From NCBI GenBank assembly GCA_029865485.1, contig JAOUGT010000004.1:1-54736 (forward strand): 54,736 nt of DNA, given 5' to 3'. A program made the position numbers and the translations under genes. This document shows positions 1 to 54,736 of this stretch, in pieces. The first letter of the stretch is position 1. The number at the start of each line of letters is the position of its first letter. Origin of the DNA: Nitrospira sp. (GTDB lineage: Bacteria; Nitrospirota; Nitrospiria; Nitrospirales; Nitrospiraceae). Below the pieces are notes generated by a model. That model had not been told where the DNA came from. It was given only the letters and a program-made list of their open reading frames with translations, and did not search any database.

Positions 1-54
1 CCTGTTTTGTTGTTTCTTGCGGGTTTAGGTTGTCTGAGGTTGGATCTGAGACAG

Positions 55-99
55 TTTGTAAACCGCAGGTTGGAGGTTCGATTCCTCTCGCCAGCTCCA
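55..99 (+). other. 3' half of tRNA-Thr(TGT), probable attachment-site remnant
   Basis: From base 55 the sequence fits the 3' half of a class I tRNA exactly: 7-nt anticodon loop TTTGTAA (anticodon TGT, Thr), 3' anticodon strand ACCGC, 5-nt variable loop AGGTT, T-stem GGAGG/CCTCT around TTCGATT, acceptor strand CGCCAGC, discriminator T and an encoded CCA at 97-99. The bases upstream (GACAG instead of the expected GCGGT) do not complete the anticodon stem, and no GCTGGCG acceptor strand exists between 1 and 54. The tRNA is therefore cut at the anticodon loop. Integrases commonly recombine in the anticodon loop and leave a 3'-half copy at one end of an island, which is the inferred origin. A tmRNA 3' end was considered but fits less well. 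A 5-bp hairpin (CGCAC ttc GTGCG) lies just after CCA. Confidence 0.5.
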
Positions 100-209
100 T
101 ACCGCACTTCGTGCGTACCGCCGACTCCTTATCGTTGTATCGTAACTACCGTCGGCGGATAAACACCTTCAGTATCTCTATCTTTGAACCTCCAACCCTT
201 CAGGGGTTT

Positions 210-231
210 CGAAGAGGATGTGTCCTCTTCG
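210..231. other. Perfect 8-bp hairpin in the gene-free left end
   Basis: CGAAGAGG and CCTCTTCG pair perfectly around a 6-nt loop (ATGTGT). The hairpin lies in a 260-bp stretch without a convincing gene, between the tRNA remnant and the methyltransferase 3' end. There is no T-run behind it on either strand, so it is not an obvious intrinsic terminator. The short ORFs listed across this stretch look like chance reading frames. Confidence 0.4.
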
Positions 232-312
232 TGGGGAACATGCGCTGGGGTTGGCTCCCTCTGCAGAAGCCGTAAGGCCCGCTGTCAGGCCGAGCAGCGA
301 CGGTTGGGCGAT

Positions 313-329
313 TCGATTCCTCTCGCCAA
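313..329 (+). repeat. Second copy of the tRNA T-arm/acceptor sequence (17-bp direct repeat)
   Basis: TTCGATTCCTCTCGCCA at 313-329 exactly repeats bases 77-93 of the tRNA-Thr remnant. Both copies also have GGTTGG shortly upstream. The second copy continues as GCCAACC, which is complementary to GGTTGGC at 249-255 and so gives an acceptor-like 7-bp pairing, but no D-arm or anticodon arm could be found between them. It is either a decayed tRNA or a second attachment-type duplication. Confidence 0.4.
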
Positions 330-366
330 CCTTAACTCTCCGGCAGCAATCGCTTGGAGTGTGATA

Positions 367-1614
367 CTACCCAAGCCCCCGTAGAATGTCTTGATAATAG
401 ACATCCAACATGACTGCACGGGTTTCCTCCACAATGACCAACTGGCGTTGGTCGAAGGTATTGGCGCAGTACAGATAGTGATACCCTGGAAACTTTCCAC
501 GCTCGACATGCATCTGCCGACCGTCCGGCTCCTGGCGCGTGGTATCGACGAGCACCTCTCGATCAACTACCTGCTCCCATGCGGCTTGAGCTGAGGGCCA
601 ATGATTTTCGTAGAGGGGACTCTCGGGATCGGTCGGGGTCGCCAGTGCTTCAGGAGAAAATGGGCGGCCCTCATCCGGTTCCGGGGATTCATCCCAAGCG
701 ACACGCTCCTGACTTCCGCGCTGCAACCAATAGAGTGGTCCGTCGTCGACCAGTTCCTCGACTGAGTGGTATCGGACTGAGGTTGGAGGTTCAAGGAGCT
801 GTAGCCCCCTCGCCGCCAGGGCTCGCTGAAAGGGTACTCGTCTACCGAGTTGCCGCGTTTTCTCACACAGGATCATGTGGCCATCTGACGACAGGACTTC
901 CATGAGAGTGTCCAATCGGCGGCCCAGCCCGGTTCGCTGTTCAAATGCCGACTGTCGTACTGAATCGTGCCCACGTTCAAAAGTTTGCCAACTTCGACTT
1001 GGAAGCCCAGGATCTTGCTCAGCCTGAAGCAGCGCATGGGTGGCCACCACAAGATCGTAGCAACCGGAAAGCGGCTCTGCGTCTCCATCCACACAGTCGA
1101 ACCGGAGATTGCGCAAGCCGAGCCTATCCGCTTGTTCCTGCGCAACAGCAATGGACGCGGATGACCGATCGACCCCCACGAACTGCTTATCAGGAAATAG
1201 TCGCGCACAAAAGGAGGTCAGGATGCCCAACCCGCAACCGAAGTCGAGTATCGCGGTCGCCTCGTCACAATGCGCTGCAATCTGTGAGGCGATCACCTCG
1301 TAATAGTCATACCGCTGGCTGTACAGCACCGGAAAGATCTTCGGATGGGCTGCGGCATCATAGAAGGCCATCTCATCATGACGATCACCTTTGCGTTTTT
1401 GCTCGGCACGCGCTGCCAGCTGTTTCAGATCTTCAGGAGAGAGTTGTTGCTGCTGCCAGGCAAAGTAGGCGGGGTCGGACGTAAATTGCCGGAGTCCCCA
1501 CCAGGCCAGATGCTCGTGAAGCGCGGCTCGCAACTCATGGCTCGCGTTTCGAGTTGAGAGTTTCAAGTTTGGAGTTTCAACGCGAAGAGGCCTCCGATAC
1601 TCGGAACGTTTCAC
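367..1614 (-). CDS. Class I SAM-dependent methyltransferase
   Basis: The protein carries a Rossmann-type SAM-binding site: AILDFGCGLGIL (motif I) followed by FVGVDRSSASIAVAQEQA, where the acidic residue after the second strand would contact the SAM ribose. About 130 residues precede this core and a longer region of unknown role follows, so the total of about 415 residues is larger than a minimal methyltransferase. The substrate cannot be told. The gene lies about 20 bp downstream of the proA-like gene on the same strand, so co-transcription is likely. The listed start is a GTG at 1614, but the first ~27 residues are encoded by repeat-like DNA (GAGTTTCAA/GTTTCGAG repeats), and a TTG near 1533 is a credible alternative. 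Confidence 0.8.
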   Translation of the reverse strand: MKRSEYRRPLRVETPNLKLSTRNASHELRAALHEHLAWWGLRQFTSDPAYFAWQQQQLSPEDLKQLAARAEQKRKGDRHDEMAFYDAAAHPKIFPVLYSQRYDYYEVIASQIAAHCDEATAILDFGCGLGILTSFCARLFPDKQFVGVDRSSASIAVAQEQADRLGLRNLRFDCVDGDAEPLSGCYDLVVATHALLQAEQDPGLPSRSWQTFERGHDSVRQSAFEQRTGLGRRLDTLMEVLSSDGHMILCEKTRQLGRRVPFQRALAARGLQLLEPPTSVRYHSVEELVDDGPLYWLQRGSQERVAWDESPEPDEGRPFSPEALATPTDPESPLYENHWPSAQAAWEQVVDREVLVDTTRQEPDGRQMHVERGKFPGYHYLYCANTFDQRQLVIVEETRAVMLDVYYQDILRGLG

Positions 1615-1633
1615 GCCTGACGCTTCACGCAGG

Positions 1634-3001
1634 TCACGGCCGCTTCAGCATGATCGCATCAAAGTACGTCTCCGGCACCGGATGGGGCAGCTGCAGCTGG
1701 CCGGCCCCGAATGCCACATACTTCTCACAGGTCAGCTGCTCCAGACCAATCGGGCCCTTCGCATGCAGCTTACCGACACTCAACCCCATGTCACGTCCGA
1801 TGCCGAAACTTTCACCGGCGTGGAGCCTGGTCGACGCATTCACCAACACGGCGGCGGCATCGACTTCTTTGGTGAATCGCATAGCAGACTCGTAGCGGTT
1901 AGTGACGATCGCCGCCGTCAGAGAGGGACGATGGGCAGCGATGTGGGCGAGTGCCTCGTCCAGACCATCGACCATCTTAATGGCTAAGGTCGGTCCGGCA
2001 AACTGGGTCATCCAATCCGCCTCCGTCGCAGGCACGATTGCCGTATGACCCGTCATGGCCATCTGCCCCATGAGGGCGACGGTCTTGGGGCACGCATGGA
2101 CTTCCACCTTAAACTCATCGAGCAACCGATTGATGAGCGGCGGCAGGAACTGCCGGCCGATGACTTGTTGAACCAACAGGGTGTCCAAGGAGTTGGAGGC
2201 TCCTGACTGTTGGACCTTCGAGTTGATCACCAGATTTTGCGCCATCGGGATATCGGTGTCGCCGTCGACATAGAGGTGCGTCAGCCCCCCGTCATCGCAG
2301 AGCACGGGCATCTTCGCCTGCTCCGCCACCGCCTTTCGCAGCCCAGCCCCGCCACGCACGATGAGCGCATCCACGCCTTTCGCCGATCGCATCAGCTCGA
2401 GCGCCACGTCCTTCTCCGTCCGATCGATCAGAATCCAGGCCCTCGCCGGCACGCCACTCTTCCCGGCGGCCTCATGCAATCCCGCGTCAATCGCCTGGTG
2501 CGTATGCCGCCATTCTGAAGCGCCACGAAGCACACAGAAGTTCCCCGACTTCAGCCCCAGCGCAATCGATTCCACTGTGACGAGCGGACTGCGCTCCGAG
2601 AGCACCCCGAGCACGCCGATCGGCGCCTTGACCCGCGAAACTTGTAACCCATCAGGGCGCTCCTGCCGTGACACCACCAGCCCCACCGGATCCGGCAACT
2701 CAGCAATCTGATGAAGTTGCTCGACCAGGTCACGAATCTGCTCAGCCGTCACTCGCACATGCGCCACGGCAGCCTTCATCCGCTCCTTCGCGGCCCCCTC
2801 TCCGAAAGACTTCCCGACCGCCTCGACATCCCTTGCGTTCGCGGTTAGAATTGTGTCGAGGTCGGAAGCCAGGCGTTCGGCCATCGCATGAAGGGCCGTT
2901 GCCTTGACCGAGCCAGGAAGGATCGCCAGCCCCCTGGCAATACTCCGTGAGTCTTTGAGCAGCTTTTCGATGTATAATTTGGCAGGAACGTCAATCGCCA
3001 T
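1634..3001 (-). CDS. proA: Glutamate-5-semialdehyde dehydrogenase (ProA) family protein, catalytic Cys replaced
   Basis: The whole length matches gamma-glutamyl phosphate reductase (ProA, aldehyde dehydrogenase superfamily), which makes glutamate semialdehyde for proline synthesis: LSERSPLVTVESIALGLKSGN, VRGGAGLRKAV, VNASTRLHAGESFGIG and LHAKGPIGLEQL. Several signature blocks differ. Where ProA normally has (T/G)xCN(T/A)xE with the catalytic Cys, this protein reads SGASNSLDT, encoded GCC TCC AAC, so the nucleophile is Ser. Conserved YEARPNVT has also become SERSPLVT. It may be a ProA paralogue with altered or no reductase activity. The chosen ATG at 3001 has GAGG just upstream; the ORF runs to 3076, and the leader MSVLLKED at 3076 is the alternative start. 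Probably an operon with the methyltransferase downstream. Confidence 0.85.
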   Translation of the reverse strand: MAIDVPAKLYIEKLLKDSRSIARGLAILPGSVKATALHAMAERLASDLDTILTANARDVEAVGKSFGEGAAKERMKAAVAHVRVTAEQIRDLVEQLHQIAELPDPVGLVVSRQERPDGLQVSRVKAPIGVLGVLSERSPLVTVESIALGLKSGNFCVLRGASEWRHTHQAIDAGLHEAAGKSGVPARAWILIDRTEKDVALELMRSAKGVDALIVRGGAGLRKAVAEQAKMPVLCDDGGLTHLYVDGDTDIPMAQNLVINSKVQQSGASNSLDTLLVQQVIGRQFLPPLINRLLDEFKVEVHACPKTVALMGQMAMTGHTAIVPATEADWMTQFAGPTLAIKMVDGLDEALAHIAAHRPSLTAAIVTNRYESAMRFTKEVDAAAVLVNASTRLHAGESFGIGRDMGLSVGKLHAKGPIGLEQLTCEKYVAFGAGQLQLPHPVPETYFDAIMLKRP

Positions 3002-3090
3002 AGGCCTCATGATCCGGTACAGAATAGGTTGAACTGCGTCGTTGCCATCACGATCTTCCTTGAGCAAAACACTCATGTGAGTAACAGCCG

Positions 3091-3119
3091 ACTATAACAC
3101 GCGTTTTTTCGATCAGTAA
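3091..3119 (-). promoter_or_regulatory. Possible promoter of the proA-like gene
   Basis: Read on the minus strand, TTACTG (3114-3119) and TATAGT (3091-3096) are separated by 17 bp. The -10 is close to sigma70 consensus and the -35 is weak. Transcription would begin near 3084, just before the upstream candidate start at 3076. The region divides divergent genes. Confidence 0.35.
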
Positions 3120-3225
3120 ACCACGGTTGACATCTCGGGCATGCCGAGCAGGGTGCTGATCAATACGGTTCACGAATAACACGCCGGCACGAGCACATCG
3201 AGGAGGGCCGGACGAAGGAGGAACA

Positions 3226-4056
3226 ATGGGGTCTGGAGTGCACATGAACGGACGCGGCTACGACCTGGCGCTCTGCCTGATCATGACAACAACCTTGGGA
3301 GCCTGTGCCGAGTTGAAATCCAGCCATACCTTGGGGCCGCCAACGCAGGCGACGCCTGACCAAACCGCCGAACGAGAACGTGAGAGCCAACCACCGAAGG
3401 CCGTGCAAGCGCGTTCGGCCGAAAGCCCCCATCAAGCCTGCCTGGTTACCTTCGACGACGAAGCCGCACTCGGACAAATCTACGGGCAGGCCCGCTCGAC
3501 CTTGGCCCTCAAAACCAGCCGTGGATCGAACGGACAACTGCAAATTTGCGACAGCACCAAGCACAGCAACTGCTGGACCTACCGCCAGCACTGCTCACGC
3601 AGCGATATCAACCTCGATACCATCGGCTCAGCCCATTACCATTTGAGCATGGAAACAGGGATCGAGTGCTACACTCTCCCGGATCCTGGAGACGGCCTAG
3701 GCCGCGGATTCGGCAGGCTCGTGGAATGGAAATGCACCGATGTCGATTGGGTGAAGACCCCGCGCGTTCTGACTTCCCATGACCAAAGCCAGTGGGTCAA
3801 GGTGTGGGCCAGCACAACGGACACCCGATTGCCCATGTACTTCGACCTGGACTCGATTCAGGTGCTCCCCGATACCTCAATCCAGCTCTGGTTCCGAAAG
3901 CGCGATGGCACCTGGTGGTTTTGGCCTGAGCTGCAAGCCGGCACCACCTGGACGTTCCGTGAGCATGTACGCGATGTCTCGGAAGTGCGGATCCGAGGAG
4001 CCAAAGCAGGACGAACCAGCTCCTACGTGATCGGCTCGGTCACAATCCGCGACTGA
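3226..4056 (+). CDS. Putative lipoprotein of unknown function
   Basis: The N-terminus has a signal peptide ending in a lipobox, TTLGAC, with the lipidated Cys at residue 27 (residue 21 if translation starts at the inner Met). A low-complexity Gln/Pro/Glu-rich linker follows, then a globular part with several Cys (ICD, NCW, HCS, IEC, KC) that could form disulfides outside the cytoplasm, and a C-terminal half rich in Trp and beta-strand-like sequence (LWFRKRDGTWWFW). No known family is recognised. The start at 3226 is supported by an upstream GAAGGAGGAACA ribosome binding site. It is divergent from the proA-like gene and convergent with the next one. Confidence 0.8.
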   Translation: MGSGVHMNGRGYDLALCLIMTTTLGACAELKSSHTLGPPTQATPDQTAERERESQPPKAVQARSAESPHQACLVTFDDEAALGQIYGQARSTLALKTSRGSNGQLQICDSTKHSNCWTYRQHCSRSDINLDTIGSAHYHLSMETGIECYTLPDPGDGLGRGFGRLVEWKCTDVDWVKTPRVLTSHDQSQWVKVWASTTDTRLPMYFDLDSIQVLPDTSIQLWFRKRDGTWWFWPELQAGTTWTFREHVRDVSEVRIRGAKAGRTSSYVIGSVTIRD

Positions 4057-4196
4057 GCGCAGCGTGTCCACGTCCGTGCATAGCAGAGCACCCCATTCTG
4101 TAGGTGTCACAGCGCTCGGCACGAATGGTATGTCGAGCGTTCCTTCGCGCGCTACATTAAAAATGGAGTCGGCTTACCTGTTCCGAACTCGCAGAG

Positions 4197-5486
4197 TCAG
4201 GCTGCAGAATCTGTCGATTGTTGCTTTTCTTGCTGAGCCAGCACCCTGGCTAACCACGCCCAGATCAGCATCAACGGCACCATGGCCCATGCAATCTGAG
4301 CCGTCGTGGCACCGAGGGCTTTCACCCCTGTGACCAGCCATCCGGTTGACGCATCGCCGCCGCGAGAGATGGCCGTATCGATGAAATTCTTGGCCTTGTA
4401 CTTTTCTTCTCGAGTGACGACCGTGAACAGCACTTCACGCGCCGGCTTCGAGAGCGCATATTCTCCGACCCGTCGCAGGACGGAAAATACAACGTAGAGC
4501 CCAAGGGTCGGCCACAAAGCGATACCCAAAAACCCGATCACACTGATCACGGGCAAGAACAGCAACGGGGCGATCAGACCAAATCGCCGAATCACGCGCT
4601 GCGTCACAAACACCTGGGTCAGCCACGTCAACAGCCCGGTCGTAAAGTCGAGACTGGAGAACAGGCGTGTGCGGGCCTCCGGCTGATCGAGATATTCAGA
4701 CACCAAGCGTGTCTGCTCGAGATAAAGAAAAGTGGCGGTCATGGTCAAACAAGCCAGGTACCCACAGATCTTCATTAAATAGGGTGAGGAGAATGTCAGA
4801 CGAATGCCGGCCAAGAAGCTACCGTGGAGCGGGTCACCCGGTCGTGGCTGGTGATGTTCGGACCGTTCACGCCCCCATCGCTCGAGTCGATAGATACACC
4901 CCAAACACAAGAACAGAAATCCCGCCGAGGCCAGCATGAGCACCGGCACCGGGAAGATAAACGTCAGTCCCGTTGTGATCAACGGACCGACCAAGGCTCC
5001 GCTACTCCCGCCTGCCGCAATCACGCCGAACAGTCTCGTCCCCTGCTCGGTGGTGAACAGGTCGGCCATGAAGCTCCAGAATACCGACACGATCAACAGG
5101 TTGATCACCGACAGCCACACAAAAAAGCTTCGGGCCACCCACTCGGGCTGCACATGACTTGTCATCAACAGGTAGTACGCGAGCAGATTCACAATAATGA
5201 ACCCGTAGACCGTCAGCAGCAATCGAGAGCGTGAGCATCGCGCGGACAGCCACCCGAACAACGGCGTCACGGCAAGCAGGGTGAGAAACGTCGCCGTCAT
5301 CATCCACGGGAGATGCTTGAGTCCCCCTTCAATGGCCATCTCGTCGCGCACGGGACGGAGGATGGAATACCCGCAGAGCAGGCAGAAGAAATACGCGAAG
5401 GCCCAGGCCAACGGCAGCAGCTCATCCGGTTTGGCCCCAAGAAAATCAGCCCATCGCTGAAACTGAGAACGCGGTAGTGCATCCAT
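4197..5486 (-). CDS. MFS/NTT-type (ATP-ADP translocase-like) membrane transporter
   Basis: About 429 residues with roughly a dozen hydrophobic segments. The first, LPLAWAFAYFFCLLCGYSILRPVRDEMAI, carries the YxxLRPVRDE pattern of bacterial NTP/NDP-exchange-like and related MFS proteins. SFMADLFTTEQGTRLFGVIAAGGSSGALVGP is also typical of this group. Bacterial homologues outside obligate intracellular species often have unknown substrates, so nucleotide transport should not be assumed. Met at 5486 (MDALPRS) is chosen because the ORF upstream of it is not membrane-protein-like; no strong ribosome binding site is seen. It is divergent from ltaE, with 85 bp between the starts. Confidence 0.8.
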   Translation of the reverse strand: MDALPRSQFQRWADFLGAKPDELLPLAWAFAYFFCLLCGYSILRPVRDEMAIEGGLKHLPWMMTATFLTLLAVTPLFGWLSARCSRSRLLLTVYGFIIVNLLAYYLLMTSHVQPEWVARSFFVWLSVINLLIVSVFWSFMADLFTTEQGTRLFGVIAAGGSSGALVGPLITTGLTFIFPVPVLMLASAGFLFLCLGCIYRLERWGRERSEHHQPRPGDPLHGSFLAGIRLTFSSPYLMKICGYLACLTMTATFLYLEQTRLVSEYLDQPEARTRLFSSLDFTTGLLTWLTQVFVTQRVIRRFGLIAPLLFLPVISVIGFLGIALWPTLGLYVVFSVLRRVGEYALSKPAREVLFTVVTREEKYKAKNFIDTAISRGGDASTGWLVTGVKALGATTAQIAWAMVPLMLIWAWLARVLAQQEKQQSTDSAA

Positions 5487-5532
5487 GCGCCCGCAGTGTA
5501 GCAGGTGTATCGTCGCCTGCAAGTAGAAGATC

Positions 5533-5541
5533 TGCTACAAT
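5533..5541 (+). promoter_or_regulatory. Extended -10 promoter element upstream of ltaE
   Basis: TGCTACAAT is a TGn-extended -10 motif 30 bp before the ltaE ATG. The -35 region (TCGCCT, 17 bp upstream) is poor, which is normal for extended -10 promoters. A GAGGAGG ribosome binding site follows before the start codon. Confidence 0.35.
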
Positions 5542-5571
5542 GCCCCGCTGACGTCTGAGGAGGCCGTAGGG

Positions 5572-6603
5572 ATGATCGATCTTCGTAGCGACACCGTGAC
5601 CAAACCGACCGACGACATGCGCAAGGCGATGGCCCGCGCCGACGTGGGCGATGACGTCTACGGTGAAGATCCGACCGTCAATCGGCTTCAAGACATGGCC
5701 GGAACGATGCTGGGCAAGCGGTTCTGCCTCTTCGTCCCCTCCGGGACCATGGCCAATCAACTGGCGATTCGCGTTCAGACCCAGCCGGGACAAGAAATCA
5801 TCGTCGAAAGCAAAAGCCACATCGTCCGATACGAGCAGGGCGCTGCCGGCGCGCTGGCCGGCGTACAGCTCCACTGGGTGCAGGGAGAGCGCGGTATCAT
5901 CACGGCCGAACAGGTCGAAGCCGCCATTCGGCCGACCGATCCGCACAGCATCACGACCGCGCTGATCTGTCTGGAGAATACACACAATGCCGGCGGCGGT
6001 ACCATTTACCCCCTTTCGACGATCGAAAAAATTCGAACGATCGCGGTGAAACACGGCATCCCGATGCATCTAGATGGGGCCAGACTGTTTAATGCCGTGG
6101 CCGCCACGACGCTTCCTCCGACCGCCTACGCGCAACATTTTGAAACCGTCTCCCTCTGCCTCTCCAAGGGACTCGGCGCTCCCGTCGGATCGCTGCTCCT
6201 CTCCAATGATCCCAAGCTCATCGAGCGAGCGCGTCGCTTTCGTCGTATGTACGGAGGCGCCATGCGCCAGGCCGGCGTGTTAGCCGCCGCAGGGATCTAT
6301 GCGTTGGAGCGACATGTGGCTCGGCTCAAAACCGACCACGAGCATGCGAAGAAACTGGCCCGGCTGCTCCAGCACATACCAGCCATCCAGATCGCGCCGC
6401 AGCATGTGGAAACAAATATCGTGATCTTCGACGTTCTCGACGAGGGACGCTCGCCAAGTGAACTGGTCGCTGCGCTCAAAGACCATGGCGTACTCATCAA
6501 CTCCGTCGGTGGAAAGAGCTATCGCGCCGTCACCCACCTGGACATCACAGAGCCGCAGATCGAAGAAGCCGCGGCAGCCTTCACGAGAGTCCTCCTCCGA
6601 TGA
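5572..6603 (+). CDS. ltaE: Low-specificity L-threonine aldolase
   Basis: PLP-dependent fold-type I enzyme that cleaves L-threonine or allo-threonine to glycine and acetaldehyde in the cytoplasm. The start [19 protein letters not shown] is the family signature, [16 protein letters not shown] follows, and the PLP lysine lies in [23 protein letters not shown] and [16 protein letters not shown] are also conserved. The length of 343 residues is normal. The ATG at 5572 follows GAGGAGGCCGTAGGG, a good ribosome binding site. The next gene on the strand is 131 bp away, so a separate transcript is possible. Confidence 0.95.
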
Positions 6604-6734
6604 TCGTTCGACATTGACAGGCTCTCCTTTGATCCATAGAATGCCGAAGTGATGTCGTTCGAGAACGACCTTGCACGCTGCAACGTGTAAGACATCCAGC
6701 ATCGAGACACGGCCCTCCACAATCACGGATACTT

Positions 6735-7520
6735 ATGGACTCCAACACCGTCACCACCACGCCTACTCGGGAAGAACTGAATGCCGAGCTGCTTGAAGTT
6801 CCAGAGCCGCCGGAACAACCGGAGAGTCCTTCCCCGCCGGGATTTGAAGAAGGCATAGAAATCGCCATCCGGCATGTGAAGGGTCGCAGAGGAGGCGATC
6901 TAGTCGGCATCCTCCTCGTCGGGTCCGGGGCACGACGCACACTCACCCCCCACAGTGACATCGATCTGCTCGCCCTCGTCAAAGGCGACGCCGACGGTCA
7001 TGAAATTCTCCGAGTCGGCGAACGATTTGCCGACATCCGCTATCATGGGTACCGTTCGGTCGAAGATGACCTGGCCTATTCCCTCCGACTCCCCTCACTC
7101 TTGAGAAAAAGCCGGATCCTCTACGATCATGACGGTGTCTGTGCCAAGCTGCTCGACAAAGTCCATCAACGCTTCCGCCAAGGGCCCCCTTCGGCATCCA
7201 TCAATGAGCAGATTCGACTCAAGGCGGAATGCTATCACCTCTTAGGAAAAGCACAGGATCTCGTAGAGAAACCAGGCACCGCCTACTATTTATTGACACT
7301 GTTTTATGAGGATTGCATCTCCGCCTTCTTTCGGCTGAGAGGGTTTTGGCTGGTCGCCCCGGTGGATATCCATCGGTTCATGTTTTCCCGTGAGCCAGCC
7401 CTCGCCGACCTAGCCGGACAGTTCCTGACCGCCACGACACTCACCGACCGGCTCAACTTTGGCCGGCAATTTGCCGATCTCCTCTTTAAGGATGTCCCTA
7501 ACCCGGCTCGTATCGACTGA
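6735..7520 (+). CDS. Nucleotidyltransferase-domain protein
   Basis: After a 45-residue Pro/Glu-rich N-terminus comes the pol-beta-type nucleotidyltransferase signature: LLVGSGARRTLTPHSDIDLLALV, with the GS motif and the paired metal-binding Asp residues of SDID. The second half (roughly residues 150-260) is helical, as in kanamycin nucleotidyltransferase-like or HEPN-associated proteins, but no HEPN RxxxxH motif is visible. Substrate and biological role are unknown. It could modify a small molecule, a protein or a tRNA end. No clear ribosome binding site precedes the ATG. It sits between ltaE and gnd on the same strand. Confidence 0.75.
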   Translation: MDSNTVTTTPTREELNAELLEVPEPPEQPESPSPPGFEEGIEIAIRHVKGRRGGDLVGILLVGSGARRTLTPHSDIDLLALVKGDADGHEILRVGERFADIRYHGYRSVEDDLAYSLRLPSLLRKSRILYDHDGVCAKLLDKVHQRFRQGPPSASINEQIRLKAECYHLLGKAQDLVEKPGTAYYLLTLFYEDCISAFFRLRGFWLVAPVDIHRFMFSREPALADLAGQFLTATTLTDRLNFGRQFADLLFKDVPNPARID

Positions 7521-7655
7521 CCGCCGGGAAGTACAGCACCAGCAGCGTCCGTATTACGACGTTGTTTCGCATGCGATGGAAGAGACGTCCCGACCGTGTA
7601 CGCGATCGGCGGGTATCAATTCGCTGTCACCGACCTACATACCAAGGAGCCCTTT

Positions 7656-8549
7656 ATGGAACTGGGATTTATCGGGTTAGGCAAGATGGGCATGAACATG
7701 GTCATCCGTCTACGCCGCGATCAACATCGCGTGGTCGTCTATGACCGATCGAACGACCTGATTCAACAGGCTGAGGGCCATGGCTGTGTCGGCTCCACCT
7801 CGCTTGCCGATTTGGTGAGCAAGCTCAGCGCCCCGCGTGCGGTCTGGATTATGGTTCCCTCCGGCACTCCGACGGAAGAAACGGTACAAGCCGTGGCCGC
7901 CTTGTTGAAACCTGGGGACACCATCATCGACGGGGGCAATACCAGATTTCACGACGATGTGCGGCGCGCCGCGGTATTGAAAACACAGGGGCTCCACTAT
8001 GTCGACGCCGGGACCAGCGGAGGAATCTGGGGACTGAAAGTCGGCTACTGTCTCATGGTCGGCGGGGAAGAGGCTGCCGTGCAACGACTTGCCCCGTTGT
8101 TCAAGACCCTCGCTCCGGACAACGGATGGGCTCACGTCGGCGCCGTCGGGGCAGGTCACTATGTGAAAATGGTGCACAATGGAATCGAATACAGCATGAT
8201 GCAAGGCTATGCGGAAGGCTTTGAGCTGATGTCGAAGAGCGAGTACAAGCTGGATCTTGGGCGCGTCGCCGATCTCTGGATGCATGGCAGCGTGGTGCGT
8301 TCGTGGCTGCTGGAGCTCGCCGTGGGCGCACTCAAGCAGGATCCAAAACTCGAACAGCTGAAAGGGTACGTGCAAGACTCCGGAGAAGGACGCTGGATGA
8401 TCGCCGATGCCATCGAAAAAGACGTTCCGGTCCCCACACTGACGACCGCGCTCTTCACACGGTTTCGATCACGACAGGACCAATCATTTGCAGAGAAGAT
8501 GTTGGCGGCCCTCCGCAACGCCTTCGGTGGTCACGCGATCCGTCGATAA
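7656..8549 (+). CDS. gnd: 6-phosphogluconate dehydrogenase, decarboxylating (short GndA/YqeC-type)
   Basis: Converts 6-phosphogluconate to ribulose-5-phosphate and CO2 in the oxidative pentose-phosphate pathway. Visible motifs are the N-terminal dinucleotide site GFIGLGKMGMNM, the substrate-binding DAGTSGGIWGLKVG, and the catalytic region GHYVKMVHNGIEYSMMQ with the conserved Lys and Asn. At 297 residues it is the short, single-repeat form rather than the ~470-residue enzyme. The start at 7656 follows ACCAAGGAGCCCTTT, a strong ribosome binding site; the longer reading frame from 7596 is an upstream extension. zwf begins 27 bp downstream, so the two form an operon covering both dehydrogenase steps. 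Confidence 0.95.
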   Translation: MELGFIGLGKMGMNMVIRLRRDQHRVVVYDRSNDLIQQAEGHGCVGSTSLADLVSKLSAPRAVWIMVPSGTPTEETVQAVAALLKPGDTIIDGGNTRFHDDVRRAAVLKTQGLHYVDAGTSGGIWGLKVGYCLMVGGEEAAVQRLAPLFKTLAPDNGWAHVGAVGAGHYVKMVHNGIEYSMMQGYAEGFELMSKSEYKLDLGRVADLWMHGSVVRSWLLELAVGALKQDPKLEQLKGYVQDSGEGRWMIADAIEKDVPVPTLTTALFTRFRSRQDQSFAEKMLAALRNAFGGHAIRR

Positions 8550-8576
8550 TGAGACGATCTCACTGAGGAGACTTCT

Positions 8577-10124
8577 ATGGCGCCGACGAACGGTCCACGC
8601 ATCGACATCAATCCGGCACAGGAACCGTTGCCACCGGTTGAACCCTGTACCCTGGTCATTTTTGGTGGTTCGGGAGATTTGGCCCGTCGGCGCCTGATCC
8701 CTGCCGTCTATAATCTCTTGCTCGACGGATTGCTTCCGTCGAACTATGTCGTGCTCGGACTCGGCCGCACACCCATGAGCGACGAGGAATTCCGTTCGAC
8801 TGTCCGCGATGGCGTCGTCAAACACTCTCGGCAAGCGCTCATCGAAGATACCTGGAACGCCTTTTCCCAACACCTGTTCTACATGGCAGGCGGCAATGAT
8901 GACACCCAGACCTTTGACCGATTGAGGGAACGCGTCGAGGAACTGGAGCAGAAATTCCAACTCCCGGGGAACCGCATTTTCTATCTCAGCATTCCCCCGA
9001 GTTCCTTCACCGACGTCTGTGAAGGATTGTCCCGCTCCGGACTCGCCGGAACGCCAGGAGCTCGATCACCCTATACACGCATCATCGTCGAAAAACCGGT
9101 CGGGCGCGATCTGGCCTCCGCGCAAGCCATTAACGAAGTCACCGGTCGTGTCTTTGACGAATCACAGATTTTCCGGATCGATCATTACCTGGGCAAAGAA
9201 ACCGTGCAGAATCTGATGGTCGTCCGATTTGCCAACAGCATCTTTGAGCCGATCTGGAACCACAAATATGTCGATCACGTTCAAATCACCGTCAGCGAAG
9301 CCGAGGGGGTTGGAACGAGAGCCTCCTACTACGAAGAAGCCGGCGCGCTTCGAGACATGATTCAGAATCATCTCCTCCAGCTGCTCTGCCTTGTGGCGAT
9401 GGAACCGCCCTATTCGCTGGACCCCAACGTCGTGCGCAATGCCAAAATGGAAGTCCTTCGCTGCCTGCGACCCATCACGGCCAAGGATGTGGACACCTGC
9501 ACTGTACGGGCACAATACACAGAGGGGAAAGTCCATGGGACACCGGTACCGGGCTATCGCCGTGAAAAAGGCGTCAAGCCGGACTCCACCACCGAAACCT
9601 ATGTGGCGGTGAAATGTTTTGTTGAGAACTGGCGGTGGTCGGGGGTCCCGTTTTACTTGCGGACCGGAAAAGCCTTGCCGCTGCGGGCCAGCGAAGTCGC
9701 TGTCCAATTCAAAGAGATTCCGCAGATCCTCTTCAACGCCAACCAGCAAAACCCTCAAGCTCCGAACGTGTTGGCCTTGAAGATTCAGCCGGAAGAAGGG
9801 TTGTCGCTTCGGATCGTCTCACGCGTCCCCGGTACGCGCGCGCAAACCCACCCGGTCGAGATGAACTTCAAATATGGGGAAGTCTTCGGTCGCCCCTCTC
9901 CAGAAGCTTATGAGCGCCTGCTGCTCGATGTGATGGCGGGGGATGCGTCCCGCTTCATGCGCCGTGACGCCGTTGAAGCCTCCTGGGCCTGGATCACCCA
10001 GATCCTTGAAGCGTGGGAGAAGTCTGGACAGCGCTGGCTCCCTGAATACCAAGCCGGTACCTGGGGACCGGTCGAAGCCGACCGCCTGATCCAAAAGGAC
10101 GGCCGCACCTGGCGAGTGCTGTGA
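8577..10124 (+). CDS. zwf: Glucose-6-phosphate 1-dehydrogenase
   Basis: Oxidises glucose-6-phosphate to 6-phosphogluconolactone, the entry step of the oxidative pentose-phosphate pathway. VIFGGSGDLARRRLIPAVYNL is the coenzyme fold, RIIVEKPVGRD and the active-site signature RIDHYLGKETVQN (catalytic His, substrate Lys) are intact, and NPHLLQ-type and EVFGRPSPEAYERLLLD blocks follow. At 515 residues the length is normal. CTGAGGAGACTTCT provides the ribosome binding site. It lies directly behind gnd and is convergent with the thioredoxin gene, which ends 15 bp away. No 6-phosphogluconolactonase gene is adjacent. Confidence 0.96.
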   Translation: MAPTNGPRIDINPAQEPLPPVEPCTLVIFGGSGDLARRRLIPAVYNLLLDGLLPSNYVVLGLGRTPMSDEEFRSTVRDGVVKHSRQALIEDTWNAFSQHLFYMAGGNDDTQTFDRLRERVEELEQKFQLPGNRIFYLSIPPSSFTDVCEGLSRSGLAGTPGARSPYTRIIVEKPVGRDLASAQAINEVTGRVFDESQIFRIDHYLGKETVQNLMVVRFANSIFEPIWNHKYVDHVQITVSEAEGVGTRASYYEEAGALRDMIQNHLLQLLCLVAMEPPYSLDPNVVRNAKMEVLRCLRPITAKDVDTCTVRAQYTEGKVHGTPVPGYRREKGVKPDSTTETYVAVKCFVENWRWSGVPFYLRTGKALPLRASEVAVQFKEIPQILFNANQQNPQAPNVLALKIQPEEGLSLRIVSRVPGTRAQTHPVEMNFKYGEVFGRPSPEAYERLLLDVMAGDASRFMRRDAVEASWAWITQILEAWEKSGQRWLPEYQAGTWGPVEADRLIQKDGRTWRVL

Positions 10125-10139
10125 GCCGCGCACCGAACG

Positions 10140-10478
10140 TCAGAATGAGCCGGACAACGCGGACTCAATCTGCGTCCGTATTGCCTCCTTCTTCCCAAGC
10201 CCTCCGATAAAGGTTGCAAACTCGCCGTTCTTATAGAGCGCCAGCGCCGGCAGTGACGAGATCTCCAATTCCGCAGGAATTTGAAACTGTTCCTCCACGT
10301 TCATCGTCAGGATCTGCACTCGCTCACCCAGCTCGGCCTGCAGCTGCTCGAGCTCTTTCATCAGCACACGGCAATGGCCGCAACCTGGTTTCCAAAACTC
10401 CACCAACACCGGAACGGAGCTGGCCTCGACGACGTGATCGAACGCTCGATCGGTGATGGCTTGCAGTTCGGAGTTCAC
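10140..10478 (-). CDS. Thioredoxin-fold protein with CGHC active site
   Basis: A single thioredoxin domain of 112 residues. VLVEFWKPGCGHCRVLMKEL contains the redox site CGHC (the dipeptide of protein disulfide isomerase rather than the CGPC of classical thioredoxin), and SSLPALALYKNG supplies the cis-proline. There is no signal peptide, so it should act in the cytoplasm as a thiol-disulfide oxidoreductase. Its ATG overlaps the stop of the GDSL hydrolase gene by 4 bp (ATGA), indicating translational coupling. Which thioredoxin subfamily it belongs to cannot be settled by eye. Confidence 0.9.
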   Translation of the reverse strand: MNSELQAITDRAFDHVVEASSVPVLVEFWKPGCGHCRVLMKELEQLQAELGERVQILTMNVEEQFQIPAELEISSLPALALYKNGEFATFIGGLGKKEAIRTQIESALSGSF

Positions 10479-11113
10479 GATCGAGAGGTTCTCGCGACCA
10501 ATGGCCTCAGAATATGAGCGACCTGCTCAGCAAATACCCGATAGCCCTCGGTGGTCAGATGAATGCCATCGTTTGAGTAGCCCGCCTCCAGTTGGCCGCT
10601 CTCAGGCTCTGCCGTTGCAGCGAACAAATCGACGTGGGCAAGCTGTTTAGAATCGGCATAGGCATGGATCAGCCGGTTCAACTGACGTCGACGAGCCACA
10701 TGCTCCTGCACCCAGTCCTGTCCCTCTTGGCTCCCAGCCGCATCTTCCACTCGAATCGATGGGACCGTCACCGGAATCGGCACTACACCGGACGTGAGGG
10801 TCCGCTCATACATCGTGATGAGATTGCGCATAATTTCTGGTGGTGAGGCATTCCATCCAAGATCGTTCGTGCCGCCCAGGATCGGCACATAGGCCGGGTG
10901 GCGCTCAAGCACATCACGCTGAAATCGGATCACCATTTCTCCTGTCAGTTCACCGCAGATTCCGCTGGTGTGAACTTCAACCGCAGAGCCCAGATAGGAC
11001 TGGAGGAATTGCCCGTATGGAGTATCCCGTCCGGTTGGATTCTCCCTTGTCGGAGATTGAAATCCTGCCGTCAGGCTATCCCCAAAACAGATCACGAGAA
11101 GTGGTCGACTCAT
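10475..11113 (-). CDS. SGNH/GDSL-family esterase/lipase
   Basis: All four catalytic blocks of SGNH hydrolases are present: ICFGDSLTAGF (nucleophile Ser), GICGELTG (Gly), LGGTNDLGW (Asn) and NDGIHLTTEGY (Asp/His). The arrangement resembles arylesterase and TesA-like enzymes. No signal peptide is visible, so the protein is likely cytoplasmic. The natural substrate is unknown. ATG 11113 (MSRPLLV) is chosen because the family fold begins directly there; the reading frame continues to 11164. The gene overlaps the thioredoxin gene by 4 bp and presumably leads that two-gene operon. Confidence 0.88.
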   Translation of the reverse strand: MSRPLLVICFGDSLTAGFQSPTRENPTGRDTPYGQFLQSYLGSAVEVHTSGICGELTGEMVIRFQRDVLERHPAYVPILGGTNDLGWNASPPEIMRNLITMYERTLTSGVVPIPVTVPSIRVEDAAGSQEGQDWVQEHVARRRQLNRLIHAYADSKQLAHVDLFAATAEPESGQLEAGYSNDGIHLTTEGYRVFAEQVAHILRPLVARTSRS

Positions 11114-11353
11114 GGTGCAGATCGATTCTACCGCCGCCCCGGATGTCAGACAAGCCGTTCGCACTGCATCGCTTCAGACCACCAGACCGTGAGGCCTCAC
11201 GACATGACAGCCCTGGATCCCTTTTATGCCCTCGGCGGCACCCGCCGACGCGTGCTTTCCTTCACCACAGCTTCGGAGGACACCCCCTGTGCATTTCCTC
11301 TAAGCTGTACAGATGTGGTTTCCTCCATAGGTAGGCAAAGAATAGTGATTTTC

Positions 11354-11382
11354 TTGACGAATACTTGATCTCTCGGTAGGTC
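11354..11382 (+). promoter_or_regulatory. Possible promoter of the HEAT/HD-GYP operon
   Basis: TTGACG (11354-11359) is followed after 17 bp by TAGGTC (11377-11382). The -35 is good and the -10 weak. Transcription would begin at about 11389, only two bases before the ATG at 11391, and no ribosome binding site is visible, so the message might be nearly leaderless. A 7-bp hairpin (TCGGCGG/CCGCCGA) lies further upstream at 11232-11248. Confidence 0.3.
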
Positions 11383-11390
11383 TTACCCTT

Positions 11391-13211
11391 ATGTCCACGA
11401 ACGTCACGTCGGCGCAGGAGATGCTTGCGGCGGCCGTCCCAGCACGAGGCGCGGAAGATCCGGAAGTCGCCTCAATCAAACGTGTCCTGAAGTTGCTGGA
11501 CAAAACTGCAAAGTCCAATCGAACGTACGGTTCCGCCAACCCGGTCGCACAAAAATTTTCGCAGCAATTCTTCGAAGAGCTCAGCACCCACCTGGCAACC
11601 TATGACAAGCTGTCCTTCCTGGTCCAGCGCACTGCCCTCCTGTACAAAGAGTCTGTGGTCTATCAGGAGGAGCAAAACGGTGGCGGGGAAAGTATGGCGT
11701 TTAAGCTGTACGCGGACGGCATCCGGGAATTATCCCTTCATCAGGGTCTGACGCAAGAAGATGTTGGATTCTTTCTGGACTCCTTGTGGGGAGGACTCGA
11801 CCCGACCAACGACGATGATGACATCGTCACACGGATCTGGGGAAAGAACCTCTCGACCATTTCCATCGTGACGGCGGAAGAAGTGGCCAGTGCCTCGGTC
11901 GGTCAAGGGGAATTCGTTCGGCTCGACAGTACCCAAAGCTTTTCTGACTCAACACTTCGCGATCTCATTGATCGTGAAAAAACTCGCAGCAAGCAAGCAT
12001 CTGAGGACAAGACCACCAGCGGCTCTGAAAAGAGCGGCAGCACGCAGGACCGTCATCTTCAAGCAGGGCACCTCGGTTACGAAGTCACTGAGGAAGAACT
12101 CACGGCATTAGCCGAAGAAATTGAGGCCGAGAGGCGCCGAGACTCTCTGGCATACATTCTCGATGCGCTGACCGCCATTCTCTCCTCTGAACAATCCTCG
12201 ACTCTCCTGACAAAACTGCTCAGCATCTGGGGCGCCGTTGTCGAATCCCTCCTCCGCGAGGGGAAATGGACGGTGTTGGAGCATGTGGTGAGTCTCCTGC
12301 ATGAAAGCGATGCCGTCAGGCCCGACCTCACCGAGGAACATCAGCAGCAGCTCGCCTCTATCCTGAATGGGCTCGGGCGCACCGAACGCATCAAGACCAT
12401 CGAAAGCTATTTGAATCGAAGTCCGGATGCCAACGTTGAAGGTCTGTCGACTATCCTGCTCCTAATGACGCCGGATGCCGTGCCTGGTCTCTGCACGCTG
12501 CTGGCAAACCTCACCTCCCCGGCGCACCAGGCCATTGTTGTCGAAGTCCTCACCCTCTTGGCGAAAGATAAACCGGATGCTGTGGTGCGGGGACTCATGG
12601 ATCGTCGACCGGCCTATGTCCGCAATCTTCTTTCCATCCTCCTCAAATGGAATACTCCCAGATTCGTAGAGTCGATTGAAAAGTTAATCCGCTATCCAGA
12701 CGCACAGGTCCGACGCGACGTCGTGCGCGCAATCGGCCAGCTCCGCCCGAACGGATCCGGAGTGAAACTGGTGCCCTTGACCAGTGACACGGACGAGAGC
12801 GTTCGCTTTGCGGCACTCAAACTTCTCATATCCGGCCAATACACGGTCCCCTTCACGCAATGGTCTCCGCTTGTCCTTGAGGATGGCTTTATGGACCGGC
12901 CCATCAGCGAACGCCGAGCCGTGTTCCAAGCCATGCGGATGTCGTGTGGAGATGAAGCCGTGCCCTACTGGCAGGAACTCATGACAACCTGGACCTGGAC
13001 CAACCGTAGGAAAAGGGAAGAACTCGCGGTGCTTGCGGCAGAGACGCTCGGGAAGCTTGCCACGCCCGTGGCGATATCGGCGTTGGAACGGGGCTCGAAA
13101 AAGGGAAATGCAGCCGTTCGCCAAGCGTGCAGCGTGGCTCTGACGCAAGCCCTCAAGCGCCAGCAGCAACAACCCTCGGCCACCAAAGCGACGGATGGAG
13201 AAACAGCATGA
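11391..13211 (+). CDS. HEAT-repeat-like protein partnered with an HD-GYP phosphodiesterase
   Basis: A 606-residue soluble protein without signal peptide or membrane segment. Residues ~25-150 form a conserved-looking N-terminal module (KRVLKLLDKTAKSNRTYG, then LSFLVQRTALLYKESVVY and a helical segment). After an acidic/Ser-rich linker, residues ~220-590 are stacked helical repeats of HEAT/armadillo type, for example VRRDVVRAIGQLRPNGSG and VRFAALKLLISGQY. Such scaffolds bind proteins rather than catalyse. The stop overlaps the HD-GYP start by 4 bp (ATGA), so the products are probably made together. The N-terminal layout resembles that of the HD-GYP protein. Specific function is unknown. Confidence 0.8.
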   Translation: MSTNVTSAQEMLAAAVPARGAEDPEVASIKRVLKLLDKTAKSNRTYGSANPVAQKFSQQFFEELSTHLATYDKLSFLVQRTALLYKESVVYQEEQNGGGESMAFKLYADGIRELSLHQGLTQEDVGFFLDSLWGGLDPTNDDDDIVTRIWGKNLSTISIVTAEEVASASVGQGEFVRLDSTQSFSDSTLRDLIDREKTRSKQASEDKTTSGSEKSGSTQDRHLQAGHLGYEVTEEELTALAEEIEAERRRDSLAYILDALTAILSSEQSSTLLTKLLSIWGAVVESLLREGKWTVLEHVVSLLHESDAVRPDLTEEHQQQLASILNGLGRTERIKTIESYLNRSPDANVEGLSTILLLMTPDAVPGLCTLLANLTSPAHQAIVVEVLTLLAKDKPDAVVRGLMDRRPAYVRNLLSILLKWNTPRFVESIEKLIRYPDAQVRRDVVRAIGQLRPNGSGVKLVPLTSDTDESVRFAALKLLISGQYTVPFTQWSPLVLEDGFMDRPISERRAVFQAMRMSCGDEAVPYWQELMTTWTWTNRRKREELAVLAAETLGKLATPVAISALERGSKKGNAAVRQACSVALTQALKRQQQQPSATKATDGETA

Positions 13212-14776
13212 CAGTCCCTAAGGTCGCACTGCCAACGACGAAGGTGAGCACTGGCCAGACCGAACCACTTCTAACTCATGAAAAATCCCTCGCCCAGAAA
13301 ATCGGGCAAGGGTCCGAAGCCGGCGACATTCTTGATCAACAACTGGCTATGCTGGGGTTCCAGCTCATCACACAGCTGAACACGCTCATCAAGACCTCTC
13401 GCATCCATGGGAGAACGAATGCGGCACTCGACAAACCCGTTGAGACCATGCTGACACTGATTCAAACCCTGGCCCACGATCAACCCGTCACTGTGCGAAT
13501 TCAGAACGATTTTCTCTTTCTTGGTCAACGCCACCTCAAGATCAATGCCCAGCAAATGCTGATCGCCTCCAGTATCATCGATACGATGACCACCTGGAAG
13601 ATCGGTGGGCTCACCTTTACATCCTCCACATCCTCCAACGACCTTCGGGAGCTCGCCTACCTGTTCGTCACACTCGATCCTGCCACGAAATCGCTCCAGG
13701 ACTTTCGCCAGGAACTCAAGGCGCTGAACATCTCTACCATCCAACTACAAGATCGTCAGGAACTGGCACTCAAAAACGAGACCCCTTCAGATCAGACTCT
13801 GGGACCTGACCAAGGGGCAAAGGCCCGTCAGAAAGCCAAATCGAAGGTTGCATACGGAAAGGCTGCCAACGAAGTCGGACACCTCACCCAATCAGCACGG
13901 GCAGGCGGCACGTTAAACTTCAAGCAAGCCAAGCGAGCCATCCAAAACATCGTGGACCTCATGATGCAGGATGAAGCGACGGTGCTCGGCCTGACGACGC
14001 TCCGGTGTCACGACCAATATACCCACAACCATTCCGTCAACGTTTCCCTCCTCTCGCTCGCACTCGCTAATCGAGCTGGCTTTCCCAAGATCGAACTGGC
14101 CGACCTCGGATTAGCCGCGCTGTTTCATGACATGGGCAAGGCCAGCATTCCACTGGAGGTTCTGAACAAGCCCGGCGAATTCACGGAAGATGAGTGGACC
14201 ATGATGCGCAATCATCCGACCGAAGGTGTCTTGAGTCTCACACAAATTCGTGGCGTGACTAGCCTCCCGGCACGCATGGTTGCCGCGTCATTCGAGCACC
14301 ATATGAACCTCGACTATTCCGGCTATCCCAGATTGAAGACCCCATGGAAGCTCTCGCTAACCGGCCGCATCCTGATGATTGCGGATTGCTATGACGCGAT
14401 GACCTCGTCACGCGTCTATCGACGAGAGCCGATGTCTCCATCAAAAGTGCTGAACATCATGTTCTCAAAGTCCGGAAAGAGCTTTGACCCCACCCTTCTT
14501 AAGCTCTTCGTCAACTGTGTCGGCATCGTTCCAATCGGCAGCCTGGTCCTGTTGGACACCGACGAGCTGGCCGTGGTCCTCAAACCAGCCGTCAACAAAG
14601 CCAATGCGGAACGCCCGCTGGTCAAAGTGATCACCGATCGGCACGGCGCGCCAATCGAGAACGGACCAGAGCTGGATCTCACCGAAGAAGACGAGGCGGG
14701 CAACCATCGTCACAGTATCATCCGATTGGTCGATACCACCGAATATAAGATCGATACCAGCCGCTACTTTGTCTAA
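13208..14776 (+). CDS. HD-GYP domain protein (putative c-di-GMP phosphodiesterase)
   Basis: The C-terminal half carries the HD-GYP domain that hydrolyses cyclic di-GMP: YTHNHSVNVSLLSL, LFHDMGKASIPLEVLNKPG, NHPTEGVLSL, FEHHMNLDYSGYPR and the DCYDAMTSSRVYR helix. Metal ligands are intact. The usual HHExxDGSGYP reads HHMNLDYSGYP, a mild change. The first ~190 residues (IKTSRIHGRTNAALDKPVE, VTVRIQNDFLFLGQRHLK) form a sensory-type module similar in plan to that of the upstream HEAT protein. The start at 13208 is set by the ATGA overlap with that gene; the longer reading frame from 13127 is an extension. A role in motility or biofilm control is inferred only. Confidence 0.9.
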   Translation: MTVPKVALPTTKVSTGQTEPLLTHEKSLAQKIGQGSEAGDILDQQLAMLGFQLITQLNTLIKTSRIHGRTNAALDKPVETMLTLIQTLAHDQPVTVRIQNDFLFLGQRHLKINAQQMLIASSIIDTMTTWKIGGLTFTSSTSSNDLRELAYLFVTLDPATKSLQDFRQELKALNISTIQLQDRQELALKNETPSDQTLGPDQGAKARQKAKSKVAYGKAANEVGHLTQSARAGGTLNFKQAKRAIQNIVDLMMQDEATVLGLTTLRCHDQYTHNHSVNVSLLSLALANRAGFPKIELADLGLAALFHDMGKASIPLEVLNKPGEFTEDEWTMMRNHPTEGVLSLTQIRGVTSLPARMVAASFEHHMNLDYSGYPRLKTPWKLSLTGRILMIADCYDAMTSSRVYRREPMSPSKVLNIMFSKSGKSFDPTLLKLFVNCVGIVPIGSLVLLDTDELAVVLKPAVNKANAERPLVKVITDRHGAPIENGPELDLTEEDEAGNHRHSIIRLVDTTEYKIDTSRYFV

Positions 14777-14852
14777 CCAAGCCGCCCACATCCACCATCG
14801 CCACTGACAGCCCCCTCTGGATTTCCCTCTTCCTGGCTTGACAGGTCAAAAG

Positions 14853-15809
14853 ATGATCTTCGACAATGCTCTCATGCCCGACCAGATCCGCATCGAGCGA
14901 TTGGAGTTTCGTGCTCGTTGCGGCGTGACAGTCGAAGAACGTGCGCGTCTGCAACCCCTCGCCGTTGATCTGGAGCTGGATTGCCGGATGGATCACGCCG
15001 GGCTCTCTGACGACTTACGCTACACCATCGACTATGCAACCGTAGCCCGCCGCGTCGTCGAAATCGGAACAAGTCGAGAGGCGCAGCTCCTGGAGTCCAT
15101 CGTCGAACAGCTGTTTGTTGTCATCTTTTCGGAGTTCCCTGTTGATCGGATCAAAATCTGGTTACGCAAATTGCATCCGCCGATCGTTCACATCACGACA
15201 TCCGTCGGCATCACCTGTGAGCGGACCAGGGTCGCCCAGACAATCCTCCGCGCAGATCCCCGCCCGGCGCGATTTCTTGTGCAGCAGCTGCATCGCCTGC
15301 CAAAGGGAACGGTCCTCGACGTAGCCGCAGGAAGAGGACGACACACGTTATTTCTCTCATCGCTGGGTTACCAGGTGGAGGCCATCGACCGCGATGAACA
15401 AGCCCTTGCGCAGCTGATGACCGACGCTCGCTCTAGGCACCTGGCCGACATCACAATACAAGCACTCAACTTGGAATCACCGCCTCCGCCGACTCTCGGG
15501 AAAGACCGGTACGACGCCATTCTCGTCTTCTTGTATCTGGCCAGACCGATCTTTCCGCCACTCATTCATGCGTTGAAGCCTGGCGGCGTGTTGGTCTACG
15601 AAACCTTTCTCATCGATCATCACCTCCACTATCAACACCCACGGCGTCGGGAATTCTGTTTGGGACATGGGGAACTCTTAACCCTGACCTCCGGGCTCCG
15701 CGTCCTCCATTATGATGAGGGGCTGCACGAAGGGGCTCGAGATGGAGAATCGGCCTATACCGCCCAACTGGTGGCACAAAAACCCTTCACGCCTGGAGCT
15801 TCAGCATGA
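14853..15809 (+). CDS. folB: Fusion of dihydroneopterin aldolase (FolB) and a SAM-dependent methyltransferase
   Basis: Residues ~8-125 match FolB, the folate-pathway aldolase converting dihydroneopterin to 6-hydroxymethyl-dihydropterin: IRIERLEFRARCGVTVEER carries the conserved Glu, YTIDYATVARRV the Tyr, and IKIWLRKLHPP the Lys. From about residue 135 a TehB-like class I methyltransferase follows (GTVLDVAAGRGRHTLFLSSLGY, then AIDRDEQALAQL, and LKPGGVLVYETF). Both halves look catalytically intact. A single frame of normal codon use joins them without a stop. The start is uncertain: TTG 14838, ATG 14853 or ATG 14874 (MPDQIRIE). The stop overlaps the PHP gene start by 4 bp, so the two form an operon. 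Confidence 0.88.
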   Translation: MIFDNALMPDQIRIERLEFRARCGVTVEERARLQPLAVDLELDCRMDHAGLSDDLRYTIDYATVARRVVEIGTSREAQLLESIVEQLFVVIFSEFPVDRIKIWLRKLHPPIVHITTSVGITCERTRVAQTILRADPRPARFLVQQLHRLPKGTVLDVAAGRGRHTLFLSSLGYQVEAIDRDEQALAQLMTDARSRHLADITIQALNLESPPPPTLGKDRYDAILVFLYLARPIFPPLIHALKPGGVLVYETFLIDHHLHYQHPRRREFCLGHGELLTLTSGLRVLHYDEGLHEGARDGESAYTAQLVAQKPFTPGASA

Positions 15810-16654
15810 GCCGCTTGGACCTTCACCTCCATACCACCCACTCTGACGGGAGCTGTACACCGACAGAGGTCCTCGACCTGGCACACCAGGCAGGAGTGAC
15901 CACTCTTGCCATCACGGATCATGACATCATGACAGGTGTCGCCGAGGCGACTACGGCGGGGGAGCACTATGGGATTGAAGTGATCCCAGGCGTCGAGATC
16001 AGCTCGATCATGGGCCAATCAGAGCTGCACATCCTTGGCTACTTTCTTGACTGGCAAGATCCTATCTTAAACGAACGATTCACGACCTTGCGAGAGAGTC
16101 GGCATCGGCGCAATCCACAGATCGTTGAACGGCTCCAAGCACTCGGGATTGACATCACCTATGACGAAGTCAGGACCCTCGCGGGCAGCGACTCGGTGGG
16201 AAGACCCCACATCGCTCGCGCATTGATGGATAAACAGGTGGTCTCGTCGGCGAAGGAAGCCTTCGATCGTTTTCTGGCCAACGGAAAGCCTGCCTACGTC
16301 CCTCGCGATCTTCCGACTTCGGCCGAAGCCATTCAGTGGATCAAAGCCGCGAGAGGGCTTGCCGTCTTGGCCCATCCGACCTGGGTCAAACTCGCTGATC
16401 GCTCGTTAGTCGAGCTGCTTCGAGAGCTCAAGACCGCCGGACTCGACGGCGTAGAGGTCTACTACAGCACCCATGCCAGTCGGCAAACACGTGAGTATCT
16501 CAGCCTTGCCCAGCAGCTCGGCCTGTTGGTCACCGGGGGAAGCGACTTCCATGGTCTCACGAAACCCGATATTGAGGTGGGGATCGGCAAAGGCACGCTG
16601 CATGTCCCCACCTCACTGCTTCCCAAGATGAAGGCGGCGGTCGGACAAATCTAG
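15806..16654 (+). CDS. PHP-domain phosphoesterase (YciV/RNase AM-like)
   Basis: DLHLHTTHSDGSCTP at the N-terminus is the first metal-binding motif of the PHP family, and LAITDHDIMTG, GVEISS, LAHPTWVKL and VTGGSDFHG supply the other His/Asp ligands of a trinuclear metal site. The length (282) and order fit the YciV/TrpH group, some of which are 5'-3' exonucleases or 3',5'-nucleotide bisphosphate phosphatases. It is a cytoplasmic enzyme with no signal. ATG at 15806 overlaps the folB-fusion stop (ATGA), showing tight coupling. The exact substrate cannot be read from sequence. Confidence 0.9.
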   Translation: MSRLDLHLHTTHSDGSCTPTEVLDLAHQAGVTTLAITDHDIMTGVAEATTAGEHYGIEVIPGVEISSIMGQSELHILGYFLDWQDPILNERFTTLRESRHRRNPQIVERLQALGIDITYDEVRTLAGSDSVGRPHIARALMDKQVVSSAKEAFDRFLANGKPAYVPRDLPTSAEAIQWIKAARGLAVLAHPTWVKLADRSLVELLRELKTAGLDGVEVYYSTHASRQTREYLSLAQQLGLLVTGGSDFHGLTKPDIEVGIGKGTLHVPTSLLPKMKAAVGQI

Positions 16655-16731
16655 CGTCGTAGACATGGCATGATTTCTCCTATCCATTGACTCCCCTCTC
16701 AGATCCGCTAGACTCTGCCTGTCTTCTCAAC

Positions 16732-18132
16732 ATGCCCGCTATGAGCAACCCCTCACGTTGGACCCTACAGTATCTTCTGGTGGCCTGCGCGGTTCTGGTA
16801 GTTGGCCCCCTGTTCAGCAAACTCCCCGCAGCCCAATCATTTCCGCTCACCCTCTTCGGTCTGAGTGGTTCCCAAACCGTGCACCTCATCACCGAGGCCG
16901 TCGGGTTGGTGATCCTCTGTATAGTTTCGATTCACATCGTTCGTACGATGCCAGAGGACGGACAAGGCTATTCGTTCCTCAAACGGATGATCAGTCCCGT
17001 CACAACCCTCCTCGTCGTGATTACGATAGATAAAACCCTTCGAGTCCTTGGACTCTCCCTGATCGATGGCTTTGGAACTGCACGCTATGCCATCACACAC
17101 ACAGCAGTCCTGATAGTAGCCGGCCTCTGGATTACGACAACCTGGCTATTGAACTTCACTGAGCTCCACCAATTCTTTGCGAAACCCGCTCAAGCGGCTC
17201 GCCGTACGACATCCCTCACAGAAACGGATGGGGCCCAACAAGAAGAGGCTGACGAACGTGACAGGAACACCTCACCTCGTCACTCCACCCCGCAGACCGG
17301 CACACCTTCCACTCTTGGTCGCTATCGGGTCTTGAAGGAGTTGGGACGCGGGGCGATGGGTGTGGTGTATCTCGGAAAGGATCCGACCATCCATCGGTTC
17401 GTGGCCATCAAGACCATGCGGCTCGACGAAACCGACGATCCCGACAAACTCCAGGACGTAAAGACACGGTTCTTTCGAGAAGCTGAATCCACAGGACGGT
17501 TGTCACACCCAAACATTGTCACGATTTTCGACGCGGGTGAGGAAGGAGACCTTGGATACATCGCGATGGAACTGCTCGAAGGGACAACACTCAAGGACTG
17601 GTCACGGAAACCAAAGCTTCTGCCGTTCGACAAGGTGATCTCAAGCATCGCCACCGTCGCGGAAGCGATGGACTATGCCCACCAACAAGGCGTGGTCCAT
17701 CGCGACATCAAACCGGCCAACATCATGGTGACCAAGACCCAGGTCATCAAGATCATGGACTTCGGCATCGCCAAGATGGCCATGTCCACAAAGACTCAGC
17801 CGAATATCGTGATGGGAACACCGAGCTACATGTCTCCAGAACAGATCGCAGGAAAGAAGGTGGATGGACGCTCTGATATATTCTCACTCGCCGTCGTCAT
17901 GTTCGAACTGCTGGCCGGCCGTCCCCCGTTCATGGCAGACAACGTCTCCGCACTCCTGTTTGCGATCGCCCAGACGCCCCATCCCAGCTTGAAAGCGTTC
18001 AGGCCCGATCTGCCACCCACGGTCAAAACCGTCCTTGATCGTGCCTTACAGAAAGACCCGGCCCAACGCTACCGCCGCGCCAACGAGTTCGCCACAGCAC
18101 TCCGCAGTTGCAGCGAGGGACTGGCCGCATAA
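16732..18132 (+). CDS. Membrane-anchored Ser/Thr protein kinase
   Basis: Unusually, the membrane part comes first: about four hydrophobic segments occupy residues ~10-150 (YLLVACAVLVVGPLF, VGLVILCIVSIHIV, TTLLVVITIDK, TAVLIVAGLWITTTWLL). A charged linker follows, then a complete Hanks-type kinase domain from ~residue 200: ELGRGAMGVVYLGKD (glycine loop), VAIKTM (ATP Lys), VVHRDIKPANIMV (catalytic loop), IMDFGIAKM (DFG) and GTPSYMSPEQ. It would phosphorylate cytoplasmic targets in response to a membrane or envelope signal. No PASTA domain is present. Two ATGs (16732, 16741) are possible and neither has a clear ribosome binding site. Confidence 0.9.
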   Translation: MPAMSNPSRWTLQYLLVACAVLVVGPLFSKLPAAQSFPLTLFGLSGSQTVHLITEAVGLVILCIVSIHIVRTMPEDGQGYSFLKRMISPVTTLLVVITIDKTLRVLGLSLIDGFGTARYAITHTAVLIVAGLWITTTWLLNFTELHQFFAKPAQAARRTTSLTETDGAQQEEADERDRNTSPRHSTPQTGTPSTLGRYRVLKELGRGAMGVVYLGKDPTIHRFVAIKTMRLDETDDPDKLQDVKTRFFREAESTGRLSHPNIVTIFDAGEEGDLGYIAMELLEGTTLKDWSRKPKLLPFDKVISSIATVAEAMDYAHQQGVVHRDIKPANIMVTKTQVIKIMDFGIAKMAMSTKTQPNIVMGTPSYMSPEQIAGKKVDGRSDIFSLAVVMFELLAGRPPFMADNVSALLFAIAQTPHPSLKAFRPDLPPTVKTVLDRALQKDPAQRYRRANEFATALRSCSEGLAA

Positions 18133-18205
18133 CAATGAAGTCCATGAACTCTCGGTATCGTGAAAGTCAGCGTTTAGGTCAGAATAACCCGCAGGACGGA
18201 GTTCT

Positions 18206-18817
18206 TCAGTTTCTAAAGTGAAGCCGCCCTTTCGGCAGGGTTTGATAGCAGGCGTCAGAGAGATCTTGTTCGTGTCCTTGTAAACACGCAAGAATGCGTC
18301 CCTCCCCAAGCTCCATGGCCGGACACACTCGTTTGGCATCGGCTGCACAAGCAACCCGATACCCATCAGCAGTTTTCCAACGCACCATGCGTTGTCGGAC
18401 GATTTGCTGACAAGGTTGGGCAAACTGTCGCATGCGCTGCATCACACAGTGTCGCCTCTCGTCCCCGATGAGTGTGTCTGGGCAAAGCTCCTGGACTTGT
18501 GCATCGCACCGCACCTCCGCAATTTGCCTCGCACGGCTGTCTTGCAGGGCAGCCTCGCCACTAATCGCCGTACCACGTGACGATTCGCCCGTTCCCGTCA
18601 TTCCCCGGACAGACTGGCGTAGAACGCCGGGGATCGTCAGATCAAGTTCAGCTTGGCGAGGCCTTTCTGCGGACGACGTTGTCGAGAGAGCAGACAAGAG
18701 GTCTTCCTTCGAAGGAAGATTGGCCCACACAATCACCCAGACAAGGATCAACCCACCTCCTGTCACGAGACTTGCAATGGTCCGTGCAGATTGCTCCGTC
18801 TGTTTTGGCTGCATCAT
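18206..18817 (-). CDS. Membrane-anchored protein with two GLG1-like cysteine-rich repeats
   Basis: An N-terminal hydrophobic segment (IASLVTGGGLILVWVIVWAN) would anchor or export the protein. The C-terminal part has two copies of a four-Cys repeat, the first from RCDAQVQELCPD and the second from ACAADAKRVCPA, with near-identical spacing (C-x7-C-x11/12-C-x11-C). The second contains GRILACL and LSDAC. This is the pattern of the cysteine-rich GLG1 repeat best known from eukaryotic Golgi proteins and found sporadically in bacteria. Four disulfides outside the cytoplasm are likely. The start is set at the Met pair near 18817; the ORF upstream is basic and has no ribosome binding site. Function unknown. 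Confidence 0.7.
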   Translation of the reverse strand: MMQPKQTEQSARTIASLVTGGGLILVWVIVWANLPSKEDLLSALSTTSSAERPRQAELDLTIPGVLRQSVRGMTGTGESSRGTAISGEAALQDSRARQIAEVRCDAQVQELCPDTLIGDERRHCVMQRMRQFAQPCQQIVRQRMVRWKTADGYRVACAADAKRVCPAMELGEGRILACLQGHEQDLSDACYQTLPKGRLHFRN

Positions 18818-18936
18818 CGAGGTGAGAATAAAATAAAGCCGCCGGAAAATCACCGAAACAGGTGTTTTGCGCAGAGCCTTCGCATGGAGTGACACCAACT
18901 GAAGAAATATCGGGAAGCTGAACTGGGCGGGTGAGG

Positions 18937-19950
18937 TTAGTTCTCTGGAGCTTCTACGATATGATTCTCAAACCTGGTACAGCCTTCGGCCAAGAGACGG
19001 TTGGTCAGCATTTCGCCTGGCCATTCAATCGGCAGATCCGCCGTGAACACCCAGACGTCCGGTGAGGTCCAGACCGGACCATGCTCTTCGGGAAGTTCCG
19101 GATCGAACAGGTCGGTCCAGACCGGCATATAGACTCCATTCCCACATTGGGTGTGAAGATGGACGATGGTGCGAGACCGGACGAGCGGATCCAACTCTCG
19201 CCACACGGCAGCCGTCTCATCAGCCAGATGGTGAAGCCGCACGGCATTTTGTGCATCAAACATCGCATAGGCGGCATACACCGGCGCCTCAATCATGTCG
19301 GGCGCGCACGCGACCTCGGGACATTGCTTGACGAGTCCCTCGAGAATCTCCCGACGCTGATGATCTTCCCACGAGTCCGGCAATCCAGGATCCGGCGCTC
19401 CCATCATCTCAAACAAGAGAAAGGCGGTATTCTCAACCGGCGGAAGCAACCGAGCGGCGACGGACTGTACGCGTCGTGAGTCTGCCACCGTCACAAGGTG
19501 GTCATGGAATAGCTGGAGGTTCAGCATTTCCAAGGTGGCATCGGTCAACAATCGCGATTCAACACGAACGACCGTACCTGGAGGAAGCTCCAGATGTTTG
19601 TGCAGCAAATCGGCGGTCGCGATCGGATCGATCTTCAGTTTCAGCGGAGAGGTCAAATTCGCCTGGAGTGGAAGCGCCAGCGCGGCCATCGTGGCGTAGG
19701 TCGGTTTTTCATCATGCGGCCCGTCCAAGAGCAGCGTACAACTCGCCTCGGCAACCAGATCAAACAGCCACTCGGCCATTTCTTCATCGAGCGCGGCCAG
19801 GACGGTCAACAGATCATGCTCACGCCCCTGCTCGAGAAATGCCTGCAGCGTATCGATGGCGTCATCGGCATCCCCATGCTCATGACGGCGGGCGTTGATG
19901 AGATGGATCAGATCACGTGTCAGCGGGTCTGGACGAGACCAGGCTAGCAT
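18937..19950 (-). CDS. Conserved-looking soluble protein of unknown function
   Basis: A 337-residue acidic protein without signal peptide or membrane segment and without a motif I recognise. The N-terminal third is helical (LTRDLIHLINARRHEHGDADDAIDTLQAF) and the C-terminal part is Trp- and Pro-rich (VWTDLFDPELPEEHGPVWTSPDVWVFTADLPIEW). The start is supported by AGGA seven bases before the ATG. Codon usage resembles its neighbours, so it is very likely a real gene. It stands alone, with 119 bp to the GLG1-like gene and 133 bp to yjbQ. Confidence 0.6.
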   Translation of the reverse strand: MLAWSRPDPLTRDLIHLINARRHEHGDADDAIDTLQAFLEQGREHDLLTVLAALDEEMAEWLFDLVAEASCTLLLDGPHDEKPTYATMAALALPLQANLTSPLKLKIDPIATADLLHKHLELPPGTVVRVESRLLTDATLEMLNLQLFHDHLVTVADSRRVQSVAARLLPPVENTAFLLFEMMGAPDPGLPDSWEDHQRREILEGLVKQCPEVACAPDMIEAPVYAAYAMFDAQNAVRLHHLADETAAVWRELDPLVRSRTIVHLHTQCGNGVYMPVWTDLFDPELPEEHGPVWTSPDVWVFTADLPIEWPGEMLTNRLLAEGCTRFENHIVEAPEN

Positions 19951-20083
19951 TGCTGTTCCTTATGATGCGAGCCAAGACCGATGGCCCGATAACTTATGCT
20001 GCATGTTGCCAAACTTTTACACCCCACGCAAGCGCGAACCGCATTGCCGGCACCATGACGGCCCCCACGCGCAGAATCTGCTC

Positions 20084-20515
20084 TTACTCGCCGATAATTT
20101 TGACGAGCACACGCTTGCGCCGACACCCGTCGAACTCCCCGTAAAAAATTTGCTCCCAGGGGCCAAAATCAAGGCGACCATCTGTAATCGCGACGACCAC
20201 TTCACGCCCCATCACCTGCCGTTTGAGGTGCGCATCCCCATTGTCTTCACCGGTGTCATTGTGCCGATAGCGCGCCTCATGCGGGGCAAGCCGCTCAAGA
20301 AAATCATCATAGTCCCGTAGGAGGCCCGGCTCATCGTCATTGATATACACACTCGCCGTAATATGCATGGCGTTTACCAACACCAGCCCTTCCCGTACCC
20401 CGCTCTTGTGGATCAAGACTTCAATCTGCGGTGTGATATTGATGTAGGCCCGCCTGGTCTTCGTCTCAAACCAGAGTTCTTCGCGATAGGATTTCATGAT
20501 GATCAACCGTCGCAT
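20084..20515 (-). CDS. YjbQ/UPF0047 family protein
   Basis: A small single-domain protein of the YjbQ family, members of which show weak thiamine-phosphate synthase activity in suppressor assays. Family hallmarks are [58 protein letters not shown] and LGPW-type [16 protein letters not shown]. The ligand-forming His and Asp residues are intact. The ATG at 20515 follows CCGGAAGGCAGA, a good ribosome binding site; a second Met lies at 20497. It is divergent from nrdJ, with 102 bp between the starts. Confidence 0.9.
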
Positions 20516-20596
20516 TCTGCCTTCCGGTGCGAGCCACATGCAAGAGGCCCAGTCCATTCAGTCTCGCGTGCAATGTTCCAACATCCAGGAAAGAGC

Positions 20597-20602
20597 TATA
20601 AT
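20597..20602 (+). promoter_or_regulatory. -10 element (TATAAT) of nrdJ
   Basis: A perfect TATAAT lies 15 bp before the nrdJ ATG, implying a leader of about nine bases. No convincing -35 was found at 16-18 bp, and no ribosome binding site precedes the ATG. No B12 riboswitch consensus was seen in the 102-bp gap. Confidence 0.35.
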
Positions 20603-20617
20603 TGAGACGGTCTCCCC

Positions 20618-22348
20618 ATGGGCATTAGGAACCACACACCGCGACTGTCTCCCAATGCACTGACGGTTCTACGCCAGCGTTACTTGGCTAAGAACGAACG
20701 GGGCGTCGCCATCGAATCCCCCACCGCGCTCTTTCATCGCGTCGCCGATGATATCGCCTCGATCGAACCGCCTGTGCACAGACGCCGGCTGGCCCGCCAA
20801 TTCTACGAGGTTCTGGCGTCGCTGACATTTCTCCCAAATTCACCGACCCTCATGAACGCCGGACGTCCTCTTCAGCAGCTCTCGGCTTGCTTCGTGCTGC
20901 CGATAGAGGATTCCCTGGAATCAATCTTCGACGCCGTGAAGCATCAGGCTCTCATTCATCAATCCGGCGGAGGAACCGGGTTTTCGTTCAATCATATCCG
21001 GCCTCATGCCGACCGAGTCGCCACCACCAATGGACTCGCATCAGGTCCCATCTCGTTCATGCGCCTATTCAATCTATCGACCGATGTCATCAAGCAGGGC
21101 GGCACCAGACGAGGCGCCAATATGGGGATCCTGAGAGTCGACCATCCCGACATTTTGGATTTCATCGCGTTGAAACTCCAGCCGCATGAAATGGCAAATT
21201 TCAATCTGTCCGTGGGGCTCACCGACCGATTTATGAAGGCCGTTACACAGAATCGGTCCTATGCGCTCATCAACCCACGGAGCGCCACACCCATCCGACG
21301 CCTCCCCGCCAAGATGGTCTTCGATCGGCTGGTCGAAGCAGCCTGGCAATCAGGTGAGCCCGGTGTCCTCTTCCTCGATACCATCAACAGAGCGAACCCG
21401 ACGCCTCACCTGGGCACGATCGAAGCCACAAACCCGTGCGGGGAACAACCGCTATTGGCCTATGAATCATGTACGCTCGGGGCGATCAATGTCGCCCGAT
21501 GTCTGACCACGCATCGAGGCACACGCTGCATCGACTACGAACGACTCGGAGACATCATTCCGCTGGCGATTCGCTTCCTCGACAATGTACTTGATCGAAC
21601 CCGCTTCCTATTGCCCTCGATCGAGACCCGGACGAAACGCACCAGAAAAATCGGGCTGGGTATCATGGGGTTCGCCGATCTTCTGATTCGGCTAGGGATC
21701 CCCTACGATACCGACGAGGCCTTGCACATTGCGGATCAGTTGATGGGATTTGTTCGGCAACAAGCCCACGAAGCCTCGCGTCAGCTGGCACTGGAGCGAG
21801 GCCATTTTCCAGCGTACAAAGGCAGTCGGTTGGAGGCTGAAAGCCTTCCCCGGCGAAATGCGACGGTCACGACCATCGCACCGACGGGGAGCATTAGCAT
21901 TCTGGCGGATTGCTCGGCCGGAATTGAACCGCTCTACGGAATCAGTGTCTCCCATACGATCATGGAAGGCGTTCGGCTCCAGCGCCTTCACCCGGAGTTC
22001 CTTCGACAAGCTCGAGCCCGACACCTTCCCCTCAGCGAGTTACGGGAAGAGATCGGCCGGCATGAATCGATTCAACACCTGTCCCAGATCCCTGACGATC
22101 TTCGTCGGCTGTTTGTAACCGCCCACGATATCGCTCCGGCGCATCATGTTCGGATGCAGGCCGTCTTTCAACGACACAGTGACAGCGGCGTGTCCAAAAC
22201 GATCAATCTGCCTCCTTCTGCGACGACCGCGGATGTAGCCGCCGCCTTCGTGCTGGCCCATGAACTGGGCTGCAAAGGCCTGACCGTCTATCGGGCCGGG
22301 AGCCGAGCCCATCAGGTGCTCTCGTGCTCCCACGTGCAATCCTGCTGA
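20618..22348 (+). CDS. nrdJ: Adenosylcobalamin-dependent (class II) ribonucleotide reductase, compact form
   Basis: Reduces ribonucleotides to deoxyribonucleotides using a B12-generated thiyl radical, without oxygen dependence. Signatures are FLPNSPTLMNAG, QLSACFVLPIEDS (redox Cys), GGGTGFSFNHIRP, the radical-site block TNPCGEQPL containing the Asn-Cys-Glu triad, ESCTLGAINV, and TIAPTGSISILADCSAGIEP. The protein has 576 residues and ends soon after DRAELG-type GCKGLTVYRAGSR with two C-terminal Cys (SCSHVQSC) that could act as the swinging reductant pair. It lacks the long ATP-cone and C-terminal extensions of larger relatives. No nrdAB genes are in view. Confidence 0.95.
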   Translation: MGIRNHTPRLSPNALTVLRQRYLAKNERGVAIESPTALFHRVADDIASIEPPVHRRRLARQFYEVLASLTFLPNSPTLMNAGRPLQQLSACFVLPIEDSLESIFDAVKHQALIHQSGGGTGFSFNHIRPHADRVATTNGLASGPISFMRLFNLSTDVIKQGGTRRGANMGILRVDHPDILDFIALKLQPHEMANFNLSVGLTDRFMKAVTQNRSYALINPRSATPIRRLPAKMVFDRLVEAAWQSGEPGVLFLDTINRANPTPHLGTIEATNPCGEQPLLAYESCTLGAINVARCLTTHRGTRCIDYERLGDIIPLAIRFLDNVLDRTRFLLPSIETRTKRTRKIGLGIMGFADLLIRLGIPYDTDEALHIADQLMGFVRQQAHEASRQLALERGHFPAYKGSRLEAESLPRRNATVTTIAPTGSISILADCSAGIEPLYGISVSHTIMEGVRLQRLHPEFLRQARARHLPLSELREEIGRHESIQHLSQIPDDLRRLFVTAHDIAPAHHVRMQAVFQRHSDSGVSKTINLPPSATTADVAAAFVLAHELGCKGLTVYRAGSRAHQVLSCSHVQSC

Positions 22349-22449
22349 TCGGATACGGCTGAATCTTCACACAAAATTGACAGTCTACGCGCCAGATGAT
22401 AAGTACTTTTCGAGAGATTACGATGCCGTCTGCTAGAGGGAGGTGCTCG

Positions 22450-23223
22450 ATGTTTGCTACTGCTGGAGGTCCGTCGTTCGCCGAGAATCCTCTCATGTGG
22501 AACCTGTTCTTCGCGCGTCAACCTGAACCGGATTTAGAATTCACCGAAGAGGAGTTGGAGCAGACGACCACCGTTCGATCACCGTCACCGGTCAAGCCGC
22601 CCAAGCCGTCAAATAAGCGCCCGCTCATCGTGGTCATCTTGATCCTCCTGCTCGGTGGCGGCGCCTATCTTGCGATGGAGCCGGACCTGATCACCGAATA
22701 CCTTGGCCCGCTCCTCGGCGACGCCCCAGCCGAGCAACCTCAAACACCGATCGCTCGAAAGCCGGCGCCCCCAGTTCCAGTCCCAGTCTCTCCACCAACA
22801 GCGCCAAAGGCCGTGGCGCCACCACCGGCCCCTGCGGTCACGCCGGTTGAGACACCGCAAGCAGCAGCTCCGGCTCCAGTCCCTGCACCACCGGTGCCGA
22901 CGGCTTCGACTCCAGCACCGGCGCCACCAACGTCGTCCTCGATTCCGGCGCCGACTCCGGCCCCTCCGGTTGTCGCAACTCCGACGCCACTCTTTAGTGA
23001 GGGACAGCGGGTCAGTGTCGCACCGAATCCAGCCGCGCCCGCTCAGAAAGTGCAGCTCAGTCAAGACGCTGAAGGGACGAAGCCAGGGCCGGCCATTCCC
23101 CCAGGCACCGTGCTCACGATTCTCGATGGCGACCTGCAGCAAAATGGCTGGGTCTACTCCGTTCGCTCCGACTTCGGCACGAAGGGGTGGCTGACGGAAA
23201 AGCAGCTCAAACTGAAGCCCTGA
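22450..23223 (+). CDS. Single-pass membrane protein with Pro-rich linker and C-terminal SH3-like domain
   Basis: Residues ~1-50 are cytoplasmic and acidic, PLIVVILILLLGGGAYLA is one membrane segment, and then about 100 residues are almost entirely Pro, Ala, Val and Thr repeats (PVPVPVSPPTAP style). The last ~65 residues form a bacterial SH3 (SH3b) domain with GWVYSVRSDFGTKGWLTEKQL. Such proteins usually span the periplasm and bind peptidoglycan or envelope proteins. The start at 22450 is chosen for its GAGGGAGGTGCTCG ribosome binding site, rather than 22396. The composition of the Pro-rich part makes it look unusual but it is in frame and codon-consistent. Confidence 0.75.
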   Translation: MFATAGGPSFAENPLMWNLFFARQPEPDLEFTEEELEQTTTVRSPSPVKPPKPSNKRPLIVVILILLLGGGAYLAMEPDLITEYLGPLLGDAPAEQPQTPIARKPAPPVPVPVSPPTAPKAVAPPPAPAVTPVETPQAAAPAPVPAPPVPTASTPAPAPPTSSSIPAPTPAPPVVATPTPLFSEGQRVSVAPNPAAPAQKVQLSQDAEGTKPGPAIPPGTVLTILDGDLQQNGWVYSVRSDFGTKGWLTEKQLKLKP

Positions 23224-23244
23224 TCGTCCACGGTCCATCTCCCA

Positions 23245-23278
23245 CAAGAGGGTAGGTAATCCTACCACTACCCTCTTG
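23245..23278. terminator. Strong 11-bp hairpin behind the SH3 gene
   Basis: CAAGAGGGTAG and CTACCCTCTTG pair perfectly, 22 bp after the SH3 gene stop. An alternative inner pairing, GGTAGG taat CCTACC, competes with the full stem. There is no T-run, so intrinsic termination is uncertain. It could also influence the promoter immediately downstream. Confidence 0.45.
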
Positions 23279-23281
23279 CTG

Positions 23282-23290
23282 TGCTATAAT
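23282..23290 (+). promoter_or_regulatory. Extended -10 promoter of the HAD gene
   Basis: TGCTATAAT is a perfect extended -10 element 49 bp before the HAD hydrolase ATG and directly after the hairpin at 23245-23278. No good -35 is present. Confidence 0.45.
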
Positions 23291-23338
23291 GCCGCCCGTC
23301 CACATTGGCAAGCACGACATCACAACCGGTAGGAGCTC

Positions 23339-24022
23339 ATGCGCGCTGTAATCTTTGATTTTGACGGTGTCATCGCCGACACCGAGCCTCTTCACTTTGA
23401 GGGCCTCCGCCGGACACTGGCGGAGATCCGGATCACCTTGACCGAGAAGGATTATTACACCGACTATTTGGGATTCGATGATCGTGGATGCATCCTGGAA
23501 GCACTTCGAGTCAATCACCGTCCAATTGCAAGTTCACTGGTCGAGGACCTGATGGCCAAGAAGGCTGTCGCCTACATGGCCTCGATGAAGGAGCACCTCG
23601 TCATCTTCCCCGGTGTGAAAACATTCATCGAAGAAGCAGCGGCCGCCTATCCGCTTGCCATTGCGTCTGGCGCCCTCCGACCGGAGATAGAACTGGTGCT
23701 CGAACAGATCGGCATCCGCAAGGCATTTGCTCACATCACAAGCGCCGAAGATGTCGCAAATGGCAAACCCCATCCGGAACCGTTTCTTCAGGCCCTGGCT
23801 GGATTGAACCGCCGTCAGTCGATGAGTGCGATTCCGGCCGGCTCATGCTTAGTCATCGAAGATTCCCGGCCAGGTATCCGGGCTGCAAAGGCCGCCGGCA
23901 TGCGGGTCTTAGCTGTCGCCAATACCCATACCGTGCAAGATCTTCACGAAGCCGATGCCATCAGCCTAAACTTGAGCGACACACGCTTGGACGAGCTGCG
24001 CACCCGATTGTGGCAGGCCTAG
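23339..24022 (+). CDS. HAD-superfamily hydrolase (beta-phosphoglucomutase/CbbY-like)
   Basis: AVIFDFDGVIADTEPLHFEGLRRTL holds the nucleophile Asp and general acid Asp of HAD subfamily IA phosphatases and phosphomutases. LAIASGALRPEIELVLE supplies motif II, GKPHPEPFLQAL the Lys of motif III, and VIEDSRPGIRAAKAAGM the acidic motif IV. The cap is the small helical type. It acts in the cytoplasm on a phosphorylated sugar or similar metabolite; the substrate is not predictable. GGTAGGAGCTC gives the ribosome binding site. The BtuF-like gene follows after 13 bp, so they are probably co-transcribed. Confidence 0.92.
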   Translation: MRAVIFDFDGVIADTEPLHFEGLRRTLAEIRITLTEKDYYTDYLGFDDRGCILEALRVNHRPIASSLVEDLMAKKAVAYMASMKEHLVIFPGVKTFIEEAAAAYPLAIASGALRPEIELVLEQIGIRKAFAHITSAEDVANGKPHPEPFLQALAGLNRRQSMSAIPAGSCLVIEDSRPGIRAAKAAGMRVLAVANTHTVQDLHEADAISLNLSDTRLDELRTRLWQA

Positions 24023-24035
24023 GTTCGAGACAACC

Positions 24036-24977
24036 ATGAGAATCTGCTCACTGATCCCAGGTGCCACAGAGGTGATCGCCGCACTCGGTTTGGAACACCA
24101 ACTGGTCGGTATCAGCCATGAATGTGACTTTCCTCCATCGATTCGCCAGGTTCCTGTTATGATCGAACCGCTGGTCGAGGCAGAGCACACCACAAGCAAT
24201 GCGATCGACCAACGAGTCAAAGAACTGGTCACAACGGGACAACAACTCTATCGCTTGAAGGAGGAGGCCTTTCGTCACGCTCGCCCTGATCTCATCCTGA
24301 CACAGGACCTTTGTCACGTCTGCTCCGTGACGCCAGACCAACTCACCAGGGCCATGCACGCGTTTCAATACCGACCAGAGATGCTGACCCTCAGCCCAAC
24401 GACCTTACAGGACATGATTCATGACATCGAACGGATTGCCAGGGCCGTTGGTGCGGTTCCGAAAGGAAAAGCCCTTGCCGCCGATCTCCAGGATCGACTA
24501 GACAGAGTTCGACACCGGACAGAGAACGTGAGTGTCCGCCCGCGGGTCGTGTGCCTTGAATGGCTTGATCCTCTGTATGTCGCCGGTCATTGGGTTCCGG
24601 AAATGATAGACTGGGCTGGAGGCCACAACGTCCTGGGATCCAAGGACACTCCCTCGTATCAGACGACCTGGGACGAGGTGGCCGCAGCACGGCCTGATGT
24701 GGTGATCGTGATGCCCTGTGGGTACTCGGTTGATCGAACGCTCCACGAACTCCGGCAGGTTGGCCCTGTTCAAGCAGCATGGCAACGGGCACGGACATCC
24801 TGGTCGAACATCTATATCGTGGATGCCAACTCCTACTTCAGCCGCCCCGGCCCTCGACTCATCGACGGGGTGGAGCTCCTGGCCGCCATTCTCCACCCGA
24901 ACCAAGAGCACCCGCTCAATCGCTCTCAGGCGGTCAAACTAGACACATCCTTACTGGCTGGAGACAGCGCGCCATGA
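24036..24977 (+). CDS. BtuF-like substrate-binding (cobalamin-type) protein
   Basis: The fold is that of periplasmic binding proteins for cobalamin and siderophores (PF01497): ICSLIPGATEVIAALGLEHQLVGISHECDFP at the start, DLILTQDLCHVCSVTPDQL, and WLDPLYVAGHWVPEMIDWAGG. The DLCxVC motif is typical of a cytoplasmic-looking subgroup. There is no signal peptide and no adjacent permease or ATPase, so it may not act in transport. Since the window also encodes B12-dependent NrdJ, a corrinoid link is possible but unproven. The stop overlaps the hpnD start by 4 bp. Confidence 0.82.
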   Translation: MRICSLIPGATEVIAALGLEHQLVGISHECDFPPSIRQVPVMIEPLVEAEHTTSNAIDQRVKELVTTGQQLYRLKEEAFRHARPDLILTQDLCHVCSVTPDQLTRAMHAFQYRPEMLTLSPTTLQDMIHDIERIARAVGAVPKGKALAADLQDRLDRVRHRTENVSVRPRVVCLEWLDPLYVAGHWVPEMIDWAGGHNVLGSKDTPSYQTTWDEVAAARPDVVIVMPCGYSVDRTLHELRQVGPVQAAWQRARTSWSNIYIVDANSYFSRPGPRLIDGVELLAAILHPNQEHPLNRSQAVKLDTSLLAGDSAP

Positions 24978-25834
24978 AGGCCTCGGACGCTCAAGCGTAT
25001 TGCACGACCTACACCAAGAAAAGCGGCAGCAATTTCTACTATTCGTTCCTGTTTCTTCCCAAAGCCAAACGCGACGCCATGTACACGGTCTATGCCTTCT
25101 GCAAGGCTGTGGACAGTGCCGTCGATGAACCGGCCGCCGGCAGCAATCCCAAGGACGAGTTGAAGCGCTGGCGCGAAGAACTGGACGCCGTGTATTCGGG
25201 GACTCCGACGACCCCTATCATGGTGAGCCTCGCACACCATGTGAAAGCATTGAACATTCCCAAAGCATACTTTGAGGAGCTGATCAAGGGCGTCGAGATG
25301 GATCTCTTCAACAACCGCTATGTCACGTTCGATGAGCTCTCGCTCTATTGCTATCGTGTGGCGTCCGTCGTCGGGCTCATCTGTCTCCATGTCTTTGGCG
25401 TCACGTCCGCACGCGCGCAAGACTATGCGGTTGCCCTGGGCATGGCATTCCAGCTGACGAACATCTTGCGTGATGTGGGAGCCGATGCGGCAGCGGGACG
25501 CATCTACCTCCCCTTGGACGACCTGCGAAAATGGAACTATCCAGAGAAGGCGATGCTCAACCAGAGCTATTCCCCTGAATTCCGGGTCTTGATGGAATAC
25601 GAAGCGTCACAGGCTCATCACTACTATAAGCGAGCCGAAGCCGCCCTTGCCGGACTCTCCCCGAGTGAACGACGCGCGCTCACGGTGGCGGAAATCATGC
25701 GCGGAATCTATAGACGGATTCTGGAACGGATCGAACGGTCGAATTATCAGGTATTCGGACCACGGATCAGCCTCACCACCACTCAGCGTGTGCTGATCGC
25801 CTTAGGCGTGTGGCTCCGCTCGCGATTCTCGTGA
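24974..25834 (+). CDS. hpnD: Presqualene diphosphate synthase (HpnD-type squalene/phytoene synthase)
   Basis: Condenses two farnesyl diphosphates to presqualene diphosphate, an early hopanoid step. YYSFLFLPKAKRDAMYTVYAFCKAVDSAVDE is the first Asp-rich region of trans-isoprenyl synthases and QLTNILRDVGADAAAGRIYLP the second, both with intact acidic residues. At 286 residues it is the normal size. The start is placed at the ATG overlapping the BtuF-like stop (ATGA). The next gene, hpnE, starts at its own stop (GTGA), so the two hopanoid genes are translationally coupled. CrtB-like function is the alternative, but hpnE next door favours HpnD. Confidence 0.9.
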   Translation: MKASDAQAYCTTYTKKSGSNFYYSFLFLPKAKRDAMYTVYAFCKAVDSAVDEPAAGSNPKDELKRWREELDAVYSGTPTTPIMVSLAHHVKALNIPKAYFEELIKGVEMDLFNNRYVTFDELSLYCYRVASVVGLICLHVFGVTSARAQDYAVALGMAFQLTNILRDVGADAAAGRIYLPLDDLRKWNYPEKAMLNQSYSPEFRVLMEYEASQAHHYYKRAEAALAGLSPSERRALTVAEIMRGIYRRILERIERSNYQVFGPRISLTTTQRVLIALGVWLRSRFS

Positions 25835-27147
25835 CTGCCCCCCCCTCTCACAGCGTGCTGATTGTGGGTGCCGGACTTGCGGGCCTCGCAACCGCCTATC
25901 AACTCCACCAACAGGGCTACCAGGTCACCCTCCTCGAGTACGCCGACTGGCCCGATGGATTCCAGGCCAATGCGTCCGATCCCGCATCGATCACCCTTGG
26001 CTGCCATCAGGAGACCACGCAGGTACTCAAGACCTTCGACCAAGGACAACGCTCGATCTCCGACCAGCCCATTCCGCTCGAATTTCGACTTCCCACGGGG
26101 AAGACCGTGCCCTATCAGTCCGCCCGTCTCCCGGGTGCCTTTCAGTGGATGATGAGTTTTTTCAGTTTCCAGGGCTTGTCCTGGCAGGACCGTTGGAGAC
26201 TGTTCTCGCATGTCGAACAGATTTGGGAACAGGCCGAAACCCTTCCGGCAGATCTCGAGAATCGCACAGCCGATGAGTGGCTCACTGCCACCGGCCAGAG
26301 TGCGGAAGCCAGAGAACGGACTTGGGCCCCGCTTGCTCAGTGGTTGACCGGCAACGCACTGGCCCGTCTGTCCGCCGCAACCTTCGTCCAGATCCTGTCA
26401 ACCGTGTTCCTCAGTGATGCGTCAGACGCCAGGCTCACTCACCGATCCGGAACCATTGCCCAGCGCTTTCTCACTCCTATGAAGGAGATTCTCCGAAACC
26501 ACGTCCGATTCATTCCACTTGCCCAGCCGCCGCACATCCGGTTTCGGCACGATGGAATCCAGGACATACGACTCCATGACGGGACAACCCTGCAGGCCGG
26601 TTGGTACATCAGTGCACTGTCGTACCAATACCTCCTCCGCCTGCTGCCAGAACGGTTTCTCACCCGCTATGCCTACTTTGCCCATTTGACGGAACTCCAA
26701 AGCCTCAGTGAAATCATGGTCCAACTGACCGTCACACAAACAATCAGCCCACCACCTCGACTGCTCCTATTAGCCGGCAAACCGTTCAATTACCTCACGA
26801 GCACTCCCGTTGGCCCACATGAGATCGTCGTTCGACTGACAGGGACGGAGACCTCGCTGATGGGATTGGGCGAGGATCAGATGATCGAGGCGGCACAAGC
26901 CGAGATGGGCAGAGTGTTTCCCGAGATTTCCAGGAGCGACATCACATCTCGACAAATCTCTCGAGAAAGTTACGCGGCACTGCTGCTCGCACCAGGGGCA
27001 GCAAGACTCAGACCGCTCCAGCAGAGCCCCCTGCCAAACTTGCTCGTCGCCGGAGCCTGGACCGATACCGGGTGGCCAGCTAATGTGGAAAGTGCGCTTG
27101 TCAGCGCCCGCCGCTGCGCCGACATCATCGCCGGGTACCGACCTTGA
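25831..27147 (+). CDS. hpnE: Hydroxysqualene dehydroxylase (HpnE-like FAD flavoprotein)
   Basis: An amine-oxidase-type flavoprotein: VLIVGAGLAGLATAYQLHQQGYQVTLLE is the FAD-binding dinucleotide fold, and the C-terminal block LLVAGAWTDTGWPANVESALVSARR binds the flavin isoalloxazine side. The middle part (LGCHQETTQVL, LTHRSGTIAQRFL) follows the HpnE pattern rather than that of phytoene desaturases. HpnE reduces hydroxysqualene to squalene before cyclisation to hopanoids. A GTG start at 25831 overlapping the hpnD stop is preferred. An 8-C homopolymer follows four bases after the start codon. No squalene-hopene cyclase is in the window. Confidence 0.88.
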   Translation: MTAPPSHSVLIVGAGLAGLATAYQLHQQGYQVTLLEYADWPDGFQANASDPASITLGCHQETTQVLKTFDQGQRSISDQPIPLEFRLPTGKTVPYQSARLPGAFQWMMSFFSFQGLSWQDRWRLFSHVEQIWEQAETLPADLENRTADEWLTATGQSAEARERTWAPLAQWLTGNALARLSAATFVQILSTVFLSDASDARLTHRSGTIAQRFLTPMKEILRNHVRFIPLAQPPHIRFRHDGIQDIRLHDGTTLQAGWYISALSYQYLLRLLPERFLTRYAYFAHLTELQSLSEIMVQLTVTQTISPPPRLLLLAGKPFNYLTSTPVGPHEIVVRLTGTETSLMGLGEDQMIEAAQAEMGRVFPEISRSDITSRQISRESYAALLLAPGAARLRPLQQSPLPNLLVAGAWTDTGWPANVESALVSARRCADIIAGYRP

Positions 27148-27178
27148 CCTCAGATGGCTTGGATGGTACGAGTAAGCC

Positions 27179-27487
27179 ATGATCTCATGGATCACACTTC
27201 TTGGATTGGTGCTGGTGACATTCACTTCCGGTTGCGCACAAAGTCCTTACGAACGCGGACGTCATCCGACTGGATACAGTCGCTATGACGTGGAGCGAGA
27301 CTATCGTGACTGCGAGATCAAGGCGAGGTTAGCAAACGACCCCTTCTTCTACAGCCAAAGTTCTCCCTTTCCATTTAGCCCCGGTCCCATGAGTCCCGCC
27401 GATCAAGCCCGCGCATTGCATAGCATGACCACCATCAACGCCATGCGAGACACCTGCCTTACCTCAAAAGGCTACCGAGTCGAATAA
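27179..27487 (+). CDS. Small putative lipoprotein
   Basis: A 102-residue protein with a short hydrophobic signal and lipobox FTSGCAQ (Cys at residue 19). The mature part is charged and contains YDVERDYRDCEIKARL, PFPFSPGP and a C-terminal MRDTCLTSKGYRVE, with two Cys that may pair. The C-terminal CLxxKGY motif recurs in small outer-membrane lipoproteins of unknown role. It follows hpnE by 31 bp and could be its last operon member. Confidence 0.7.
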   Translation: MISWITLLGLVLVTFTSGCAQSPYERGRHPTGYSRYDVERDYRDCEIKARLANDPFFYSQSSPFPFSPGPMSPADQARALHSMTTINAMRDTCLTSKGYRVE

Positions 27488-27513
27488 TCGATTGTTTCAT
27501 TCGTTTTTCAGCG

Positions 27514-27543
27514 TTGACTTCACCCCAGTCCCCCTCCTATAAG
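27514..27543 (+). promoter_or_regulatory. Promoter of the uracil-DNA glycosylase gene
   Basis: TTGACT (27514-27519) and TATAAG (27538-27543) are spaced 18 bp, close to the sigma70 consensus. Transcription would start near 27550, giving a leader of about 50 bases that contains TTTCACG repeats. Confidence 0.5.
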
Positions 27544-27599
27544 ATGCCTTCCGGCTTTTCACGATGTACGTTTCACGTTTTACATCTGTAGTTAATGCC

Positions 27600-28256
27600 A
27601 TGGTACTTACTCCCCTTCAAGAATTGGCTCAGTCCCTCGTCAATTGCGAACGCTGCAAACTGGCCAAGCTGGGGCGAAGCCAGGTCGTCTTCGGGGTGGG
27701 AAATCCACAGGCCAGCATCATGTTTGTCGGAGAAGCGCCAGGATTTAATGAGGATCAGAAGGGTGAGCCGTTCGTAGGGGCAGCCGGCAAACTCTTGAAT
27801 GATTTGTTGGCTTCAGCAGGACTCTCGCGTGACCAGATCTACATTGCCAATGTCATCAAGTGTCGCCCGCCAAATAATCGTGACCCAGAGCAAGACGAAG
27901 TCGAGACCTGTAAACCGTTTCTGATGCAGCAGATTCAGCTAATCAAACCGAAGCTGGTCTGCACCCTAGGCAACTGGGCCACTCAGACGTTGTTGGAGCG
28001 AAAAGTCGGCATCACCAAAGTGAAGGCGCAGGCTTTTTACATGAAGGATTTCGTGCTCTTCCCGCTGCTACATCCAGCCGCGGCCCTCCATCAAGGCAAT
28101 CTGCTCCCCACGTTGAAGGAAGATTTTAAAAAGCTGAAGGAATTTCTCGACCGGCACTCCACGCCGGCTGAGCCGACTAGCTCAGCCCCAACTCCAGCCA
28201 CGCCAGTCCTCAACATCGAATCGCCTCAACCGGCACAGATGGATTTGTTCGGCTAA
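27600..28256 (+). CDS. Family 4 uracil-DNA glycosylase (iron-sulfur type)
   Basis: Removes uracil from DNA in base-excision repair. VGEAPGFNEDQKGEPFVGAAGKLL is motif A of type-4 enzymes and LLHPAAAL is motif B. Four Cys that hold the [4Fe-4S] cluster are visible: NCERCKL (two), VIKCRPP and ETCKPF. The Pro/Thr-rich tail after residue ~190 ends in QMDLFG, which resembles the QxxLF-type clamp-binding peptide, so interaction with the DNA sliding clamp is plausible. ATG at 27600 is preferred over the in-frame ATG at 27564, which falls in repeat-like leader DNA. Confidence 0.92.
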   Translation: MVLTPLQELAQSLVNCERCKLAKLGRSQVVFGVGNPQASIMFVGEAPGFNEDQKGEPFVGAAGKLLNDLLASAGLSRDQIYIANVIKCRPPNNRDPEQDEVETCKPFLMQQIQLIKPKLVCTLGNWATQTLLERKVGITKVKAQAFYMKDFVLFPLLHPAAALHQGNLLPTLKEDFKKLKEFLDRHSTPAEPTSSAPTPATPVLNIESPQPAQMDLFG

Positions 28257-28290
28257 CCTGGCTGCTTCACGCCCATGGTGCACGGGCCAC

Positions 28291-28584
28291 TCAGTTTTCT
28301 CCCCTTGCGAGCAGTAAAGCCCTCAGTTCTTCGTACACATTTCGCCGTGGACCGACAAAGACGATGTCTAGGCACGACTCGTCATCAGCAATGCGGTAGA
28401 TAATTCGATAGGTCCGAACACGATAGGATCGAAGTCCGGCGAGTTCAAACTGGAGCGTATGACCTGTAAGGGGAGAAACCAGCAGCTCCCGAATGGCTTC
28501 TCTGATTTCCTGTTTAACTTGAGGATGGAACTTACGGATACGCTCAGCTGCCTCCGGCGTATACCGAGCTCGGTAGCTTTTCAC
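28291..28584 (-). CDS. RelE/ParE-family toxin
   Basis: A basic 97-residue protein with the RelE/ParE fold sequence pattern: YTPEAAERIRKFHPQVKQEIREAIREL, then LAGLRSYRVRTYRIIYRIADDE and VFVGPRRNVYEEL. RelE relatives cleave mRNA at the ribosome, while ParE relatives poison gyrase; this one cannot be assigned by eye. It is the second gene of the pair, its ATG overlapping the antitoxin stop by 4 bp, which is the usual antitoxin-first order. Both genes look intact. Confidence 0.88.
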   Translation of the reverse strand: MKSYRARYTPEAAERIRKFHPQVKQEIREAIRELLVSPLTGHTLQFELAGLRSYRVRTYRIIYRIADDESCLDIVFVGPRRNVYEELRALLLARGEN

Positions 28585-28859
28585 GAGTTCTCGCGGCCAA
28601 ATACCGTATCATGGCTCACCCACTGCCCCTTCTCTGCCTGCTTCAACGATCGACGGAGCGCACGCATCGACTTCTGATCGCTCAGAATCTCGATCGTCTC
28701 CATAAGCCCATCAAACTGATCCATGCTCAACAGCACAGCAGAAGGAACACCATCGCGCGTAATAGCGACAACCTCCTGCCTGTGCTTCATCCGTCTGATC
28801 AAATCCAGCAACTTATTCTTGGCTTCACTGACGGAAACGAACTCATCGACCTGTGGCAT
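28581..28859 (-). CDS. Phd/YefM-family antitoxin
   Basis: 92 residues. VSVSEAKNKLLDLIRRMKHRQEVVAITRDGVPSAVLLSMDQFDGL is the Phd/YefM DNA-binding and dimerisation domain. The C-terminal helix (SMRALRRSLKQAEKGQW) would wrap the toxin. Such antitoxins repress their own operon by binding palindromes at the promoter. A perfect 16-bp palindrome covering the -10 lies 28 bp upstream (28887-28902). Translation is coupled to the toxin through an ATGA overlap. Confidence 0.9.
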   Translation of the reverse strand: MPQVDEFVSVSEAKNKLLDLIRRMKHRQEVVAITRDGVPSAVLLSMDQFDGLMETIEILSDQKSMRALRRSLKQAEKGQWVSHDTVFGRENS

Positions 28860-28886
28860 ATGTCACCTCATTCTAGCCTCATTAGT

Positions 28887-28919
28887 AGCCATTATAATGG
28901 CTTATCCACCCACAGGCAA
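28887..28919 (-). promoter_or_regulatory. Promoter and palindromic operator of the toxin-antitoxin operon
   Basis: Read on the minus strand, TTGCCT (28914-28919) and TATAAT (28891-28896) are spaced 17 bp. The -10 lies inside the perfect palindrome AGCCATTATAATGGCT (28887-28902), so a bound antitoxin dimer would block RNA polymerase. Because of the symmetry, TATAAT also reads on the plus strand. Confidence 0.65.
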
Positions 28920-29314
28920 GCAGGCCCGTAAAGAGTGCTGTTTGCCGCATCAGCCCTCAATATCAAATCACCGAAGCGGGCACATATGGAATTGCTGGGC
29001 CACCAAGCTACCCACTCCGCCTAAAACGGCCATGTGATGTAGTCGCGACTATGGCTCACAATACTCCCCGAATGAGCATTGGTAGATCTATCGGTAGATA
29101 TATCAGAGGAGGCGGGAGACGACCCAAGGCCGAGACGATTCTGACCTGCATGCAAGGCCGGTCCCATTCTTTCGAGCTTTTGCGAATCGATTGGCAACAT
29201 GATGATTGCAGTACAAAACCTCATTCCCCATGGTCCAACCGTAGCCCCAAGATGACGTGATCACCGGCGGGCCTTATGAAGGAGTTGTTCTTCAAACAAC
29301 AGCTGGGAAAGGTG
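28920..29314. other. Gene-poor stretch with short repeats
   Basis: No convincing gene is seen. It holds the 12-bp palindrome TAGTCGCGACTA (29040-29051) and a 12-bp tandem repeat GGTAGATCTATC/GGTAGATATATC (29081-29104). Near the right end, GTTGTT cttca AACAAC is a weak hairpin behind the gene at 29315. The small ORFs here look random, and the composition is more AT-rich than the flanks. Confidence 0.5.
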
Positions 29315-29773
29315 CTAGGCTTTGGATTTAATGGTCGACGCAGATTCTGAACTGGCAGGCTGACTATCATCGTTTTCTTCGGCAGGTTTCTCTTCTTCCG
29401 GCACATCGAACCACTGCACCAGCATCTCGTCCCACCAGGCTTCGGTCACGTCCTCGCCTGGATCCGTTCCCAGAAAGGCTACGTCCTCGTTCTTGATGCT
29501 GGTGCCGACGAGCTGCGGTTGGAACTTCGCGCGGTTGATGACCTCTTTCGTGGCATAGCCGCCGATGATCCAGGAGTCCGGATCGGCCCGGCGCGACTTG
29601 TAGGCCTTCAACCCGAGCTTGAGATACATGAAAACCTGCTGCTGAATCGGATCCATCACGCCGGACTGCGGCAGGCTCAAGGTCTTCTCGATGCGTTTGC
29701 GCCAATGCCGATCGTCGTAGCGCGACGTGATCAGCTGCAGCATCTTCTTTCCCAGTTCGGCATCAAGTGGCAT
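29315..29773 (-). CDS. Conserved-looking small protein of unknown function
   Basis: 152 residues, soluble, no signal peptide. The N-terminal two thirds look folded (KMLQLITSRYDDRHWRKRIEK, VFMYLKLGLKAYKSRRADPDSWIIGGYATKEVI, ending WWDEMLVQWFDVP), and the last 25 residues are a disordered Glu/Ser-rich tail. No family is recognised. It lies 20 bp downstream of the PEBP gene on the same strand and may share its transcript. Confidence 0.6.
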   Translation of the reverse strand: MPLDAELGKKMLQLITSRYDDRHWRKRIEKTLSLPQSGVMDPIQQQVFMYLKLGLKAYKSRRADPDSWIIGGYATKEVINRAKFQPQLVGTSIKNEDVAFLGTDPGEDVTEAWWDEMLVQWFDVPEEEKPAEENDDSQPASSESASTIKSKA

Positions 29774-29793
29774 GGGATGTATCCGGCTTGTCC

Positions 29794-30354
29794 TTACTTG
29801 CGGCTATACCGACCGGTGAACGAGGCCTTGGCCAGAGCATTCTGGTTCAAATAGAACCCGACCATTGCCGCGGGCGTCGCGGACTTCAGCGAGAACTGCT
29901 CTACTTTCAGCGCATATACCGTAAAGATATATCGATGCGGCTTGTGCCCGGTGGGTGGACAGGGCCCGCCGTACCCAGGCTCACCGAAATCCGTCATGCT
30001 CTGCACACTACCCTGGGGCGCACCGGGACCGCTCGGTTTTCCGGCATCCGCAGCGAGGGCCGTGATATCGGGAGGAATGTTGAAGATCACCCAATGCCAC
30101 CAGCCGCTGCCCGTCGGCGCATCGGGGTCGTACACCGTCACGGCAAAGCTCTTGGTCCCCTTCGGGGCATTCGCCCAGCGCAACTCAGGAGAGACATTAT
30201 CGCCTGTGCATCCAAACCCGTCAAAGACATGTGCCTTGCCGATGGTCTGCTTCGGCTTAATGGTCGGGCTGGTGAGCTGAAACTCGGCCGCAGCGCTGAT
30301 GCCCGGGATGAGCGTCATCGCAAACAGAATACCGGTCCATATCAATCTCATCAC
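29794..30354 (-). CDS. YbhB/YbcL (PEBP, Raf kinase inhibitor-like) exported protein
   Basis: A signal peptide (LIWTGILFAMTLIPGISAAAE) is followed by the phosphatidylethanolamine-binding fold: FQLTSPTIKPKQTI, GDNVSPELRWANAPKGTKSFAVTVYDPDAPTGSGWWHWVIFNIP, and GEPGYGGPCPPTGHKPHRY, with the conserved anion-binding DPD and GPCPP-H motifs. Bacterial members have no settled function; binding of small anionic ligands is likely. It is exported to the periplasm, 54 bp behind the dienelactone hydrolase gene. Confidence 0.92.
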   Translation of the reverse strand: MMRLIWTGILFAMTLIPGISAAAEFQLTSPTIKPKQTIGKAHVFDGFGCTGDNVSPELRWANAPKGTKSFAVTVYDPDAPTGSGWWHWVIFNIPPDITALAADAGKPSGPGAPQGSVQSMTDFGEPGYGGPCPPTGHKPHRYIFTVYALKVEQFSLKSATPAAMVGFYLNQNALAKASFTGRYSRK

Positions 30355-30408
30355 TCGTCACCTCTCGAACAACAAAAGTTCTCTGGTTTCTCTCGCGCGT
30401 CGGACGAG

Positions 30409-31113
30409 CTAGCCGAGATGTTGCTTGAGGAAGGCCTTCGTCCTGGCCCAAGCATCCCTTGCCGCCTCCGGCCGATACACTGATGGATCCGTGTCTCGGA
30501 AAAACGCATGGGGTGCGCGGGGATAGGTTTTAATCTCACCAGGCTTATTGTATTTCTTCAACGCCGCGGCCAGCCGCTGGACGTCTGCCTTCGTAATCCA
30601 GCCATCGTCTTCACCATAGAAGTACAGCACTGGACAGGCCAGCTTCTGAATGGGTGTATCGGGGTTCGGCACCTGGCCATAGAACGGCACCGCTGCCTTA
30701 ATCTCTTGATTCACGCAAGGCAGCATGAGGGCATAGGAACCGCCCATGCAAAAGCCGGTGATACCGATCTTGGCCGTATCCACTTCTGGGACCGACTTGA
30801 GATAGGCCACCGTGGCATTCAGATCAGCAAGACCATCCTCCTGTTTCAGCCTATCCATGAGTTTGCCGGCCTCTCCGGCATCCGTCGTCAGTGCGTGGCC
30901 AAGGCGTGAATAGAGGTCCGGAACAATCGCCACATAGCCTTCCGACGCATACCGCTTCGCAATGTCCTTGATGTGATCGGAGAGTCCCCACCATTCCTGG
31001 ACCACAATGATGACCGGCCGCTTCTCCTTGGTCTGCGGCGCCGCCACGAAGGCCTTCATGCCCACACTGCCGCTCTGAAACTGAACGGTCGTTTCTCGAA
31101 TCGATTCAGTCAT
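30409..31113 (-). CDS. Dienelactone hydrolase family protein
   Basis: An alpha/beta hydrolase of 234 residues. Its catalytic triad is visible as Cys in GFCMGGSYA, Asp in YGEDDGWI and His in APHAFF, and the additional Glu of dienelactone hydrolases is in VVQEWWGLSDHIKD. It would hydrolyse lactones or esters in the cytoplasm. With no aromatic ring-cleavage genes nearby, a general esterase role is more likely than a dedicated degradation step. Repeat-like intergenic DNA separates it from pmbA upstream. Confidence 0.92.
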   Translation of the reverse strand: MTESIRETTVQFQSGSVGMKAFVAAPQTKEKRPVIIVVQEWWGLSDHIKDIAKRYASEGYVAIVPDLYSRLGHALTTDAGEAGKLMDRLKQEDGLADLNATVAYLKSVPEVDTAKIGITGFCMGGSYALMLPCVNQEIKAAVPFYGQVPNPDTPIQKLACPVLYFYGEDDGWITKADVQRLAAALKKYNKPGEIKTYPRAPHAFFRDTDPSVYRPEAARDAWARTKAFLKQHLG

Positions 31114-31151
31114 AAATCACCACCGCACACAGGGTACCAGGCTAACTATCG

Positions 31152-31230
31152 AGTGCTGAGTGCTACGTCATAAATTCGAAACTGAAGACTTCCTTGGACT
31201 TGTTGGGTTCCACACTCAAGGCTCAGCACT
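31152..31230. repeat. Inverted repeat AGTGCTGAG/CTCAGCACT in an intergenic spacer
   Basis: AGTGCTGAG (31152-31160) and CTCAGCACT (31222-31230) are perfect inverted copies with a 61-bp spacer, just behind the pmbA stop. Degenerate partial copies of the same word (GAGTGCT) sit alongside. It looks like one of the short spacer repeats seen elsewhere in the window rather than a terminator. Confidence 0.4.
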
Positions 31231-31233
31231 TCC

Positions 31234-32592
31234 TCAATTACCCGCCACCATCATCTCAGAAATCTTGACTGTCGGGCTGGCAATCCGACCTCGGAATACC
31301 AGATCGTTCCCGACCACGTCGATATCCTTCAGCATATGTTTCAGATTGCCCGCGATGGTAATTTCTTCAACCGGGTAGGCCAGCTCTCCGTTCTCGATCC
31401 AGAACCCGCAGGCTCCCCGAGAGTAATCGCCGGTCACCATATTGATGCCGAACCCGATCAACTCCGTCACAAAGAGGCCTTCTTTAATGGAGCCAATGAT
31501 CTCTTGCTGACTCTTCATACCAGGAACCAGATAAAAGTTGGTTGGCCCCACGGAGGGACTCTCCCCCACACTGCGCGAGGCGCTACCCGTCGAGGGCAAA
31601 CCCAGCTTCTTGCCGGAATAGGTATCAAGCAAATAGCTCTTTAACACCCCTCGTTCGACGATCGTATTCTTGCGTGTTGCCAGCCCCTCACCATCGAATG
31701 GACGTGACCCAAAGCCGCCGACCATACGGCCGTCGTCGTAGATGGTGATCAAATCAGATGCGATCGTCTGGCCCAACTGATCGAGCAGAAACGACGCGCG
31801 CTTATAGAGCCCGTAGCCGGAGACAGCGCTGCATACGTTCGCCAGAAGACTCCCAGCCGTCTCTTGATCGAACACCACCGGCACGCGTTTCGTCGCCACC
31901 TTGCGCGCACCCAATCGACGAATCGCACGACGCGCTGCTTCCTGTCCGATGGATTCAGCCGATGCCAATCGAGCAAACTTGCGCTGGACCTGATACCAGG
32001 CATCCCGCTGCATGCCACCGGTCGCAGACTCGGTCGCAATCGGGGAAACAGAGAGGGAAAAGTTCGAGCTTTTATACGACCCCACGAACCCATGACTATT
32101 CGCCAGCACGACGCGGCCCGATGAGGAATCGAATTCCGCACCTTCGGAATTCGTCACCCGTGGATCGGTCGCAAAGGCCGCCGCCTCTCCGCGCTTCGCC
32201 CAATCGATCTGGGTGTCCGTATCCAGCACCGTGCTATCAAAAAGATCAAGATCCGGCTGCTCCGTGGCCATGTGACCGACCTCCGGCAATCCCGAGACAT
32301 CATCTTCGACCACCGCGCCGGCCAAGGTGCAAGTGTCCGCGACGAGCCGATCGAGAGAGGCCCGGGAGAAATCGGACGTGGACGTTGTGGCGGACCGCTT
32401 CCCGATAAAGACGCGCAAGCCGAGACGTTTCTCTCTCGCCTTGGTGAGCCGGTCAACCGCCCCCACTCGCACCTGAACCGAAAAGGTCTCTCCGTCGGCC
32501 ACGACGATATCCGCTTCAGTCGCCCCGCAGGTCTTGGCCCGAGCCAGCACATCAGCCGCCAGTTGGGCATATCCGTTTGCACTAGTTGGCAT
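31234..32592 (-). CDS. pmbA: TldE/PmbA-type metalloprotease partner
   Basis: The inactive partner subunit of the TldD/TldE heterodimeric protease, which trims unfolded or RiPP precursor peptides. FSVQVRVGAVDRLTKAREKRLGLRVFIGKRSATTSTSDFS is the family N-terminus, and GSASRSVGESPSVGPTNFYLVPG with GACGFWIENGELAYPVEEITIAGNL is the C-terminal signature. As expected for TldE there is no HExxxH motif. Met 32592 (MPTSANG) is chosen; Met 32610 is an alternative, and neither has a good ribosome binding site. tldD lies 97 bp upstream on the same strand. Confidence 0.93.
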   Translation of the reverse strand: MPTSANGYAQLAADVLARAKTCGATEADIVVADGETFSVQVRVGAVDRLTKAREKRLGLRVFIGKRSATTSTSDFSRASLDRLVADTCTLAGAVVEDDVSGLPEVGHMATEQPDLDLFDSTVLDTDTQIDWAKRGEAAAFATDPRVTNSEGAEFDSSSGRVVLANSHGFVGSYKSSNFSLSVSPIATESATGGMQRDAWYQVQRKFARLASAESIGQEAARRAIRRLGARKVATKRVPVVFDQETAGSLLANVCSAVSGYGLYKRASFLLDQLGQTIASDLITIYDDGRMVGGFGSRPFDGEGLATRKNTIVERGVLKSYLLDTYSGKKLGLPSTGSASRSVGESPSVGPTNFYLVPGMKSQQEIIGSIKEGLFVTELIGFGINMVTGDYSRGACGFWIENGELAYPVEEITIAGNLKHMLKDIDVVGNDLVFRGRIASPTVKISEMMVAGN

Positions 32593-32689
32593 GGTCGTTT
32601 TTTCAAGCATTATGGTCTGTTCTCAGAGGCCATCCATCAACCATATCCTGACCGATTGGAAGATGCGCCATGAGGTGTGAGTCGGCTGG

Positions 32690-34120
32690 TTATCGTTGTG
32701 TACCGCCGACGGTAATTTCGTCCACCTTGATGGTCGGCAGGCCTACCCCGACCGGCACCGATTGACCATCTTTCCCGCAGGTACCGATGCCGTTGTCGAG
32801 TTTGAGATCGTGCCCGACCATCGACACCTTGGTCAGAATTTCCGGGCCATTGCCGATCAGCGTCGCCCCCTTCACCGGTTTGGTAATCTGGCCATCTTCG
32901 ATGAGATAGGCTTCGCTGGCGGAAAACACAAATTTTCCGTTCGTGATATCAACCTGCCCCCCCCCAAACGACACGGCATAGAGGCCCTTCTTGACGGATC
33001 GAATGATGTCGTGGGGATCCGACACACCAGCCAGCATGAACGTATTGGTCATTCGAGGAAGCACCACGCTTTGATAATTCTCGCGCCGTCCGTTCCCAGT
33101 CAAGGGAATCCCCATGAGGCGTGCATTGAGCTTGTCCGTGATATAGCCACGGAGGATACCCTTCTCGATGAGCGTGGTACAGCCGGTCGGGGTACCTTCA
33201 TCATCCATATTCAGAGAACCCCGTCGAAAGGGAATGGTGCCGTCATCCACGATCGTACAGACGTCCGATGCAACCCGTTTGCCGATCAAGCTCGAAAATG
33301 CCGAAGTCTTCTTTCGATTGAAGTCGGCTTCAAGCCCATGGCCGATCGCTTCGTGCAACAAAATCCCGGGCCACCCACCGGCCAACACCACCGGCATCAC
33401 TCCAGCCGGCGCATCAACGGCGGACAGATTCAGAATGGCTTCCCGCGCGGCTTCCCTGGCATAACCCAAATGGCGATTGTCTTCGCGATAATAGGCAAAG
33501 GCGACCCGACCACCACCGCCAAAACTGCCCACTTGGCGATTTTCGCCGTCCTCAGCAATACAGGTGATCTGTAGGCGCGACAACGGCTGGATATCACTGA
33601 CGAGTGTCCCATCCGAGGTCGCCACCACCACGACCTTATATTCCGTATTAAATGAAGCCAGCACGTTCTTAATACGGGGATCATAGCGCCTGGCTTCGGC
33701 GTCAATTTCATTCAAGAGCGCCACGCGTTCGGCTGTCGCGACCTCGGCCTTCGCGCCCTCGATCGGATAGAGATCATGGGTCGGTCGTCGCTGCGTAGGC
33801 ACCGGAACGTTGGAGTGTCCTTTTGGAGAATTGGCGATATACCGAGCAGTATCAGCGGCAATCTCGAGATCCCGCTTTGTCAACTCATCGGAATACGCAA
33901 ACCCCGTCTTTTCCCCCGCAGTGGCTCGGACCCCAACCCCCTGCGACACACTCTTGGCCGCCCGCTTGACGATGCCCTCTTCCATCGAGACCGATTCGGA
34001 CGTACGCGATTCAAAATAGAGGTCCGCATACTCAACATCTCGGACCTTCACTCGATCGAGCGCTTGCTGGGCCTCGATCTCTGTGACACCGAACGTCGTC
34101 AGTTGAACCGGCTCAGGCAT
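32690..34120 (-). CDS. tldD: TldD metalloprotease
   Basis: The catalytic subunit of the TldD/TldE protease. ILLHEAIGHGLEADF contains the HExxxH zinc site, and the downstream VSDICTIVDDGTI-like, GILRGYITDKLNARLMG and MTNTFMLAGVSDPHDII blocks are intact, as is the third-ligand region near ANGKFVFSASEAYLIE. At 476 residues it is full length. A GGAAGGAG ribosome binding site lies 12 bp before the ATG. An uninterrupted run of nine G (coding strand) encodes FGGGQ, a possible slippage site. With pmbA downstream it makes a complete protease pair. Confidence 0.95.
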   Translation of the reverse strand: MPEPVQLTTFGVTEIEAQQALDRVKVRDVEYADLYFESRTSESVSMEEGIVKRAAKSVSQGVGVRATAGEKTGFAYSDELTKRDLEIAADTARYIANSPKGHSNVPVPTQRRPTHDLYPIEGAKAEVATAERVALLNEIDAEARRYDPRIKNVLASFNTEYKVVVVATSDGTLVSDIQPLSRLQITCIAEDGENRQVGSFGGGGRVAFAYYREDNRHLGYAREAAREAILNLSAVDAPAGVMPVVLAGGWPGILLHEAIGHGLEADFNRKKTSAFSSLIGKRVASDVCTIVDDGTIPFRRGSLNMDDEGTPTGCTTLIEKGILRGYITDKLNARLMGIPLTGNGRRENYQSVVLPRMTNTFMLAGVSDPHDIIRSVKKGLYAVSFGGGQVDITNGKFVFSASEAYLIEDGQITKPVKGATLIGNGPEILTKVSMVGHDLKLDNGIGTCGKDGQSVPVGVGLPTIKVDEITVGGTQR

Positions 34121-34241
34121 ACAGGTTTCGTGCTCCTTCCTCAGAGTCGACTGGAATGGGGAGTATAGCCCATTCGTTTCCGACCTCGCAATGGAACAAT
34201 CCGTGAAACCTCGTATTTCTTAGTATTTTCCAGGAGATCGT

Positions 34242-34270
34242 TTGACTTTCCAGGCTCCCGTCAGTAGACT
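34242..34270 (+). promoter_or_regulatory. Promoter of the uppS-cdsA-dxr-rseP operon
   Basis: TTGACT (34242-34247) and TAGACT (34265-34270) are spaced exactly 17 bp, a good sigma70-type promoter 57 bp before the uppS start. The closely spaced genes downstream suggest it drives the whole block. Confidence 0.55.
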
Positions 34271-34326
34271 CTGCACACGATTCTGCCCACTCATGGCGGC
34301 CATCATCACGCTTGCTCAGGACACTT

Positions 34327-35112
34327 ATGACTCGCAGCCCCACCGGAGATCTCGACCACCTGCCTGAAAGCGAATTGAGTGCCAAGCTGGAAGCGGACCT
34401 CTTGCCGAAGCATGTGGCCGTCATCATGGACGGCAATGGGCGCTGGGCGGAGCTGCGCGGGCTCCCCCGTATCGCGGGCCATCGTGAAGGGATCAACTCC
34501 GTCCGGGAAATGATTACGCTCTGCTTGGAGCTCGGGATCCATGCCCTGACCATCTACGCCTTTTCTCAGGAGAATTGGAACCGTCCCACCCAAGAAATCA
34601 GCGCCTTAATGGGACTCTTGGAACATTACCTCTCCACGGAGCGAGCCAGTCTGATCGAGCAGGGCGTCCGCTTTCGAGCCGTCGGGCGACACGAGCTGCT
34701 TCCGCCCTCCGCGCAACACTGGGTTCGCACGACTGAGAAAGAAACGGCCCATCTCGAGAAATTGATTCTCACCGTCGCCCTCAGCTATGGAGGACGCGCG
34801 GAAATCGTGGATGCGGTGAAAGCCTTGGTGAGGGACGCCCACGCCGGGACCGTTCAGACCGAGCTGATCGACGAAAACACGGTCCAACGGTATCTCTCGA
34901 CGCATCCACTCCCCGACCCAGACCTGTTGATCCGAACAAGCGGAGAGGCCAGAATCAGCAACTTCCTCCTGTGGCAGTTGGCATACACCGAGCTGTGTTT
35001 TACCCCGACCCTCTGGCCTGATTTTCGGCGACGAGAGTTTTTCCTCGCGCTGATTGAGTATCAACGCCGGGAACGTCGATTCGGCAGGGTGCTGAGTACC
35101 GTACCATCATAA
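34327..35112 (+). CDS. uppS: Undecaprenyl diphosphate synthase (isoprenyl transferase)
   Basis: Makes the C55 undecaprenyl diphosphate carrier for peptidoglycan from farnesyl diphosphate and isopentenyl diphosphate. HVAVIMDGNGRWAELRGLPRIAGHREG holds the catalytic Asp and diphosphate-binding Arg/His, TIYAFSQENWNRP follows, and the C-terminal RTSGEARISNFLLWQLAYTEL is the cis-prenyltransferase signature. ATG 34327 follows a CAGGA ribosome binding site; the frame extends upstream to 34312 without support. First gene of the block, with cdsA starting 11 bp downstream. Confidence 0.96.
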   Translation: MTRSPTGDLDHLPESELSAKLEADLLPKHVAVIMDGNGRWAELRGLPRIAGHREGINSVREMITLCLELGIHALTIYAFSQENWNRPTQEISALMGLLEHYLSTERASLIEQGVRFRAVGRHELLPPSAQHWVRTTEKETAHLEKLILTVALSYGGRAEIVDAVKALVRDAHAGTVQTELIDENTVQRYLSTHPLPDPDLLIRTSGEARISNFLLWQLAYTELCFTPTLWPDFRRREFFLALIEYQRRERRFGRVLSTVPS

Positions 35113-35123
35113 TAACAATCCTT

Positions 35124-36014
35124 GTGGGATACCCTCTCGCTACAGACGCGATCGTCCACCATTCGAGATTTGTGACCACTTCACCTGCACGCACGCGACA
35201 GTTTGATATCCGGCGTCTCTATACCGCCGCGGCGCTGATTCCGACCGTCTACCTCATCATCGTCCACCTTGCGCCATGGGCCCTCACACTCCTCCTCATT
35301 GCTGTCGGCTCGATTGCACTGCTCGAACTGTATCGACTCAGCTTCCAATCCCGCTTGAATGACGTGCTCGTCGGCGTCGGAATGGCTGTTTTTCTCCTGA
35401 CCATCGCCCGCTCGCACATTTCACTGCCCCTCCCGGAATTGCTGCTCGGAGGTGCGTTCGTTGTGATGGTTACGGCGGTGCTTGTCGGCACCTCCTCAGC
35501 ACACCGATGGAAAGACCCGCTCATCGTCCTATTCGGAGTTCTCTACGTGGGCATCCCCTTGAGCACAGTCGTATCGGCGCGGTCGCTACCATCAGGCGCA
35601 TTCCTTGTCTTGTTCTTGGCGGTCGTCACCTGGGCATCAGACTCGGCCGCCTACTATGCCGGCACCTTGTGGGGCAAACATCCACTCATGCCTTCCATCA
35701 GCCCAAAGAAGACCTATGAAGGGCTGCTCGGCGGGCTTGTGGGAGCCGTTGCAGCCGCCCTCTTGGCACAGCTGTGGTTTGCCTCGGAGCTTTCGTGGAT
35801 CGACGCAGTCGCACTCGGCATCCTCTTGACCCTCACAGGCCTGGTCGGAGACCTCTTTGAATCGGCGATCAAACGCCGGGCAGGGGTCAAAGACTCGGGA
35901 GGCATTCTCCCGGGACATGGTGGAATGCTGGACCGAATTGATAGTCTCTTGTTCACCGCTCCCACTTTTTACTACTATGTCGCGTATGTTCGAGGCTTGT
36001 TGCCGCCTCTATAG
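35124..36014 (+). CDS. cdsA: Phosphatidate cytidylyltransferase
   Basis: An integral membrane enzyme that makes CDP-diacylglycerol, the precursor of all phospholipids. Seven or eight hydrophobic segments run through the protein, and the C-terminal signature reads SAIKRRAGVKDSGGILPGHGGMLDRIDSLLFTAP, with the metal-binding Asp residues. PSISPKKTYEGLLGG is also conserved. The start is uncertain: GTG 35124 or GTG 35172, neither with a strong ribosome binding site. It sits between uppS and dxr in an order common in bacteria. Confidence 0.95.
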   Translation: MGYPLATDAIVHHSRFVTTSPARTRQFDIRRLYTAAALIPTVYLIIVHLAPWALTLLLIAVGSIALLELYRLSFQSRLNDVLVGVGMAVFLLTIARSHISLPLPELLLGGAFVVMVTAVLVGTSSAHRWKDPLIVLFGVLYVGIPLSTVVSARSLPSGAFLVLFLAVVTWASDSAAYYAGTLWGKHPLMPSISPKKTYEGLLGGLVGAVAAALLAQLWFASELSWIDAVALGILLTLTGLVGDLFESAIKRRAGVKDSGGILPGHGGMLDRIDSLLFTAPTFYYYVAYVRGLLPPL

Positions 36015-36044
36015 CCCTCTACTCAGAGACGGAGAGGAGATGAC

Positions 36045-37208
36045 ATGAAGTCAATTATCATCCTGGGATCGACCGGATCGATCGGCACCAATACCCTGGA
36101 TATCGTCCAACGATTTCCCGATGAATTCCGAGTGGTCGGATTGACGGCCGGCAACAACATCGACAGGTTAGAGGAGCAAATTCGCCGCTTTCGGCCTCAG
36201 GCAGTCGCCGTCTCGACTGAATCTTCTGCCGCACTGCTTCGAGCCCGATGTGCAACCCTTCCAGTGGAGATTCTGTCCGGAGAAGAAGGGATCGCCTCTA
36301 TCGCCTCGGGACTTAATGCCGAATTGGTGATTTCCGCCATCGTCGGCGCCGCCGGCCTCCTCCCGACCCTGTCCGCCATCCGCAGCGAAAAGCACATTGC
36401 CCTGGCAAATAAGGAACCAATGGTCATGGCCGGCAAGTTGATGCAGGAGGAGGCTCGGAAATACGGAGTTCGGATTTTTCCTGTTGACAGCGAACACAGC
36501 GCTATTTTCCAGTCATTGGAAGGACACCGGATTGAGGACGTCCGCCGATTGATTCTGACGGCGTCGGGAGGAGCGCTTTGGACCCTCTCGCAGGAAGACC
36601 TCCAGCACGTCACACCGGAACGAGCCCTCCAGCATCCGAACTGGAAGATGGGCGCCAAGATCACCATCGATTCCGCAACTCTCATGAATAAGGGATTGGA
36701 GGTCGTCGAGGCCCGCTGGCTGTTCGATATTCCTGAGTCCCGCATCGATGTCATGGTACATCGAGAAAGCATTATTCACTCTCTAGTGGAATATCATGAT
36801 CGTTCGATGATCGCGCAGTTGGGACTTCCTGACATGCGAACCCCCATCTCGTATGCCATGCACTATCCTGGGAGAATGGTGCTCGATCTTCCCTCTTTGG
36901 ACCTGACGGAGATCGGTCGACTCTCCTTCTGTAAACCCGATCATTACCGCTTTCCCTGCCTCAATCTGGGATACGAGTCGCTTCGAGTCGGAGGAACCAT
37001 GCCCGCCGTGATGAATGCGGCCAACGAAATCGCCGTTGACGCCTTTCTCAACCATGGCCTCCGCTTTATCGAAATTGCAGCGGTCATCCGCAATACCATG
37101 GATGCGCATACCCAGCAGGAGATCTCATCCCTCGATGATGCCTTGGAAGCGGATCGCTGGGCCCGAGAAAAGGCCGAATCCCTGGTGCATGCGTTGCCGC
37201 GCTCATGA
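36045..37208 (+). CDS. dxr: 1-deoxy-D-xylulose 5-phosphate reductoisomerase
   Basis: The second step of the MEP pathway, feeding isopentenyl diphosphate to UppS and to hopanoids. IILGSTGSIGTNTLDIVQRF is the NADPH fold, ALANKEPMVMAGKLM, PVDSEHSAIFQSLEG (metal ligand region) and ASGGALWTLSQEDL are family blocks, and WKMGAKITIDSATLMNKGLEVVEA closes the active site. The length of 387 is normal. GAGAGGAGATGAC is the ribosome binding site. rseP follows after 61 bp. Confidence 0.97.
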   Translation: MKSIIILGSTGSIGTNTLDIVQRFPDEFRVVGLTAGNNIDRLEEQIRRFRPQAVAVSTESSAALLRARCATLPVEILSGEEGIASIASGLNAELVISAIVGAAGLLPTLSAIRSEKHIALANKEPMVMAGKLMQEEARKYGVRIFPVDSEHSAIFQSLEGHRIEDVRRLILTASGGALWTLSQEDLQHVTPERALQHPNWKMGAKITIDSATLMNKGLEVVEARWLFDIPESRIDVMVHRESIIHSLVEYHDRSMIAQLGLPDMRTPISYAMHYPGRMVLDLPSLDLTEIGRLSFCKPDHYRFPCLNLGYESLRVGGTMPAVMNAANEIAVDAFLNHGLRFIEIAAVIRNTMDAHTQQEISSLDDALEADRWAREKAESLVHALPRS

Positions 37209-37269
37209 TCGTTTGCATTTCACGCCGCGAATGTTAGAGTAGAAGACTGAACTGAGACAGGGAGTTTCC

Positions 37270-38661
37270 ATGACGTCTGTACTTTCCTGGTCGCCTGATA
37301 CCTTGTGGTTGCTGCTCCAGAAAGCCTGGTGGTTTCTCGTGGTCCTCGGCGTGTTGGTCGCCTTTCATGAGCTCGGCCATTTTTTGGCCGCACGCTGGGT
37401 TGGGGTCAAAGTCCTCAAATTTTCCATAGGCTTCGGTCCGAAGCTCTTTGGCCGACAGGTCGGAGAGACCGAGTATCTCGTGTCTGCCGTGCCGCTGGGC
37501 GGTTATGTCAAATTGTTCGGAGAGGACGAGGCAGAGGCGACGACCCCCGACGACCGTCGACGATCATTCGCTCACCAGGGACTCTGGGGCAAAGTCCTGA
37601 TCGTTGCAGCCGGTCCTGGATTTAACTTCATCCTCGCCTATTTGATTTTTGCCGGATGGTTGTCAACCGGAACCCCCTTGTTTGTCCCGACCTTTCGCGA
37701 CCTCAGTGCCGACATCGAAGCCTTGGTTCCCGATTCCCCCGCCGCAAAAGCAGGGATGGAAGTCGGCGACCGGGTGGTCAAGGTCAACGGGAAAGATATT
37801 TCGACGAAGACCGAGCTCTTGGATCTCATCGCAAGAAGCAAGGGACAACCCGTCATACTCGAAGTCCGCCGCGAGGGACAAGCGAAAACCATCACCGCAA
37901 CCCCCATCACAACCACGGGAGAGGGCACCCGAGACGACGAGCCACTGTATACGATCGGGGTTGAAGAAACGCCTCCGCTGGTTACATCGGTGATGCATGG
38001 ATCACCGGCAGCAGCGGCCGGAGTGCATCCAGGCGATCGTGTCGTCGCGATCGACGGGCACACCATCTATACCTGGGCACAAATGACGGCGCAGGTCAGA
38101 GAACACCCGCTCAAATCACTGGCGTTCGAAGTGCTTCGAGAGGGAACCAGGACAACGTTGAGCGTGACGCCAACCAGCGAAAAGGTCACCGCCAACGGCC
38201 AGACTGTTGAGGTTGGGAAGATCGGCATTTCAGGCCCTGGCCGTTCCCTGATGCGCTCCGACAACCCGGCGGAAGCCCTCTACCGTGGACTGGAAGCCAC
38301 CTGGGGATGGACCGAACTCACGGCGGTTGGTCTCTACAAAATGGTCGTCGGCGACATCTCAAGTAAGAACATCGGAGGGCCGCTGACGATCGCCAATATT
38401 TCGGGAGAAGCCGCCTCTCAGGGTGCCTCCAGCGTCGTCTTTTTGATCGCCATCCTCAGCATCAATCTCGGTGTGCTCAACCTGCTACCCATTCCCATCC
38501 TCGACGGTGGGCACTTGCTCTTTTTCTTGATTGAGGGCATCCTACGAAAACCGCTCGGCGAACGCCAACGGGAGGTTGCCCAGCAGGTCGGCTTGGTGCT
38601 CTTGGTCGGAGTGATGATCTTCGCCTTCTGGAACGATCTAGAACGCATCTTCGCCCGCTAG
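37270..38661 (+). CDS. rseP: RseP-type site-2 zinc metalloprotease
   Basis: An intramembrane protease that releases envelope-stress sigma factors by cutting anti-sigma factors. VAFHELGHFLAARWVGVKVLKFSIGFGPKLFG carries the HExxH zinc site in the first membrane segment, and LLPIPILDGGHLLFFLIEGI holds the third ligand (LDG). Two PDZ domains lie between (PDSPAAKAGMEVGDRV and GSPAAAAGVHPGDRVVAIDG). The length of 463 is typical of the two-PDZ form. CAGGGAGTTTCC is the ribosome binding site. No sigma-E or rseA homologue is next to it, so the substrate is unknown. Confidence 0.96.
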   Translation: MTSVLSWSPDTLWLLLQKAWWFLVVLGVLVAFHELGHFLAARWVGVKVLKFSIGFGPKLFGRQVGETEYLVSAVPLGGYVKLFGEDEAEATTPDDRRRSFAHQGLWGKVLIVAAGPGFNFILAYLIFAGWLSTGTPLFVPTFRDLSADIEALVPDSPAAKAGMEVGDRVVKVNGKDISTKTELLDLIARSKGQPVILEVRREGQAKTITATPITTTGEGTRDDEPLYTIGVEETPPLVTSVMHGSPAAAAGVHPGDRVVAIDGHTIYTWAQMTAQVREHPLKSLAFEVLREGTRTTLSVTPTSEKVTANGQTVEVGKIGISGPGRSLMRSDNPAEALYRGLEATWGWTELTAVGLYKMVVGDISSKNIGGPLTIANISGEAASQGASSVVFLIAILSINLGVLNLLPIPILDGGHLLFFLIEGILRKPLGERQREVAQQVGLVLLVGVMIFAFWNDLERIFAR

Positions 38662-38715
38662 ACGGAATGCTAAAACCTTCCACTGTTCAACTCATACGCA
38701 GATAGTTACAACACC

Positions 38716-40434
38716 ATGAAAATGTCTCAATTGCTTATCCCCACCTTGCGGGACGATCCCGGTGAAGCCGAAACGGTCAGCCATCGATTGATGTTGCGCG
38801 CCGGCATGATTCGGAAAGTGGCTGCGGGCATCTATACCTATCTCCCGCTCGGTCTCCGTGTGATCCGAAAAATCGAACAGATCATCCGGGAGGAAATGAA
38901 CCGCGCCGGAGCGCAGGAACTCCTGATGCCGATCGCCTCTCCCGCCGAGCTCTGGAAGGAAACGGCTCGTTGGGACTACTACGGTAAGGAGCTCCTCCGG
39001 TTCAAGGACCGTCATGAACGAGATTTTTGCCTGGGTCCCACGCATGAGGAAGTCATTACCGATCTCTTCAGGCGGGAAGTCCGTTCCTATCGTCAACTCC
39101 CGCTGAACCTGTATCAAATTCAGACCAAGTTTCGAGATGAGATCCGTCCTCGCTTTGGGCTCATGCGAGGCCGTGAATTCATCATGAAGGATGCCTATAG
39201 CTTCGACATCGATGAAAGCGGCGCCAAGACCAGCTATCAAACGATGTACGACGCCTACACCAGGATCTTTACTCGATGCGGACTGACCTTCCGGGCGGTC
39301 GAAGCCGATACGGGTCTCATCGGCGGAGATGTCTCACATGAGTTCATGGTGCTGGCAGAAACCGGTGAAGCCACTGTGGCCTACAGCAACGAAGGCTCAT
39401 ACGCTGCCAACCTCGAGCGCGCGGAAGTGCTTCCTCCCTCCGATGTCGACACGACTCCTCATCAACCCATGACGCCCATTGCCACACCGCAGCGAAGGAC
39501 GGTGGACGAGGTCACAACCTTTCTCAAGATTTCTCCTCGTCAACTGGTCAAAACTCTTTTGTATCGTGCCGGTGTCGACACCGTTGCCGTACTGATCCGA
39601 GGGGATCACGAGGTGAACGAGGTCAAATTGGCGCGGCTCCTCCAAGTTACCGACGTAGTGTTGGCCGATCCGGAGACCGTCCAACGTATAACTGGAGCCC
39701 CTCCTGGCTTCGCCGGACCGGTCGGCCTGGAGCAGGTCAGAATCTTGGCCGATCACGCCATCAAGGGGATGAGAAACGTCGTCATCGGGGCCAACAAAGC
39801 CGATACCCACTACCAGAACGCCAATCTCGATCGAGACTTTCGCGTCGAACAATTCGTGGATCTGCGCAACGCCCAACCTGGAGATCCTTCTCCGAGGGGA
39901 ACCGGCATGTTGTCGCTCGCAAAAGGCATTGAGGTTGGGCAAGTCTTCTTGCTTGGAACAAAGTATAGCCAAAAGATGACGGCCACCGTTTTGGACGACC
40001 AAGGGAAGGAACGTCCGGCCATCATGGGTTGCTACGGCATCGGTGTCGGACGGACCGCCGCAGCGGCGATCGAGCAGAACCATGATGAGAAGGGCATCAG
40101 CTGGCCTTATCCCATCGCGCCATTCCATGCGCATCTCTTGACCGTCAGCCAGTCTGAGAGGACAACCGACGTCGCCTCTCGCCTCTATACCGATCTGATG
40201 GCTGCGGGTTTTGAAGTCTTATGGGACGATCGAGGCGAGCGAGCCGGTGTCAAGTTCAACGACGCCGATCTGATCGGGGCGCCGTTTCAACTCATCGTCG
40301 GCGACAAAGGACTGGCCGATGGCGTCATCGAGATGAAGATACGAAGAAGTGGAACCAAGTCTCGTATCGCACCACACGAGCTCATCGCCCATCTCAAAAC
40401 ACTCTCCCTCGAAATTGGCCAATCGGCAGGGTAA
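38716..40434 (+). CDS. proS: Proline-tRNA ligase (bacterial type with editing domain)
   Basis: Charges tRNA-Pro. Class II motif 1 is VRKVAAGIYTYLPLGLRVIRKIEQIIREEMN, motif 2 FRDEIRPRFGLMRGREFIMKDAYSFD, and motif 3 CYGIGVGRTAAAAIEQN. Between motifs 2 and 3 the YbaK-like insertion domain (VKTLLYRAGVDTVAVLIRGDHEVNEVKL) edits mischarged Ala-tRNA-Pro. The C-terminal anticodon-binding domain is present. At 572 residues it is the full bacterial form. It is the last gene of the block; no strong ribosome binding site precedes the ATG. Confidence 0.97.
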   Translation: MKMSQLLIPTLRDDPGEAETVSHRLMLRAGMIRKVAAGIYTYLPLGLRVIRKIEQIIREEMNRAGAQELLMPIASPAELWKETARWDYYGKELLRFKDRHERDFCLGPTHEEVITDLFRREVRSYRQLPLNLYQIQTKFRDEIRPRFGLMRGREFIMKDAYSFDIDESGAKTSYQTMYDAYTRIFTRCGLTFRAVEADTGLIGGDVSHEFMVLAETGEATVAYSNEGSYAANLERAEVLPPSDVDTTPHQPMTPIATPQRRTVDEVTTFLKISPRQLVKTLLYRAGVDTVAVLIRGDHEVNEVKLARLLQVTDVVLADPETVQRITGAPPGFAGPVGLEQVRILADHAIKGMRNVVIGANKADTHYQNANLDRDFRVEQFVDLRNAQPGDPSPRGTGMLSLAKGIEVGQVFLLGTKYSQKMTATVLDDQGKERPAIMGCYGIGVGRTAAAAIEQNHDEKGISWPYPIAPFHAHLLTVSQSERTTDVASRLYTDLMAAGFEVLWDDRGERAGVKFNDADLIGAPFQLIVGDKGLADGVIEMKIRRSGTKSRIAPHELIAHLKTLSLEIGQSAG

Positions 40435-40503
40435 ACGGTCTCTTATTCCTCCGCTCACATTGCGTGCACAAACCGCACTCCATCGACAGAAATCGCCTTT
40501 CCC

Positions 40504-40531
40504 TTGCCTTCTGACCTCGTTCGTCTAGACT
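40504..40531 (+). promoter_or_regulatory. Possible promoter with long leader before the GspE-like gene
   Basis: TTGCCT (40504-40509) and TAGACT (40526-40531) are 16 bp apart. It would produce a leader of about 220 bases before the ATG at 40761. The rest of the 326-bp gap holds no gene; the leader is GC-rich with several partial pairings, but no known riboswitch consensus was recognised. Confidence 0.3.
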
Positions 40532-40760
40532 ACGCTTATACAGCCGTCAGCAGGTGAAGAGGCGGGGAGGCGCTTTCTCTTTGACGTTCCGTCCGTTGCA
40601 CCTCCGAACGATAGAAGAACGAGGTTGGTGGGATTTGTTGGCGTCGTGTTGCCACCGAACTCTGTGACCACGTCATGACTACGCACCACTTGATCCAGCG
40701 CGGACCCCGACTCCTACCTGTCTGGTCCTCAACCATCCCAGTCGGGTACGCACCACATCG

Positions 40761-43061
40761 ATGATGCAGAATGTCCAGGAGCTCCAGCACAAGGTCGATC
40801 ATGCGGAACATCTGAAGCGTATCACCGCACAAATTCACGCAGCCAGCCATCTTGACCACATCCTCCTTGATCTTCACAAGGACATCCTCAGCGTCTTTGA
40901 TGCTCAAGACCTGACGCTCTTCGCGTTCGACTCGGAGAAGAAGGAAATCTTCTCGAAGGTTCCCCATCTCGACGGCGCCGAAGAAGTCCGTATTCCGATT
41001 AGCGAGCAGAGCTTGGCCGGATTCTGTGCGAAGTACCTTCGCCCCGTCAATATCACCGATGCGTACAACCTTGCAGAACTGCGCGCGATCCACCCGGCGT
41101 TGCTCCACGACACGTCCTACGACAAACGCACCGGCTTCAGGACCAAACAAGTCCTGACCTACCCGGTCGTGGCAGACAATAAATACCTCATGGGCGTGCT
41201 CCAACTACTCAACAAAAAGAGTGGCAGTCGCTTTACGCGAAAGGACGAAGAAGCTGTCGACGAAATCGCCAAGGCCCTGGGCATCGCCTTTTTCAATCTC
41301 AAAAAAACATCCAAAAAGAATCCCACCAAGTTCGATCTCTTGGTCGGCAGCAACCGCATTACGCAGAACGATTTGGAGCAGGCGCTCGCCGATTCTCGCA
41401 AGGGCTTGAGCGACCTGGAAAGCATTTTGCTCGAAAAGTACAAGGTCCCGAAACTCGATCTCGGCAAATCCCTCGCCCAGTTCTACAAGTGTCCCTACAT
41501 TGAGTACAGCGAACGAACGATCGTTGATGCCGAACTGTTGAAGAACCTCAATGTCGACTACCTCAAAAAGAACCACTGGATGCCGCTGAAGCGGGACCGT
41601 ACGGCCATCGAGATCTTGACTGATGATCCAGGAGATCTGGACCGCGTCCAAGACATCAAGCGCACCTTCCCAGGACTCAATATTCGGTTCGCGGTCAGCC
41701 TTCGCCGTGACATTGCGCAGTTTCTCACGTCGGTAACTGGACAAAGTGACGGCGGAGGGCGGAAACTTGATGAAAATGTGTCTGATATTCTCGGTGAACT
41801 GGTCACTGAGGCGCAGGCCGAGGCCATGGAGGAATCTTCCGCCGCCGGGCTCGACGAGAACGACAGCGCCATCGTCCGGCTGGCCAACCAGATCATTGCC
41901 GACGCCTACCGTCAAAATGCTTCGGATATTCACATCGAACCGTATGGAGAGAAGCGAGAGACCCTGGTCAGGTTCAGAGTCGACGGGGACTGTTTCGAAT
42001 ATATGAAAATTCCGCAGAGCTACCGGCGTGCCATCGTCTCCCGACTCAAAATCATGGCCAGTCTGGACATCGCCGAGCGCCGCAAACCTCAAGATGGAAA
42101 GATTAAATTCAAACTTTCCGAGACAAAAGAAATCGAACTCCGCGTGGCCACACTTCCCACTGCTGGATATAACGAAGACGTGGTGATGCGTATCCTCGCG
42201 GCAAGCGAGCCACTGCCGCTCGACAAGATGGGATTCTCAGATCGCAATCTCCGAGTCCTCAAGGAAATATCGGAAAAACCCTACGGCATCATTTTATGTG
42301 TCGGTCCGACTGGCTCAGGGAAAACGACCACCTTGCACTCGGTCCTAGGGAACATCAACACCCCGGACATCAAGATCTGGACCGCGGAAGATCCAGTCGA
42401 AATTACTCAGTACGGACTGCGACAGGTGCAAGTCCAGCCAAAGATCGGGTTCACCTTCGCAAGTGCCATGCGGGCATTTCTTCGTGCCGACCCGGACGTC
42501 ATCATGGTGGGAGAAATGCGGGATAAGGAAACGGCCGACACCGGGATCGAGGCGTCCCTCACCGGCCATCTCGTCTTGAGCACCTTACATACCAACAGTG
42601 CGGTGGAGACCGTTACCCGCCTGCTCGATATGGGCTGCGACCCGTTCAGCTTTGCCGACGCAATGTTGGGCGTGTTGGCACAGCGGTTGGCTCGCCGGAT
42701 CTGCAAGGACTGCAAGGAACAGTATGTCGGAACCAAAGAGGAGTACGAAGAGCTCCGACAAGGATACGGGCCTGACTATTGGGACAAGCTTGATATCAAG
42801 CAAGATAATACGTTCAGGTTGACTCGCGGGAAAGGCTGTGAAACCTGCAATCGATCCGGCTTTAAGGGACGCGTGGCGCTACACGAACTACTCCTCGGAA
42901 CAGACCGCATGAAACGGATGGTGCAACAAAAGGCGCGCACTGAAGATATGTTGAAGGCTGCGCTTGAGGATGGGATGACTACGCTCGTCCAAGACGGGAT
43001 CCATAAAGTCATGCAAGGCCACACGACATATAAGGAAGTGAAAGCCGTCGCCATCAAATAG
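40761..43061 (+). CDS. GAF-MshEN-GspE/PilB-type secretion or pilus ATPase
   Basis: A 766-residue hexameric motor ATPase of the type II secretion/type IV pilus family. Residues ~15-175 form a GAF domain (LKRITAQIHAASHLDHILLDL, PISEQSLAGFCAKYLRPVNITDAY, LTYPVVADNKYLMGVLQLLNKKSG), an uncommon addition. Residues ~195-330 resemble the MshEN region, known to bind c-di-GMP. The ATPase has Walker A GPTGSGKTTTL, the Asp box TAEDPVEITQYG, Walker B DPDVIMVGEMRD and the His box LSTLHTNSAVETV, then a CxxC zinc module (CKDCKEQY, CETCNRSGFKGR). No pilin or secretin genes lie nearby. Translation starts at one of two adjacent ATGs. Confidence 0.92.
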   Translation: MMQNVQELQHKVDHAEHLKRITAQIHAASHLDHILLDLHKDILSVFDAQDLTLFAFDSEKKEIFSKVPHLDGAEEVRIPISEQSLAGFCAKYLRPVNITDAYNLAELRAIHPALLHDTSYDKRTGFRTKQVLTYPVVADNKYLMGVLQLLNKKSGSRFTRKDEEAVDEIAKALGIAFFNLKKTSKKNPTKFDLLVGSNRITQNDLEQALADSRKGLSDLESILLEKYKVPKLDLGKSLAQFYKCPYIEYSERTIVDAELLKNLNVDYLKKNHWMPLKRDRTAIEILTDDPGDLDRVQDIKRTFPGLNIRFAVSLRRDIAQFLTSVTGQSDGGGRKLDENVSDILGELVTEAQAEAMEESSAAGLDENDSAIVRLANQIIADAYRQNASDIHIEPYGEKRETLVRFRVDGDCFEYMKIPQSYRRAIVSRLKIMASLDIAERRKPQDGKIKFKLSETKEIELRVATLPTAGYNEDVVMRILAASEPLPLDKMGFSDRNLRVLKEISEKPYGIILCVGPTGSGKTTTLHSVLGNINTPDIKIWTAEDPVEITQYGLRQVQVQPKIGFTFASAMRAFLRADPDVIMVGEMRDKETADTGIEASLTGHLVLSTLHTNSAVETVTRLLDMGCDPFSFADAMLGVLAQRLARRICKDCKEQYVGTKEEYEELRQGYGPDYWDKLDIKQDNTFRLTRGKGCETCNRSGFKGRVALHELLLGTDRMKRMVQQKARTEDMLKAALEDGMTTLVQDGIHKVMQGHTTYKEVKAVAIK

Positions 43062-43101
43062 CGGTTCAATCAACCGTCGCCTGCATTGCAGACTCCAGCT
43101 C

Positions 43102-43130
43102 TTCAGTTTCTACACACAACCAGATAGAAT
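43102..43130 (+). promoter_or_regulatory. Possible promoter of the mltC-like gene
   Basis: TTCAGT (43102-43107) and TAGAAT (43125-43130) are spaced 17 bp, with a start near 43137 and a GGAGGTG ribosome binding site before the ATG at 43160. The -35 is weak. Confidence 0.35.
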
Positions 43131-43159
43131 AGGCCCATTCTTACGGAGGTGCCCTTACC

Positions 43160-44392
43160 ATGCGAGCATCGATCTTCCTGCTTGCCTCACTCCTATTGCT
43201 CGGTGGATGCGAATCCGCGGACCGAGTGCTGACCAACACGGAACGAGTGCTCGGCAGTCGTACCGGACGGACCGTTCTCGACATTGCCACGGGGAAAGAC
43301 CCCAAACAAATACTCAAAGAGCGCGTCGATGCCTACCAGCGCGACCCCGAGGCCGTCCTCAGAGATCTGCGGACGATTCAACGCGATTTCAACACGATCA
43401 TGACTGCCCTGACAGGGAAGGTCCGACAGACCTGGGGCGAGAAGGAAGTCAAGATTCCGGAACAAAAAAAGTACGTCAAATATACCCAGAACTACATGAG
43501 CCGCACCATCGTCGATTTCGACAATGGGACAATCGTGGTGGAAACCCTGGACGACAAATCACCCAAAGAGAGTTTGAAAAACGCCATCGTGACAACCTTG
43601 CTGACACCGGACGACCCACGCTCTGTCGATCTGTTTTCCGATAAGCCGGTGACCCTGACCAGCGACCATGCTCCCTATTTACTAGGGCTGGTGCTGGATC
43701 AGGCAGGACAGCCGATCCGCACCCCAGCTCAGGCGGAAGCCTTTGCCGCATCCAGTCTCGAGAGCGCCAAGGCAAGGCCGGTCGACCAGAACGGCGTCAC
43801 AAAACAAGCGCTGATTGCCGAAATCAAGATGGTGGCGAACTTCTCGAACAAACAAGCGGACAAATATCGATCAACGGTCACCAGATTTGCCGAGCAATTC
43901 AAAATCAGCCCAAGCCTCATTTTTGCCGTGATTCGGACCGAGAGTAACTTCAACCCATTTGCCGTGAGCTCCGCTCCTGCCTTTGGTTTGATGCAGCTGG
44001 TTCCAACCAGCGGAGGTCGCGATGCGTATCGAAAAGCAAAGGGGAAAGACACAATTCCCTCGCGCGAGTACCTATTCGACCCGGAGAACAACATCGAACT
44101 CGGCAGCGCCTATCTGAACGTCCTGTCGTACAACCTGCTTGAACAGGTCGATAATGAGGTGTCACGAGAATATTGTGTCATCTCGGCATATAACACCGGA
44201 ACGGGAAATGTCTTCAAGGCGTTTGCGGCCAACTCCACGTCCGCCGTCAATCAGATTAACAGCCTTGAGCCGCCGGCCGTCTATGACCGGTTACGCACCA
44301 ATCTCCCGTATCAAGAAACCAGAGACTATCTGGTGAAAGTCGTGGGCTTTCGCAAGCAGTTTGTTTCGCTGGCAGACGGCCCCGGGCGTTGA
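43160..44392 (+). CDS. mltC: Lytic murein transglycosylase, MltC-like lipoprotein
   Basis: Lipobox LLLGGCES places the enzyme as a lipoprotein (Cys 17). The first half (residues ~30-210) matches the DUF3393-type N-terminal domain of MltC (YVKYTQNYMSRTIVDFDNGTIVVETL). The second half is an SLT domain: IFAVIRTESNFNPFAVSSAPAFGLMQLVPTSGGRDAY with the catalytic Glu, then ISAYNTGTGNVFKAF. It cleaves peptidoglycan glycan strands with formation of 1,6-anhydro ends. At 410 residues it is longer than E. coli MltC. TTACGGAGGTGCCC provides the ribosome binding site. Confidence 0.92.
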   Translation: MRASIFLLASLLLLGGCESADRVLTNTERVLGSRTGRTVLDIATGKDPKQILKERVDAYQRDPEAVLRDLRTIQRDFNTIMTALTGKVRQTWGEKEVKIPEQKKYVKYTQNYMSRTIVDFDNGTIVVETLDDKSPKESLKNAIVTTLLTPDDPRSVDLFSDKPVTLTSDHAPYLLGLVLDQAGQPIRTPAQAEAFAASSLESAKARPVDQNGVTKQALIAEIKMVANFSNKQADKYRSTVTRFAEQFKISPSLIFAVIRTESNFNPFAVSSAPAFGLMQLVPTSGGRDAYRKAKGKDTIPSREYLFDPENNIELGSAYLNVLSYNLLEQVDNEVSREYCVISAYNTGTGNVFKAFAANSTSAVNQINSLEPPAVYDRLRTNLPYQETRDYLVKVVGFRKQFVSLADGPGR

Positions 44393-44442
44393 TCCCCTGG
44401 CGGCAATCAACGCACTCGTCCAGCACGTTCCACGGAGGAGAA

Positions 44443-44841
44443 TCAGGCGGTCAGTCTGGCCTCGGGCTTCGACTGATGAGTCATGAAGGCCTGAAGGTGT
44501 TGGTTGTCGTGAGGAGACAGCCCCTCAAACTCTACCCCATAAATCTGTTCCTTGCCCCAGCGAACGGTCGCAGTTTCAATCACCATCGATGCTGACTGAG
44601 TCGGCAATCGCAACTGCATGGCAATGCGGTCACCAGGCGTAATCACCGCTTCCGTCATGACCCGCACCCCTTTTTCCGACACATCATAGACGATCCCTAC
44701 CCCTTGTTCGGACACGCCGTTTCTCAAGCGCCCCACACGCGCAAACGAACAGGGAAAGGGAGCCGACACGCGGACCCGCGGATATCGGCGCAACTGAGGC
44801 ACACTCCTTACACCATTTGAATTGAAGTCTGGATCATCCAT
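44443..44841 (-). CDS. PilZ domain protein, second of a tandem pair
   Basis: A stand-alone PilZ domain of about 132 residues. LRRYPRVRVSAPF holds the RxxxR motif and YDVSEKGVRVMTE the DxSxxG motif, so c-di-GMP binding should be intact. It resembles the neighbouring PilZ protein closely in layout and is probably its duplicate. ATG 44841 is preferred because GGGAGGAGGAG lies nine bases upstream; ATG 44847 would leave only three bases. The ribosome binding site sits in the 3' end of the preceding PilZ gene, so the two are coupled. Confidence 0.88.
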   Translation of the reverse strand: MDDPDFNSNGVRSVPQLRRYPRVRVSAPFPCSFARVGRLRNGVSEQGVGIVYDVSEKGVRVMTEAVITPGDRIAMQLRLPTQSASMVIETATVRWGKEQIYGVEFEGLSPHDNQHLQAFMTHQSKPEARLTA

Positions 44842-44847
44842 GATCAT

Positions 44848-45228
44848 CTACTCCTCCTCCCTGGCTGTGGCATTCATGTACGCCACCAACTGCTGAGACG
44901 CCGACTCGGACACCATCCGGAATGCAAGTCCATGGAACTGATGATTCCGCCAACACACAGTCGCAACCGCGACTTCTGCCGGAGGAGCGCTCTTAGTCAA
45001 TCGGAGGGTCAGGGACACCTGATCACCCGGCTCGATCGGCGCATCCGTACTGACACAGACCCCGCCGGTCGACAGATCATGAACCAGGCCGACATCATGC
45101 ACGGATTTGCGAAACCACCGGCCTGCGCGCAGTGAAGAAAGAGAACAACTGAAAGGCGTAAGAATCCGAACCCGAGGGTATCGCCGTGGCTTGCTGACAG
45201 TCGCACTCGGCTGTTGAATCGTTTGCAT
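44848..45228 (-). CDS. PilZ domain protein, first of a tandem pair
   Basis: A 126-residue PilZ protein with both ligand motifs: RRYPRVRILTPF (RxxxR) and VHDLSTGGVCVSTD (DxSxxG). It would bind c-di-GMP and pass the signal on by protein contact. There is no other domain and no signal peptide. The start codon comes four bases after a perfect 12-bp hairpin whose 3' arm contains the GAGGTGG ribosome binding site, so translation is probably conditional. It follows rhlE by 61 bp on the same strand. Confidence 0.88.
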   Translation of the reverse strand: MQTIQQPSATVSKPRRYPRVRILTPFSCSLSSLRAGRWFRKSVHDVGLVHDLSTGGVCVSTDAPIEPGDQVSLTLRLTKSAPPAEVAVATVCWRNHQFHGLAFRMVSESASQQLVAYMNATAREEE

Positions 45229-45231
45229 GAC

Positions 45232-45266
45232 CCACCTCGTGAGGACTACTGTATCTCACGAGGTGG
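45232..45266 (-). promoter_or_regulatory. Hairpin sequestering the ribosome binding site of the PilZ gene
   Basis: On the minus strand the sequence reads CCACCTCGTGAG, an 11-nt loop, then CTCACGAGGTGG, gtc and the ATG. The 12-bp stem is perfect, and its 3' arm contains the only ribosome binding site (GAGGTGG). No T-run follows, so it is not an intrinsic terminator for rhlE. Translation would require opening of the stem by heat, a protein such as a helicase, a small RNA, or ribosomes arriving from rhlE. Confidence 0.7.
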
Positions 45267-45289
45267 ATTCTGCGAACTATTTTCCAACT

Positions 45290-46576
45290 TTATGTACGTA
45301 GTGCCGACGTCGTCCCATGTGACGACGGCTTGGCATGAGGCCGTCGACGGCTGCGGAATGGGCGGGATTGATCAGGTCTTGCCTGACTTCCAGCTGAACG
45401 ATTAGTCCGAGGAATATCTTGGCCCTTGCTCGGACTTGCATGCACTGGAGGCCTGCTTCCTGGAACAACCGGAACGGCCTGTCCCAGAAGACGCTCGATC
45501 GCGCGGAGTTGTTGCGTATCTTCGCTGGTCACAAAACTCGTGGCACGGCCGGTCGTTTTCATCCGAGCCGTACGCCCGATCCGATGCACGTAGTCTTCGG
45601 GAACGTTCGGCAGGTCGAAATTGATCACGTGACCGATGTTGGCAACATCAATCCCACGGGCCGCAATATCCGTCGCCACCAGGACCCGAAAGGATCCTCG
45701 TCGAAAACCTTCCAGCGCGGCACGTCTCTGTGACAAGCTCCGGTCACCGTGCAACACCGCCACCCGATGACCCGCATGATCCAGCATGCGCCCGACTCGA
45801 TCGGCACGGTGCTTCGTTCGGGTAAAAACAAGCGCAGTATCTTTATCGGCCTCCAAGAGAGTCAAGAGCAGATCGGGCTTATCGGCATGCGAGGTATGAT
45901 GCACCGCTTGGGTCACGCCGTCAGCGGTTGTCGCGGATGGTGTAACCATGACGCGGACAGGGTTGTTGACACTGGCTTGAACCAACCGGGCGAGATCCGC
46001 CGGGAGCGTAGCCGAAAAGAGCAAGGTCTGCCGCTCCTCCGGTAATGCATCAAGAATCTGATTGATTTGAGGCGCAAAGCCCATATCCAACATCCGGTCT
46101 GCCTCATCCAACACCAACATCTTGATGGACGACAACAAAATGGTGCCGTTCCACATATGATCAAGAAGTCGACCCGGCGTCGCCACCAGGATATCCGGTC
46201 GCTGTCGCAAGCCTCGCACTTGGGCTTGCATGTCGGCGCCCCCCACGATGACGGTGGCCGAGATGCGCCGACTCCGTCCAAGTTTCTCAATCGTCGTCAG
46301 CGTCTGCAAGGCAAGCTCACGCGTCGGCGCAAGGATCAACGCTTTCGGCTGCCCTTTGGGCAAGGTGGACAACCGTTCAACCATCGGAATCACAAACGCC
46401 GCCGTTTTTCCCGTGCCGGTCTGGGCGCATCCGATCACATCTCGTCCCGCCAGAGCGGGAGGGATGGCTTGTTCTTGAATAGGAGTTGGTGAAACAAACC
46501 TGGCATCAGCCAGGTCCTGTAAAAGAGCCTCGGACAAGCCGAGGGCATGAAAAGTGCGTGAAACAGACGTATCCAC
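45290..46576 (-). CDS. rhlE: DEAD-box RNA helicase, RhlE type
   Basis: An ATP-dependent RNA helicase with all core motifs: Q motif FVSPTPIQEQAIP, AQTGTGKTAAF (I), PTRELALQT (Ia), TPGRLLDHM (Ib), DEADRMLDMGF (II), SATLP (III), ATDIAARGIDV (V) and HRIGRTARM (VI). A basic, disordered C-terminal tail of about 55 residues rich in Arg, Ser and His follows, as in RhlE. Likely roles are ribosome assembly and RNA turnover. It is the first gene of an apparent rhlE-PilZ-PilZ transcript; the DNA between it and the PilZ gene forms a strong RNA hairpin. Confidence 0.94.
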   Translation of the reverse strand: MDTSVSRTFHALGLSEALLQDLADARFVSPTPIQEQAIPPALAGRDVIGCAQTGTGKTAAFVIPMVERLSTLPKGQPKALILAPTRELALQTLTTIEKLGRSRRISATVIVGGADMQAQVRGLRQRPDILVATPGRLLDHMWNGTILLSSIKMLVLDEADRMLDMGFAPQINQILDALPEERQTLLFSATLPADLARLVQASVNNPVRVMVTPSATTADGVTQAVHHTSHADKPDLLLTLLEADKDTALVFTRTKHRADRVGRMLDHAGHRVAVLHGDRSLSQRRAALEGFRRGSFRVLVATDIAARGIDVANIGHVINFDLPNVPEDYVHRIGRTARMKTTGRATSFVTSEDTQQLRAIERLLGQAVPVVPGSRPPVHASPSKGQDIPRTNRSAGSQARPDQSRPFRSRRRPHAKPSSHGTTSALRT

Positions 46577-46883
46577 TAAACTATCCTTTCAGTTTGATCG
46601 CATTATGACGGGATCAGAGAACCGAGGGGAGAAACAACCGGGGCTGGTGCCGCTCCAAACTGGACCTGGTCGCGATGCGATCGCGAAGTCCGTTATGGCT
46701 GAAGCATTTCTCTCGCCGGACTAGCACAAGTGAAATGTAGCGTTACCATACCCTATCGGTCTTGATACGTCAACTCGTACTGAGTTTGCTGTCAGGCTCG
46801 CAGGCCTGAGGCAGCAGTCACCGACGATGGGGCTTTCGCCCTACACCAAGACCATCTTAACCTTCACCCACGTTGAAGGATTA

Positions 46884-46892
46884 TGAGATAAT
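46884..46892 (+). promoter_or_regulatory. Extended -10 promoter placing the APC permease start at or near +1
   Basis: TGAGATAAT (TGn plus GATAAT) ends seven bases before the ATG at 46899, so the transcript may begin at the start codon (leaderless). No ribosome binding site is visible. The 322-bp gap from rhlE otherwise holds no gene; a short TCAGG/CCTGA hairpin sits near 46793. Confidence 0.35.
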
Positions 46893-46898
46893 CCGTCT

Positions 46899-48713
46899 AT
46901 GTTTCTGAAGCGCTGGTTGGTTGGAGACCCCCTGAAGACCGCTCAAGCAAGGCATGAACGGCTCTCCAAAACAATTGCACTTGCCATCTTCTCATCGAAC
47001 GCCATTTCGTCCGTCGCCTATGGGACGGAAGAAATCCTCCTCGTCTTGATTCTCGCCGGTCCAGCAGCCATCGCCTGGTCGATTCCTGTCAGCTTCGCCA
47101 TCTTGTTTCTCGTGGTGATGTTGACGATCTCCTACCGGCAAATCATCCACGAATATCCTGAAGGAGGTGGGGCCTACGTCGTTGCACGGACAAACCTGGG
47201 TGACCGGCCGGCTCTCGTGGCGGCGGCAGCCCTGATGATCGACTATGTCCTGACCGTGGCGGTCAGCGTGGCTGCCGGCATTGCAGCCCTGACATCTGCC
47301 ATCCCAAGTTTATTCGTTCACCGCGAAGCCCTTGGATTGGTCGCCATTCTGTTCATGATCATCATGAATCTCCGTGGAGTTCGCGAGTCCGGAAAGTTTT
47401 TTGCGATTCCGACTTATTTTGCCATCGGAGCCCTTGGCCTTCTGGTTCTCCTGGGGACCGTTCGATCGCTCGCAAGTGCCGGCACGGTCCTCCCCCCCTC
47501 CACCCCTGTCGAGACAGAAGCGCTGACCCTGTTTCTCATTCTCCGCGCCTTTGCAGCAGGATGCTCAGCGGTGACCGGAATGGAAGTGATTTCAAACGGG
47601 GTCAAGGCCTTTCGTCCCCCAGAGCCACAGAACGCCGCCATCACGATGGTCTGGATGTCCGCGATCCTGGCCTCGCTCTTCATGGGTATCAGTTGGATGG
47701 CCTATCACTATGGCATTTTGGCGAAGGTCGATGAAACCGTCATTTCTCAACTCGCTCGATTGACGTTCGGCACAGGCCCCATCTACTACTCCGTACAAAT
47801 CGGTACCATGGCCTTGTTGGTCTTGGCTGCAAACAGTGCCTTTGCCGGGTTTCCACACCTGGCGTCGATTCTGGCCCGCGACGGGTTCATGCCGCATCAG
47901 ATGGCGACATTCGGCGATCGGCTGGTGTTCTCGAACGGCATTATCATCCTTGGGTTCTTTGCCTGCCTGCTGCTCGTCATCTTCGAGGGAGACACCCATG
48001 GATTGATCCCTTTGTACGCCATCGGGGTGTTTGCCTCGTTTACGCTCTCTCAGGCCGGTATGGTCAAACGATGGCTCGTCAAAAAGGGACCTCACTGGCA
48101 GACGAAACTGATCGTCAACGGAGCCGGCGCCCTGACGACCGGCATTGCGACGATTATCATCGCCAGCACCAAGTTCATGCAGGGAGCCTGGATCGTCTTC
48201 GTCTTGGTGATGATTTTATTATTGATGTTCCAAGGCATTCGTTCGCACTATAAGGCCGTCAGCGAGCAGATCGCGCTGGACCGTCGAGGGGAACGACCGC
48301 CATTGCCTCGGCGCAATATCGTCATTATTCCCGTCAGCGGGATGAATCGTGCCGTGGTTCGCGCACTGGACTATGCGAGGAGTCGCCCAGGCGAAATTCG
48401 GGCCGTGTTCATCGACGTGGATCCCGAGGAGAGCGCCAAGGTCAAGATCCAGTGGGCCCAATGGGGAGGCGGCGTGAATTTGATCGCGCTGTCCTCACCC
48501 TATCGCTCAGTTCTTGGGTCGTTACTCGACTACGTCGAAGAAGTCCTCGAAAAGGATCAGAACACCTGGGTGACCGTCGTGATCCCGGAGATCCTTCCGG
48601 CACGGTGGTGGCAGAACATCCTCCATAACCAACGGGCGTTCATGCTCAAAGCCTCACTACTGTTCAAAGAGCGCGTGATTCTCATCGACGTCCCCTATCA
48701 TTTGACGCGATGA
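46899..48713 (+). CDS. APC-superfamily amino acid/polyamine permease
   Basis: A 604-residue inner-membrane transporter with about twelve hydrophobic segments. AIFSSNAISSVAYGTEEIL is the first unwound helix of APC permeases, with ISYRQIIHEYPEGGGAYVVAR next and GFPHLASILARDGFMPHQMATFGDRLV later. About 160 residues at the C-terminus are cytoplasmic and could form a regulatory domain (PRRNIVIIPVSGMNRAVVRAL, a UspA-like region). The substrate is unknown. Its stop overlaps the start of the exported PKD-like protein by 4 bp. The -10 motif suggests a leaderless message. Confidence 0.9.
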   Translation: MFLKRWLVGDPLKTAQARHERLSKTIALAIFSSNAISSVAYGTEEILLVLILAGPAAIAWSIPVSFAILFLVVMLTISYRQIIHEYPEGGGAYVVARTNLGDRPALVAAAALMIDYVLTVAVSVAAGIAALTSAIPSLFVHREALGLVAILFMIIMNLRGVRESGKFFAIPTYFAIGALGLLVLLGTVRSLASAGTVLPPSTPVETEALTLFLILRAFAAGCSAVTGMEVISNGVKAFRPPEPQNAAITMVWMSAILASLFMGISWMAYHYGILAKVDETVISQLARLTFGTGPIYYSVQIGTMALLVLAANSAFAGFPHLASILARDGFMPHQMATFGDRLVFSNGIIILGFFACLLLVIFEGDTHGLIPLYAIGVFASFTLSQAGMVKRWLVKKGPHWQTKLIVNGAGALTTGIATIIIASTKFMQGAWIVFVLVMILLLMFQGIRSHYKAVSEQIALDRRGERPPLPRRNIVIIPVSGMNRAVVRALDYARSRPGEIRAVFIDVDPEESAKVKIQWAQWGGGVNLIALSSPYRSVLGSLLDYVEEVLEKDQNTWVTVVIPEILPARWWQNILHNQRAFMLKASLLFKERVILIDVPYHLTR

Positions 48714-49774
48714 CCATGCGTCGTGAAGCGTGGCTTGGAAAACGTGACGCGCAGCGTCGGATCTCTCGCCTCGCTCTCTTCACCGCGTGCCTTGCAATGG
48801 CTTCGCCGGTTCATGCCTTCACAATCACTGAGCCAGCAGAAGGTGCCCAGCTCGCGGCAGGAACCACCATGACAGCGCGTGTGGATTTGGGCAAAGACGC
48901 CGGCATCGTCAAGGTCCGCTACTACTGGTACAACGAGCAGGATGAGGTCCTAGTCGAACAGGATGACGCAACCGCCACAGGGTCCATCGTGGCACCAGTC
49001 GCCATGGTGAGCTCCCTCGAACAGGAGCCTGCGTTTGGCGGTCCACTCAAGGTTCCACAGGACAGCATTGGGCCGATGCGCCTCTTGGCTGTGGCTGAGA
49101 TTTCTCGTGGACGATTGGGAACCAGATCCGTGTTCGATGAAGTGATCGTACAGGTCACGCCCCCTGCCCCCCTCACCACGATTGACTTTGAAACAGAGAA
49201 GCCGTTGCAACTGGGACGAGCCGGGCAATCGTCGGCCTTCGGCCATGTCGATTCGTTGGGAAAAGTCTTTGCCCTTCCCATCGTCGGTGAGTTTGCCGAC
49301 GGCATCACCCGACGGATCAGTTCACCGGCCAGTGGAACCACCTATACCACATCAAATACTCGAGTGATTAAGATTGTAGGGGACGGACTACTTCAGATTG
49401 TCGGCAATGGCAAAGCCACCATCACTGTCACCAATCGTGGCAAACAAGCCTCACTGGACGTCGACGTCAATGTGAATGACGAACCGAATGAACCACCGAT
49501 TGCCGATGCCGGGACGAACAAATCCGTCAAGGCCGGTACCAGAGTAAAGCTGAGTGGACTTAAGAGCCGCGATCCTGAAGGCGAAGCGCTCTACTATAGT
49601 TGGAGCCAAGTGCGCGGCAGCAAGGTCTCGCTGCTCGATGCCAACAACTCAGAGGCGTCCTTCCTCGCACCAGCCGTCTCAGAGCCGAGAATGTATCGTT
49701 TTAAACTGCGCGTGACCGACAAGAAGGGCGCCGACAGCTCGCCGGCATTTGTAGATGTGACGGTGGAGCCGTAA
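48710..49774 (+). CDS. Exported protein with Ig/PKD-like domains
   Basis: A signal peptide (ISRLALFTACLAMASPVHAF) precedes about 330 residues of beta-sandwich-type sequence. The C-terminal ~90 residues match the PKD/REJ pattern: PIADAGTNKSVKAGTRVKLSGLKSRDPEGEALYYSWSQV. A middle region (VIKIVGDGLLQIVGNGKATITVTNRGKQ) resembles a bacterial Ig-like (BIg2) domain. Such modules mediate adhesion or protein contacts outside the cytoplasm. Translation is coupled to the APC permease through an ATGA overlap, which suggests a shared purpose that is not obvious. Confidence 0.82.
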   Translation: MTMRREAWLGKRDAQRRISRLALFTACLAMASPVHAFTITEPAEGAQLAAGTTMTARVDLGKDAGIVKVRYYWYNEQDEVLVEQDDATATGSIVAPVAMVSSLEQEPAFGGPLKVPQDSIGPMRLLAVAEISRGRLGTRSVFDEVIVQVTPPAPLTTIDFETEKPLQLGRAGQSSAFGHVDSLGKVFALPIVGEFADGITRRISSPASGTTYTTSNTRVIKIVGDGLLQIVGNGKATITVTNRGKQASLDVDVNVNDEPNEPPIADAGTNKSVKAGTRVKLSGLKSRDPEGEALYYSWSQVRGSKVSLLDANNSEASFLAPAVSEPRMYRFKLRVTDKKGADSSPAFVDVTVEP

Positions 49775-49856
49775 GCTAGATTTAGGGGATGATCTGAGCC
49801 TTACGTCATACACATCCAAGCGTTTGAGTTGTGATCAATGAACGAGAAGAAGTGAC

Positions 49857-50531
49857 ATGGACAAGTTGACTGAGCAAGGTTACCTGATTGTCCCCAATGT
49901 CTTCTCGAAAGAGGAATGTGATCAGCTTCTCGAGGAGTTAGCTAATTGGACAGTCGGTAGAGGCAGAGCTGGGATTCGACACCTCATGAGCTGTCCAGCG
50001 ATCTCATCGTTTGCTCGTGACAAACGCTTGCAAACTATTGCTGCGACGGCACTCATGGAAACTGCCATCCCATACCGCGCTACACTGTTCGAAAAATCCC
50101 AAGAGTCAAACTGGCTAGTAGTATGGCATCAGGACACAGCCCTGCCCTTAGAAAAAAGGTTTACTTCACCAGAGTGGGGGCCCTGGTCGACAAAATCCGG
50201 GATCATGTATGCCCATGCTCCTGCTTGGGCTTTGGAGCGTATCATCACCCTACGGATCCAATTGGATGCATGTGGTCAAGATGACGGCCCTCTGCGCGTT
50301 ATTCCAGGTTCCCACTTAAAAGGAATCCTGTCTGATTCAGATACGCAGCTCATCACCAAACATGAACCTTCCGTGGAGTGCCTCGTTCCGCGAGGAGGAG
50401 TGCTTGTTATGAAACCTCTTATCATCCATGCCTCTTCAAAATCCCATGGAAACACTCCTCGACGTGTGCTGCATATTGAGTATGCACCAGCCTCCGGTAT
50501 TTCCGAAACCGTCCAAATCGCCGTTGCCTAA
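49857..50531 (+). CDS. Phytanoyl-CoA dioxygenase (PhyH) family protein
   Basis: A 2-oxoglutarate/Fe(II) dioxygenase fold of 224 residues. The iron site is the HxD of VVWHQDTALP and the distal His of LIIHASSKS, and the Arg that binds 2-oxoglutarate is probably in PRRVLHIEY. GPLRVIPGSHLKG is the family turn. Bacterial PhyH proteins act on many small molecules, so the substrate is open. The gene is visibly less GC-rich than the permease upstream, and it lies next to a decayed toxin-antitoxin pair, so recent acquisition is possible. Confidence 0.88.
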   Translation: MDKLTEQGYLIVPNVFSKEECDQLLEELANWTVGRGRAGIRHLMSCPAISSFARDKRLQTIAATALMETAIPYRATLFEKSQESNWLVVWHQDTALPLEKRFTSPEWGPWSTKSGIMYAHAPAWALERIITLRIQLDACGQDDGPLRVIPGSHLKGILSDSDTQLITKHEPSVECLVPRGGVLVMKPLIIHASSKSHGNTPRRVLHIEYAPASGISETVQIAVA

Positions 50532-50599
50532 ATCAGTTACACTGGAGTTCCCTACAAACAATTGACCAATCAGGGCCTGCTAAACACCTTGTGTATCGT

Positions 50600-50628
50600 T
50601 TGCCCTTCCCCAGTTTTTCCAATATACT
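50600..50628 (+). promoter_or_regulatory. Promoter of the antitoxin gene
   Basis: TTGCCC (50600-50605) and TATACT (50623-50628) are separated by exactly 17 bp. Transcription would start near 50635, and AAGGAG lies before the ATG at 50673. Confidence 0.55.
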
Positions 50629-50672
50629 GAAAGCACCTATAGGGTCCCACGCATTGCAAGGAGCCGAGGATC

Positions 50673-50870
50673 ATGACCACTGTAACGGTCTCCCTCTCTG
50701 ATGAAGAAATGCGCCGATTGGAAGAGCTGAGTAAGCGAGAAGGTTTGACTATTGAACAGATGGTCCGACTCGGTATCAATGACTTCATCGGCCAGCCAGA
50801 CGAATCCTTCCGTGCCGCTGCGCGGCGTATCATGGAGAAAAACGCCGAACTCTACCGTCGCCTCTCGTGA
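50673..50870 (+). CDS. Ribbon-helix-helix-type antitoxin
   Basis: 65 residues starting TTVTVSLSDEEMRRLEELSKREGLTIEQMVRLGI, the beta-strand plus two-helix pattern of RHH/CopG-like repressors. The C-terminal part (DESFRAAARRIMEKNAELYRRLS) would neutralise a toxin. The stop codon overlaps the GTG start of the doc remnant by 3 bp. CAAGGAGCCGAGGATC supplies the ribosome binding site. The gene is intact although its toxin partner is broken. Confidence 0.8.
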   Translation: MTTVTVSLSDEEMRRLEELSKREGLTIEQMVRLGINDFIGQPDESFRAAARRIMEKNAELYRRLS

Positions 50871-51258
50871 TTCGCTATCTTTCCTTAGCTGAGGTTCTCG
50901 CACTCCACAGAGTTGTACTTGATCGCTGGGGTGGTGCGGCTGGGATTTGAGATCTCGGTGCTCTGGAATCTGCATTGGCCCAACCACGCCAGAGTTTTCC
51001 GGACAAGATCTCTATCCCACTCTCACCAGTAAAGCTGCGGCTCTTTGCTTTTCCTTGGTCCTCAATCATCCCTTCATCGACGGAAACAAAAGGATCGGAC
51101 ATGCCGCAATGGAAACTTTCCTGGTCCTCAACGGATATGAACTCGATGCGACCGCCGACGAACAAGAACGAATCATGCTGGATCTAGCGGCGGGAAATCT
51201 TTCTCGGAACATATTTGAAGATTGGATACAACAACACACCAACCAGCCAGCAAAATAG
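50867..51258 (+). pseudogene. doc: Broken Doc (Fic-fold) toxin gene
   Basis: From GTG 50867 the frame reads VIRYLSLAEVLALHRVVLDRWGG, the Doc family N-terminus. Codon 28 is TGA at 50948 where Doc proteins usually have Arg (ATTCGAGAT would restore it). The frame continues DLGALESALAQPRQS and then loses its sense near 50993-51000; the matching sequence resumes in another frame as GQDLYPTLTSKAAALCF and LNHPFIDGNKRIGHA, the Fic motif. So one nonsense change and one single-base deletion inactivate the gene. Doc normally phosphorylates EF-Tu. The ORF track shows only the second fragment. Confidence 0.85.
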
Positions 51259-51470
51259 CCGCTCACCAAACCATTCGTCAGACCGATTCAACCCGACCAT
51301 CCTGTAAGTTTAGCGGACTTGCTGAAGTTATTTGTTGGCCCCATGGAACTCTAAGAAGTTTGAGCACATACAATAGAGGTTCGGTGTGGAAAAATGCGTC
51401 AGAATACGCGGGCTAAGCCATTGCCTATATGTCCTCGGCTTCACATATTGTCGCGGAACAGAATGGATCG

Positions 51471-52025
51471 CTACTGATCCGCCGCACCCCCTCCCCGCAC
51501 GCACCAGACTTTGAAGGCAGAAGCTTTACTGGCCATGTGGACATGGCCATCGCTCAAGTGGAGATGCCAGGCCTTTGAGGGATCGGCATCTGCAGAAGCC
51601 GACCAATAGAATCCAGTGGGGTTATTCAGAAACGGATGCCCGGACGGCAGCATCGCAGCAGAATCCTGGACAGATGGGTCAAGTAGGCTGGTCAGTTCCA
51701 CAATCGACGGTAACCTCCACCCTCTCTGGCCACCAATCGTCTTATTCAGACAAGCAGACTTGGCCGCCTTCCAATCAGTGCGTGCCGTAGCAGGAGATCG
51801 CTCCCAGAGCAGACCCGTGTCTTGATCCAACACCGCCTCACTGTTGAAGTTCGCTAAGACGATGAACCGCGCCTCCGTCGGCAGAGTTCGATTCCACGAA
51901 GCGACGAACGGAGATGACCGATCCGGCGTAGGTTGAGCCTGCCCCACATCGGCCAGACCAACACTAAAGACAAGGGCACTGCTGACAACTCCATTGATGA
52001 TTCGCCGACGCTTCGGTTCCACCAT
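51471..52025 (-). CDS. Exported DUF1566 (Lcl C-terminal-like) protein
   Basis: A signal peptide (INGVVSSALVFSVGLADVGQAQ) precedes the DUF1566 domain: DQDTGLLWERSPATARTDWKAAKSACLNK, GGQRGWRLPSIVELTSLLD and GFYWSASADADPSKAWHLHLSDGHV, ending in KVWCVRGG. This C-type-lectin-like fold is found in secreted adhesins and pilus-tip-like proteins. ATG 52025 follows GGAGGGGCGGGTT. Neighbouring genes are exported or accessory in nature. No function beyond cell-surface location is inferred. Confidence 0.82.
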   Translation of the reverse strand: MVEPKRRRIINGVVSSALVFSVGLADVGQAQPTPDRSSPFVASWNRTLPTEARFIVLANFNSEAVLDQDTGLLWERSPATARTDWKAAKSACLNKTIGGQRGWRLPSIVELTSLLDPSVQDSAAMLPSGHPFLNNPTGFYWSASADADPSKAWHLHLSDGHVHMASKASAFKVWCVRGGGAADQ

Positions 52026-52151
52026 AACCCGCCCCTCCAGACGATCAAGCGACCAACCACACTCATCCGATTGCGCCAATGCTGTTGCCGAGGTTCGTGA
52101 GAGAACAACACCTATCGAGAATTGATGGAAGACCAGAGTGAGATCCTTACG

Positions 52152-52739
52152 CTAGGCCCCCTGCTTTGCCTTGCCGCGCGCAACGAGGGCAACCACCTGC
52201 AGCAGTTTTTCAACTCGGGCCTTGTATTGATTCATGAATTGAGCCGTCCACATTGTGTTGTATTCGATGGCCGCACTCTTCTTCATCCCGGCATCTTTTT
52301 CTCCGACCGGAGAGGAGTAGTGCGCGATCAGACGATCCAGTTCCTCTTCGCCGAAATTTCTCGAATAGGCCTGTTTCAGGTGATCATGGAGGGTTTCCAT
52401 CCTCCCCATGGACTGTCGAATATCTTTCAGGAAGGCCTCAAGCAGCCGTTCTATCTCCTTCTTGGTCTCACCTGACACGTTGGGGTAGCTGGCTGCGATG
52501 GACTTTCGGATTTGTTGCTCGTATTCGCTGACGTATTTCTGCGTGAGGGACTCGTATTCTGACTCCAGTTCCGAAACTCGGATCAGGGTCAGCAACCTCT
52601 CAATCTTGATGGACTTGGAATTCTCGATCGTGGCCGCGCTTGCAGCAGTCCCAGCAACCCCCAACGTCATGCCACAGAAGCATCCAAGTAAAGCAACCTG
52701 TGCAATGCTGCCAAGATGTCGTCTCTCCCGGTCGCGCAT
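52152..52739 (-). CDS. Exported DUF2059-like helical protein
   Basis: After a signal peptide (VALLGCFCGMTLGVAGTAASA) the protein is almost entirely helical and charged, with the DUF2059-like ending FGEEELDRLIAHYSSPVGEKDAGMKKSAAIEYN. Such periplasmic proteins have unknown roles. ATG 52739 follows AAGAGGTGAGACC. It is 63 bp downstream of the HExxH gene on the same strand and may be co-transcribed. It could be a secreted helper or a substrate of that protein, which is only a guess. Confidence 0.75.
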   Translation of the reverse strand: MRDRERRHLGSIAQVALLGCFCGMTLGVAGTAASAATIENSKSIKIERLLTLIRVSELESEYESLTQKYVSEYEQQIRKSIAASYPNVSGETKKEIERLLEAFLKDIRQSMGRMETLHDHLKQAYSRNFGEEELDRLIAHYSSPVGEKDAGMKKSAAIEYNTMWTAQFMNQYKARVEKLLQVVALVARGKAKQGA

Positions 52740-52802
52740 GGTCTCACCTCTTGCGACCGAGTCTACTCCGATTGGATTGATCGTCAAGAAATTGAGCGCC
52801 TT

Positions 52803-54374
52803 CTACGACCTGACGTCACTCGCGCGAATCGGTCCATAGGTGTGGCGTGCTCGCTGAAGTTCCTTGATATGCCGGCGCAACGCAGGGCCAAATGAGGATC
52901 GTTCCACCTCTGGACGAAACCGCTCACTCATTCGCGCGACATGAGTCATGGCCTCAGCCAACTCCTGCACGAGTGTGCGACCAGGGCCGGTCAGCCACCC
53001 TAACTGTTCATCGGCATACTGCAGATCGAGCAAAGAATACCGGACCGATTCCACTTCTTCCACACAACGGAAGCGCGCGCGCTGTAGGTCTCGCTGGGAA
53101 AGCCCGGCTTGCTTCCATCTCACTGATCCGTTACGCCCCGCCCCCCATGAGGCAAGATGCTGGAAGAGCAGCGCACCCATAGTAAAGGTGAAGGTCGCGT
53201 GAAGGATGCCCCGCAAGGGCCGAAGACTTCGTCTCCATGGAGAGTAGAAAATCTGCTGATTGTGGTCCCCACGATACATGACGTTCTTGCGCAGCAAGAG
53301 ATTCAAATGATGATGACTGTTCTCGTGAATGAGGTCATCAATCAGATCGAGATTGTCACGATCGAAACAATTGATAAACGACAGACCCGGTCGATGCCGA
53401 TAGCTGAAGCTGACCACACCCTTTGCATGAAGCGGGATGATGCGATTGGTCAACAGTGCCAGCACCTCATGACCATCAGGCCAGGCAAGTCGAATCGTCT
53501 CCCACGCACGAGTGATGCGTTCAACCTGGCGCCGATCAGTGGGCACGACCCTTCTCGGCTGGCGATCCTTCCCATAGACCAGCGTTGGACCAACGGTGAC
53601 GGGGCCAGCCTTGCCTTGGACCGCGATCACAGGAGAGTAGTATGCCCAATGCCATTGCCCAGTCTTCTCCTGAGCGGACCAGACCGGTGACACCATTCGA
53701 CCGACCCTCATCTTGATGCCGCGAGAATCGATTCGAAAGACCACAGCCCCCGACGCCTGTGACACGGCCTTTCGCACATCATGCGAGGCCTGACACCAGG
53801 CTCCAGCAATCCCCGTGGAGACAGTGCCGGGAGGTTCCGCCTTTTCAAAATTGTCCTTAAGATGGCCTGGTACATCCCATCGCTGCATCTTCTGCTGTTG
53901 CATCCAGGTGACCGACACCCCCGGATCAAACCAGAGCGCCTCCTGCATCAGTTCCCCTGCCAATCGTCGGCAGAGCCCAAACACCCGCCTTTCCAGACCA
54001 CGAGCTTGCGGACGTCCGCTTGGGAAGAGGTCATCGAAGTAGCCATGTTCGAAAAACTTCTCCTGACACTCAGCAAAGAACTGCGCGGTAAACTCCCGCC
54101 GATCCTGCTCCATTTTGAGCTGTCGGCACACATCAAGAAGGTACAAGAGATCATTCAGCGTCTCGATCCAGCCAACAACTTTCCAGGTGGAATAGGACTC
54201 CAGGGGGAAGACTGAACGGAGACGGTCAAAGAAACCGACTGGAAGTCTCAACTCCTGAGTTAGATCAACATAGTCAATGCGCAGTTCCCGACAGAGATCA
54301 GCATGAAGTCGACGCATCGAGAGGCGAAATTCATGCTGCAATTTGACGAGTGGATGTAGATCAAGCAAGGGCAT
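52803..54374 (-). CDS. HExxH-motif protein resembling alpha-ketoglutarate-dependent peptide hydroxylases
   Basis: A 523-residue soluble protein with no signal peptide. Around residue 345 it has DLIDDLIHENSHHHLNLLL, an HExxH motif in the helical context of the TIGR04267-type 'HExxH domain' family, some members of which are iron and 2-oxoglutarate peptide beta-hydroxylases acting on RiPP precursors, not proteases. The preceding block (LLTNRIIPLHAKGVVSFSYRHRPGLSFI) and the following ILHATFTFTMGALLFQHL fit that layout. No radical SAM, cyclase or obvious precursor peptide gene is adjacent within the window. Alternative: a metalloprotease. Family membership is by eye only. Confidence 0.65.
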   Translation of the reverse strand: MPLLDLHPLVKLQHEFRLSMRRLHADLCRELRIDYVDLTQELRLPVGFFDRLRSVFPLESYSTWKVVGWIETLNDLLYLLDVCRQLKMEQDRREFTAQFFAECQEKFFEHGYFDDLFPSGRPQARGLERRVFGLCRRLAGELMQEALWFDPGVSVTWMQQQKMQRWDVPGHLKDNFEKAEPPGTVSTGIAGAWCQASHDVRKAVSQASGAVVFRIDSRGIKMRVGRMVSPVWSAQEKTGQWHWAYYSPVIAVQGKAGPVTVGPTLVYGKDRQPRRVVPTDRRQVERITRAWETIRLAWPDGHEVLALLTNRIIPLHAKGVVSFSYRHRPGLSFINCFDRDNLDLIDDLIHENSHHHLNLLLRKNVMYRGDHNQQIFYSPWRRSLRPLRGILHATFTFTMGALLFQHLASWGAGRNGSVRWKQAGLSQRDLQRARFRCVEEVESVRYSLLDLQYADEQLGWLTGPGRTLVQELAEAMTHVARMSERFRPEVERSSFGPALRRHIKELQRARHTYGPIRASDVRS

Positions 54375-54491
54375 GTTGCAACGGCTACACTAATCTGGAC
54401 GGGACTCTAGCGCAGCAGACCAGTCCGTGCAAGGACGAAGACTGACTGCCTGGATATTCTCCCTCCCACGCTCTAACATAGACCTGCCATG

Positions 54492-54661
54492 CAGGCTGTT
54501 GAGAAAGCCCGCCAGCGGCGTTCTCGCATCGCTCAGAGGCTCAACGTACGGCCTGGGGAAATGCCTGTTCATACAGGCGATGGGTGGGCCGGGTGAAAAC
54601 AGTCGACGATTCGCCTCTTCGCTCGCTGCGGCCTTGCCGGACGGCCTTTCTGAACAGCCTG
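54492..54661. mobile_element. MITE-like element with imperfect terminal inverted repeats
   Basis: The 170-bp unit begins CAGGCTGTTGAGAAAGCCCGCC and ends with the inverted match of CAGGCTGTTCAGAAAGGCCGTC (19 of 22 positions). A central perfect hairpin, GCCTGT tcat ACAGGC (54563-54578), lies in the middle. It has no coding capacity of its own. A target-site duplication could not be recognised. The flanks hold no other gene to the window end. Confidence 0.6.
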
Positions 54662-54736
54662 GAGGCCACTGTGCTTCCGTTGGTGATCTCCAATGCTGTA
54701 CGTTTTCAGCATCGTGAATGTATTCGTCAACACACT

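Follow-up and report, generated by a model that had tools for sequence, protein, structure and literature searches.

Hairpin between rhlE and pilZ1

Why should the Shine-Dalgarno (SD) sequence of a gene be enclosed in a perfect hairpin directly behind the gene of an RNA helicase? This question was raised by a 54,736-nucleotide stretch of Nitrospira DNA (the window hereafter), in which rhlE and the tandem genes pilZ1 and pilZ2 follow one another in the same direction on the minus strand (Table 1). The original prediction had described a perfect 12-bp stem over the PilZ SD immediately after rhlE, burying the only ribosome binding site three bases before the ATG, with a 5' arm that imitates the anti-SD, and each of these points was confirmed here. 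Read in the sense direction, the 61 nt that separate rhlE from pilZ1 contain ...GGAAAATAG TTCGCA GAAT CCACCTCGTGAG A TACAGT AGTC CTCACGAGGTGG GTC ATG. The two arms form a perfect stem of 12 bp (45266-45232, minus strand) around an 11-nt loop (ATACAGTAGTC), and the stem is followed by GTC and then by the ATG of pilZ1 (45228-45226), so that it ends three bases before the start codon. GAGGTGG, inside the stem, is the sole SD-like sequence, and CCACCTC in the 5' arm does resemble an anti-SD.

Table 1 Features of the rhlE-pilZ locus in the window
Feature	Coordinates	Strand	Description
rhlE	45290..46576	-	DEAD-box RNA helicase gene, from which readthrough RNA is presumed to come; Pfam DEAD and Helicase_C
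A-tract	45280..45283	-	Sense AAAA; may serve as an UP element; three of its A residues do not vary among 47 distinct sequences
Putative -35 hexamer	45271..45276	-	Sense TTCGCA
5' arm of stem	45255..45266	-	Sense CCACCTCGTGAG; doubles as part of the promoter spacer; covarying stem
Putative -10 hexamer	45248..45253	-	Sense TACAGT, in the hairpin loop
Inferred transcription start	45240..45242	-	Inside the 3' arm, placed about 7 nt past the -10
3' arm of stem	45232..45243	-	Sense CTCACGAGGTGG; SD GAGG(T) at 45238-45234
pilZ1	44848..45228	-	Single-domain PilZ protein of 126 aa; Pfam PilZ, E 2.4e-10
pilZ2	44443..44847	-	Second PilZ gene; Pfam PilZ, E 7e-12

RxxxR and DxSxxG motifs could be read from the sequence of PilZ1. 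According to the ORF coordinates, the ATG of pilZ2 stands immediately 3' of the pilZ1 stop codon; thus, the two genes are probably co-translated. Convergent with this pair, ORF translations at 40761-44392 revealed two genes, the first for a GspE/PilB-like ATPase whose start is GAF-like and the next for a lytic transglycosylase-like protein.

Folding of the mRNA strand gave a z-score of -4.95, and none of 200 shuffled sequences was equally stable. Within the 54.7-kb window, no other perfect inverted repeat of at least 12 bp had a loop of 3-20 nt, and Markov shuffles of the whole window contained zero or one such repeat (one in two of the eight shuffles). Next in length among the perfect inverted repeats of the window was CAAGAGGGTAG/CTACCCTCTTG with a 12-nt loop (23245-23278), which lies between two plus-strand ORFs, just before a TATAAT that is located approximately 50 nt upstream of a gene for a HAD-like hydrolase. 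An intrinsic terminator was considered for the hairpin behind rhlE and rejected: it has no U-tract, GTCATGC comes after the stem, and the terminator scan listed none at this position.

Conservation in the genus Nitrospira

In a DNA search, pilZ1 orthologues from across the genus were found to be preceded by the element, and nearly all relatives in the named collection were labelled Nitrospira. A covariance model, which was built from 19 sequences, matched 55 of 79 Nitrospira genomes at one locus per genome (weaker second matches were the same site read in reverse), and none of the 34 further genera of the order that were sampled gave a match. Wherever the contig was long enough to tell (53 hairpin loci), rhlE was the gene immediately upstream, on the same strand. 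A chance origin is excluded because both conservation and covariation (see below) were observed in 55 genomes, and the hairpin is a real, selected element. With one locus per genome, a dispersed repeat or a regulon-wide operator was also rejected. We found no paper on the hairpin locus between rhlE and pilZ in the literature.

Covariation and selection on the RNA

The covariation check that the original prediction had called for was positive, in that pairing was kept by compensatory changes across the 55 genomes. Pairing was seen in 98.4% of the stem cells of the 19-sequence alignment, two-sided changes occurred at five stem pairs, and 17 stem cells had changed on both sides, compared with 4.7 in shuffles; the covariation score was 0.295, versus 0.172 for shuffles and no more than 0.082 for slid controls. 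Examples of compensated arms are CCTTGTGAG/CTCACAAGG, CCTCCTGAG/CTCAGGAGG (G002) and GTGCG/CGCAC (G060). Nearly all lineages kept 10-12 pairs in this way, rather than tolerating weak or bulged pairs.

The direction of the substitutions was also analyzed. Parsimony on the rhlE tree revealed 17 double compensated changes and, in the mRNA sense, 20 changes from a Watson-Crick pair to G-U versus a single change to A-C, whereas the two mismatches are expected equally in a DNA inverted repeat. When the three pairs holding the AGG of the SD were left out, since the SD itself biases them, the ratio was still 13 to 1 (one-sided binomial probabilities, worked by hand, of approximately 1e-5 for 20:1 and 1e-3 for 13:1). 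Thus, the excess of G-U points to selection on the RNA of this strand, and judged from this substitution pattern, transcripts that include both arms are produced and their folding is of consequence.

Promoter-like core

Three blocks were fixed beyond what pairing would constrain: the A-tract, the TTC-type hexamer and a TAnnnT in the loop. The spacing between the hexamer and TAnnnT was invariant at exactly 17 nt. The -35-like T, T and C were present in 47, 43 and 44 of the 47 distinct sequences, respectively, the hexamer occurring as TTCGCA, TTCCCA, TTCGCG and variants of these. TAnnnT, in the forms TACAGT, TAGAGT, TAAAGT, TACTCT, TACTGT, TACGGT and TATAGT, was found in 54 of the 55 hairpins, a count for which the pattern search demanded TA...T, so that the invariance of the letters rests on unconstrained alignments and on there being one exception, G015 (CAGAGT; pilZ1 is broken there). 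The most constrained bases of a -10 element, A and T, are those kept in TAnnnT, and variation in loop length was confined to its 3' side.

It is probable from these features that the core is a sigma70-like promoter whose -10 lies in the hairpin loop. Its match to the consensus is four of six positions in the -35 and four of six in the -10, and a consensus scan did not flag the site. Neither TACAGT nor TTCGCA was enriched in a sample of upstream regions from G023, where any signal is blurred by operons and by the simplicity of the ORF calls. The original prediction did not include this conserved core, and its presence shifts the likely role of the hairpin from the sensing of a condition to the distinction of two mRNA origins. 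Both the sequestration of the SD and its importance for function were upheld, whereas an RNA thermometer is not supported and a switch operated in trans by RhlE is not favored.

Translation according to mRNA origin

No terminator-like site was detected by the scan between rhlE and pilZ1. RNA polymerase running past rhlE would transcribe both arms, and the resulting hairpin of 12-14 bp would bury the SD; on the rhlE mRNA, PilZ1 would hardly be translated, and the same would apply to PilZ2 through coupling. On the other hand, the loop -10 (TACAGT), together with the -35 (TTCGCA) 17 bp upstream, would direct a start at the 3' arm or slightly within it. Since a start about 7 nt past the -10 falls inside this arm, the 5' arm would be missing from the RNA, and such a short mRNA would leave the SD available for the translation of PilZ. 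The level of PilZ may thus be insulated from transcription of the helicase gene and set by its own promoter. The median of the predicted openness of the SD was 0.0004 for readthrough RNA and rose to 0.33 when the RNA began at the inferred start; for the window, prediction at 37 °C gave 0.000 for the readthrough RNA versus 0.16 for the short RNA, which appeared only modestly open. We favor, with moderate confidence, the view that PilZ translation depends on the origin of the mRNA, readthrough RNA being silenced and RNA from the loop promoter being translated.

Genes in bacteria follow closely upon one another, head to tail, and their termination is leaky. To our knowledge, it has rarely been shown how a gene in need of separate regulation escapes translation off the message of its neighbor. 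In phage T4, the ribosome binding site of gene e (lysozyme) is covered by a hairpin in the long early transcripts, promoters just upstream yield well-translated transcripts without the 5' strand, and an effect of approximately 100-fold was measured (PMC3014915). The present locus resembles gene e in that the SD is hidden by a hairpin in RNA started upstream (here according to prediction and covariation), and in that co-directional upstream transcription meets no terminator-like site (here from rhlE, in 53 of 53 assessable loci). However, gene e is part of a phage, has a late promoter (TATAAATA) and is subject to temporal switching, whereas the element described here belongs to a chromosomal PilZ gene and has a sigma70-like core with the putative -10 in the loop, known from sequence and prediction. 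For I-TevI, I-TevII, I-TevIII and segB of T4, as well as mobE of Aeh1, the hairpin hides the ribosome binding site solely in readthrough RNA of the host gene, and the promoter is placed so that the gene's own RNA misses one arm (PMC2988022). These are homing endonuclease genes nested in phage operons, in contrast with the bacterial signalling gene studied here. In the case of the IS10 transposase, readthrough RNA from outside folds over the start region and RNA from the internal promoter does not; IS10 is a mobile element, whereas no transposase or repeat copies were found here.

The element, a conserved SD-hiding hairpin that is selected at the RNA level and has a probable promoter in its loop, is probably a cellular variant of the phage T4 device. 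If true, this would be a conserved and testable cellular case of a device so far documented in phage T4, with a signature that can be searched for, namely a loop that contains the -10, a 3' arm that contains the SD and a neighbor in the same direction. Searching 400 kb of G023 and the window for other hairpins whose loop holds TAnnnT and whose 3' arm holds an SD returned weak, chance-like matches only. A sequestered SD alone does not make a sensor, and the position of the promoter should be checked first.

Loss of the hairpin where the genes are separated

In eight genomes (G024, G025, G029, G032, G065, G076, G093 and G095; L108-L111, L116, L117, L119 and L120), rhlE and pilZ1 are separated by approximately 3.2 kb of other genes, and the neighbor of pilZ1 was divergently transcribed in all four of those examined for ORFs. 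The hairpin was absent from all eight, both before pilZ1 and after rhlE. TACAGT was retained in each of the eight hairpin-less orthologues, and in an unconstrained alignment the AAAA, the TT, the 17-nt spacing, the GTGAGATACAGT block and the ATG all matched. These genomes form a single clade, which is sister to the hairpin-bearing G060, and the loss of the hairpin thus counts as one event and not eight. In the separated genomes, rhlE now stands before a co-directional gene beginning MDRSLINLLLEGNVMPETQS.

The general proposal would be that a chromosomal gene family carries a promoter-in-the-loop hairpin as a filter of transcript origin, with the SD closed in readthrough from the helicase gene and open from its own promoter, kept genus-wide by compensatory evolution and lost once the upstream gene had moved away. 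For this proposal in full, we regard the case as evenly balanced.

Hairpins beside decayed pilZ1 and alternative explanations

The main weakness of a dependence on mRNA origin is that the hairpin outlasts the decay of pilZ1. In a clade of 11 genomes (G007, G019, G028, G034, G061, G064, G066, G067, G068, G088 and G102; L047-L050 and L097-L103), pilZ1 is truncated and has lost its N-terminal part, yet the arms CCTCGTGAGATAC and TGTGTCTCACGAGGTGGAT are invariant. The remaining PilZ fragment in this clade begins at a GTG or TTG just past the SD, without the RxxxR c-di-GMP motif and with DxSxxG mostly kept; in some of these genomes pilZ1 stops early or is frameshifted. In G090 (L095) and G091 (L094), where the element lies downstream of rhlE, pilZ1 has ACG for ATG and the SD is lost. 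Despite this decay, the stem shows a compensatory change from T-A to A-T, and a compensated hairpin without a pilZ1 start is evidence for a second role. Possibly, the hairpin beside a decayed pilZ1 still matters for the coupled pilZ2, or it has another function such as protection of the end of the rhlE mRNA.

The latter could even be its principal task: the hairpin would be a 3'-end barrier that shields the rhlE mRNA once its end has been formed by trimming or by Rho-dependent termination, and the overlap with the PilZ SD would follow from the 61-nt gap. The strict association with rhlE and the persistence at broken pilZ1, including the change in G090 and G091, argue for such a role, which is also compatible with RNA-strand selection. 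However, it leaves unexplained both the fixed TTC-N17-TAnnnT core that stretches from before the loop into it and the fact that the arm always lies on the SD in intact genes; moreover, rhlE of the separated clade has no comparable hairpin, although another gene now follows it there. We regard this explanation as unlikely.

A cis-acting switch on a single long mRNA, in which a protein, a small RNA, a ligand or RhlE opens the hairpin and turns PilZ on, would fit the conserved loop and the buried SD, and appears distinctly improbable. There was no Rfam match above chance (the best matches near the element scored 16-18 bits versus gathering scores of 64-100), and a known RNA family was rejected; furthermore, the loop constraint is that of a -10 pattern (T, A, any three, T), which outlives the hairpin. 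The eight genomes above speak indirectly against the helicase-dependent version that had been proposed initially: RhlE acts in trans, yet loss of the hairpin accompanies loss of adjacency.

The inverted repeat flanking the putative -10 might also suggest a DNA operator for a dimeric repressor, the RNA hairpin being incidental. This is highly improbable in view of the 20:1 preference for G-U over A-C in the mRNA sense, the change of arm sequence while pairing is kept, the varying inter-arm spacing and the single site per genome.

Finally, ROSE and fourU thermometers pair the SD in a 5' leader hairpin whose imperfect stem melts at physiological temperature. An RNA thermometer, as had originally been suggested for this SD-bearing hairpin adjoining the start codon, is scarcely credible here, since the predicted openness of the SD in readthrough RNA did not exceed 0.003 from 4 to 80 °C, no match to ROSE or any other Rfam thermometer was obtained, and, in contrast with the ROSE and fourU stems, the PilZ hairpin is a long perfect stem whose 10-12 pairs were compensated, not weakened or bulged, in nearly all lineages.
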